DNA of 36,234 nucleotides from NCBI GenBank assembly GCA_019115045.1, contig DXEI01000141.1:1-36234 (forward strand), written 5' to 3'. Made by a program: the position numbers and the translations under genes. Positions 1-36,234 of this stretch are shown piece after piece. The number at the start of each line of letters is the position of its first letter. Position 1 is the first letter of the stretch. This stretch comes from Candidatus Gemmiger excrementipullorum. GTDB lineage: Bacteria; Bacillota; Clostridia; Oscillospirales; Ruminococcaceae. The notes under the pieces are model-generated. The model was not told the origin of the DNA, did not search any database, and saw only the letters and a program-made list of their open reading frames with translations.

Positions 1-225
1 ACAGAGATCACCTACTCAGAACCCAAAGCCGACGGGTGTACCATCGTCAATATCGAAACCCCAATTGAAAACGGGTTCAAGTCCGCGACCTGTGCGATCC
101 CCGGCTATAAGTGGGAGAATCACGGCTATTCCGAAATCGAAATGGAACAGCTCCGTCAGCTTGTAAAATCCGTTGCGCACCTGCTGATCAAGTATTCGCG
201 GGAAGGCGGGATCGAAAGTGCCTAG
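1..225 (+). CDS. C-terminal fragment of an unrecognised protein
   Basis: Frame 1 is open from the window edge to a TAG at 223-225, giving the last 74 residues of a protein whose start lies outside the window. I do not recognise the family. The tail is polar and ends in a likely helix (YSEIEMEQLRQLVKS, then VAHLLIKYSREGG). The stop overlaps the GTG start of the DUF4160 gene by 8 bp, so the two are almost certainly co-translated. Small genes paired with DUF4160 often belong to two-gene toxin-antitoxin-like modules, but that role is only inferred from the arrangement. Base composition is visibly lower in GC than the rest of the window, which fits accessory DNA. Confidence 0.6.
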   Translation, partial: TEITYSEPKADGCTIVNIETPIENGFKSATCAIPGYKWENHGYSEIEMEQLRQLVKSVAHLLIKYSREGGIESA

Positions 226-496
226 TCTGTTCCGGCTTTTTGGATATGTAGTGTTTTTCTGGACAAACGAAGGCCTTCCGCTCGAACCCGTCCACGTTCA
301 TGTCGCGAAAGGAACTCCGACAGGCAATGCAACGAAGATTTGGATAACGGAAGCGGGTGGCTGTATCCTTGAAAACAACAATTCGCATATCCCCGCGCGA
401 ACATTATCCGCCATCATGGAAGCAATCGAAAGCCAGTCTGCCACGATTCTTGCGAAATGGCAAGACACTTTTGGCGAAACGAAATTCTATTGCTGA
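218..496 (+). CDS. DUF4160 domain protein
   Basis: The 92-residue product has the DUF4160 pattern: an N-terminal MPSLFRLFGYVVFFWTNEG strand pair followed by PVHVHVAKG, where the HVHV histidines are the family hallmark. The length (about 80-95 residues) is normal for the family. Biochemical function is unknown; members are commonly encoded beside a second small gene and have been suggested to be parts of toxin-antitoxin-like pairs. The start is a GTG at 218 that overlaps the upstream stop codon, with an AAGGCGGG-type ribosome binding site inside the upstream gene. An ATG start is not available before the conserved N-terminus. A terminator follows at 514. Family assignment is firm; function is not. 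Confidence 0.75.
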   Translation: MPSLFRLFGYVVFFWTNEGLPLEPVHVHVAKGTPTGNATKIWITEAGGCILENNNSHIPARTLSAIMEAIESQSATILAKWQDTFGETKFYC

Positions 497-513
497 CTTC
501 CTGCCGTTTTCCA

Positions 514-549
514 AGCGTCCACGCCGAAACGTGGGCGCTGTTTGTTATT
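514..549 (+). terminator. Rho-independent terminator after DUF4160 gene
   Basis: A 10-bp stem (AGCGTCCACG with CGTGGGCGCT, one G-T pair), loop CCGAAA, followed by GTTTGTTATT. It lies 18 bp after the DUF4160 stop. Confidence 0.6.
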
Positions 550-610
550 AAGCACGGGCAAAATAGGGGCAGCCCGTTCCAATAAGGGTAGCAACCCGTT
601 TTTGGGCACG

Positions 611-646
611 AAAAAACCGCGTATCTTACGCAGATACGCGGTTTTT
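611..646 (-). terminator. Terminator of the tRNA operon (bidirectional)
   Basis: Perfect 9-bp GC-rich stem (CCGCGTATC/GATACGCGG, 617-625 and 633-641) extended by A/T runs on both sides, with a 7-nt loop. It sits directly after the 3' end of tRNA-Trp. The U-run forms on either strand, so it also stops transcription coming from the left. Confidence 0.85.
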
Positions 647-648
647 CT

Positions 649-724
649 TGGCAGGGGTAGAAGGATTCGAACCCTCGGCACGCGGTTTTGGAGACCGCTG
701 CTCTACCAACTGAGCTATGCCCCT
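649..724 (-). tRNA. tRNA-Trp (CCA anticodon)
   Basis: The 76-nt gene folds into a standard cloverleaf: acceptor AGGGGCA/TACCCCT, D arm with AGCTCAGTTGGTAGAGC, anticodon loop CTCCAAA with anticodon CCA, T arm with GGTTCGAATCC, discriminator G and an encoded 3' CCA. It is the last gene of a three-tRNA transcript. Confidence 0.95.
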
Positions 725-768
725 ATGGAAAACGCCCACAGAGCGGTTTTGCGCTGTGGGCGTCGCGC

Positions 769-844
<76 letters not shown>

Positions 845-847
845 AAA

Positions 848-924
848 TGGCGACCCGAATCAGGCTCGAACTGACGACCTCTAGCGTGACAGGCTAGCGT
901 TCTAACCAACTGAACTACCGGGCC
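848..924 (-). tRNA. tRNA-Asp (GTC anticodon)
   Basis: The 77-nt gene has acceptor GGCCCGG with TCGGGTC (one G-T pair), D arm AGTTCAGTTGGTTAGAA, anticodon loop CTGTCAC (anticodon GTC), T arm with AGTTCGAGCCT and an encoded CCA. First gene of the operon, separated from tRNA-Thr by only 3 bp. Confidence 0.95.
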
Positions 925-966
925 ATACCCAGCCGCTGCGCCGCCATGGCGGCTGCAACGTTAGTT

Positions 967-995
967 ATTATAGCCAAAGAAACGCCCCGTGTCAA
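967..995 (-). promoter_or_regulatory. Promoter of the tRNA operon
   Basis: On the minus strand TTGACA, a 17-bp spacer and TATAAT match the sigma-A consensus exactly. The -10 box ends 42 bp before tRNA-Asp. A perfect promoter is typical of stable RNA genes. Confidence 0.9.
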
Positions 996-1059
996 GGCTT
1001 TTTGCGAAATTTTTTCGGCATTTTGGTTTTGCACCGTGCTGCGCGCTTTTGCCCGGCGA

Positions 1060-1088
1060 TTGCAAAGACGCCGCGCAAGTGGTATGAT
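1060..1088 (+). promoter_or_regulatory. Promoter of the uracil-DNA glycosylase operon
   Basis: TTGCAA, 17-bp spacer, TATGAT on the plus strand. The predicted start site is near 1095, leaving a 39-nt leader before the ATG at 1134. Confidence 0.75.
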
Positions 1089-1133
1089 GGGTACAATAGA
1101 TTCCCCACCTTTGAGCAATGCGAGGTTTTTTGC

Positions 1134-1700
1134 ATGGATCTGCCGACTTTACAACAGCAATGCCTGGCCTGCCGCCGCTGCGCCCTGTGCGAAACGCGCA
1201 CCCATGTGGTGTTTGGCCAGGGCGCGCCGGACGCCGAAGTGATGTTTGTGGGCGAAGGCCCCGGCGCCAGCGAGGATGCACAGGGCCAGCCCTTTGTGGG
1301 GCGCAGCGGCCAGCTGCTGGACCATTACCTGGAAGCCGTGGACCTGGACCGCAAGACCAACGTGTACATTGCCAACGTGGTAAAATGCCGCCCGCCGCAA
1401 AACCGCGACCCTCTGCCCGAGGAAGCCGATGCCTGCCTGCCGTGGCTGCGCCAGCAGTTTTCGCTGCTGCGGCCCAAAATCGTCGTCTGCCTGGGGCGCG
1501 TGGCCGCCCAGCAGCTGATCGCGCCGGGGTTTTCGGTCTCGCGCGATCACGGCAAGTTTTTTGACAAACACGGCACGCTGTTTATGGCCACCTACCACCC
1601 GGCGGCGCTGCTGCGGTCGCCGGCCGGCAAACCGGTGGCGTTTGGCGATTTTGTGGCCCTGCGCGAAAAGATCGCCCAGGTGTGCGAGCGCACCTATTGA
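1134..1700 (+). CDS. Family-4 uracil-DNA glycosylase (Fe-S)
   Basis: The 188-residue enzyme removes uracil from DNA as the first step of base excision repair. Cys16/Cys19, Cys85 (in KCRPPQNR) and Cys101 fit the four cluster cysteines of family-4 UDGs. GEGPGASED (40-48) forms the water-activating/uracil pocket motif, followed by [11 protein letters not shown], and HPAALLR (155-161) is the C-terminal DNA-intercalation motif. The ATG at 1134 gives the usual family length and has a GAGG site 8 nt upstream; longer in-frame starts precede the promoter and are rejected. It is followed after 25 bp by a nuclease-helicase gene, so the two form a DNA-repair transcript. Confidence 0.92.
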
Positions 1701-1725
1701 TTTTTTATAAAAGGAGTGGACCGCC

Positions 1726-4101
1726 ATGCAGCCGGCATCTTTGGCATTGACACTGCCCATCCGGCGGCTGGCGGAATTTTTGCTGCGCCGCGGCAGCATC
1801 GACGCCCGGTTTACCGGGTTTGACCGCGCCAACGAGGGCGCGCGCCTGCACCGCAAATTGCAGCGCGCCGCCGTGCGGGAATTTCCCGATTACGCCGCCG
1901 AGGTCGCTTTGCGGCAGCGGTACGACTGCGACGGCGTCGCTTTCACGCTGGAGGGGCGGGCCGACGGCATTTATACCGCGCCCGACGGCGCTGTTACGGT
2001 GGACGAGATCAAGACGACGCTGCTGCCGCCCGAGGAGATTACCGGCACGCAGAGCCCCGAGCACTGGGCGCAGGCCAAGGTGTACGCCGCCATCTATGCC
2101 CGGCAGCAGGGCCTGGCGCGCGTGGCTGTGCGGCTGACCTATTATCAGGTCGACGAAGAACAGGCGTATTATTTCACTGAACCCTTTGACGCCGAGACGC
2201 TGGACGCCTTTGTGCAGGAACTGCTGGCACAGTACGCCCCCTGGGCCAAACGCGCCGCGCAGTGGCGGCAAGCGCGCGTGGCCGCGCTGGAGGCCCTGCC
2301 CTTCCCCTTTGCAAGCTACCGCGCGGGGCAGCGCGCCATGATCGGCGCGGTGTACAAGACCTGCCGCGAAGGCGGCCAGCTGCTGTGCCAGGCGCCAACG
2401 GGCATCGGCAAGACGATGAGCGTGCTCTACCCTGCCCTGAAAGCGCTGGGCGAGGGCGGGCCGGTGTTTTACCTGACGGCCCGCGGCACCACCCGCGCCG
2501 CCGCCGAAAACGCGCTGGATGTGCTGCGCGGCAGCGACCCGGCGCTGCCGCTGCGCAGCGTGACGCTGACGGCGCGGGATAAGATCTGCCTGCAGGAAGT
2601 ACGCGAATGCACGCCGGAAGCCTGCCCCTACGCCGACGGTTACTACGACCGCATCAAGGACGCTTTGTGGCAGGCGCTGGACACCCCGGCCCTGACCCCC
2701 GACGTGTTGCAGGCGCTGGCGCGGCAGCACCGCGTCTGCCCGTTTGAGCTGGGGCTGGATTTGAGTTTGTGGTGCGATGTGGTGATCGGCGATTACAACT
2801 ACCTGTTCGACCCCGTCGTGCATCTGGCGCGCTTTTTTGAGGGGCGCGGGGATTACCTGTTCCTCATCGACGAAGCGCACAACCTGCCGGGCCGCGCCCG
2901 CGACATGCACAGCACCGCGCTGTGCAAAAGCGCGTTTCTGGACGCCAAAAAGCGGCTGGGCAAAGGCAAAAGCAGCCTGAAAAACGCGCTGCAGACCGTC
3001 AACGCGCTGTTTTTGAACTGGCGGCGCCGCTGCGAGGAAGCCGACGGCGACGCCCGCTTTGGCAAGACCTTTTTTGAAGAGACCCGCGCCGAGGAACTGG
3101 ACCGCGCCCTGACCCGCCTGTGCGAGCCGCTGCAGCGCTGGCTGGACGAGCACCGCGCCCCCGGCGAGACACACGACGCGCTGCTGCAGCTGTACTTTGA
3201 CGTGCGCGCCTGGCTGCGCGTGGCCGACACCTTTGACGACCATTTTGTGCTGCAGGTCAGCGCCCACGGCAGCGAGGTGCGCGCCGCCATGCTGTGCCTG
3301 GACCCCAGCGCTTTTTTGGCCCGCGATTTTGCCAAGGGGCGCGCGGCGGTGCTCTTCAGCGCTACGCTGACGCCGGCCGGGTATTACCGCGACCTGTGCG
3401 GCGTGCCCGACGCCCATGCCGTGGCGCTGCGCAGCCCATTCCCGCAAAGCAACCTGGGGCTGTGGTGCGCCGGGCAGGTAAGCACCCGCTACAAGGACCG
3501 CGCGGCCAGTGTGGCGCCGGTCAGCGACCTGATCGCCTGCCTGGCGGCGGGCAAGACCGGCAACTACCTGGTGTTTTTCCCCAGTTACAGCTACCTGCAA
3601 ACGGTGTGGGAGGATTTTACCGCCCGTTACCCGGACCTTGCCGCGCTGCGGCAGGAAACCGCCATGGACGAGACGCAGCGCGCGGCGTTTTTGGCGCGCT
3701 TTGCCCCCGGCAGCACCCAAACACTGGTGGGCTTTGCGGTGCTGGGCGGCGTGTTTGGCGAGGGCGTGGACCTGACCGGCGACCGGCTGATCGGCGTGGC
3801 GGTGGTTGGGCCCGGGCTGCCCCAGGTAGGCCCGCGCCAGGAACAACTGCGTGAACACTTTGAGAAAACGCGCGGTTCCGGCTTTGACTATGCGTACCGC
3901 TTCCCCGGCATGAACAAAGTCTTGCAGGCTGCGGGGCGGGTGATCCGCACGCCGCAAGACAAAGGCGTGGTGTTGCTGATCGACGACCGCTTTACCGCAC
4001 CCGAGAACCGCCGCCTGATGCCGCCGCACTGGGACCACCTGCGCACGGTGTACGACACGGAACGTTTCCGCGCGGAGTTGGCCGCTTTCTGGGCCGAATG
4101 A
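1726..4101 (+). CDS. DinG/XPD-type Fe-S helicase with N-terminal PD-(D/E)XK nuclease domain
   Basis: The 791-residue protein joins two modules. Residues 1-180 carry a RecB-like nuclease pattern: GRADG at 77-81, then DEIKTT at 93-98 (the D...ExK core). From about 200 it is a superfamily-2 Rad3-like helicase: Walker A APTGIGKT (223-230), four cluster cysteines at 288, 295, 300 and 338, DEAH box 382-385, GVFGEGVDL (motif V) and QAAGRVIRT (motif VI) near the end. Such proteins unwind branched or damaged DNA 5' to 3'. The start ATG has AAGGAG 11 nt upstream. Co-transcription with a uracil-DNA glycosylase suggests a role in repair of uracil or abasic lesions. A related nuclease-helicase family is known in clostridia; a specific gene name is not justified. 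Confidence 0.88.
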   Translation: MQPASLALTLPIRRLAEFLLRRGSIDARFTGFDRANEGARLHRKLQRAAVREFPDYAAEVALRQRYDCDGVAFTLEGRADGIYTAPDGAVTVDEIKTTLLPPEEITGTQSPEHWAQAKVYAAIYARQQGLARVAVRLTYYQVDEEQAYYFTEPFDAETLDAFVQELLAQYAPWAKRAAQWRQARVAALEALPFPFASYRAGQRAMIGAVYKTCREGGQLLCQAPTGIGKTMSVLYPALKALGEGGPVFYLTARGTTRAAAENALDVLRGSDPALPLRSVTLTARDKICLQEVRECTPEACPYADGYYDRIKDALWQALDTPALTPDVLQALARQHRVCPFELGLDLSLWCDVVIGDYNYLFDPVVHLARFFEGRGDYLFLIDEAHNLPGRARDMHSTALCKSAFLDAKKRLGKGKSSLKNALQTVNALFLNWRRRCEEADGDARFGKTFFEETRAEELDRALTRLCEPLQRWLDEHRAPGETHDALLQLYFDVRAWLRVADTFDDHFVLQVSAHGSEVRAAMLCLDPSAFLARDFAKGRAAVLFSATLTPAGYYRDLCGVPDAHAVALRSPFPQSNLGLWCAGQVSTRYKDRAASVAPVSDLIACLAAGKTGNYLVFFPSYSYLQTVWEDFTARYPDLAALRQETAMDETQRAAFLARFAPGSTQTLVGFAVLGGVFGEGVDLTGDRLIGVAVVGPGLPQVGPRQEQLREHFEKTRGSGFDYAYRFPGMNKVLQAAGRVIRTPQDKGVVLLIDDRFTAPENRRLMPPHWDHLRTVYDTERFRAELAAFWAE

Positions 4102-4130
4102 CCGCTTTTGCCCCACATGTACAACAACCG

Positions 4131-4155
4131 CCCTGCCTTTCGGCAGGGCAGTCCT
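4131..4155. terminator. Terminator between converging transcripts
   Basis: CCCTGCC-TTTC-GGCAGGG stem-loop between the helicase stop (4101) and the U32 gene stop (4162). The plus strand continues with a T-rich stretch (CCTTGTTGTTT); the minus-strand tail is TTGTTG. Probably serves both directions. Confidence 0.6.
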
Positions 4156-4161
4156 TGTTGT

Positions 4162-5400
4162 TTATGCTTCCGGTTCCTGCTTGCGCATGCGCAGCAGGCT
4201 GCAGGGCATCAGCGGCGTCTCGCAGGGGATGGTGTAGCGCATCATGGGGTGCGGCGTGGCGTCCACGCGCTGGCCGTCCTCGTTTTCGATCCAGGCCGGG
4301 GTCAGCGTGACGGTGGCGCCGTCGGGCTGCAGCACTTCCAGCGTGTCCCCCACCGCAAATTTGCCGCGCTGCGTGCAGTGGGCGACGCCGTCGGCCCAAT
4401 CGTCGACGGTGCCGATGAAATCCCACCGGCGCACGTAGGTGTGGCTGGGGGTCTGCAGCGCCTGCTCTTTGCCAAAATAGAACCCCGGCGAATAGTGGCG
4501 GTGGCTGGTACGGTCCAGTTCCTCAATGACGTCGGGCGGCAGGCGGAAATCGTCGTTAAACGGGTCGCGCAGGTAGGTATCCAGCGCGCGGCGGTAGGCG
4601 CTGGTGACCGACGCGACATAGTAAAACGTCTTGGCGCGCCCCTCGATCTTGAGCGAATCGACACCCGCCTTGCAGATGAGATCCAGAAACGGCGCGGTGC
4701 ACAGGTCGTTGGCATTGAGGATGTAGCTGCCGTTGTCCGGTGTTTCGCCGATCTCCATATACTGGCCGGGGCGGTGTTCCTCAACAAGGGCGTACTTCCA
4801 GCGGCAGGGCTGCGCGCACTCGCCGCGGTTGCCGCTGCGGCCCGTCATATAGCTGGAAAGCAGGCACCGGCCCGAGACGCTCATGCACATGGCGCCGTGC
4901 ACAAAGGCTTCCAGTTCCAGCTCGCGCGGGCAGTTGTCGCGGATCTGGGCGATCTCCATCAGCGGCAGTTCGCGCGCCAGCACCACGCGCTTGGCGCCCA
5001 GCTCATAGGCGGCGGTGGCGGCGGCATAGTTGGTGATGCCGGCCTGGGTGGAGAAATGCCGCTCGACGTCGGGCGCATAGCGCTTTGCCAGCGCCAGCAC
5101 GCCGAGGTCGGCAATAATGAACGCATCGACGCCGGCCGCGGCGGCCTCCTGGATATACTGCGGCAGTTTTTTGAGTTCCTCGTTCGTGGGCAGCGTGTTG
5201 AGCGTCAGGTAGACCTTTTTGCCCCGCGCATGGGCGTAGATGCAGCCCTGCTGCAGTTCTTCCACCGTCAGGTTGACCGGCGCGGCGCGCATGCCGAACT
5301 CCGGCAGGGCGCAGTAGACAGCGTCGGCGCCGTACAGCACCGCGTATTTGAGCGTTTCCAGGCTGCCCGCGGGGGCCAGCAGTTCCGGCTGTTGCAGCAT
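4162..5400 (-). CDS. U32 family protein (TrhP-like tRNA hydroxylation protein)
   Basis: The 412-residue protein starts LLAPAGSLETLKYAVLYGADAVY, typical of U32 proteins. Residues 165-183 match the U32 signature exactly: E, F, G, Cys172, G, Cys179 and a final S, and Cys195/Cys199 complete a likely Fe-S set. U32 members of this type (TrhP; YrrN/YrrO in Bacillus) use prephrenate to install 5-hydroxyuridine at the tRNA wobble position; the old peptidase label is doubtful. The ATG at 5400 is preceded by AGGAGGG; a longer frame to 5481 would run into mltG. In Bacillus the homologues also follow mltG (yrrL), so the neighbourhood is conserved. A terminator-like hairpin separates it from mltG. Confidence 0.85.
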   Translation of the reverse strand: MLQQPELLAPAGSLETLKYAVLYGADAVYCALPEFGMRAAPVNLTVEELQQGCIYAHARGKKVYLTLNTLPTNEELKKLPQYIQEAAAAGVDAFIIADLGVLALAKRYAPDVERHFSTQAGITNYAAATAAYELGAKRVVLARELPLMEIAQIRDNCPRELELEAFVHGAMCMSVSGRCLLSSYMTGRSGNRGECAQPCRWKYALVEEHRPGQYMEIGETPDNGSYILNANDLCTAPFLDLICKAGVDSLKIEGRAKTFYYVASVTSAYRRALDTYLRDPFNDDFRLPPDVIEELDRTSHRHYSPGFYFGKEQALQTPSHTYVRRWDFIGTVDDWADGVAHCTQRGKFAVGDTLEVLQPDGATVTLTPAWIENEDGQRVDATPHPMMRYTIPCETPLMPCSLLRMRKQEPEA

Positions 5401-5417
5401 GTTTGTTCCCTCCTGCG

Positions 5418-5450
5418 AAAAGCCCGGCGCACGGGGTCCCGCGCGCCGGG
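5418..5450 (-). terminator. Hairpin with U-run between mltG and the U32 gene
   Basis: On the minus strand CCCGGCGC pairs with GCGCCGGG and is followed by CTTTTCG, immediately before the ribosome binding site of the U32 gene. It resembles a partial terminator or attenuator, so U32 expression probably depends on read-through. Confidence 0.5.
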
Positions 5451-5468
5451 TAAAATGGTTTTTGTGGA

Positions 5469-6794
5469 TCAGTAGGCCCAACCGGCGATCTCGACGTTGG
5501 CCTGGTGTTCGTCGGCCGTCTTGGCGTAGAAATACTGGCCTGCCACGTCGGTGTCGGGGTGGCCGGTGACGAAGAAGAAGTACCCTTCGTCGAGGTATTC
5601 CTGGTCGGGGTTGAGCGCCGCCTCAATGGCCGCGTACCCCGGGCAGGAGATCGGCCCCGCCGGCAGGCCGCTGATGCGGTAGGTGTCGTAGGCGGCAAGG
5701 ACGTCCTCGGGGATGGCGCCCTGCTCCGGCCAGCCGAAGTACTCGGCCGTGGGCGAGTTCCAGAGGTAGTTGTTCTCGCTGTCCTGCATGATATAGCTGG
5801 AAGCGTTGGACTCCAGCTTATGCTCGGCCCACAGCGGGTCGTCGGATTCCAGACGGTTGTGGAAGCAGGCGCTGACGCGGGCGTCCTCGGCCTCGAGGCC
5901 GGCTTCCTCCTGGATGAAGCTGGCCAGCTTGACGACGTCGTCGATGGACGTGCCCTTGGCGGCGATGGTATCGGCCAGGCCGGCGGTCTGCTTGTCAAAC
6001 TCGGCGTAGAGCGTGTCGACGTAGTAGTAGACGTCCTCGTCGGCATAGACGTTGTACGTCTCGGGGAAGAGATAGCCCTCGCACTTCATCAGGCGGCCGT
6101 TGTCGGGGATGGCGGACCAGAAGCTGTACTGGCTGAAATCCGACCCGTCGGTGCCGTTGGCGCAGGCCAGGAAGGTATCGACGCTGTCCACCAGCCCGGC
6201 TTCCACAAAGATCTGCGCTACGCCGACGGCGGTGGTGCCTTCGGGGATGGTAACGTTCGTCGTGGGGCGGCGGACTTCCTGCGAGATGGTCTGGATGATG
6301 CTGTTATAGTCCATGCCGGGGCGCAGCGCGAACTCGCCATACTGGATGCCGCTGGCCAGGCCGCTGAACTTGACGTACTGCTGGAACAGCCAGCCGTGCT
6401 CGACAATGCCGGCCTGCTCCAGCTGGTCGGCGATGACGGCGACGGAGGAGCCCTGCTCGATCTCGACGGTCTGCTCCTCGCCCAGCGTGGCGGCGCCGTC
6501 GATCTCCTGGTACAGCTGCAGGACCTGGAAGCCGCCGAACGCCACCAGCGCCGCGAACAGCAGCAGGATCAGGCAGCCAAACGGGAAACGGCGGCGGGGT
6601 TCTTCGTCCTCGTCGTCGTATTCTTCCTCCCGCACGGGCTTGGCGCGGGTCTTTTTGGGCGGTTTCTTTTTTTCTTCCTTGCCCTTCTGGGGCGCAGCGG
6701 GCTGCTGCGCGGGCTTTTGGGGCTGTTGGGCGGCAGCAGGCTGCGCCTGCGGCATCTGGTTGGTGTCGCTGCCGTCGTTACGGTTGATCCTCAT
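5469..6794 (-). CDS. mltG: MltG-like endolytic transglycosylase
   Basis: The 441-residue inner-membrane protein is expected to cut nascent peptidoglycan glycan strands and so set strand length. It has a long Gln/Pro/Ala/Lys-rich cytosolic tail (1-65), one transmembrane helix (about 71-92), a LysM-like region (GSSVAVIADQLEQAGI) and the YceG fold: CEGYLFPETYNV (238-249), LASFIQEEAG (290-299), YRISGLPAGPI and a C-terminal YFFFV. In the catalytic stretch, relatives usually read IEKE or IEEE, whereas here it is IQEE, and the later LQSDPT-like motif is also diverged. AGGAG lies 9 nt before the ATG. It belongs to the nine-gene minus-strand operon. Family call firm; activity less so. Confidence 0.85.
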   Translation of the reverse strand: MRINRNDGSDTNQMPQAQPAAAQQPQKPAQQPAAPQKGKEEKKKPPKKTRAKPVREEEYDDEDEEPRRRFPFGCLILLLFAALVAFGGFQVLQLYQEIDGAATLGEEQTVEIEQGSSVAVIADQLEQAGIVEHGWLFQQYVKFSGLASGIQYGEFALRPGMDYNSIIQTISQEVRRPTTNVTIPEGTTAVGVAQIFVEAGLVDSVDTFLACANGTDGSDFSQYSFWSAIPDNGRLMKCEGYLFPETYNVYADEDVYYYVDTLYAEFDKQTAGLADTIAAKGTSIDDVVKLASFIQEEAGLEAEDARVSACFHNRLESDDPLWAEHKLESNASSYIMQDSENNYLWNSPTAEYFGWPEQGAIPEDVLAAYDTYRISGLPAGPISCPGYAAIEAALNPDQEYLDEGYFFFVTGHPDTDVAGQYFYAKTADEHQANVEIAGWAY

Positions 6795-6860
6795 GCAAAA
6801 AACTCCTTATGATTCCTATACAATTTGTTCCACACCCTGGTTTGGGTCTGCCTGCGCCGC

Positions 6861-7682
6861 TTACAACAGCATCCGAAAATAGACGTCCGTGACCGGGAAA
6901 GGCTCGGCCAAAAAGGCGATCATGCCGCAGCTGTGCCGCCGCCCGGCCCCCTGGTAGAGGGTCTGGTTTTCGGCCAGCAGCACGCGCGCGTGCTGTGTGC
7001 CGGTTTTTTCGCGCGCAGCTTGCAGCAGCGCGTCGGCGGCCGCATCGTTGTCGGCCTGCAGTTCCAAAAACTGCATCTCGCCGTCCCGGGTCAGGTACAA
7101 CCCGTACCCGCGCCGGCTGGAGACCACGGTCAGCCCGCGGCGGTACAGCTGGGTCATCACTTCGTTCATAGCGGCTTCGGGCAGGGCGATCTGCCCGGGC
7201 TGGCTGCGCGCGCGGCGTTCCATCCACTGGCGCACCGTCAGGCTGTCAAACTCCGCCTGGGCCAGCAGGTTGGGGCGCACCGGCATCGTCAGCACCCGCG
7301 TGGGCAGCAGGTTGTGGAACCCCAGCGTTTCCATCGCCTTTGCCTGTTTGGCGTCCTGGGGGGCTGCCACCGCAAACGCAGCGCCGCTTTTGGCAAACGC
7401 ACGCAGGCAGCTGCCCAGCAGGCGCGGCAGCAGCGTTTGCAGCGGCACGCCGTCGGCGGCCGCCGCCCCGCAAAACCAAACGCCCCGGTGGTGCATATAC
7501 CGCACCGGCACCGCGGCCAGCATGGCCTGCACCGGCCCGCCGCCCGCCTGCACCAGCAGAGTGTGGTCCAGCCCGGCCACGTTTTGCAACCAGCCGGCCG
7601 CATCCGCCCGGCTGCCGCCGTACCGTGCGCAGCGCAGTTCCACCAGCGCCGGCAGGTCTTTCGCCGTCGCCATGCGCAGCAT
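6861..7682 (-). CDS. GNAT-family N-acetyltransferase-like protein
   Basis: The 273-residue protein has the GNAT/Eis-like layout. The N-terminal half runs LRMATAKDLPALVELR..., then a beta-strand and helix with an acetyl-CoA-loop-like PLQTLLPRLLGSCLRAFAKSG, and GFHNLLPTRVLTM. The C-terminal half looks like a second degenerate GNAT or sterol-carrier-like part. The substrate is unknown. Two ATGs compete at 7688 and 7682. The AAGGGGAG site abuts the first and is correctly spaced (about 6 nt) for the second, so 7682 is chosen. It lies between tmk and mltG in the same transcript; no functional link is evident. Family assignment rests on overall pattern, since GNAT motif A is not crisp. Confidence 0.65.
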   Translation of the reverse strand: MLRMATAKDLPALVELRCARYGGSRADAAGWLQNVAGLDHTLLVQAGGGPVQAMLAAVPVRYMHHRGVWFCGAAAADGVPLQTLLPRLLGSCLRAFAKSGAAFAVAAPQDAKQAKAMETLGFHNLLPTRVLTMPVRPNLLAQAEFDSLTVRQWMERRARSQPGQIALPEAAMNEVMTQLYRRGLTVVSSRRGYGLYLTRDGEMQFLELQADNDAAADALLQAAREKTGTQHARVLLAENQTLYQGAGRRHSCGMIAFLAEPFPVTDVYFRMLL

Positions 7683-7711
7683 GGGCATCTCCCCTTTCCG
7701 CTCCCCACATT

Positions 7712-8386
7712 TTACAGGATATCCCGCAAATACGCAAGTATTTCGTCGTTGATCTGTTCCACGGTGCGCATCGTTTTGCCCTGCGGGCCGTCCGCCGTGC
7801 AGTCGATGCGCTTCCAGCCCAGCGCTTTGGCGCAGTACTCGGCCGCTGCGCGGCTGCGCGCAAGGTAGTCGAGGTCTTTTTCCTGGATGTCTTTTTTGCT
7901 GTCGTCGCCGTGGTAGCGCGCCGCCAGCAGCCGCTGCGAGACCTGCGGGTCTACCGCCAGGTAGACGACGGCGTCCGGCGCGGGGATACCGATTTTTTTA
8001 TACTCAAAGTCGAACAGCCAGTTCAAAAAGCCGTCCCACTGCGCCGGCGGCAGCTTGGAGCACTGGTGCACGGCGTTGGACGTCGTGTACCGGTCCGAGA
8101 GGACCAGCCCGCCATCGCGGTAAAACGCGCCCCAGCCGGTCTTGTAGCTGGCGTAGCGGTCCACTGCGAAAAAGCTGGACGCCGCGTAGGCGTTGACGTC
8201 GTCCGGTTTTTGGCCGAACGCCCCGGCCAGGTACAGTTTGACGAGCGCCGAGGATTCACTGGCATAGTCGGGGAAGGTGATCTGCCGCAGGTCCACCCCG
8301 CGCGCCGCCAGTTTTTGCGCGGTCAGCGCCGTCTGGGTGCCTTTGCCGGAACCGTCCAGCCCTTCAAAAATGATCAGCTTACCCAC
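7712..8386 (-). CDS. tmk: dTMP kinase
   Basis: The 224-residue enzyme phosphorylates dTMP to dTDP. It has the P-loop GLDGSGKGTQ at 9-18, a FPDY motif at about 39-42, the DRYTTSN motif near residue 97 and a LID-like region rich in Lys and Asp. The length is typical. The start is a GTG at 8386 lying inside the 3' end of thyX (8-bp overlap), with AGGAGG 8-9 nt upstream, so translation is coupled. Since ThyX makes dTMP and Tmk phosphorylates it, the overlap places two successive steps of dTTP synthesis under one control. Confidence 0.93.
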   Translation of the reverse strand: MGKLIIFEGLDGSGKGTQTALTAQKLAARGVDLRQITFPDYASESSALVKLYLAGAFGQKPDDVNAYAASSFFAVDRYASYKTGWGAFYRDGGLVLSDRYTTSNAVHQCSKLPPAQWDGFLNWLFDFEYKKIGIPAPDAVVYLAVDPQVSQRLLAARYHGDDSKKDIQEKDLDYLARSRAAAEYCAKALGWKRIDCTADGPQGKTMRTVEQINDEILAYLRDIL

Positions 8387-9161
8387 GGTTCAGCGCCTCC
8401 TGTTTAAGGGCTGCGTATTTTTCGCGCACCTGTGCCTGGCGGCCGCAGCACATGCGGCCTTCGGGGCAGGGGCCGGTCAGGCAGCGCGGCCCGGCCGCCG
8501 CAAAGATATGCGGGGCCAGCGGCAAGACCAGGCGCAGCATCTCGTCGGCCACAGCGCGGATCTCCCACTGGGCGCGCTCGCAGCAGCGCAGGTTGAAGAA
8601 GTTGACGAGGCTGCGGCAGTTCATCGTCAGCACCATCTTGGTCTCGCAGGCGTTGGGCAGCACAAAGCGCGCGTCCTCGTTGGCCTGCTTGGACGCTTTG
8701 GCCCGGGCGGTTTTCTCGTCGAGGCCCTCGGCCACAAGGCGGGCGGTGTGCGCGTCCTCCAGGCTTTTGACAAGCTCCAGGTAGCGGCGCGCGTCGTCGT
8801 TCATCGCGTCGAGGAACTGCGCCTTCGCCGCGGGGATGGCCTCGATCTCAGGCGGGACGACGTAGCGGAAATCCTCCAAGCGCACATACCGCTGGCTCTG
8901 CACGCTGAAACTAGCGATGCGGTGGCGCGTCACCTGCGCCAGAAACGTGCGGGAGACCCCCTCGATGCCAAAGGTGAAGCTGGCGTGCTCGATGGGGCTG
9001 GCGTGGCCGACGTCGGACAGGCGCTGCAAAAACGCCGCCGTCTTTTCCGGCGTCAGGCCGTCGAGCAGCGTTTCGATGTGTGCGTCCGAGTAGCAGAGCT
9101 TGGCCGCCGCCGCGATGGTTTTTTCCGGCTCCGCGGTGTGGGAGATCAGTTGGACCAGCAT
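8379..9161 (-). CDS. thyX: Flavin-dependent thymidylate synthase ThyX
   Basis: The 260-residue enzyme methylates dUMP to dTMP with methylene-tetrahydrofolate, using FAD and NADPH. The ThyX signature RHRxxSxxxxSQRYV is present at 79-93. EGVSRTFLAQVTRHR upstream and NCRSLVNFFNLRCC further on (dUMP-binding region) are also characteristic. The C-terminus carries a Cys-rich tail (CLTGPCPEGRMCCG) seen in many clostridial ThyX proteins. GGAGGG precedes the ATG at 9161. No folate-dependent ThyA is seen in the window. It overlaps tmk by 8 bp and starts 18 bp after pcrA. Confidence 0.95.
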   Translation of the reverse strand: MLVQLISHTAEPEKTIAAAAKLCYSDAHIETLLDGLTPEKTAAFLQRLSDVGHASPIEHASFTFGIEGVSRTFLAQVTRHRIASFSVQSQRYVRLEDFRYVVPPEIEAIPAAKAQFLDAMNDDARRYLELVKSLEDAHTARLVAEGLDEKTARAKASKQANEDARFVLPNACETKMVLTMNCRSLVNFFNLRCCERAQWEIRAVADEMLRLVLPLAPHIFAAAGPRCLTGPCPEGRMCCGRQAQVREKYAALKQEALNRG

Positions 9162-9179
9162 ACAGATGCCCTCCTTTTT

Positions 9180-11789
9180 TTATTCCGAGAGTTTTTTCAG
9201 CGGCGCATAGTTCGCCATCGTCTTTTTGACGCCGACGCGGTCGAACTGGATCTCGACGATGCAGTCCCCCGCCACCGGCGTGGCTTTGAGCACAGTGCCG
9301 CGGCCGAAGACGCGGTGTTCGACGACGTCGCCCGGCGCATACTGCGCCCCCTGTTTTTTGGGCGCAGTGTTCTGCATACCGGCCAGCGTCGAGGTGCCGG
9401 CCCCGGCCGGCGTGGCCGGCGCGCCGCTGTGGTGCGACGCCCGGCTGCCGTACCCGGCGCCGAACCCGCCGCTTTGCGCCATATGGCGGCCGCCGTCATA
9501 GCGCGGGCTTTCGTGCCCGCCGCTGGCAAAGCCGCTGGCGTACCCCGCGCCGAAGCCGCCGCGCGGCCGGGCGTTGTACTCGCTGTTGAGGTACCCGCGC
9601 GACGCGCCGGAGTACCCGCTGCGCCCGCCGGGCACCGTGTGGCTGTAGCTGCCGTACCCCGCGCCAAAACCGCCCGACGTCCAGGTGAGTTCCTCGCTTT
9701 GGGTCTCGTCCAGGTGTTCGGGGCCGATCTCGTCGAGGAAGCAGGACGGCGGGTTGCGCCGCGTCTGGCCAAAAATCAGCCGGCTGCGGGAGCTGGAAAG
9801 GTAGAGTTCCTTTTTGGCGCGGGTGATGGCGACGTAGCAAAGGCGGCGTTCCTCCTCCATATCGTCCTGCGCGTAGCGCGCCATATCGCCGGGGAAGATG
9901 CCGTCCTCCATGCCGACGACGAACACGTACGGGAACTCCAGCCCTTTGGCGGAGTGGATGGTCATCATCGTGACGCTGTCGGCGTCCTGGTCGTAGCTGT
10001 CGAGGTCCGAGATGAGGGCAACTTCCTCCAAAAAGCCGGAGAGCGTCGCGTCCTCGCCGTTCTGGTCGGCGTAGGTCTTGACCGAGCTGACGAGCTGGCC
10101 CAAGTTCTCGAGCCGGGCCTCGCCCTCCTCTTTCTGGGCTTTGAGCATCGCCTCATACCCGGTCTTGCGGATGACCTCGCCGGCAAACTCGTCCAGCGGC
10201 AGCGTGACCGAAAGGTCGCACAGTTCGCGGTAGAGTTCGTAGAATTTTTCCAGCGGGGCGGCGGCGCGGCCCAGTTCTGGGTAGTCGCGCGCGTCGGCGA
10301 TGATCTGCAGCATCGGCACGCCGGCCGCCGCGGCCAGCTCGCCGACTTTTTCGATGGTGGACGCGCCGATCTTGCGCGCCGGCTCGTTGATGATGCGGCG
10401 CAGGCGCACGTCGTCGCGCGGGTTGACGATGACCGCCAGGTAAGAGTTGATGTCCTTGACTTCCTTGCGGTCAAAGAAGCGCTGGCCGCCGACGATGCGG
10501 TACGGGATGCCGGCGCGGGCGAAATAGGTTTCGATGGGGTTGGACTGCGCGTTCATGCGGTAGAGCACCGCGTGGTCCCGCAGGTGCGCGCCTTCGCGCA
10601 GGTGTTCGCCGATGACATCGGCGATGTGGCTGGCTTCGTCCTGCTCGCTGGCGGCGGTGTAGTGGTGCACCTTGGCGCCGTCGCCGTTTTGGGTCCACAG
10701 CGTCTTGCCCTTGCGGCCGGCGTTGTTTTGGATGACGCGGTTGGCGGCGTCGAGGATGTTGGAGGTAGAGCGGTAGTTCTGTTCCAGCCGGATGGTGCGC
10801 GCGCCGGTGAACACCTGCTCAAAGTTGAGGATGTTCTCAATGGTGGCGCCGCGGAACTTGTAGATGGACTGGTCGTCGTCGCCCACGACACAGACGTTGT
10901 TGGTGCCGCCCGCCAGCAGCCGCACCAGGTGGAACTGGGCGACGCTGGTGTCCTGGTATTCGTCGACGACGACGTAGCGGAACTTGTTCTGGTAGTAGCT
11001 GCGCGCTTCCTCGTCCGTCTGCAGCAGGCGGACGGTGTGGAAGATCAGATCGTCAAAATCCATCGCGCCGGCGGTGCGCAGCCGCCCGGCATAGGCGGTG
11101 TAAATTTTGGAGAGCAGCGCCGCCTTGGTGTCGCGCGGGGCTTCGGCGGCGACTTCCTCGGCCGTGATGAGTTTGTCTTTAAACGCGCTGATCTGCCCGA
11201 CGGCGGACTTGACGGGCAGGAACTTGTCGTCGATCATCAGGTCTTTGTAGATCTGCTTGATGACGCGCTGCTGGTCGTCGGCGTCGTAGATCGTAAAGCT
11301 TTTGGGGAAACCGATGCGCTCGGCGTCGCGGCGCAAAATGCGCACGCAGGCCGAGTGGAAGGTCGAGGCATGGACGTCGCCGCCCACCGTCTCGCCCAGC
11401 ATGGCGCGCAGGCGGTCTTTGAGCTCCCCGGCCGCCTTGTTGGTAAAGGTGATGGCCAGCACGTTCCACGGGCGCGCCGGGCGCACGGCCAGGCGCTGCG
11501 CTTCCCGCGCAAGGTCACGCCCGCTTTCCAGCGCGGCGCGCAGGTCGGCCACATCCTGCGCGGTGACGGGCGCGGGCAGCTCGGCGCTGCCGTGCGCGCT
11601 GCCAAAGCGGATGATGTTGGCGATGCGGTTGACGAGCACCGTCGTCTTGCCGGAGCCTGCGCCGGCCAAAATCAGCAGCGGGCCCTCGGTGGTAAAGACC
11701 GCCTGCTTTTGCGCGGGGTTGAGGCGGGAGAACTTGCTTTCGATATATTGGTCGCGCAAAGCGCAGAATTCTTGGGTCAGATCAGGCAT
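9180..11789 (-). CDS. pcrA: UvrD/PcrA-type 3'-5' DNA helicase
   Basis: The 869-residue superfamily-1 helicase acts in nucleotide excision repair, replication restart and removal of stalled RNA polymerase. Seen: the Q motif region SRLNPAQKQAV, Walker A GAGSGKT (43-49), VLAITFTNKAA (motif Ia), VVDEYQDT (motif II), DDDQSIYKFRGA (III), LEQNYRSTSNIL (IV), MTIHSAKGLEF (V) and EERRLCYVAITRAK (VI). The C-terminus (about 814-869) is the Tudor-like RNA-polymerase-binding domain, starting GAQYAPGDVVEHRVFGRG. It is about 130 residues longer than Bacillus PcrA because of an insert after motif I and a Gly-rich linker (about 705-800) with three GGFGAGY repeats. AAAGGAA lies 9 nt before the start. Confidence 0.94.
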   Translation of the reverse strand: MPDLTQEFCALRDQYIESKFSRLNPAQKQAVFTTEGPLLILAGAGSGKTTVLVNRIANIIRFGSAHGSAELPAPVTAQDVADLRAALESGRDLAREAQRLAVRPARPWNVLAITFTNKAAGELKDRLRAMLGETVGGDVHASTFHSACVRILRRDAERIGFPKSFTIYDADDQQRVIKQIYKDLMIDDKFLPVKSAVGQISAFKDKLITAEEVAAEAPRDTKAALLSKIYTAYAGRLRTAGAMDFDDLIFHTVRLLQTDEEARSYYQNKFRYVVVDEYQDTSVAQFHLVRLLAGGTNNVCVVGDDDQSIYKFRGATIENILNFEQVFTGARTIRLEQNYRSTSNILDAANRVIQNNAGRKGKTLWTQNGDGAKVHHYTAASEQDEASHIADVIGEHLREGAHLRDHAVLYRMNAQSNPIETYFARAGIPYRIVGGQRFFDRKEVKDINSYLAVIVNPRDDVRLRRIINEPARKIGASTIEKVGELAAAAGVPMLQIIADARDYPELGRAAAPLEKFYELYRELCDLSVTLPLDEFAGEVIRKTGYEAMLKAQKEEGEARLENLGQLVSSVKTYADQNGEDATLSGFLEEVALISDLDSYDQDADSVTMMTIHSAKGLEFPYVFVVGMEDGIFPGDMARYAQDDMEEERRLCYVAITRAKKELYLSSSRSRLIFGQTRRNPPSCFLDEIGPEHLDETQSEELTWTSGGFGAGYGSYSHTVPGGRSGYSGASRGYLNSEYNARPRGGFGAGYASGFASGGHESPRYDGGRHMAQSGGFGAGYGSRASHHSGAPATPAGAGTSTLAGMQNTAPKKQGAQYAPGDVVEHRVFGRGTVLKATPVAGDCIVEIQFDRVGVKKTMANYAPLKKLSE
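9390..9677 (-). repeat. Gly-rich linker repeats inside pcrA
   Basis: This stretch encodes about 95 low-complexity residues rich in Gly, Ser, Tyr and Arg. The heptad GGFGAGY occurs three times (near residues 706, 744 and 774), each followed by a Ser-rich tail. It joins the helicase core to the C-terminal Tudor-like domain. Confidence 0.85.
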
Positions 11790-11821
11790 AGCAGGGTTCC
11801 TTTACTATAGCGTTTTGCGGC

Positions 11822-12880
11822 TCACTCGCCGGCAAAGGGGTCGCGGATGTTCTGGATGGTCTTTTTCCAGGCTTTGGGCGTGGCGTCGCGGAAACCGGCG
11901 GTCAGGTATCGGCCTTCGCTCAGGCTGATGGCAGTGCCGCGGGCGACGCAGTTGATGGGGTCGGGCGCGATGGCGACATCGACGTGCAGCTCCCCGGCCA
12001 GGTAGCTGGCCAGGCCGCGCAGCAGCGAACCGCCGCCTGTCAGCAGCACGCCGGTGGCGGAGATATCGGCCGCCAGCTCCGGCGGGGTGCTCTCGAGCAC
12101 TTCGCGCGCTGCGGCCACAATGCGGGATGCCAGCTGCTGCACCGGCTCGTAGAGGTCCCGCGTATAGATGCGCTGGCGGGCCGGCAGGTTGGTCTGCCAG
12201 GAATGGCCGCGCGCTTCCATGACGCCCTCAAACTCGCTTTTGGTGCAGCAGGCCACCTGCTTTTTGAGGGCCTCGGCCGTCAGCGGGCCGATGGCCAGCT
12301 GGAATTTTTCCTGCACATACTGGGCGATGGCACGGTCGAACGCGTTGCCGGCCACCGGCACGCTGGCCGCGCGCACCCGCCCGCCCATGCTGATGACCGC
12401 GATGTCGGTGGAGCCGCCGCCGATGTCCACGACCATGCAGCCGTGCGGCTGGCGGATGGGCAGCCCCGCGCCCAGCGCGGCGGCCACCGGCTCGTCCACC
12501 AGAAAGACCTGGCGCGCCCCCGCCGCCATGACCGACTCGACGACGGCGTCGGCCTCGACGCCGGTGATGGCGGCCGGCACGCAGACCGCGACGCGCGGTT
12601 TGCGGAGGCGCGAGCGGCAGACCTCGTTGACAAAGCGCACGATCAGCTCGTTGGTCATGCGGTGGTCCTGGATGACGCCGTCCTTGAGCGGGCGCACCAG
12701 GTCGATATACGCCGGGGCACGCCCCACCATGCGCAGCGCTTCGTCCCCCACCGCCACGATGGTATCGCTGCGGGTGTCCACCGCGCCGATGGCCGGCTGG
12801 TGGAAGATGACGCCCTGTTTTTCGGTGGCGATGATGATGGAGGTCGTCCCCAGGTCGATGCCGATGTCCTGTTGTTTCAT
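11822..12880 (-). CDS. mreB: MreB/Mbl-type actin-like protein
   Basis: The 352-residue ATPase has the actin-fold phosphate-1 motif DIGIDLGTTS, connect-1 (VDEPVAAALGAG), phosphate-2 (VVDIGGGSTDIAVIS) and the adenosine motif (GVLLTGGGSLLRGL). MreB filaments guide lateral wall synthesis in elongated cells. The length and ending (SEGRYLTAG...) fit MreB or Mbl. mreC and mreD are not next to it, so this may be an Mbl-like paralogue; the symbol is by similarity. The ATG overlaps the comF stop (ATGA), with GGAG about 8 nt upstream. pcrA follows after 32 bp. Confidence 0.88.
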   Translation of the reverse strand: MKQQDIGIDLGTTSIIIATEKQGVIFHQPAIGAVDTRSDTIVAVGDEALRMVGRAPAYIDLVRPLKDGVIQDHRMTNELIVRFVNEVCRSRLRKPRVAVCVPAAITGVEADAVVESVMAAGARQVFLVDEPVAAALGAGLPIRQPHGCMVVDIGGGSTDIAVISMGGRVRAASVPVAGNAFDRAIAQYVQEKFQLAIGPLTAEALKKQVACCTKSEFEGVMEARGHSWQTNLPARQRIYTRDLYEPVQQLASRIVAAAREVLESTPPELAADISATGVLLTGGGSLLRGLASYLAGELHVDVAIAPDPINCVARGTAISLSEGRYLTAGFRDATPKAWKKTIQNIRDPFAGE

Positions 12881-13650
12881 GTGTGTTTCTCCGTAGTGAT
12901 GCGTTGCTGCCGGGGCAGTTCTTCCACCGCTGCGATGGCGGCGGCCGTGACGTCCGACGCGCCGGCCTGCAACAGCGCCAGCGCGCAGGCCGAAGCCGTG
13001 GCCCCGGTGGTGATGATGTCATCGACAAGCAGCACCCGCTTGCCGCTGAGGTCTGTGCCGGGGCGGCAGGCGTAGGCGTTTTTGGCGTTTTGCATGCGCC
13101 CGGCACGGCCCAGCTGTTTTTGGGCGGCGCTGCGCCGCGTGCGCAGCGCCTGCACCACCGGCACACCCAGCACGGCGCCCAAACGGCGGGCCAGCAGCAG
13201 CGGCAGGCCGGGCATGCCCGGCCAGGCCTGGTGCGGCGGCACCGGCACGATGCAGTGGTACAAAGGGATGCCCGTTGGCAGCGCCGCCTGCGGGCGTTCG
13301 CCGGGACGTGCCGCCGGCTGCGCGCCCCAAAGGCGCACCGCCATGCGGTCGGCGAGTTCCCGCGCATACCAGGGGTGCGCGCCGCGCTTGCACAGCAGGA
13401 TGGTGCGCCGTACCGCGCCGGTATAGTAGTAGGCCGCCGACGCGCTGCTGAGCGCGTAAAACGCGTGCTCGGTCGCCGGCAGACGCGGCGGCTGATGCGC
13501 CAGGCGCTGTTCTTCGGCCGCGCAGGCCGGGCACAGTGCGCCCTCGCGCGCGTCGGGGCCCAGCAACGCGTCACAGAACGGGCAGCGCCGCGGGTACAAA
13601 AGCGCCAGCAGCCGCCCCGGGGCCCCTGCCGGCAGGCGCAGCGCGCTCAC
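12877..13650 (-). CDS. comF: ComF-family phosphoribosyltransferase-like protein
   Basis: The 257-residue protein has an N-terminal zinc finger, CPFC then CPAC, and a C-terminal PRTase domain with the PRPP-binding loop VLLVDDIITTGATASA. YYTGAVRRTILLCKRG and PVPPHQAWPGMPGLPLLLAR are typical ComF segments. ComF acts in the cytosol during single-strand uptake in transformation, probably with the ComFA helicase and RecA-type proteins. No comFA is adjacent. The start is a GTG at 13650 overlapping the recD2 stop as GTGA; a longer open frame to 13821 lies inside recD2 and is rejected. The stop overlaps the mreB start. Confidence 0.86.
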   Translation of the reverse strand: MSALRLPAGAPGRLLALLYPRRCPFCDALLGPDAREGALCPACAAEEQRLAHQPPRLPATEHAFYALSSASAAYYYTGAVRRTILLCKRGAHPWYARELADRMAVRLWGAQPAARPGERPQAALPTGIPLYHCIVPVPPHQAWPGMPGLPLLLARRLGAVLGVPVVQALRTRRSAAQKQLGRAGRMQNAKNAYACRPGTDLSGKRVLLVDDIITTGATASACALALLQAGASDVTAAAIAAVEELPRQQRITTEKHT

Positions 13651-15878
13651 GGGGCGGGGCTGGCCGAGGGCGCAGCCTGTGCCAGCAGATAGCGCAGCCC
13701 GCTGTAGCGCATGTTCTGGCGCACATTGCGCACCATCGCCTCGACGGTGCGGGCGCTGCCCGCCAGGATGCACAGCCTGCGCGCGCGGGTGACGCCGGTG
13801 TACAAGAGGTTGCGGTAGCAAAGGCGGGCCGGCACGTCGGCCACCGGCACGATGACGGCCGGGAACTCCGACCCCTGGCTTTTGTGCACGGTGACGGCGT
13901 AGGCCGGTTCCAGCTCATGGAGCTGGTCAGCCGAGTAGACGTACTTGCGGTCGTCCATCATTACGGTGACCGAGCGCGCGTCGCGGTCGACGGCCGTGAT
14001 GACGCCCAGGTCGCCGTTGTACGCGCCGACGCCGGCCTCGGCCCCGGCGCGCTCAAACGTGATGTCGTAGTCGTTTTTGATCTGCATGACTTTGTCGCCC
14101 AGGCGCAGGATCTTGCCGCCGTTCTCGCCGCCCAGCTGCGGTTTGCCGGGCCCCGGCGGGTTGAGCAGCGCCTGCAGCCGGGCGTTGAGTTCCACACTGC
14201 CGGTGGGGCCCACCTTGGTGGGGCACAGAACTTGAATATCGCGCACGGGGTCAAGGCCGTAGGCCTTGGGCAGCCGCGTGGCGACAAGGTCGCACACCAG
14301 CCGCTGGCAGGCCAGGCCGACCGCTTCGATCTGGAAAAAATCGTCCTGCGCGCCGCCTTTTTGCGGCATCTGCCCCTGCACGATGCGGTGGGCGTTCTGC
14401 ACGATGAGGCTTTGCTGCGCCTGGCGGAAGATCTCGGTCAGGCGCACGGTGGGCACGATGCCGGCGCGCAAGATCTCGCCCAAAATGTTGCCGGGCCCGA
14501 CGCTGGGCAGCTGGTCGGCGTCGCCGACCATGATGATGCGGCAGTGCGGGCGCGCCGCGGCCAGCAGCGCCTGGAACAGCTTGACGTCCACCATGCTCAT
14601 CTCGTCCAGGATGATGACGTCGTATTTGAGCAGGTTTTTCTCGTTATGGATGAACCGCACCGCGCCGGTGGTGTAGTCGACCTCCAGCAGGCGGTGGATG
14701 GTGGAAGCGTTATGGCCGGTCAACTCGCTCAGCCGCTTGGCGGCGCGGCCCGTCGGCGCGCAGAGCGCCACGCGGTCGTACAGCGCCTCGTACAAACTCA
14801 GGATGGCGTTGACCGTCGTCGTCTTGCCGGTGCCGGGGCCGCCGGTGAGCACCATGACGCGGCTGGACAGCGCTAAGCGGATGGCCTCTTTTTGCAGCGG
14901 CGCATAAGCGAAGCCCTGGGTGATCTCCAGCGCGCGGATGTCGCTTTCCAGCGTGCGCGGCGCTTCGGTGGGGAACGTCGAAAGCTCGCCCAGGCGGGCG
15001 GCGATGTCCTCCTCGGCCGCGAGCAGGTCGGGCAGGTAGATATACTCGGTATCCGCAAAGGTGCGCGCGCACAGTTCGCCGTCCTGCAGCATCTCCTGCA
15101 AACCGGCCTCGATCGCGTCGGGCTCGACGCGCAAAAACCGCGCCGTGCTGGCCAGCAGTTTGGCGCGCGGCAGGCAGGTGTGGCCGTTGCCGGCGTTGTG
15201 GCGCAGCGCATACAGCAGCCCGGCGGCCACCCGCAGCCGGCTGCCGGACTCAAACTGCAAGGCGGCGGCGATGCCGTCCACCTGGCCGAATTTGAGCTGC
15301 AGCGGCTCGCCGCAGAGCAGGTAGGGGTTCTGGGTCAGCGCCTCGACGGTGTGCGGGCCAAACGCGCGGTAGGCCGTGACGGCGTTTTGCGCCGAGAGGC
15401 CGAACTGCGTGAACCAGGCCACGGCCTCCCGCACGCCGTACAGGCGGTGAAACTCCCGCGAGATGGCGGCAGCCTTTTCCGCGGTGATGCCCTTGATGGC
15501 GCAGAGCTTTTGCGGCGTCTCGCCAATGACGGTGAGCGCGTCCCCGCCAAACAGCTTGACGATCTTTTTGGCGGTGGCGGGCCCGATATAGGGCAGCACG
15601 CCGCTGGAAAGATAGCTCAAAAGGCCGCTTTCGTCCTGCGGCAGGCTGGCCTCGCAGGATTCGGCGCGGAACTGTTCGCCATAGCTGGGGTGGTTGACCA
15701 TGTGGCCGTACACCGTGACATGCATGCCGTTGTCGATGCCGCCGACATTGCCGGCCACGACGACGTCCTGCCCGCCGGCGTCCACTTCAAACACGGCGTA
15801 GCCAGTCTCGGCATTTTCGTAGATCGTATGTTCGACGACGCCTTCCAGCTTTTGCAGCTGCCGGGTAGTGTTTTCCAT
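13647..15878 (-). CDS. recD2: RecD2-type 5'-3' DNA helicase
   Basis: The 743-residue superfamily-1B helicase has an OB-like N-terminal domain, a helix-hairpin-helix region (about 95-145, with YIGPATAKKIV and IKGITAEKAAAIS), Walker A GGPGTGKTTT at 346-355, motif II DEMSMVD at 425-431, GDADQLPSVGPG (III) and AYAVTVHKSQGSEF (V/VI) near the end. RecD2 works without RecBC in mismatch, recombination and replication-fork repair. The ATG at 15878 has AAGGGGG 8 nt upstream; the GTG at 15899 overlaps that site and is rejected. It heads the nine-gene operon, with its own consensus promoter at 15921-15949. Confidence 0.93.
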   Translation of the reverse strand: MENTTRQLQKLEGVVEHTIYENAETGYAVFEVDAGGQDVVVAGNVGGIDNGMHVTVYGHMVNHPSYGEQFRAESCEASLPQDESGLLSYLSSGVLPYIGPATAKKIVKLFGGDALTVIGETPQKLCAIKGITAEKAAAISREFHRLYGVREAVAWFTQFGLSAQNAVTAYRAFGPHTVEALTQNPYLLCGEPLQLKFGQVDGIAAALQFESGSRLRVAAGLLYALRHNAGNGHTCLPRAKLLASTARFLRVEPDAIEAGLQEMLQDGELCARTFADTEYIYLPDLLAAEEDIAARLGELSTFPTEAPRTLESDIRALEITQGFAYAPLQKEAIRLALSSRVMVLTGGPGTGKTTTVNAILSLYEALYDRVALCAPTGRAAKRLSELTGHNASTIHRLLEVDYTTGAVRFIHNEKNLLKYDVIILDEMSMVDVKLFQALLAAARPHCRIIMVGDADQLPSVGPGNILGEILRAGIVPTVRLTEIFRQAQQSLIVQNAHRIVQGQMPQKGGAQDDFFQIEAVGLACQRLVCDLVATRLPKAYGLDPVRDIQVLCPTKVGPTGSVELNARLQALLNPPGPGKPQLGGENGGKILRLGDKVMQIKNDYDITFERAGAEAGVGAYNGDLGVITAVDRDARSVTVMMDDRKYVYSADQLHELEPAYAVTVHKSQGSEFPAVIVPVADVPARLCYRNLLYTGVTRARRLCILAGSARTVEAMVRNVRQNMRYSGLRYLLAQAAPSASPAP

Positions 15879-15920
15879 GCCACGCCCCCTTTCCGGCACA
15901 CTTCCACAATATTATCCTTT

Positions 15921-15949
15921 ATTATACCCCAATGCCCGGTATTTGGCAA
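15921..15949 (-). promoter_or_regulatory. Promoter of the recD2 operon
   Basis: TTGCCA, 17-bp spacer, TATAAT on the minus strand; predicted start near 15914, 36 nt before the recD2 ATG. The -35 box touches the metK terminator. Confidence 0.85.
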
Positions 15950-15952
15950 ACC

Positions 15953-15983
15953 AAAAAGCGCAGGGCTTTACCCTGCGCTTTTG
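15953..15983 (-). terminator. metK terminator (bidirectional)
   Basis: A 12-bp stem (AAAAGCGCAGGG/CCCTGCGCTTTT) with a 5-nt CTTTA loop. On the minus strand it is followed by further T residues, 22 bp after the metK stop. Confidence 0.88.
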
Positions 15984-16004
15984 TTTGAATTGCGGAACGG
16001 ATCG

Positions 16005-17150
<1,146 letters not shown>

Positions 17151-17200
17151 ACAAAAAACCTCCCTTATGTGCATAAGCAGAAGTTGCAACCGGTGAGAAC

Positions 17201-17229
17201 AAAAAGCGCGCAGCCAAAAGACTGCGCGC
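17201..17229 (-). terminator. SAM riboswitch expression-platform terminator
   Basis: Perfect 8-bp stem GCGCGCAG/CTGCGCGC with an 8-nt loop, then TTTTT, between the aptamer and the metK start. When SAM closes the aptamer this terminator can form and metK is switched off. Confidence 0.88.
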
Positions 17230-17235
17230 CAAAGG

Positions 17236-17330
17236 CTTATCTTTCGGTTCCCCGCAGGATTTGGCACCTTACATTTCCATGCAGGTTGTCGGGCTTCACA
17301 GGGCCTGTTCCCTCAGCCGCTCTTGATAAG
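17236..17330 (-). promoter_or_regulatory. SAM-I (S-box) riboswitch aptamer
   Basis: The minus strand shows the S-box elements in order: CTTATCAAGAG, GCTGAGGGA, GGCCC, TGAAGCC, GGTGCCAAATCC and the closing GATAAG, which pairs with the initial CTTATC as P1. It lies about 30 nt after a predicted start site and is followed by a terminator, so it is an OFF switch for SAM synthesis. Confidence 0.96.
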
Positions 17331-17355
17331 TTGCTATTCTGTTGTAACGCCGGCT

Positions 17356-17384
17356 ATTATAGCAAAAAAGCGCGAAACCGTCAA
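17356..17384 (-). promoter_or_regulatory. metK promoter
   Basis: TTGACG, 17-bp spacer, TATAAT on the minus strand, 25 bp before the SAM aptamer. Confidence 0.9.
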
Positions 17385-17418
17385 GGGGCCGCCGGAAAAA
17401 TCCCAGCGTGCCCGGCGC

Positions 17419-18018
17419 TCAGCGCCGGCCGTGCAGGATGGGCGACAGCGGTTTGTAGATCAAAAAGCACAGCACCGCGTCGATGATCCCTTTAAACAGG
17501 GTGAACGGCAGGTTGAATACGATCAGGCAGCCCAGCAGGCCGTCGACGTTCGGGTTGATGGCCTGGTAGGCTTCGAGGATCAGGTCGATGCCGCCGAACA
17601 TCGCGGCGTACACCGGGTAGGACAGAAAATAGTTGATGGGCACGCTGGCCACCGCCATAGCCGCCGCGCCGGCCAGCGAAGCGAGCGCCGCCGCTTTGCG
17701 GGTCTTGTGGTGCTGGTAGATCCAGCCGGCCACGCCCACGAACACCGCGCCCATGAGGAAGTTGCACACTTCGCCAATGCCGCCGGTGGAGCCGTGGAAG
17801 ATGGCCGCCAGCACGTTTTTGAGCAGGCAGACCAGGATGCCGTACACCGGCCCCAGGCTGAAGGACGCCAGCAGCGCCGGCAGTTCCGACACGTCCATCT
17901 TGACGAAGGAGGGGATGAGCATCGGCAGCGGGAAATCCAGCATCATCAGCACGCAGCCGACGGCCGCCAGCATGGCGGTCACGGTGAGTTTGCGCACGCG
18001 GTCATGTGTTTTGGTCAT
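17419..18018 (-). CDS. ribU: ECF transporter S component, riboflavin-type RibU
   Basis: The 199-residue integral membrane protein binds riboflavin for an energy-coupling factor transporter, whose A1, A2 and T subunits are not in this window. The N-terminus KLTVTAMLAAVGCVLMML contains the Ala-rich helix that contacts the T subunit, and six hydrophobic helices follow. The stretch LPMLIPSFVKMDVSELPALLA is typical of RibU-class S components. Vitamin choice is confirmed by the FMN riboswitch in its leader. The ATG at 18018 has GGGAGG 10 nt upstream; the longer frame would read into the riboswitch. It is convergent with nothing and stands as a single gene. Confidence 0.9.
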   Translation of the reverse strand: MTKTHDRVRKLTVTAMLAAVGCVLMMLDFPLPMLIPSFVKMDVSELPALLASFSLGPVYGILVCLLKNVLAAIFHGSTGGIGEVCNFLMGAVFVGVAGWIYQHHKTRKAAALASLAGAAAMAVASVPINYFLSYPVYAAMFGGIDLILEAYQAINPNVDGLLGCLIVFNLPFTLFKGIIDAVLCFLIYKPLSPILHGRR

Positions 18019-18028
18019 GTTACAAATA

Positions 18029-18085
18029 CCTCCCGAAACAGGAAAATTGCGAAAGCCGGTTCCCCTGTGATAAAACCGCGGGAGG
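18029..18085 (-). promoter_or_regulatory. Possible ribosome-site sequestering pair in the ribU leader
   Basis: The ribU ribosome binding site GGGAGG (18029-18034, minus strand) is exactly complementary to CCTCCC (18080-18085), 45 nt earlier in the same leader. The pair could hide the site in read-through transcripts. Inference from complementarity only. Confidence 0.4.
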
Positions 18086-18093
18086 CTGCCCTG

Positions 18094-18129
18094 CGCCCTG
18101 CTGCCGGCAGACAAAACGCCCTGCTGCCG
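18094..18129 (-). repeat. 13-bp direct repeat of the FMN terminator arm
   Basis: CGGCAGCAGGGCG (minus strand) is the 3' arm of the riboswitch terminator at 18117-18129 and recurs exactly at 18094-18106, after the U-run. The 5' arm could pair with either copy. Confidence 0.8.
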
Positions 18130-18150
18130 CAGCAATACGGCAACAGGGCG
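18111..18150 (-). terminator. FMN riboswitch terminator
   Basis: Minus-strand stem CGCCCTGTTGCCG/CGGCAGCAGGGCG (13 bp, one T-G pair), 8-nt loop, then TTTTGT, between the RFN aptamer and ribU. Confidence 0.85.
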
Positions 18151-18174
18151 CAAAAAAGCATGGCAAACAGCTTT

Positions 18175-18309
18175 CCGTTTCTTTCATCCGGACTATACCG
18201 TCGGCCCCGGACTCGCACCGGGTCAGCGGCTGCCAAGGCAGCCGGTCGCGGGCTTGCGGCACGTTGGCCGCTTACCGCCGGTGGGGAATCTCACCCCGCC
18301 CTGAAACAG
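18175..18309 (-). promoter_or_regulatory. FMN riboswitch (RFN element)
   Basis: The conserved RFN blocks appear in order on the minus strand: AGGGCGGGGTGAGATTCCCC, ACCGGCGGTAAGC, AGCCCGCGA, CCGGTGCGAGTCCGG, GGCCGACGGT and AGTCCGGATGAAAGAA. P1 is CTGTTTC (18303-18309) with GAAACGG (18175-18181). The terminator downstream makes it an OFF switch for riboflavin uptake. Confidence 0.96.
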
Positions 18310-18324
18310 ACTTTCTACCCCCAC

Positions 18325-18352
18325 AGTATAGCACAGGTTTTACAAAATGCAA
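18325..18352 (-). promoter_or_regulatory. ribU promoter
   Basis: TTGCAT, 16-bp spacer, TATACT on the minus strand, 16 bp before the RFN element. It overlaps the divergent mscS promoter. Confidence 0.75.
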
Positions 18353-18367
18353 GGGGTATGGTATGAT
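18339..18367 (+). promoter_or_regulatory. mscS promoter
   Basis: TTTACA, 17-bp spacer, TATGAT on the plus strand. Predicted start near 18374, 28 nt before the mscS ATG. Its -35 box lies within the spacer of the opposing ribU promoter. Confidence 0.78.
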
Positions 18368-18401
18368 AAAGCCACCAACTTTTTTGCAGGGAGGCGACCC
18401 C

Positions 18402-19460
18402 ATGGAAGCGTTGTCCTTTGGCCTGGCGCTGCAATTTTTGCCCGCCATACTGCTGGTGCTGGCCGCCCTGGCCGTGCCGGAATTATACGTGCGGCTCATC
18501 CGCCGCATGCTGGACGGCCTGCGCGCCCACCTGGCCGAGTGGCTGTATATCTTGCTGGACAGCTACGTACGCCCCACCGCACAGATCCTGCGGGTGCTGC
18601 TGTTGTACCTGGCGCTGGTCATGGCGCCGTTTGTGGCGCAGCACGCGCTGCTGATGAGCGTGCTGGGCACGCTGCGCGACCTGCTGGTGACGTTTTTTGT
18701 CGGCCTGGGCGCCTGGCGCGCCGCGCCGATCAGCCGCCTGCTGCTGAGCAGCGCGCAAAACAAGCTGGACCTGCAGACCAACCAGACGATGGCCCGCTTT
18801 TTTGAGAATATCTTCCGCGCGTTGGTCGCGGCGTTTACCGGCATTGCGCTGCTGGACCGCCTGGGCGTGCCGGTGGCCGGGCTGCTGACCGGCGCCGGTG
18901 TGGCCGGGTTGGCGATCTCGCTGGCGGCGCAGTCGACGCTGTCCAACCTGATCGCCGGCATCACGCTGGTCTTGGAGCACCCGTTCGGCATTGGGGACTA
19001 CGTACTGCTGGGCGACTGCGAGGGCACGGTGGAGGATATTTCCTTCCGCTCTACGCGCATCCGCACCACCGACAACGTGGCCGTGACCATCGAGAACGCC
19101 AAAGTCTGCGCCGAATCCATCCAGAACTTCAACCAGCGCAGCAGCCGGCTGTGGCAGTTCACGCTGGGGCTGACCTACGACACCCCGCCCGAACGCCTGG
19201 AACAGCTGTGCAAAGACCTGACCGAACTGCTGCAGGCCCAGCCCACCGTGACCGGCGCCGTGACGGTGACGGTAGACCGGTTCAATGAGTACAGCATCGA
19301 CTTGCTGGCGCGTGTCTACCTGACGACGGTGCCCTACGGCGACTACCTGCGCGAGCGCAGCCGCCTGAACCTGGAGATCCTGCAGCTGGCGGCCCGCGAC
19401 GGGTGCAGCTTCGCCTTCCCCACCACGACGGTGGACCTGCCGCAGCCCCCGGCCCCCTGA
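18402..19460 (+). CDS. mscS: Small-conductance mechanosensitive channel, MscS family
   Basis: The 352-residue channel releases solutes during hypo-osmotic shock. Several hydrophobic helices occupy the first 170 residues; the pore helix is recognisable as AGVAGLAISLAAQSTLSNLIAG, with the Ala/Gly packing typical of TM3. It is followed by the beta domain LEHPFGIGDYV, then GTVEDISFRSTRIRTTDN with a conserved N-x-ENAK-like segment. A C-terminal alpha/beta cage follows and a Pro-rich tail ends the protein. The ATG at 18402 has GGGAGG 7 nt upstream and matches the promoter position; the frame is open much further upstream but that part overlaps the ribU leader. Single-gene transcript ending at a strong terminator. 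Confidence 0.93.
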   Translation: MEALSFGLALQFLPAILLVLAALAVPELYVRLIRRMLDGLRAHLAEWLYILLDSYVRPTAQILRVLLLYLALVMAPFVAQHALLMSVLGTLRDLLVTFFVGLGAWRAAPISRLLLSSAQNKLDLQTNQTMARFFENIFRALVAAFTGIALLDRLGVPVAGLLTGAGVAGLAISLAAQSTLSNLIAGITLVLEHPFGIGDYVLLGDCEGTVEDISFRSTRIRTTDNVAVTIENAKVCAESIQNFNQRSSRLWQFTLGLTYDTPPERLEQLCKDLTELLQAQPTVTGAVTVTVDRFNEYSIDLLARVYLTTVPYGDYLRERSRLNLEILQLAARDGCSFAFPTTTVDLPQPPAP

Positions 19461-19483
19461 GGCCGCACAAAGCTGCACAAATA

Positions 19484-19519
19484 CAGCGCCCCGGCCGATG
19501 GCCGGGGCGCTGCGTTTTT
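19484..19519 (+). terminator. mscS terminator
   Basis: A 13-bp perfect stem CAGCGCCCCGGCC/GGCCGGGGCGCTG with a GAT loop, then CGTTTTT. The minus strand tail (TATTTGTG) is weaker but may also end the lipoprotein operon. Confidence 0.92.
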
Positions 19520-19520
19520 A

Positions 19521-19570
19521 GGGATCATTTTGGTGGCCCACGCCTGCGTGGTGAGGATGAGCGCAAACCG
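19521..19570 (-). pseudogene. Degenerate partial copy of the lipoprotein gene's 3' part
   Basis: On the minus strand this 50-bp stretch matches the adjacent lipoprotein gene 113 bp away. CCTGCGTGGTGAGGA (plus-strand sense) is identical at 19543-19557 and 19656-19670, and flanking similarity continues. The encoded RFALILTTQAWATKM parallels NFEFVLTTQEGTDTM in the lipoprotein. No start codon or intact frame remains, so it looks like the relic of a tandem duplicate. Confidence 0.5.
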
Positions 19571-19590
19571 GACGCCGGGGCGCCGGGCTT

Positions 19591-20079
19591 TCAATAATCG
19601 TTTTTGGCGGCCAGCCCCTCGCGGTGGCAGATGACCAGCATTGTGTCGGTCCCCTCCTGCGTGGTGAGGACGAACTCAAAATTGTACACGGTATCCAGCC
19701 GGTACTGCAAACTGCCGTCCGGCAGCTCGGTCACTATGTAGTCGAGGTCGACCTGCGGCATCATTTTGTCGTAGTAGAGGTAGAGCCCGGCGATGTTTTC
19801 GGCAAAGCGGAGCTCGACATCCTCTGCCTCGACGCCGCGCAGCGTCACGACAGGCACGCCCTCGACTTCCAGCGCCGGGCGGTCCTGCCAGTCGTTGCCG
19901 TGCTCGCGGCCCATCGCATAGGGCACCGGTTCCTCGCTGAGCAGGGTGCAGTTGCTCAGTTCCATTTCCGCGCCGGTGGCGAGCAGCGTCTGCTGCCATA
20001 CCGGCGTGGTATCCACCGCCTGCGCGCACCCGGCCAGCAGCAGCAGGCCCAGCGGCAGGCAAAAACAGGTCGGTCTCAT
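19591..20079 (-). CDS. Small lipoprotein of unknown function
   Basis: The 162-residue precursor has a short signal peptide and lipobox LLAGC with the modified cysteine at 18, so the mature part should be anchored outside the membrane. The mature domain (about 140 residues) is acidic and beta-rich, with repeating hydrophobic strands (VPVVTLRGVEAEDVELRF, GSLQYRLDTVYNFEFVLTT). I recognise no family. AGGAG stands 9 nt before the ATG. The gene starts 12 bp after the DinB-like gene and ends the ligase operon, so an extracytoplasmic role linked to that pathway is possible but unproven. Part of its 3' end is duplicated just downstream. Confidence 0.75.
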   Translation of the reverse strand: MRPTCFCLPLGLLLLAGCAQAVDTTPVWQQTLLATGAEMELSNCTLLSEEPVPYAMGREHGNDWQDRPALEVEGVPVVTLRGVEAEDVELRFAENIAGLYLYYDKMMPQVDLDYIVTELPDGSLQYRLDTVYNFEFVLTTQEGTDTMLVICHREGLAAKNDY

Positions 20080-20091
20080 ACAAAGTTTCTC

Positions 20092-20613
20092 CTAACGGTA
20101 GGGGTCATAGGGCGGGCGGGGAAACTCTTCCCCCAGGCCCAGCGTGCGCGGGCACAGGCCGGTCTCGGCCGCCACAAAGCCCATCAGCATGCCCAAATGC
20201 AGGTGCAGGTGGCGGTATTGGGACAAGATCAGCGTAAAGCGCGTCCACTCGCAGTGGTCCGGCCGCTGCAGCAGGTCCTCGTCATGCAGCGAGGTCAGGT
20301 ACAGAGACAGCTTGGCCTTGATGGTATAAAAATAGGCGTCGATCTGCGCGCGGTCCAGCCCCTCGGCCGGGTAGATGCTGAGTTCGTCCAGGCCGGGGGT
20401 GTGGATGGGCGGTTCGACAAAATCGTTGGCGCGCGGGTTGATGAACCACTGGTCCAGCATGTGCAGCATGTGGTAGACGTGCTGCCACAGCGGCGAACCG
20501 CTGTACGGTTTTTCCCACAGTTCATCCGGGATACAGTCGATGACGTTCTGGGTGTCCCACAGCGCGCGCACCGTCATCTCGGCAATGACGGCATGGTAGG
20601 ATGTCTCCCGCAC
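20092..20613 (-). CDS. DinB-fold (DfsB/BstA-like) metal-dependent protein
   Basis: The 173-residue protein fits the four-helix DinB fold. Histidines of the metal site are visible in PLWQHVYHMLHMLDQWF (H45, H48, H51) and RHLHLHLGML (H135, H137, H139). DinB-fold enzymes include bacillithiol and mycothiol S-transferases, mycothiol-dependent isomerases and the DinB-like half of ergothioneine synthase, so many use low-molecular-weight thiols. The GTG start at 20613 is chosen because GGGAGGGGGG lies 7 nt upstream; a longer frame from 20700 would run into a Pro/Arg-rich stretch and overlap the ATP-grasp gene. Its place after a glutamate-cysteine ligase and an ATP-grasp ligase suggests a thiol-transfer role. 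Confidence 0.75.
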   Translation of the reverse strand: MRETSYHAVIAEMTVRALWDTQNVIDCIPDELWEKPYSGSPLWQHVYHMLHMLDQWFINPRANDFVEPPIHTPGLDELSIYPAEGLDRAQIDAYFYTIKAKLSLYLTSLHDEDLLQRPDHCEWTRFTLILSQYRHLHLHLGMLMGFVAAETGLCPRTLGLGEEFPRPPYDPYR

Positions 20614-20650
20614 AGCGCCGCCCCCCTCCCCTTTTGGTCTGGGGCGTGCT

Positions 20651-20689
20651 GCCGCTGCGCCCCGGGGAAAGTATGCCCCGGGCGGCGGC
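20651..20689 (-). other. GC-rich hairpin between the ATP-grasp and DinB genes
   Basis: CCCGGGG (20661-20667) pairs with CCCCGGG (20676-20682), flanked by partly complementary GCCGC/GCGGC. No U-run follows, so this is not a good terminator; it may stabilise or process the mRNA. Confidence 0.4.
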
Positions 20690-20692
20690 GGT

Positions 20693-22024
20693 TCATGCAT
20701 CCACCAGCAGGGTGGGCAGCGTTTTTTCGCTGTACTGGCTGGAGATGATGGGGCTGAGCGACACGCGGGAGTACACCCCCTGCGCCACGCCGTCGTAGAC
20801 GTACACGCCGGTCAGGTTGTAGTAGCGGTTTTTGCCGAAGGTTCCGTCGGGGCCGATGCCGTAGTTTTCGGTCACATAGGGGCGGCAGAACGCCTGCAGC
20901 AGGTAGCCGGTGCGCGGCGTGGCGCGCACGATGGCCTCCCACTCGGCCTGGGTGCTCTCGACGCCGGCGTGCACCCCGCGCGACGCGTAGGAGTCCAGCG
21001 GCTTTAAGATCCAGTCGTCCTTATGGGCCAGCACGCGCGGGACGTCGCTTTCGGCAAACGTCTTGGTCAGCGGCACATGCGCCTGCACAAACGCCTGTTC
21101 TGCGGGCGTGAGCAGCGCCTGGGTCTGCGCCTCGTGCAAAATGCGGAAGATCGTTTTGTTGTGCACGAGCTGGGTGTGGAAGTCCCCCACCAGCAGCACG
21201 GCGTCGCCGCGCACAGCGGCCAGCAGCGCCGCGCAGTCGCCGTAGCGCTCCAAAATATCGCTGGTGACGGCGCGGCGGTAGATGGCGTCGATCCTGTGCC
21301 CGGCCGGGCCGTACAGCGCTTTGGCCGCGGCGTCATAGCGCAGGCTGCGAACGTCGCACACCTCGGCCTGCAGGCCGTTTTGCACAAAATGCCGGCGGAA
21401 CACCTCAAACTCGTTGACGGTGCCGCAGTCCAGAAAATCCACGATGGCCACATACGGCTGCTGCACGCCGCGCACGCGGGCGCAGATGCCGCGCAGCGTA
21501 TGCACCCAGCTGTCGAACAGCTCGCAGGTGCGGGTACTATGGGCGGCGCAGAAGTCTTTGTACACGGTGGAACGCTGCTGCGCCAGGTTGAGCTCGCGGT
21601 CTTCGTTCATGGCGCTGGTGCCGTCGGTGTTGAACTCGCAGTATTGGTAGGCGCCGGTCTCCTCGTTGTAAAAAAAGTCGATGCGCGCCATCGGCAGCAG
21701 CGTGCGCGACGGGTCGGCGCGCAGGATCAGTTCCTCAGTCACGGCGTCAAAGCCGAACAGCGCGCGGTAGGCTGCGTCGCGGTAATACGCCCGCATGACC
21801 TTTGCCAAAATGCCGTACAGCACGCGGATGTCGGCCGCAAACTGCGCAAAGACAGACGCCGGCAGCAGTTTGGGCATATAGCAGGTGCGCACATACTCGC
21901 CATGGTGGATGGCGGTGGAGGCTTTCATATAGTCCGTGATGGCGTCAAACTCCCGCCGGGTGCGCGGCAGGTCGGCGGCGGCCGCCGCCAGATACGCCCT
22001 GTGCAGGGCTTGCATGTTGTTCAT
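20693..22024 (-). CDS. Glutathionylspermidine-synthase-like ATP-grasp ligase
   Basis: The 443-residue protein resembles the synthetase half of glutathionylspermidine synthase (circularly permuted ATP-grasp). ARIDFFYNEETGAYQYCEFNTDG (113-135) matches the conserved R-x-D ... E-x-N-x-D metal and substrate motif (R114, D116, E130, N132), and the late DDWILKPLDSYASRGVHAG resembles the Lys-containing ATP-binding strand. These enzymes form an amide bond with a carboxylate activated as acyl-phosphate. The partner substrate cannot be told from sequence. The ATG overlaps the stop of the glutamate-cysteine ligase gene (ATGA), so the two ligases are co-translated and probably act in sequence. Confidence 0.78.
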   Translation of the reverse strand: MNNMQALHRAYLAAAAADLPRTRREFDAITDYMKASTAIHHGEYVRTCYMPKLLPASVFAQFAADIRVLYGILAKVMRAYYRDAAYRALFGFDAVTEELILRADPSRTLLPMARIDFFYNEETGAYQYCEFNTDGTSAMNEDRELNLAQQRSTVYKDFCAAHSTRTCELFDSWVHTLRGICARVRGVQQPYVAIVDFLDCGTVNEFEVFRRHFVQNGLQAEVCDVRSLRYDAAAKALYGPAGHRIDAIYRRAVTSDILERYGDCAALLAAVRGDAVLLVGDFHTQLVHNKTIFRILHEAQTQALLTPAEQAFVQAHVPLTKTFAESDVPRVLAHKDDWILKPLDSYASRGVHAGVESTQAEWEAIVRATPRTGYLLQAFCRPYVTENYGIGPDGTFGKNRYYNLTGVYVYDGVAQGVYSRVSLSPIISSQYSEKTLPTLLVDA

Positions 22025-23250
22025 AGGCCGGTCTCCTGCTCCCAGATCGTTTTGCGCCCGGCGGCCAGGGCGGCCAGCGGCGCCAGCCGGGCGCGGTCCT
22101 CGGGCGAAGAGAGGCGGCTGCGCGCCTGCAAAAGCAGCCAGGCCAGCTCCTGGGCGGCGGGGCGGCCGTAGACCCAGGCCCCGTAGCCGTCGCGGCAGAC
22201 TGCCAGCTTGGCGTTGGCGATGTCCACAGCGCCCATGCCCGCATAGTGGCGCAGCACGTTTTGCAGCGCCGCCTGGCTGCCGAAAACCGCCTTGATGAGC
22301 TGGGCATACGCCGCGATATACGGCGCGGGCATGCTGTCGGCGACGCGCAGTTCGAGATAACTTTTTAAGCGCACATCAAAAAAGAACATCGAGAGGATGT
22401 GCTCGATCTCGCTTTGCTGCAGCTGCGCGCCGTAGACCTGCTGCGCGGTCTGTTCGCCCACGTCCACGGTACGGCCGCCCTGCAGCGCCACGATCAGCGG
22501 CCGGGTGAGCACCGTCTCGGCATAGCGGGCAAAGCCGAAATCCGGTTCCATCAGGTGGGGCGGCACGCCGCAGCGGTCGTCGTCGACGTCCTGCCAGATG
22601 CGCGTGCGCACGCTGTAGCCGCTGTTGCGGTGGCCCTGGTAGTGGGCGGCGCTGTCGGTCAGCAGGGCCAGCAGCGGCGCCAGCAGGCAGGCCGCGCGCA
22701 TTTTTTGTACAAAGTCCTGCTCGCTGTAATAGTCTATGGACAGCTGCGTCGACGCCGTGGCGCGCATCATCTGGATGCCGCCGGCCCCGGTATGCCGGAA
22801 ATAGCGGTCCATCGCCTCATACCGCTGTTTGGGGATCAGCGGCAGGTCCTGCGCCCGGCGGGTGGGGTGGTAGCCCACGTTCCAGGCGCGCAGCCCGCGT
22901 GCCGCCAGCGTCATATCCAGCTGCAGGCGGAACTGGTCGTAGACCGCCAGCATGCGGCGCACATCGCTTTGCGGGGCGATGCTGACCTCCAGCTGGCAGG
23001 CCGGTTCCAGCGTGACGCTGTACTGCGCCGCGGTATACCCCATATACAGCCCGTCGATGGTGATGGGCGCATCCTGCGCGCGCTGCATCTGGCGCAGGAT
23101 GCCCTGCACCTCGGCAAAGGTGACGGGGTCCCCGCCCGCATGGGTCAGAAAGTGCTCTGCCTCCAGCCCCAGGGTCAGCGGGCCCTGCGGCTTGCAGCCC
23201 CGGCGGAAATAGTCGACCAGGGCTTGTTTTTGTTCGTCCAGCTTGGCCAT
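22021..23250 (-). CDS. Glutamate-cysteine ligase-like protein (GCS2 family)
   Basis: The 409-residue protein fits the GCS2/GshA-EgtA family. The N-terminal strand LTLGLEAEHFL carries the metal-binding glutamates E30 and E32. ITIDGLYMGYTAAQYSVTLEPACQLEVSIAP is the substrate-lining beta region, and MRATASTQLSIDY and RVADSMPAPYIAAY are also typical. Such enzymes join the gamma-carboxyl of glutamate to cysteine or another amine using ATP. The ATG at 23250 has ACAGGAG upstream. It leads a four-gene operon with a GspS-like ligase, a DinB-fold protein and a lipoprotein. A canonical glutathione synthetase is absent, so the end product is unlikely to be ordinary glutathione. Confidence 0.83.
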   Translation of the reverse strand: MAKLDEQKQALVDYFRRGCKPQGPLTLGLEAEHFLTHAGGDPVTFAEVQGILRQMQRAQDAPITIDGLYMGYTAAQYSVTLEPACQLEVSIAPQSDVRRMLAVYDQFRLQLDMTLAARGLRAWNVGYHPTRRAQDLPLIPKQRYEAMDRYFRHTGAGGIQMMRATASTQLSIDYYSEQDFVQKMRAACLLAPLLALLTDSAAHYQGHRNSGYSVRTRIWQDVDDDRCGVPPHLMEPDFGFARYAETVLTRPLIVALQGGRTVDVGEQTAQQVYGAQLQQSEIEHILSMFFFDVRLKSYLELRVADSMPAPYIAAYAQLIKAVFGSQAALQNVLRHYAGMGAVDIANAKLAVCRDGYGAWVYGRPAAQELAWLLLQARSRLSSPEDRARLAPLAALAAGRKTIWEQETGL

Positions 23251-23295
23251 ACAGGCGCTCCTGTCAGGGGGCGCGGCCGGTGGCGGCCCCCGCAT

Positions 23296-23307
23296 TGTTT
23301 GCAAACA
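23296..23307. promoter_or_regulatory. 12-bp perfect palindrome in the ligase operon leader
   Basis: TGTTTGCAAACA lies between the predicted start site (near 23318) and the ligase ATG. The position just downstream of the promoter suits a repressor operator. Confidence 0.5.
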
Positions 23308-23324
23308 TTTTTACAGTTACAGCC

Positions 23325-23353
23325 ATTATACCCCGAAACGCGCGCCGGCGCAA
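23325..23353 (-). promoter_or_regulatory. Promoter of the ligase operon
   Basis: TTGCGC, 17-bp spacer, TATAAT on the minus strand, leaving a leader of about 68 nt. Confidence 0.8.
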
Positions 23354-23360
23354 CGGGGCA

Positions 23361-23392
23361 GCAAAAGTTCCCGCCGGCCGCCCGGCGGGAAC
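23361..23392 (-). terminator. Terminator of the deoB operon
   Basis: An 11-bp perfect stem GTTCCCGCCGG/CCGGCGGGAAC followed by TTTTGC on the minus strand, 8 bp after the membrane-protein stop. Confidence 0.88.
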
Positions 23393-23399
23393 CTGATGG

Positions 23400-24941
23400 T
23401 TAGGACGCGCCGTCCTGCCCTTGCGGGGCGACAACGGTGACGGAATCCTTGCTGTAATAGGGCGTCAGGCCCCACAGGTCAGGGCCGACGGCCACATCGG
23501 TGTAAAACAGCAGCCAGGGGCGCTCGTCCGCCGCCAGCGGCGTGATCTCGGCGTTTGGCACCGCCGGGTCGTACAGCAGCGCCTCGCGCGCGTCCAGCGC
23601 GGCGGCAAAGCGCTGGGCTTCGCCGGCGGCCAGCTCATAGACGGCTTCCAGGCTGGTGGCAAAGCGGTTGTCCTGCCCTTCTTTGACAGTATGGCTGCCG
23701 ATGCAGCCGATGCATACCAGCATAGCCGCCGCCACCCAGGGCACGGCCCGCGCGTGGGCGGCACACAAGCGCTCGGCCCCGGCCAGCGAGTGGCCGCGCA
23801 CGCGTTCCAGCCAGCCGAAGAGCAGAAACTCCGACACCGCCAGCCCCAGCACAAAGGTCATCCACACGACGTTGAGCAGCCGCCCCGCGCCGATGCCGCC
23901 CATGGTGTAGGACGGCAGAAAGATCATGGCCCACATCAGCACAAAGGTAACGGCGGGGCCCGCCCAGGGGCGGCGGAAGGTGCGGTCCGGCAGGGCCCGG
24001 CTTTGCGCCAGGCGGCGCAGCGGCAGCGCCAGCAGCGCCAGCAGGCACAAGAGCGGCACGTCCAGCCAGCGGACCCACTGCAGCGCCGCCAGCACAAAGC
24101 TTTTGGCCACCGCCTCGGCAAAGCCGGCCTGCGCCAGGCCGCCGGCGCGCACCTGGGTGCCGGGCGCCGTGATGTTGATGAGCAGCCCCGCCGCCGCGGC
24201 GGCCAGCGCCGGGCAGGGCCAGAAATTGCGCCGCCGCGCGCACAGCGCCGCGGCCAGCGCCAGCACCAGCAGGTCCATGACGGCGACGACCTGGTGCCCG
24301 CCGCCGATGACAAGCCCCAGCAGCGCACCGCACGCCGCCAGCGCAGCGCGCCGCTTACGCGACGTTTGCGGCAGCGCCAGCACAAAGGCCAGCGCGGCGT
24401 TGAGCACCGCCAGCGCAAAGTACGGCTGGTAGTTCATAGCGCCGTTGAACCAGTACAACCCTTCGACCGGGGCGGGCATGCCCTGCACAAAGGCGTACAG
24501 CAGCAGCACCGCCAGCGCCGCCGGCAGATACTTTTGCTGCGGCGCCAGGGCGCGCACCGTCAGGCGCGCCGCACCGTACAGGCACGCCAGCAGCGGCGCC
24601 AGCACGCACAGCAGCGTCAGGCCGTACCAGGCGTTGCCAAAGATGGCCGGCTGCAGCGCCAGCACAAAGCCGGAGACATACAGCCCCTGCCAGTTGTGGA
24701 AATAATAGACGTTGGTGTCCCACGCGGCGGCCAGCAGGCGCGGCAGGTCCAGCCCGTACTGCTGCACGACGGCATGGGTGCGGGCGGCGTAGACATAATC
24801 ATCGGCCGAAGGGCGCGCGTAAAACGCCAGGATCACCGCCGGCAGCAGCAGGACTGCCGCCAGCAAAAGGAACCGGCGCAGCCAGCGCTTTTGCGCCGCG
24901 GCGTCCTGCCAGAGCCCGGTGTTGGAGCGTTGTTTTTCCAT
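23400..24941 (-). CDS. Polytopic membrane protein, DUF6056/GT-C-like
   Basis: The 513-residue protein has about ten or more hydrophobic helices. After the first helix comes FYARPSADDYVYAAR, a short acidic loop motif with D-D that is typical of large clostridial membrane proteins (DUF6056) and resembles the first-loop acidic motif of GT-C glycosyltransferases. The last 100 residues form a soluble extracytoplasmic tail. The likely role is transfer of a lipid-linked sugar at the cell surface, but donor and acceptor are unknown. The start lies 4 bp after the esterase stop with only a weak ribosome site, so translation is probably coupled. Confidence 0.65.
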   Translation of the reverse strand: MEKQRSNTGLWQDAAAQKRWLRRFLLLAAVLLLPAVILAFYARPSADDYVYAARTHAVVQQYGLDLPRLLAAAWDTNVYYFHNWQGLYVSGFVLALQPAIFGNAWYGLTLLCVLAPLLACLYGAARLTVRALAPQQKYLPAALAVLLLYAFVQGMPAPVEGLYWFNGAMNYQPYFALAVLNAALAFVLALPQTSRKRRAALAACGALLGLVIGGGHQVVAVMDLLVLALAAALCARRRNFWPCPALAAAAAGLLINITAPGTQVRAGGLAQAGFAEAVAKSFVLAALQWVRWLDVPLLCLLALLALPLRRLAQSRALPDRTFRRPWAGPAVTFVLMWAMIFLPSYTMGGIGAGRLLNVVWMTFVLGLAVSEFLLFGWLERVRGHSLAGAERLCAAHARAVPWVAAAMLVCIGCIGSHTVKEGQDNRFATSLEAVYELAAGEAQRFAAALDAREALLYDPAVPNAEITPLAADERPWLLFYTDVAVGPDLWGLTPYYSKDSVTVVAPQGQDGAS

Positions 24942-24945
24942 ACCG

Positions 24946-25707
24946 TTACGGGTTGCCCAGGATCATCTGCAGGAAATAGACCCACTGTTTTTCCCACCAG
25001 GGCCAGTCGTGCGAGACATCGGTGCCCCAGATATCGACGATGGGGTGGATGCCCTTGCGCTCCAAAATCGCCTGCAGTTCTTTGGTGGAGTCGAGCAGAT
25101 CCTCCTCCCACGCGCCCTGGCCGCAGCACAGGATGAACTTGTCGGCCTGGGCGTAGAGTTTGTGGTAGGGGTGGTCGGCCGGGAAGTTGCGCATGTAATC
25201 GCAGGGGGAGTTGCGGTAGACAAGATCGTCCATGTAATCGCCAAAGAACATGCGCGACGAGTACAGGCCGCTGAGCGCGATGGTGCCGTTGTACAGGTCC
25301 GGCCGGCGCAGGTAGAGGTTGACGGCGTGCCCGCCGCCCATGCTGGCGCCGCCCAGCAGGATGCGCCCGGTGTGGTCGGGGCCCTGCTCACGGTTGATCT
25401 GCAGGATGCGCGGGGTCAGTTCCTCGCAGATATAGTTGTACCAGCGCTCCTGCATCTCGATGCGGTGGCGGCCTGGGCCGGGGTTGTCCCAGCTTTCACG
25501 GTCGATGCTGTCGGCGGTAAAGATCTGCAGTTTGCCGCTGTCGATCCAGGGCGCGGCCAAATCACACATGTGGCGGTCTTCCCAGTCATAAAAACGGCCG
25601 CTCTGGCACGGGAAGATCAGGATCGGCCGGCCGGCATGGCCGTAGGCCTTGAACTCCATATACCGGTCGAGGTAACGGCTGTACTCTTTGTAATAGCGGA
25701 TCTGCAT
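24946..25707 (-). CDS. Putative esterase (alpha/beta hydrolase, PF00756-like)
   Basis: The 253-residue protein fits the esterase D/antigen-85-like group. The nucleophile elbow is LGGASMGGG with Ser122. The catalytic His is probably in DVSHDWPWW near residue 237, and the early RYMEFKAYGHAGRPILIFPCQSG strand matches family members. There is no signal peptide, so it is probably cytosolic. The substrate is unknown; relatives include formylglutathione hydrolases and siderophore or acyl esterases. AAGGGGGA precedes the ATG. It lies between the YdcF-like gene and the membrane-protein gene. Confidence 0.8.
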   Translation of the reverse strand: MQIRYYKEYSRYLDRYMEFKAYGHAGRPILIFPCQSGRFYDWEDRHMCDLAAPWIDSGKLQIFTADSIDRESWDNPGPGRHRIEMQERWYNYICEELTPRILQINREQGPDHTGRILLGGASMGGGHAVNLYLRRPDLYNGTIALSGLYSSRMFFGDYMDDLVYRNSPCDYMRNFPADHPYHKLYAQADKFILCCGQGAWEEDLLDSTKELQAILERKGIHPIVDIWGTDVSHDWPWWEKQWVYFLQMILGNP

Positions 25708-25725
25708 GGCAGAAATCCCCCTTTT

Positions 25726-26538
25726 CTATTGGTAAAAAAATCGTTTATTCAGATCCAAAAGCCCCACCAGCGCGTGCATCGGCCCGCTGGCAGAGGTTTT
25801 GAACACCCAGTAATAGGCAAGGGCCAGCGCCTCGCGCAGGTAGCAGGGCAGCACGCTGCGCCAGGGCGTCGCGGCCGGCAGCGCCGTGACGGTGGTAAAG
25901 CCCGCGCGCTCGGCATAGCGCTGCGCACGGTAGCAGTGGAAGGCGTTGGTCACGCAGACGATGGGCGTGTTTTCGTCAAAACCGTGCGCTTTGAGCAGTT
26001 CCAGCGAGAAGGCGAAGTTTTCCTCGGTCGAAGTCGAAGCGTTTTCGGCCACGACGCGCTGCGGGTCCAGCCCCTTTTCGATCAGATAGTCGCGCATAGC
26101 CTGGCCTTCGGGCACCCATTCGTCGCGCCCCTGCCCGCCGCTGGTGATGACCAGCACATCGGGGTGCGCCGCTGCGTATTCGTAAGCTTTGTCGAGGCGG
26201 AAACGCAGCAGCGTGCTGGGTTTGTCGCGCCGCAGCCCGGCCCCCAGCACAATGACGGCTTTCTCCTGCCCGGTGGGCGGGTTGGCGTAACCGCTGACGG
26301 CCGTAAACCCGATGAGCAGCGCATAGGCGACGCCCAGCACGACGAGCGCCCACCCGGCGATACGCCCGGGGCCCGGCGCATGGAACCAGGCGTACAGCGG
26401 TTTGTGCCAGACGGCGCAGGCGGAGACCGCCGCGGCCAGCAGCCAGACCATCAGGTTGCCCATATTGAAGTTGCTGGTAAACACCAGCCCGATGGAATAG
26501 ACCACCAGCGCCGCGGCCAGCAGGTAGAGCAGCGCCAT
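25726..26538 (-). CDS. YdcF/SanA family (DUF218) membrane protein
   Basis: The 270-residue protein has three hydrophobic helices in the first 85 residues and a DUF218 domain after that: AVIVLGAGLRRDKPSTLLRFRLDKA, VLVITSGGQGRDEW and VAENASTSTEENFAFS, all hallmark segments. Such proteins are linked to cell-envelope integrity and vancomycin resistance in enterobacteria; the enzymatic role is unclear. ATG codons at 26565, 26562 and 26538 are in frame. The last is chosen because AGGTAAG lies 7 nt upstream and it starts just after the deoB stop. Confidence 0.82.
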   Translation of the reverse strand: MALLYLLAAALVVYSIGLVFTSNFNMGNLMVWLLAAAVSACAVWHKPLYAWFHAPGPGRIAGWALVVLGVAYALLIGFTAVSGYANPPTGQEKAVIVLGAGLRRDKPSTLLRFRLDKAYEYAAAHPDVLVITSGGQGRDEWVPEGQAMRDYLIEKGLDPQRVVAENASTSTEENFAFSLELLKAHGFDENTPIVCVTNAFHCYRAQRYAERAGFTTVTALPAATPWRSVLPCYLREALALAYYWVFKTSASGPMHALVGLLDLNKRFFYQ

Positions 26539-26545
26539 CGGCCAC

Positions 26546-27721
26546 TTACCTGCGCACTTCATCATACACGCCGCAGCCCGCCGCACAGTAAGGCACGCCC
26601 AGGCTCTGGCAGACGGTGTCGGCAATGGTGGCAAAGCTGTAGCGCGTGTGCAGGTCGACGCCGGGGCGGATCTCGTCGCCGCACAAAAGGTAGGGCACAT
26701 ACTCCCGCGTGTGGTCAGTCGTCTTGGTGTAGCTGGGGTCGCAGCCGTGGTCGGCCGTGACCATCAGCACGTCGCCCGGGCGCATCTTGGCCCAAAACGC
26801 CGGCAGCCAGTCGTTGAACTCGGCCGCGGCGGCCGCATACCCGGCCACGTCACGGCGGTGGCCGTAGAGCATGTCAAAGTCCACAAGGTTGACGAAGGCC
26901 AGGCCCTCAAAATCGCGGTCGGCCAGCTCCAGCGTGACGCGCAGCCCCTCGGTATTGCCGCTGGTGCGGATGGTCTCCCCCACGCCCTTGCCGGCAAAAA
27001 TATCGTAAATTTTGCCCACGCCGATCGTCGCTTTTCCGGCCGCCTGCAGGGCGTCCAGCATCGTATCGTGCGGCGGCACCAGGCTGAAGTCATGCCGGCG
27101 GGAGGTGCGCTGGAAATTGGCGGCGCAGTCGCCCACGAACGGCCGCGCGATGACACGGCCGACGCCGTACTTGCCGGTGAGCAGTTCGCGCGCCTGGGCG
27201 CAGATCTCGTAGAGTTTTTCCACCGGGACGATGGCCTCGTTGGCGGCGATCTGGAACACACTGTCGGCCGAGGTGTAGACGATCAGCGCGCCGGTGCGGG
27301 CGTGCTCCTCGCCATAATCGCGGATGACCTCGGTGCCGGAATAGGGCTTGTTGCACAGCACCTTGTAGCCGGTTTTGGCCGTGAAAGCGTCCAGCAGCTC
27401 CTGCGGGAAACCGTCCGGGAAGGTGGGCAGCGCCTCGGCGCTGAGCAGGCCGGCGATCTCCCAATGGCCGATGGTGGTATCCTTGCCGGCGCTGGCCTCG
27501 CGCAGGCGCGCAAAGCTGCCGACGGGCTGGGCCGCGGGCGTGCCGCAGCTTACGCCGTCCAGGTTAAACAGCCCCAGCTCGGCCAGGTGGTCCCCCTTGA
27601 AATTCGGGTGCGCCGCAATGGCGGCCAGCGTGTTGGCGCCGGCGTCGCCAAACTGCGCGGCGTCCGGCTCGGCCCCGATGCCGAAGCTGTCCAGCACGAT
27701 CAAAAAGACACGTTTTGCCAT
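26546..27721 (-). CDS. deoB: Phosphopentomutase
   Basis: The 391-residue Mn-dependent enzyme interconverts ribose-1-phosphate or deoxyribose-1-phosphate with the 5-phosphates, linking nucleoside salvage to the pentose phosphate pathway. Alkaline-phosphatase-fold metal motifs are visible: VLDSFGIGAEPD at the N-terminus, GKDTTIGHWE with the catalytic Thr, VDFDMLYGHRRD, and TADHGCDP followed by THTREYVP. The length is typical. AAGGAG lies 10 nt before the ATG at 27721; longer frames reach past the promoter. It heads a four-gene operon with envelope-type genes. Confidence 0.95.
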   Translation of the reverse strand: MAKRVFLIVLDSFGIGAEPDAAQFGDAGANTLAAIAAHPNFKGDHLAELGLFNLDGVSCGTPAAQPVGSFARLREASAGKDTTIGHWEIAGLLSAEALPTFPDGFPQELLDAFTAKTGYKVLCNKPYSGTEVIRDYGEEHARTGALIVYTSADSVFQIAANEAIVPVEKLYEICAQARELLTGKYGVGRVIARPFVGDCAANFQRTSRRHDFSLVPPHDTMLDALQAAGKATIGVGKIYDIFAGKGVGETIRTSGNTEGLRVTLELADRDFEGLAFVNLVDFDMLYGHRRDVAGYAAAAAEFNDWLPAFWAKMRPGDVLMVTADHGCDPSYTKTTDHTREYVPYLLCGDEIRPGVDLHTRYSFATIADTVCQSLGVPYCAAGCGVYDEVRR

Positions 27722-27775
27722 ATCTTGCGTTCTCCTTGGCGAATTTGCCCTGTAAAAGTCGTATATGTATGTTTT

Positions 27776-27804
27776 ATTATACCCGAAACCGCGGCAAAAG
27801 TAAA
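27776..27804 (-). promoter_or_regulatory. deoB operon promoter
   Basis: TTTACT, 17-bp spacer, TATAAT on the minus strand, about 48 nt of leader. Confidence 0.72.
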
Positions 27805-27877
27805 ATGCAATTCGCATTTTGGCGGCGCGCCGGGACGCCGCGGGCGTAAAATGTGGGTAAAAGGCGCAAGAAAGGGC

Positions 27878-27907
27878 TTGTTTCCCCCTGTCGAAATGTT
27901 GTATAAT
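27878..27907 (+). promoter_or_regulatory. pyk promoter
   Basis: TTGTTT, 18-bp spacer, TATAAT on the plus strand, 41 bp before the pyk ATG. Confidence 0.72.
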
Positions 27908-27948
27908 GATACCGAACTATGAGTTTACTATCATGGAGGCATGTGTGT

Positions 27949-29694
27949 ATGCGTAAGACAAAGATCGTTTGTACGTTGGGTCCCGCGACCGACAAGCCCG
28001 GTATCCTGCGCCAGCTGCTGGAGAACGGCATGAATGTTGCGCGGTTCAACTTCTCCCACGGGGACCATGCGGAACATAAGGGCCGCCTGGACACCCTGCG
28101 CGCCCTGTGCGCCGAGATGGACCTGCCCGTGCCGGCCATGCTGGACACCAAAGGCCCCGAGATCCGCCTGGGCACCTTTGTCAACGGCACCGAGACCCTG
28201 ACCTCCGGCCAGAAGTTCACGCTGACCACCCGCAAGGTGGACGGCACCAACGAGATCAGCTCGGTCACCTACAAAGACCTGCCCCATGACGTGGAGCCGG
28301 GCGGCCGCATCATGCTGGACGACGGTTTGATCGAACTGCACATCGACCAGGTCACCGACACCGACATCCTGTGCACCGTGCAGAACGACGGCGTCATCAA
28401 GACCAAGAAGGGCCTCAACGTGCCCGGCGTGCATCTTTCGATGCCGTACATGAGCCAGCGCGACCGCGACGACATCCTGTTTGGCATCGAGCAGGGCTTT
28501 GACCTGATCTCGGCCAGCTTTACGCGCAACGCGCAGGACATCATGGAGATCCGCCACCTGCTGGACGAAAACAACTGCTCGATGCGCATCATCGCCAAGA
28601 TCGAGAACCGTGAGGGCATCGACAACATTGACGAGATCCTGACCGTGGCCGACGGCATCATGGTCGCCCGCGGCGATATGGGCGTCGAGATCGACTACGC
28701 CGAGATCCCCGCCATCCAGAAGCATCTGATCGACCGCGCGATGGGCGCGGGCAAGATCTGCATCACCGCCACGCAGATGCTGGATTCCATGATGAACAAC
28801 CCCCGCCCCACCCGTGCCGAGATCACCGACGTGGCCAACGCCATCTACGACGGCACCGGCGCGATCATGCTTTCGGGCGAGACGGCCGCCGGCAAATACC
28901 CGGTGGAAGCGCTGAAAGCGATGGCTACCATTGCCGAAACGACGGAGGCCGACTCCAACTTCGAGAGCCTGGTCCACCATTCCGCCAAGCCGGACACCCA
29001 CCTGACCATCAGCGCCGCCGTAGGCCACGCCGCCTGCACGACGGCCGCCGACATCGGCGCTTCGGCCATCATCTCGGCCTCCAAGAGCGGCGAGACCGCC
29101 CGCCTGCTGAGCCGGTTCCGCCCCGACACGCAGATCATCGCCTGCGTGCTGGATGAGCGCACCCGCCGCCAGATGAACGTCTACCGCGGCATCACCCCGC
29201 TGCTGATGGGCTACGCCAACTCCACCGACGAACTCATCAACATGTCGGTCGACGCGGCTGAAAAGGCCGACCTGGTCCAGCCCGGCGACCTCGTCGTTGT
29301 GACGGCGGGCGTGCCGGTGGGCGTTTCGGGCACCACCAACATGATCAAGATCCACATGGTGGGCGACACGCTGCTGGCCGGCGTCGGCATTGGGCAGCAC
29401 AACGCCAAGGGCGAGGTCTGCGTCTGCCGCAGCGCGCGCGAGGCCGCCGAAAAGCTCAAACCCGGCCAGATCATGGTCGTGCCCTTTACCACCAACGATA
29501 TGCTGCCCTACATGCGCCAGGCCGCCGGCATCATTGCCGAGGAAGCCGGCACCAACAGCCATTCCGCCATTGTGGGGCTGACGCTGAACAAGGCCGTCAT
29601 CGTGGGCGCCACGTTCGCCACCCGCACGCTGAAGGACGGCATGAAGATCTCGATGGACTGCGTGCGCGGCGTCGTGCAGGCCATGCCGGACTGA
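27949..29694 (+). CDS. pyk: Pyruvate kinase with C-terminal extra domain
   Basis: The 581-residue enzyme converts PEP and ADP to pyruvate and ATP. Seen: MRKTKIVCTLGPATDK, NVARFNFSHGDH, MLDTKGPEIR, the catalytic Lys region IAKIENREGIDNIDEI, VARGDMGVEI and TATQMLDSMMNNPRPTRAE with AIMLSGETAAGKYP. Residues from about 480 form the PEP-utilising-like extra domain known from Bacillus-type enzymes, including GTNSHSAIVG. GGAGG is 11 nt upstream of the ATG at 27949. The second gene of the transcript is luxS after 10 bp. Codons are highly biased, consistent with strong expression. Confidence 0.95.
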   Translation: MRKTKIVCTLGPATDKPGILRQLLENGMNVARFNFSHGDHAEHKGRLDTLRALCAEMDLPVPAMLDTKGPEIRLGTFVNGTETLTSGQKFTLTTRKVDGTNEISSVTYKDLPHDVEPGGRIMLDDGLIELHIDQVTDTDILCTVQNDGVIKTKKGLNVPGVHLSMPYMSQRDRDDILFGIEQGFDLISASFTRNAQDIMEIRHLLDENNCSMRIIAKIENREGIDNIDEILTVADGIMVARGDMGVEIDYAEIPAIQKHLIDRAMGAGKICITATQMLDSMMNNPRPTRAEITDVANAIYDGTGAIMLSGETAAGKYPVEALKAMATIAETTEADSNFESLVHHSAKPDTHLTISAAVGHAACTTAADIGASAIISASKSGETARLLSRFRPDTQIIACVLDERTRRQMNVYRGITPLLMGYANSTDELINMSVDAAEKADLVQPGDLVVVTAGVPVGVSGTTNMIKIHMVGDTLLAGVGIGQHNAKGEVCVCRSAREAAEKLKPGQIMVVPFTTNDMLPYMRQAAGIIAEEAGTNSHSAIVGLTLNKAVIVGATFATRTLKDGMKISMDCVRGVVQAMPD

Positions 29695-29704
29695 GGACCC
29701 TGCC

Positions 29705-30172
29705 ATGGAACGCATCGCCAGTTTTTGCGTCGACCACACAAAGCTGCTGCCGGGGATGTATCTTTCGCGCCAGGACGGCCCGGACGGCGCCATCCGCACC
29801 TGGGACATCCGCATGAAGCGCCCCAACCAGGGGCAGTACCTCTCCCCCGCTGCGGCGCACACGCTGGAACATCTGTTCGCCACCTACGCGCGCAACAGCC
29901 GCTATGCGCAGGGCGTCGTCTACGTCGGCCCCATGGGCTGCCTGACCGGCTTTTACCTGCTGACCACCGGCTTGACCGACGCCGAGGCGCTGGACCTGGT
30001 GCGCAGCGCCTTTGCCTGGATGGCCGAGTATGACGGCGAGATCCCCGGCGCGTCCGCGGTCGAGTGCGGCAACTACCGCATGATGGACCCTGCGGCCGCC
30101 CGCCAGGAGGCCGCCGCCATGCTGCCAGTGCTGCAGGCGCTGGACGCCGGCCACCTGCGCTACGACGCATAA
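29705..30172 (+). CDS. luxS: S-ribosylhomocysteine lyase
   Basis: The 155-residue enzyme splits S-ribosylhomocysteine into homocysteine and the AI-2 precursor DPD. HTLEH (H52, E55, H56) and Cys121 (in AVECGNY) are the metal and active-site residues, and GPMGC supplies the catalytic cysteine at 79. The length is typical. A weak GAGGA site lies upstream and translation probably benefits from pyk. LuxS returns SAM-cycle homocysteine, complementing the riboswitch-controlled metK elsewhere in the window. Confidence 0.95.
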   Translation: MERIASFCVDHTKLLPGMYLSRQDGPDGAIRTWDIRMKRPNQGQYLSPAAAHTLEHLFATYARNSRYAQGVVYVGPMGCLTGFYLLTTGLTDAEALDLVRSAFAWMAEYDGEIPGASAVECGNYRMMDPAAARQEAAAMLPVLQALDAGHLRYDA

Positions 30173-30186
30173 AAAATATAACTTAT

Positions 30187-30217
30187 GCCCGGGCTGCCCA
30201 CGGCAGCCCGGGCTTTT
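30187..30217 (+). terminator. pyk-luxS terminator
   Basis: A 12-bp perfect stem GCCCGGGCTGCC/GGCAGCCCGGGC with a CAC loop, then TTTT, 14 bp after the luxS stop. Confidence 0.9.
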
Positions 30218-30225
30218 GCATGCGC

Positions 30226-30270
30226 AAAACCGCCCCGCAGGCAACGGTGTGCCTGCGGGGCGGTTTTTGG
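30226..30270. terminator. Bidirectional terminator between luxS and pta
   Basis: A 17-bp perfect stem AAAACCGCCCCGCAGGC/GCCTGCGGGGCGGTTTT with an 8-nt loop. It stops pta on the minus strand and backs up the luxS terminator. Confidence 0.9.
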
Positions 30271-30298
30271 TTTTATGGAGTGATACAGGAGATCGTGC

Positions 30299-31264
30299 TC
30301 AGATCAGCGCGGCGGTGATCAGGGCCATCTTGTAGACTTCCTCAGCGTTGCAGCCACGGGACAGGTCATTGATGGGCGCGTTGAGGCCCTGCAGGATGGG
30401 GCCGTACGCCTCAAACCCGCCCAGGCGCTGCGCGATCTTGTAGCCGATGTTGCCGGCGTTGATGTCGGGGAAGATGAAGGTATTGGCGTAGCCCGCCACC
30501 GGGGAACCCGGCGCTTTGAGCTGGCCGACTTCCGGCGCGACGGCGGCGTCGAACTGCAGCTCGCCGTCGACTTTCAGTTCGGGGTGGTCGGCCTGCACGC
30601 GGGCCGTGGCGTTGCGCATCTTGTCGACGCTGTCGCCCTTGCCGGAACCCTTGCTGGAGTAGGACAGCAGCGCCACGCGCGGGTCGATGCCGAAGATCGC
30701 GGCGGTGCGGGCGGTCTCGACGGTGCACTCGACGACTTCGTCCTCGCTGGGGTCGATGTTGATGGCGCAGTCGCCCATGGCCAGGCTCTCGTCGCCGCGC
30801 ATCAGGATAAAGCAGGAGCTGACCGACCGGATGCCGGGCTTGCATTTGATGAGCTGCAGCGCCGGGCGCACAGTGTCGGCCGTAGAGTAGGTCGCGCCGC
30901 CCAGCAGGCAGTCGGCCTTGCCCATCTTGACGAGCATCGTGCCGAAGTAGTTGGATTTGGCCAGCGCCGCGCGGCACTGTTCCTCGGTCATTTTGCCTTT
31001 GCGCAGTTCCACCATCTTGGCGACCATCTCGTCAAACCCTTCGTAGGCGGCGGGGTCCAGGATCTCGGCGCCGGTGATGTCAAAGCCGCCGTCGGCCGCG
31101 GCTTTCTGCACGGCATCGGGCGCGCCCAGCAGGATCACGCGCAGCGTCTTGCCCGCCAGCAGGCGGCTGGCCGCCGACAGGATGCGCGCGTCGGTGCCCT
31201 CGGTAAAGACGATGGACTTGGCCTCGCCCCGCAGCTTTTCTTCAAACCTTTCAAAGATGGACAT
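30299..31264 (-). CDS. pta: Phosphate acetyltransferase
   Basis: The 321-residue enzyme exchanges acetyl-CoA and phosphate to acetyl phosphate, a step to acetate and ATP in fermenters. It has only the PTA_PTB domain (short clostridial form): KSIVFTEGTDARILSAASRL at the start, LGGATYSTADTVRPALQLI in the middle, SYSSKGSGKGDSVDKM, and DINAGNIGYKIAQRLGGFEAYGPILQGL near the end. GGGAGG lies 11 nt before the ATG at 31264. ackA is not adjacent. Single gene with its own promoter. Confidence 0.95.
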   Translation of the reverse strand: MSIFERFEEKLRGEAKSIVFTEGTDARILSAASRLLAGKTLRVILLGAPDAVQKAAADGGFDITGAEILDPAAYEGFDEMVAKMVELRKGKMTEEQCRAALAKSNYFGTMLVKMGKADCLLGGATYSTADTVRPALQLIKCKPGIRSVSSCFILMRGDESLAMGDCAINIDPSEDEVVECTVETARTAAIFGIDPRVALLSYSSKGSGKGDSVDKMRNATARVQADHPELKVDGELQFDAAVAPEVGQLKAPGSPVAGYANTFIFPDINAGNIGYKIAQRLGGFEAYGPILQGLNAPINDLSRGCNAEEVYKMALITAALI

Positions 31265-31327
31265 AGGAAAAACGACCTCCCTGTTTTGTACGCTGCATTG
31301 CCCTTTACAATGCGCTTTTCTGCCCAC

Positions 31328-31356
31328 ATTATAGCATCGAATTTTGGCTTTTGCAA
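31328..31356 (-). promoter_or_regulatory. pta promoter
   Basis: TTGCAA, 17-bp spacer, TATAAT on the minus strand, with a leader of about 57 nt. Confidence 0.85.
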
Positions 31357-31373
31357 AGGCGTTGCACACACAA

Positions 31374-31410
31374 CGGCCCGATTGCGCAATAAATATGCGA
31401 AACCGGGCCG
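31374..31410. other. Hairpin downstream of the 76-residue gene
   Basis: CGGCCCG (31374-31380) pairs with CGGGCCG (31404-31410) around a 23-nt AT-rich loop that contains a TTGCGCAA palindrome. No clear U-run follows, so it is at best a weak terminator. Confidence 0.4.
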
Positions 31411-31467
31411 AAAAGCAAGATACATTGCAAAGTTAATAAAATATCAAGGGCTGCCTGCGAAGTTTTG

Positions 31468-31698
31468 TCACTTCTGCCGCGGCGGTTCGTAGCCGTAGGC
31501 GCGGTAAAACGCGGCGATGTCGGCCGGGCTGCGCACGACGACGGCCTGCAGCAGCTTGCCGGTCTGCGCGTCGAGGAAGCCGACGAGCGTCTCGCCGGTG
31601 CAGACGCTGCTCTGCGTCGTGATGTCGCGCGCACCAAAGCCGGGCGGCGGCGTCAGCGCCGCGCCCTGCTTTTGCTTTTTCCAGCGGTCAAACCACAT
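31468..31698 (-). CDS. Small protein of unknown function
   Basis: The 76-residue product begins MWFDRWKKQKQ, is positively charged at the N-terminus and contains a beta/alpha stretch (TLVGFLDAQTGKLLQAVVVRSPADIAAFYRAYGYEPPR) that could be a small folded domain. I do not recognise it. The ATG overlaps the DUF1294 stop by about 11 bp, so it is co-translated with DUF1294. No membrane segment or signal peptide is present. Confidence 0.65.
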   Translation of the reverse strand: MWFDRWKKQKQGAALTPPPGFGARDITTQSSVCTGETLVGFLDAQTGKLLQAVVVRSPADIAAFYRAYGYEPPRQK

Positions 31699-31960
31699 AG
31701 CCCCTGCCCCACAGCGCCGCCAGCAGCAGCTGGATGACCAGGATCAGCGGCATGCCGACGACAAAATACCAGTGTTTGGTCTTATGGCGGCAGGCATACA
31801 TGCCCGCCCAGGCGCCCAGGCTGCCGCCCAGCAGCGCCACGCCGAACAGCGTGCGCTCCGGCACACGGCGGCTGTGCGTCTGTGCCAAAAACTTATCCAG
31901 CGCCATCAGCGCAAAACCCGCCACATTGGCGGCGATGAGATACAAACTGATCATTTCCAT
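31688..31960 (-). CDS. DUF1294 membrane protein
   Basis: The 90-residue protein matches DUF1294. MEMISLYLIAANVAGFALMALDKFLAQ is the first helix and conserved DK; RRVPERTLFGVALLGGSLGAWAGM is the family core and HKTKHWYFVVGMPLILVIQLLL the last helix. There are three to four short transmembrane segments, function unknown. The ATG at 31960 follows the -10 box by only 6 bp and lacks a ribosome binding site, so the mRNA may be leaderless; an alternative ATG two codons on has no better site. It is followed by a 76-residue gene in overlap. Confidence 0.85.
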   Translation of the reverse strand: MEMISLYLIAANVAGFALMALDKFLAQTHSRRVPERTLFGVALLGGSLGAWAGMYACRHKTKHWYFVVGMPLILVIQLLLAALWGRGYVV

Positions 31961-31966
31961 GCCCGC

Positions 31967-31995
31967 ATTATACCGCAGGCGGACGGTTTTGTCCA
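31967..31995 (-). promoter_or_regulatory. DUF1294 promoter
   Basis: TGGACA, 17-bp spacer, TATAAT on the minus strand. The predicted start site coincides with the A of the DUF1294 ATG (31960). It begins immediately before the ABC-F stop. Confidence 0.7.
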
Positions 31996-31999
31996 GCTT

Positions 32000-33466
32000 T
32001 TACAGTTCCACGACCTGTGTGGCGATGGCGTCGCGGAACGCGCGGTCGTGCTCGACAAAGACCATGGCGGGCGCAAAATCGCGCAGCAGCGCTTCTATCT
32101 GCATGCGCGCATACAGGTCGATGTAGTTGAGCGGTTCGTCCCAGACGTACAGATGCGCGCGCTCGCACAAACTGCGCGCCAGCAGGATCTTTTTCTGCTG
32201 CCCGGCCGACTGTTCCTGCATCGGCTTTTCAAACTGCACGCGCGCAAAACCCATCTTGCGCAAAATGGCCTTGAACAGGCTTTCGTCGATGCCGGCCTGC
32301 TGCGCGTAGTCGGCCAGCGAGCCGTGCAGGAACGAGGCGTCCTGCGGCACGTACGAGATAACGAGCCCCGAGGCGACCGCCACCTCGCCGCTGTGGGCGA
32401 TGGGCTGCCCCAGCAGCAGTTTGAGCACGCTGCTTTTTCCGCAGCCGTTGCGCCCGGCCAGGGCGATGCGCTGCCCGCGGCGCACGGTGAAGGACACCGG
32501 CGCGCAGACCGCGCAGCCGTCATAGACCGGCGCCACGTTGGAAAACGCCGCCAGCGTATCGCTGTGGTAGTGCAAGGGGGAAAGTTTGAGGTCCTCGACC
32601 CATTCGCTGTTTTGCAAAAGGCCGGCCTTTTCTTCCAGCGCGCGCTGCCGGCGCGCCTCAATGACTTTGGCGCGCTTCATCATCTTGGCCGCCTTGTGGC
32701 CGACGAAGCCGCGGTCCACGGGTCCGCTGCCGTACTTGGCGGCCTCGGCCCGGTCAGACCAGGCGGCCGTGCGGCGGGCGGCGGTCTGTAACGCGCGGAT
32801 GTCCTTTTTCAGCCGCTCGCTGCGGGCGGCTTCGGCCTGCTGGCGGGCGTTGAAATTCTGCCACCAGCTGGAAAAGTTCCCGGCCTGTACCTCGATGTCG
32901 GCCCGGTTGAGCGACAGGATATGGTCCACGCAGCCGTCGAGGAAGCGGCGGTCGTGCGAGACCAGGATAAACCCTTTTTTCTTTTTCAGGTAGGCGGCCA
33001 GTTTGTCCCGCGCTTCGGCGTCAAGATGGTTCGTCGGCTCGTCGATGAGCAGAAAACGCCCCTGCCGCAAAAACAGCGCGGCCAGCAGCACCTTGGTCTG
33101 CTCGCCATGGGAAAGTGTGCCGAACGGCCGCCACAGCGCCCCCTCGTCGACGCCCAGCAGCGTGAGTTCGCGCAAAAACTGCCAGGGCTCGGCCTCGGGG
33201 CACAGTTCCGGCAGCAGCTCCTGCGTGCAGCAGGCGGCGTCCCGCACCGGGTACGGGAAATAGTCGAACGGCACGGGCGCCGTGATCGTGCCGCTGTAGG
33301 CGTAACGGCCCAGCAGCAGCTGCAAAAACGTCGTCTTGCCGCGGCCGTTGCGGCCGATGAAGCCCAGCTTCCAGTCGGTGTCGATCTGGAAGCTGACATG
33401 CTCAAAAATGGGATCGTAGCTGGACGGGTAGCTGAAACTTAAGTTTTCGACCCGGATCATTGCCAT
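32000..33466 (-). CDS. ABC-F ribosomal-protection ATPase (Lsa/VmlR-like)
   Basis: The 488-residue protein has two ABC domains in one chain and no membrane segments. Domain 1: Walker A GRNGRGKT (38-45), signature LSHGEQTKV, Walker B LLIDEPTNHLD. Domain 2: GRNGCGKSS, QSAGQQKKI, VWDEPLNYID. A charged linker (about 215-310) joins them and would reach the ribosomal E/P site. ABC-F proteins of this set dislodge lincosamides, streptogramin A or pleuromutilins; the exact spectrum cannot be read from sequence. The ATG at 33466 has GGAGGGG about 9 nt upstream; a second ATG two codons later is possible. The long leader contains a uORF and attenuator, consistent with antibiotic induction. Confidence 0.87.
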   Translation of the reverse strand: MAMIRVENLSFSYPSSYDPIFEHVSFQIDTDWKLGFIGRNGRGKTTFLQLLLGRYAYSGTITAPVPFDYFPYPVRDAACCTQELLPELCPEAEPWQFLRELTLLGVDEGALWRPFGTLSHGEQTKVLLAALFLRQGRFLLIDEPTNHLDAEARDKLAAYLKKKKGFILVSHDRRFLDGCVDHILSLNRADIEVQAGNFSSWWQNFNARQQAEAARSERLKKDIRALQTAARRTAAWSDRAEAAKYGSGPVDRGFVGHKAAKMMKRAKVIEARRQRALEEKAGLLQNSEWVEDLKLSPLHYHSDTLAAFSNVAPVYDGCAVCAPVSFTVRRGQRIALAGRNGCGKSSVLKLLLGQPIAHSGEVAVASGLVISYVPQDASFLHGSLADYAQQAGIDESLFKAILRKMGFARVQFEKPMQEQSAGQQKKILLARSLCERAHLYVWDEPLNYIDLYARMQIEALLRDFAPAMVFVEHDRAFRDAIATQVVEL

Positions 33467-33490
33467 TGGGCATCCCCTCCTTCGGGTGGT

Positions 33491-33529
33491 AAAAAAATAA
33501 GAGCCGCAGGAAAAAGTCTCCTGCAGCTC
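33491..33529 (-). terminator. Attenuator terminator before the ABC-F gene
   Basis: Stem GAGCTGCAGGA/TCCTGCGGCTC (11 bp, one T-G pair), loop GACTTTT, then TTATTTTTTT on the minus strand, directly before the ribosome binding site. Confidence 0.9.
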
Positions 33530-33658
33530 ACACCCGCAGCGGCCGCGCACCGCCGGGCACAGCGGCGCAAAACCCTGCCAAATTGGGGGGCAAAAGGGTA
33601 CAACTTTCCTGCACAGGCTGCGGCCGGCCCGCCCGCAGGCAGCGCCGCCGCACACAGT

Positions 33659-33679
33659 TTAGCAAGAAAGCTGCTTCAT
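33659..33679 (-). CDS. Leader peptide MKQLSC upstream of the ABC-F gene
   Basis: ATG AAG CAG CTT TCT TGC TAA is preceded by GAGGGGAAAGG, an excellent ribosome site. It begins about 27 nt after the predicted transcription start and 150 nt before the attenuator. Short stall peptides of this kind precede many ABC-F and Erm resistance genes. No peptide family is recognised. Confidence 0.65.
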   Translation of the reverse strand: MKQLSC

Positions 33680-33712
33680 CCTTTCCCCTCTTTTCGCAAT
33701 GTTCTGTCTGTA

Positions 33713-33741
33713 ACGGTACCACAGGCGCGCGGCTTTGTCAA
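33713..33741 (-). promoter_or_regulatory. ABC-F gene promoter
   Basis: TTGACA, 17-bp spacer, TACCGT on the minus strand; start near 33706, giving a 240-nt leader. Confidence 0.75.
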
Positions 33742-33798
33742 GGGCGGAGTTGCCCTGGGAAGGCAAAACTGGTATCGGTGCGCTTTTTCTGCGACGGA

Positions 33799-33827
33799 TT
33801 GACATTTTCCTTGGGCCGTGCTACACT
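33799..33827 (+). promoter_or_regulatory. Promoter of candidate small RNA 1
   Basis: TTGACA, 17-bp spacer, TACACT on the plus strand; the predicted start at 33834 coincides with the first base of the RNA's closing stem. Confidence 0.7.
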
Positions 33828-33833
33828 GTTATT

Positions 33834-33903
33834 AGCCTCATCCGACGACGACTGCTTTGCAGTCCGGGCCTTAGAGCCCTTAACGACAGATGGGGCTTTT
33901 TTA
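33834..33903 (+). ncRNA. Candidate small RNA 1 (about 70 nt)
   Basis: AGCCTCATC (33834-33842) pairs with GATGGGGCT (33889-33897), one T-G pair, and is followed by a run of T. Inside are two hairpins, GACTGC/GCAGTC and GGGC/GCCC, with CCGACGA on the 5' side and AACGACA against the 3' closing strand. The whole RNA is thus a promoter-driven, self-terminating fold. No coding gene follows on this strand. I do not recognise a known family. Confidence 0.65.
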
Positions 33904-33975
33904 CTTAACTTGGATCATAGGCGGTGTTGGCTTGCCGTTTTTTCCGATTCCCTCTTGAAGCAACACTCCTGCCTC

Positions 33976-34004
33976 TTGACGCTTCCACACTCATATGTTA
34001 TTCT
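33976..34004 (+). promoter_or_regulatory. Promoter of candidate small RNA 2
   Basis: TTGACG, 17-bp spacer, TATTCT on the plus strand; start predicted at 34011. Confidence 0.65.
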
Positions 34005-34010
34005 ACCTAT

Positions 34011-34084
34011 AGAACCAAGGCGGTTCCGTTCCGACGAGGCAAATTTGAAGCCGAAGGAGCTGAACGCAGCCTTGGTTATTTTTG
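34011..34084 (+). ncRNA. Candidate small RNA 2 (about 74 nt)
   Basis: AACCAAGGC (34013-34021) pairs perfectly with GCCTTGGTT (34069-34077), followed by ATTTTTG. Inside, CGTTC pairs with GAACG and encloses GGC/GCC. As in RNA 1, CCGACGA occurs on the 5' side (34031-34037) and AACGCA abuts the 3' closing strand. Not a known family to me; no gene follows on this strand. Confidence 0.65.
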
Positions 34085-34180
34085 TGTCCGGGGACGCATA
34101 CACCACGTTGCCCTTTCTCTGAGATCTTTTGGGGTTTGCGTCTTTCGCAAAGGCGCGGCTTTCCATAGCTTTTTCGCAAA

Positions 34181-34211
34181 CAACAAAAACACCACGCTCG
34201 AAAGCGTGGTG
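34181..34211 (-). terminator. Terminator of the recombinase gene
   Basis: Perfect 9-bp stem CACCACGCT/AGCGTGGTG with a TTCG loop and TTTTTGTTGTTT on the minus strand. Confidence 0.9.
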
Positions 34212-34231
34212 CTCAGTCTGCCGCATGGTGT

Positions 34232-34274
34232 CCCCGGTCAAAATTTAGACGTTTCTACGTCCAAATTTCCGGGG
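34232..34274. repeat. 43-bp imperfect palindrome beside the recombinase gene
   Basis: CCCCGG and CCGGGG flank AAATTTAGACGT and ACGTCCAAATTT (11 of 12 pair), with a 3-nt offset and a TTCT centre. It lies 50 bp from the recombinase stop. It may be an attachment-site half-structure or simply a hairpin. Confidence 0.6.
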
Positions 34275-34323
34275 TTCGACCACGTTGCACTTGGTGGACC
34301 GCCGCACGCGGTATGCGAACACC

Positions 34324-35961
34324 TTACGCAAAAAAATCAGGGTCATCCTCATCAGTACCAATGACGCTCTGACGCGTTTTTTCCGTCGCATTTCCTGCCG
34401 CTGAGCCGTCAAGCATACCAAGGATCTCACGCTGCTGTGCAAGCGTGCGGAGCGTGTCCGTGATGGACACTACTCGCCTGTCCGGTGTATACTGCATGAT
34501 CACCGCAACCTCATCATCGGTAACAATCACCCGGTCTACATACTCATCCAGGATCCGCGCCCGGTCCTCAGTGTTGCGCACATCGCCGCCCAGGCTGTCG
34601 AGATATTTGAGTATATCTGCCTCGGTGAGCTGTATGTTTCGCCGCAGCTCCTCAGCCTGCAGAGCGTCCGTCAGCCTGGCCTTTTCGGCCTCCAACGACT
34701 TGAGGCGCTCACCGGTTGTCTCGGTCAGGATACCTGCCTCAATGGCCCGCATGATGTTGGATATCTTGGTTTCAGCCTCTTTGATCTTGGCCCGGATTGC
34801 ATCGATATACACACCGCCGTCATCGTGCTGCTCCTTGTACAGCTCATAGCACTTGTGGGCAAGGTCGATGCGGTATGTCGGGTCTCTGACGATCTGATCC
34901 AGCACATACGTGACGGACGCCTCGATCACATCCTTTGGTCTGTTGCGGGCGGTGCACTGGTGCTGCCGGTGGCCCTTGCAACTGTAATAGTGATGCTTAG
35001 CGCCAGACTTACCAGTACCACTGATACCCTGCATCGTCTCGCCGCACAGGCCGCAGTATATATGGCCGGACAGCCAATAGTCGGCAATGTCTGCCTCCTG
35101 GTCGATCTTACGCCGGGCGCCCTTGCCTCCGCGCTTGTTGGCCTCCAGTCGGGCCTGCACTTTGGCGAATAGGTCATCATCAATAATACGCGGCATGCCG
35201 TCCGGTATAACATGTCCGCTGTAGCTGTACTCGCCGATATATGCCCTATTGGTTAGGATACGTCGGAGAGAGTTGATAGTCATGGTCTTGCCGTGCACTG
35301 ACCGTATGCCCGCTGCATCAAGATCGCGGCAGATCTGCATCATAGGAGTACCATCCGCGTATGCCTGGTAGATACGCTGCACGATAGGCGCTGTGTCAGG
35401 GTCGATCTCATACGGGTGATCTGGCTTACCTCGATATCCCATCATGCGTATCCCGTTGTACAATCCACGCTCTGCGTTATAGGTTAGGCCGCGAGTCACA
35501 TTTTTGCGGTGGGCTGCGGAAAACGACGCCGCCATGCCCTCATAGATACTCTCCAACAGGATCTGCGTGGCATCATCGTCATCTGGGATAGCCTCGGCAA
35601 CGTAGTGGATCTTTACGCCGCACTCCCGCAGGCGTTTTTTCGCGAGGACAATGTCGATCTTATCTCTTGATAATCGGTCCGTCTTCCAGATGATGAGAGC
35701 TGCCGGCCGCAGGATCTCGACCTCGTACAGCATCAGGTTATACTGCTCACGGTCATCGCGGGTACCAGATATAGCGTGATCCTCATACTCGCGCACAATA
35801 TGTAGGCCATGCGCCGCGGCGTACTGCTGCGCCGCCTCTCGCTGCTGGTCGATTGACGCGTCGCGCTGAGCGTCTGAGCTGTATCTGTAATACGCAATGG
35901 CGCTTGTGCCAGGATTCTGCTCAAATCGCTTGGCAGCGCCTCGCTTGCTTTTTCCTGCCAT
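34324..35961 (-). CDS. Large serine recombinase of a mobile element
   Basis: The 545-residue recombinase integrates and excises DNA by a serine-linked break. Its resolvase domain starts AIAYYRYSSDAQR, with the catalytic serine at 28 and the Q-R pair nearby; IWKTDRLSRDKID and a EGMAASFSAAHRKNVTRGL helix complete it. A recombinase domain follows (GIRMMGYRGKP, LRRILTNRAYIGEYSYSGH), then a zinc ribbon with CGLC and later C...C, and a coiled coil (about 380-460). AAGGAGGTG precedes the ATG. It is less GC-rich in codon use than the chromosomal genes. The family is established for elements such as TnpX and TndX; the element continues beyond the right edge. Confidence 0.95.
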   Translation of the reverse strand: MAGKSKRGAAKRFEQNPGTSAIAYYRYSSDAQRDASIDQQREAAQQYAAAHGLHIVREYEDHAISGTRDDREQYNLMLYEVEILRPAALIIWKTDRLSRDKIDIVLAKKRLRECGVKIHYVAEAIPDDDDATQILLESIYEGMAASFSAAHRKNVTRGLTYNAERGLYNGIRMMGYRGKPDHPYEIDPDTAPIVQRIYQAYADGTPMMQICRDLDAAGIRSVHGKTMTINSLRRILTNRAYIGEYSYSGHVIPDGMPRIIDDDLFAKVQARLEANKRGGKGARRKIDQEADIADYWLSGHIYCGLCGETMQGISGTGKSGAKHHYYSCKGHRQHQCTARNRPKDVIEASVTYVLDQIVRDPTYRIDLAHKCYELYKEQHDDGGVYIDAIRAKIKEAETKISNIMRAIEAGILTETTGERLKSLEAEKARLTDALQAEELRRNIQLTEADILKYLDSLGGDVRNTEDRARILDEYVDRVIVTDDEVAVIMQYTPDRRVVSITDTLRTLAQQREILGMLDGSAAGNATEKTRQSVIGTDEDDPDFFA

Positions 35962-35983
35962 GCTTCACACCTCCTTTTCTTGT

Positions 35984-36012
35984 ATTATACACCATAAACG
36001 AGCATTTTTCAA
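35984..36012 (-). promoter_or_regulatory. Recombinase promoter
   Basis: TTGAAA, 17-bp spacer, TATAAT on the minus strand. The spacer contains TGCTCGTT, close to the TGCTCATA half-site found at the opposing XRE promoter. Confidence 0.85.
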
Positions 36013-36022
36013 CGAGATCGCG

Positions 36023-36054
36023 GAAATATTTTCTGATATTATGGAGATATTCTC
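36023..36054. promoter_or_regulatory. Tandem palindromic operators between recombinase and regulator
   Basis: GAAATATTTTC (36023-36033) and GAGATATTCTC (36044-36054) are two palindromes spaced 21 bp centre to centre, two helical turns, between divergent promoters. Probable binding sites for the element's regulator. Confidence 0.6.
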
Positions 36055-36064
36055 TGTATTTCCA

Positions 36065-36100
36065 TTGATTTATGAGCAGATTTCCTGTATAATGCTCATA
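36065..36100 (+). promoter_or_regulatory. XRE regulator promoter with inverted repeat
   Basis: TTGATT, 17-bp spacer, TATAAT on the plus strand. The inverted repeat TATGAGCA-N14-TGCTCATA (36071-36078, 36093-36100) straddles the -10 box, a layout typical of an autorepressed gene. Confidence 0.78.
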
Positions 36101-36118
36101 TATCAGGAGGTGCAGGCA

Positions 36119-36234
36119 ATGAAGATCAGCTATTCGCGGCTCTGGAAACTGCTCATCGACAAAAAGATGAATAAAACAGCCCTCAAAGAAGTGGCCGGTA
36201 TTAGCAACAGCACACTAGCAAAAATGGGAAGAGA
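36119..36234 (+). CDS. XRE-family regulator, N-terminal part
   Basis: Thirty-eight residues are present before the window ends. MKISYSRLWKLLIDKKMNKT begins the helix-turn-helix, and LKEVAGISNSTLAKMGR is the recognition turn and helix, a close match to small clostridial Cro/C1-type proteins. CAGGAGG lies 9 nt before the ATG at 36119. It is divergent from the recombinase and likely controls excision or transfer of the element; the inverted repeats at its promoter suggest self-control. Confidence 0.85.
   Translation, partial: MKISYSRLWKLLIDKKMNKTALKEVAGISNSTLAKMGR

What the first reader, a model, noticed from the sequence alone, without database searches (positions are those of the whole stretch)
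19591..23353. Four-gene operon that may make and use a non-glutathione gamma-glutamyl thiol
One promoter drives a GCS2-type glutamate-cysteine ligase, an ATP-grasp protein like the synthetase half of glutathionylspermidine synthase (ATGA overlap), a DinB-fold protein and a lipoprotein. Known: GCS2 enzymes form gamma-glutamyl amides, GspS-type enzymes amidate a glutamyl-cysteinyl carboxylate, and DinB-fold proteins include thiol S-transferases. Inference: the pair makes gamma-Glu-Cys extended by an amine or amino acid, and the DinB protein transfers it. No glutathione synthetase is present, so the product could be a new low-molecular-weight thiol in a strict anaerobe.
Basis: partly seen in the sequence, partly recalled or inferred. 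Interest (0 to 1): 0.72.

Follow-up and report, generated by a model that had tools for sequence, protein, structure and literature searches.

The report
Unrecognised glutathione-type thiol pathway in Clostridia
This anaerobic bacterium and many of its relatives carry a conserved pair of genes that very probably joins glutamate, cysteine and a third building block into a glutathione-like protective molecule, using a second enzyme that standard family libraries do not name; whether the product is glutathione itself or something new can be settled by one enzyme assay.

Summary
The four genes exist, all on the minus strand, behind one promoter whose layout recurs in 16 of 17 aligned genus copies, the window's included. 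They are not one unit. The core is two genes. The first is a plant-type glutamate-cysteine ligase: its family profile matches plant GCL full length (E 1e-89). The second is a circularly permuted ATP-grasp enzyme with no Pfam or NCBIfam family over threshold. The pair is adjacent in 25 of 29 clear carriers among 391 class genomes, one of the 25 being a fusion. The three carriers without the plant-type ligase all have an E. coli-type GshA; none of the 29 has both. So the second enzyme very probably uses gamma-glutamylcysteine. Its model (pLDDT 94) is closest to eukaryotic glutathione and homoglutathione synthetases, ahead of glutathionylspermidine synthetase, whose spermidine-binding acids it lacks. 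I conclude that the pair makes gamma-Glu-Cys-X, X probably an amino acid. Glycine (ordinary glutathione) is the likeliest single X; a new thiol is not excluded. DinB and the lipoprotein were seen beside the pair only in this genus, and DinB also occurs in genus members without it.

The parts
23325..23353 (-). Promoter: -35 TTGCGC (23348-23353), 17-nt spacer, -10 TATAAT (23325-23330)
   Evidence: Layout conserved in 16 of 17 aligned genus upstream regions, the window's included; the generic scan did not report it
22021..23250 (-). Plant-type (GCS2) glutamate-cysteine ligase, 409 aa
   Evidence: PF04107 E 5e-33; TIGR01436 plant GCL E 1.6e-53 but below cut-off; family profile vs solved plant GCL E 1e-89 over the full length
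20693..22024 (-). Circularly permuted ATP-grasp ligase, 443 aa, no Pfam or NCBIfam family over threshold; proposed gamma-Glu-Cys : X ligase
   Evidence: Model pLDDT 94; Foldseek: human glutathione synthetase E 6e-20, soybean homoglutathione synthetase E 9e-18, E. coli GspS E 4e-16; R114, D116, E130, N132, S137, Y249, R250, R251, R420 invariant in 74 of 74 rows
20092..20613 (-). DinB_2-family protein, 173 aa (GTG start)
   Evidence: PF12867 E 4.8e-7; orthologues 76-99% identical in 17 of the other 19 genus loci
19591..20079 (-). Putative lipoprotein, 162 aa, lipobox-like LAGC, no known family
   Evidence: ORF; no Pfam match; seen in 19 of 20 genus loci, in none of 28 other class carriers' loci nor of 80 named loci

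Best explanation
The two ligases form a two-step pathway for a glutathione-type thiol. Step 1: the plant-type glutamate-cysteine ligase joins the gamma-carboxylate of glutamate to cysteine, using ATP, to give gamma-glutamylcysteine. Step 2: the circularly permuted ATP-grasp enzyme phosphorylates the cysteine carboxylate of gamma-Glu-Cys, and the amine of a third molecule X displaces the phosphate, giving gamma-Glu-Cys-X. X is most likely a small amino acid; glycine (ordinary glutathione) is the best single guess, alanine, beta-alanine or serine the next (guesses). The ATP-grasp family would then be a separate, previously unnamed glutathione-synthetase-like family, mostly in Clostridia. DinB and the lipoprotein are add-ons of this genus. 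Shown here: gene order, promoter conservation, linkage, replacement pattern, predicted fold and conserved residues. Inferred: both reactions. Not known: X.
For: The GCS2 profile aligns end to end with Arabidopsis and Brassica GCL, E 1e-89. GCS2 and the ATP-grasp gene lie side by side on one strand in 25 of 29 clear carriers of 391 class genomes; gaps -26 to +42 nt with starts picked by script; in one of the 25 (L030) they are a single 864-aa ORF without internal stops. Distances of 72 pairs co-vary, Mantel r 0.92; 0.90 for 55 pairs without the window's genus. Replacement: 26 of 29 carriers have a strong GCS2, the other 3 have PF04262 GshA in 410-490 aa frames, none has both; 37 of 362 non-carriers have either (p 8e-26, dominated by linkage; among genomes without GCS2, 3 of 3 vs 27 of 352, p 5e-4). 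In 31 named genomes with no intact GCS2 found beside the gene, 9 have a strong one on another contig and 17 of the other 22 have PF04262, against 0 of 5 GCS2-positive controls. In most of these GshA is not part of the other GshA system noticed here: a GATase_4-type neighbour was found in 3 of 17 and 1 of 3. Fold: glutathione and homoglutathione synthetases rank first. The R-x-D and E-x-N motifs are those needed for full activity in Cp1B (matched by motif), which joins an acid to L-amino acids. GspS spermidine-binding acids are not conserved.
Against: I know of no measured activity for any member. Identity to solved fold relatives is only 11-16%, so the acceptor pocket cannot be read reliably, and I had no coordinates to superpose. 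The glycine-binding alanine-rich loop of eukaryotic synthetases is not evident, by eye, in the C-terminus. Of the 22 named genomes without a strong GCS2, three had neither ligase, one had only a broken GCS2 beside the gene, and one only GCS2 pieces at contig ends, one of them next to the gene; two of the 17 PF04262 matches are short pieces at contig ends. Ten class genomes have a strong GCS2 and no clear ATP-grasp gene, so gamma-Glu-Cys alone may be the thiol in some. No count is corrected for shared ancestry.
Confidence: 0.74

Rival explanations
1. The product is ordinary glutathione: the ATP-grasp enzyme is a non-orthologous glutathione synthetase (X = glycine). This is a sub-case of the best explanation.
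For: Human, yeast, potato and T. brucei glutathione synthetases and soybean homoglutathione synthetase are among its closest folds. Strong glutaredoxins (best E below 1e-12) are commoner in carriers, 18 of 29 vs 74 of 362, p 4e-6, as in genomes with any glutamate-cysteine ligase, 37 of 66 vs 55 of 325. None of the 29 carriers has a GshF-length PF04262 frame. Glutathione is reported from some clostridia (passages).
Against: The A-loop that holds the glycine carboxylate in eukaryotic enzymes is not recognisable; the Tyr over the cysteine is a Thr (T254, 74 of 74 rows; 22 of 24 in the broader set) if my reading of the S-loop is right. The glutaredoxin cut-off was set by me after seeing the table; at the tool's own E 0.001 it is 24 of 29 vs 246 of 362, p 0.14, and this genome has only a weak match (E 1e-6). 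Among genomes with a ligase the ATP-grasp gene adds nothing, 18 of 29 vs 19 of 37, p 0.46.
Confidence: 0.42
2. The product is a new thiol: gamma-Glu-Cys joined to an amino acid other than glycine.
For: The family is distinct in sequence from the glutathione synthetases in the libraries and PDB searched; the glycine loop is not recognisable. The closest solved sequence, Cp1B (E 4e-6 and 0.001), uses hydrophobic L-amino acids and was itself found to resemble homoglutathione synthetase in fold (passages). Recalled from a paper seen only in a reference list: a different Clostridium glutathione synthetase makes several gamma-Glu-Cys-Xaa.
Against: Nothing positive identifies another X; glutathione is the commoner outcome in nature (general knowledge).
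Confidence: 0.32
3. The second enzyme attaches a polyamine, as glutathionylspermidine synthetase does.
For: Profile alignment with E. coli GspS, P 5e-5, probability 67%, with the R-x-D ... E-x-N-x-D motif in register; E. coli YgiC and YjfC, reported peptide-spermidine ligases, are also fold relatives.
Against: GspS spermidine-pocket residues Asp387, Asp389 and Glu391 align with variable, mostly uncharged positions 200, 202 and 204; glutathione synthetase ranks higher in fold; GspS shows no Y-x-R at the aligned place.
Confidence: 0.08
4. The pair belongs to a peptide natural product or cell-wall step unrelated to a cellular thiol.
For: Circularly permuted ATP-grasp enzymes do act in natural-product pathways (Cp1B); distribution is patchy: 1 of 148 genomes drawn from the family, 31 of 391 in the class.
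Against: The shared gene is close to a canonical glutamate-cysteine ligase, and E. coli-type GshA stands in for it; clustering of ORFs in the 80 named loci showed no other neighbour cluster in more than 9 of them.
Confidence: 0.09

Closest known systems
Plant-type glutamate-cysteine ligase (Arabidopsis/Brassica GCL, TIGR01436; bacterial EgtA relatives)
   Same: Full-length profile match to solved plant enzymes, E 1e-89, with the main conserved blocks shared
   Different: Below the TIGR01436 cut-off (181.7 of 463 bits); bacterial, coupled to an ATP-grasp partner
Eukaryotic glutathione / homoglutathione synthetase
   Same: Closest solved folds (TM by query 0.57-0.73); R-x-D, E-x-N, a Ser at E+7, a Y-x-R and a C-terminal Arg conserved, matched by spacing
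   Different: 11-14% identity; no Pfam membership; glycine loop not recognisable by eye
Glutathionylspermidine synthetase (E. coli gss) and YgiC/YjfC
   Same: Same permuted ATP-grasp fold; ExNxDxxS motif in register
   Different: No amidase domain; spermidine-binding acids not conserved; donor expected to be gamma-Glu-Cys, not glutathione
GshF / separate GshF-like pair of Clostridium acetobutylicum
   Same: Adjacent ligase pair for gamma-Glu-Cys-Xaa in a Clostridium (content recalled; title seen in a reference list)
   Different: That pair is, from memory, homologous to the GshF halves; none of the 26 GCS2-type carriers has PF04262
Cp1B of E-64 biosynthesis
   Same: Best sequence match among solved structures; same R-x-D and E-x-N motifs
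   Different: Donor is epoxysuccinate; fungal natural-product enzyme

Membership tests
Glutamate-cysteine ligase, GCS2/plant type | GCS2 domain over the catalytic core | tested here: met
   PF04107 115 bits, cut-off 21; full-length profile alignment to 6gmo/2gwc
Glutamate-cysteine ligase, GCS2/plant type | Score over the TIGR01436 or EgtA equivalog cut-off | tested here: not met
   181.7 of 463.15 and 106 of 370.8 bits
Glutamate-cysteine ligase, GCS2/plant type | Makes gamma-Glu-Cys from Glu, Cys and ATP | not testable with these tools
   Indirect only: E. coli-type GshA replaces it in some carriers
Eukaryotic-type glutathione synthetase | Circularly permuted ATP-grasp fold of this type | tested here: met
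   AlphaFold model pLDDT 94, Foldseek E 6e-20 to the human enzyme; predicted, not solved
Eukaryotic-type glutathione synthetase | Membership of a named glutathione synthetase sequence family | tested here: not met
   No Pfam or NCBIfam glutathione synthetase match
Eukaryotic-type glutathione synthetase | Residues that bind gamma-Glu-Cys (Arg125, Ser149, Ser151, Arg267, Tyr270 of the human enzyme) | tested here: inconclusive
   By spacing from PMC2845819 (Tyr270 inferred from the T. brucei numbering): Arg125, Ser151 and Arg267 equivalents invariant, Ser149 and Tyr270 equivalents Gly and Thr; not superposed
Eukaryotic-type glutathione synthetase | Glycine used as acceptor | not testable with these tools
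   No assay; A-loop motif not recognised by eye
Glutathionylspermidine synthetase | Bifunctional protein with an amidase domain | tested here: not met
   443 aa, aligned only with the synthetase part of E. coli gss, residues 256-536
Glutathionylspermidine synthetase | Acidic spermidine pocket (Asp387, Asp389, Glu391, Glu392) | tested here: not met
   Aligned positions 200, 202, 204 variable; only the Glu392 equivalent kept, in 73 of 74; the alignment is remote
GshF bifunctional enzyme | PF04262 domain fused to a GshF-type ATP-grasp | tested here: not met
   No PF04262 in this genome
DinB-family thiol S-transferase | DinB fold | tested here: met
   PF12867 30.7 bits, cut-off 24.8
DinB-family thiol S-transferase | Thiol conjugation activity | not testable with these tools
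   Gene separable from the pair within the genus

The most novel reading that the evidence does not exclude
Hundreds of species, mostly anaerobic Clostridia, make a low-molecular-weight thiol, gamma-Glu-Cys-X with X not glycine, that has not been described, built by a plant-type ligase (or, in some, an E. coli-type GshA) and a new ATP-grasp synthetase family.
Probability: 0.35. Interest if true: 0.85.

Novelty: new variant of a known kind. Interest (0 to 1): 0.6.

Why it matters
To my knowledge the protective thiol of most gut Clostridia is unsettled. One short pattern of this ATP-grasp family, confirmed by tblastn, found 560 relatives in a collection of 84,980 species genomes (80 inspected). 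If the pair makes glutathione, annotation by known glutathione synthetases misses many producers. If it makes another tripeptide, it is a new redox buffer of anaerobes. One enzyme assay decides between them.

Tried and rejected
Rejected: the four-gene operon as a conserved unit (DinB and lipoprotein seen only in the genus). Rejected: filing the ATP-grasp protein as glutathionylspermidine synthetase (no amidase domain, spermidine acids not kept). Rejected as support for a new thiol: absence of GshB, because the ATP-grasp gene can itself fill that role. PF02955 was over its cut-off in 2 of 29 carriers, 36.8 and 31.6 bits in 281- and 290-aa frames; I did not identify these; one sub-threshold match (G364) lies in the ATP-grasp gene itself. 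The glutaredoxin survey depends on my cut-off and does not identify X. Neighbours in 80 named loci gave no consistent third gene; an ABM-type protein lies upstream in 9 of 80 (two of the nine checked by Pfam).

Dropped before counts: two weak ATP-grasp matches (G248, G553), nine weak GCS2 matches and one PF04262 match under its cut-off. Of the 560 relatives only the 80 best were inspected; several of their loci are cut by contig ends. For the Mantel test, pairs with truncated, fused or unclear ORFs were left out. In the genus, 20 of 22 matches were given loci.

Literature: ten searches over open-licence PMC papers; among the listed titles and abstract starts I saw none that described this pair (lists were capped). 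Seen: passages of PMC2940859, PMC5483285, PMC10207876, PMC6272389, PMC7278568, PMC4360819; passages and one section each of PMC2845819 and PMC12568646. Subscription papers are not held, so absence is weak. The content of Kino et al. 2007 is recalled; only its title was seen.
Full report
OBSERVATION. A -35/-10 pair with a 17-nt spacer at 23325-23353 recurs as TTG-N19-21-TANAAT in 16 of 17 genus upstream regions (the window and 15 others; L003 lacks it), against a mean of 0.08 per set of shuffled regions (mononucleotide shuffles, pattern chosen). The stricter consensus scan reported no promoter. Upstream lies a DUF6056 membrane gene on the same strand (23403-24941), downstream a convergent ORF ending at 19460.

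THE UNIT IS TWO GENES. In 20 genus loci, GCS2 is beside the ATP-grasp gene in 19, the lipoprotein in 19 and DinB in 18. Among 29 clear ATP-grasp carriers of 391 class genomes, this genome included, 25 have GCS2 beside the gene; one of the 25 is a single-ORF fusion. DinB and the lipoprotein were not found in the loci of the other 28 carriers (1.5 kb flanks) or in the 80 named loci (flanks up to 6 kb). Inside the genus, DinB is in 20 of 22 genomes with the ATP-grasp gene and 6 of 13 without (Fisher p 0.006): associated, but separable.

DISTRIBUTION. The gene is in 22 of 35 genus genomes but in only 1 of 148 genomes drawn from the family, this one (the only other genus member listed in that draw, G054, lacks it), and in 31 of 391 from the class, 29 of them clear. 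A scan of 84,980 species genomes gave 560 relatives, 80 kept. A few of the 80 records carry other labels (Bacteroides, Turicibacter, Coriobacteriaceae MAGs), which I did not check. The pattern suggests old horizontal acquisition by the genus (inference). The distances of the two proteins co-vary across 72 pairs (Mantel r 0.92; 0.90 for 55 pairs without the genus), which shared descent alone could also give.

STEP 1. The GCS2 family profile aligns with plant glutamate-cysteine ligase from end to end, E 1e-89. A related GCS2 gene elsewhere in the class, L178, lies among sulfur genes: an Rrf2-type regulator, a Cys/Met PLP enzyme, a PALP-type PLP enzyme and a NIL-domain ABC protein.

THE REPLACEMENT TEST. 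If the ATP-grasp enzyme needs gamma-Glu-Cys, carriers without GCS2 should have another source. In the class draw, 26 of 29 carriers have a strong GCS2 match and the other three, G483, G519 and G532, all have PF04262 GshA in frames of 410-490 aa; none has both. Among 362 non-carriers 37 have either (Fisher p 8e-26, dominated by linkage; limited to genomes without GCS2, 3 of 3 vs 27 of 352, p 5e-4; against frames under 600 aa only, 15 of 352, p 1e-4). In G532 the two genes lie about 5 kb apart on one contig. In the named set, 31 of the 80 loci show no intact GCS2 beside the gene, some because contigs end there: nine of those genomes have a strong one on another contig, and of the other 22, 17 have PF04262, two of these as short pieces at contig ends. 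The remaining five: three with nothing found, one (G594) with a broken GCS2 beside the gene, one (G586) with GCS2 pieces at contig ends, one of them on the contig of the gene and just before it. Five GCS2-positive controls had no PF04262. An objection is that GshA in these genomes might serve the other system noticed here, GshA with a GATase_4-type amidotransferase. Within the flanks held, such a neighbour was found in 3 of the 17 (G573, G584, G591) and 1 of the 3 (G483), not in the rest. All these genomes are related, so p-values overstate independence.

STEP 2. The ATP-grasp protein has no Pfam or NCBIfam family over threshold and no PDB match by single sequence. The family profile weakly finds Cp1B, a putative GspS and trypanothione synthetase. 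The AlphaFold model on 74 sequences has pLDDT 94 and pTM 0.92. Foldseek ranks human glutathione synthetase first (E 6e-20, TM 0.73), then soybean homoglutathione synthetase, with E. coli GspS from rank 10 (E 4e-16). R114, D116, E130 and N132 are invariant in 74 of 74 rows and align with the same motif of GspS; in Cp1B the R, D, E and N of this motif are needed for full activity (PMC12568646, section read). By the spacing given for glutathione synthetase (PMC2845819, section read), S137, R251 and R420 would be the residues that bind gamma-glutamyl and the acceptor carboxylate. That mapping is mine and rests on spacing, not on superposition. GspS residues Asp387, Asp389, Glu391 and Glu392 line the spermidine pocket (PMC6272389, passages); aligned positions 200, 202 and 204 are variable and mostly uncharged here, while the Glu392 equivalent is kept in 73 of 74. 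This speaks for an amino acid and against a polyamine, but the alignment is remote.

WHAT X IS. Not determined. Glycine is favoured by the fold family; the unrecognised glycine loop, the Thr in place of the Tyr over cysteine, and the amino-acid breadth of Cp1B leave room for others. Strong glutaredoxins are commoner in carriers (18 of 29 vs 74 of 362) and equally so in any genome with a glutamate-cysteine ligase (37 of 66 vs 55 of 325), but the difference is not significant at the tool's own threshold (24 of 29 vs 246 of 362, p 0.14), and this genome has only a weak match. It is at most a hint of a redox thiol.

CONCLUSION. A real, conserved two-enzyme pathway, very probably to a gamma-Glu-Cys-X thiol. 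In ten open-library searches I saw no description of the pair among listed titles and abstract starts.

Noticed in passing
L176:5138-7112, L177:6202-8290, L178:5990-7967, L170:4617-6606: A second arrangement: GCS2 (L176-L178) or PF04262 GshA (L170) overlapping a small class-II amidotransferase gene; L177 and L170 confirmed as GATase_4 (EgtC-like, recalled), L176 and L178 look alike by their N-terminus. No ATP-grasp gene of this family beside it. L178 lies among cysteine/methionine genes; L170 has similar-looking ORFs nearby, read by eye.
   Followed up: partly
L180:5212-8711, L143, L140: PF04262 GshA, a similar small amidotransferase ORF (L180, L143) and a 460-470 aa protein with weak GCS2-profile similarity form a cluster; the L180 protein has no Pfam match at E 1e-4.
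   Followed up: partly
L071, L072, L073, L075, L080, L081, L083, L092, L108, directly upstream of the pair or of the ATP-grasp gene: A roughly 100-aa protein of one sequence cluster in 9 of 80 named loci; L081 and L092 members are ABM (antibiotic biosynthesis monooxygenase) by Pfam. Possible accessory protein.
   Followed up: no
L070:2667-4994: GCS2 gene whose frame continues into a PBP_like_2 solute-binding domain, 775 aa in all.
   Followed up: no
L084:4934, L111:4907, L129:3276: Homoserine O-succinyltransferase-type gene just upstream of the ATP-grasp gene (L084, L111) or of the pair (L129); L084 confirmed by Pfam, the others by cluster membership.
   Followed up: no
window 23296-23307: Perfect palindrome TGTTTGCAAACA between promoter and GCS2 start; found also only in L003 among the 17 regions compared.
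   Followed up: partly
L182:5757-8237: An 826-aa protein in G248 with a distant match to the ATP-grasp family (25% identity); possibly another permuted ATP-grasp ligase.
   Followed up: no
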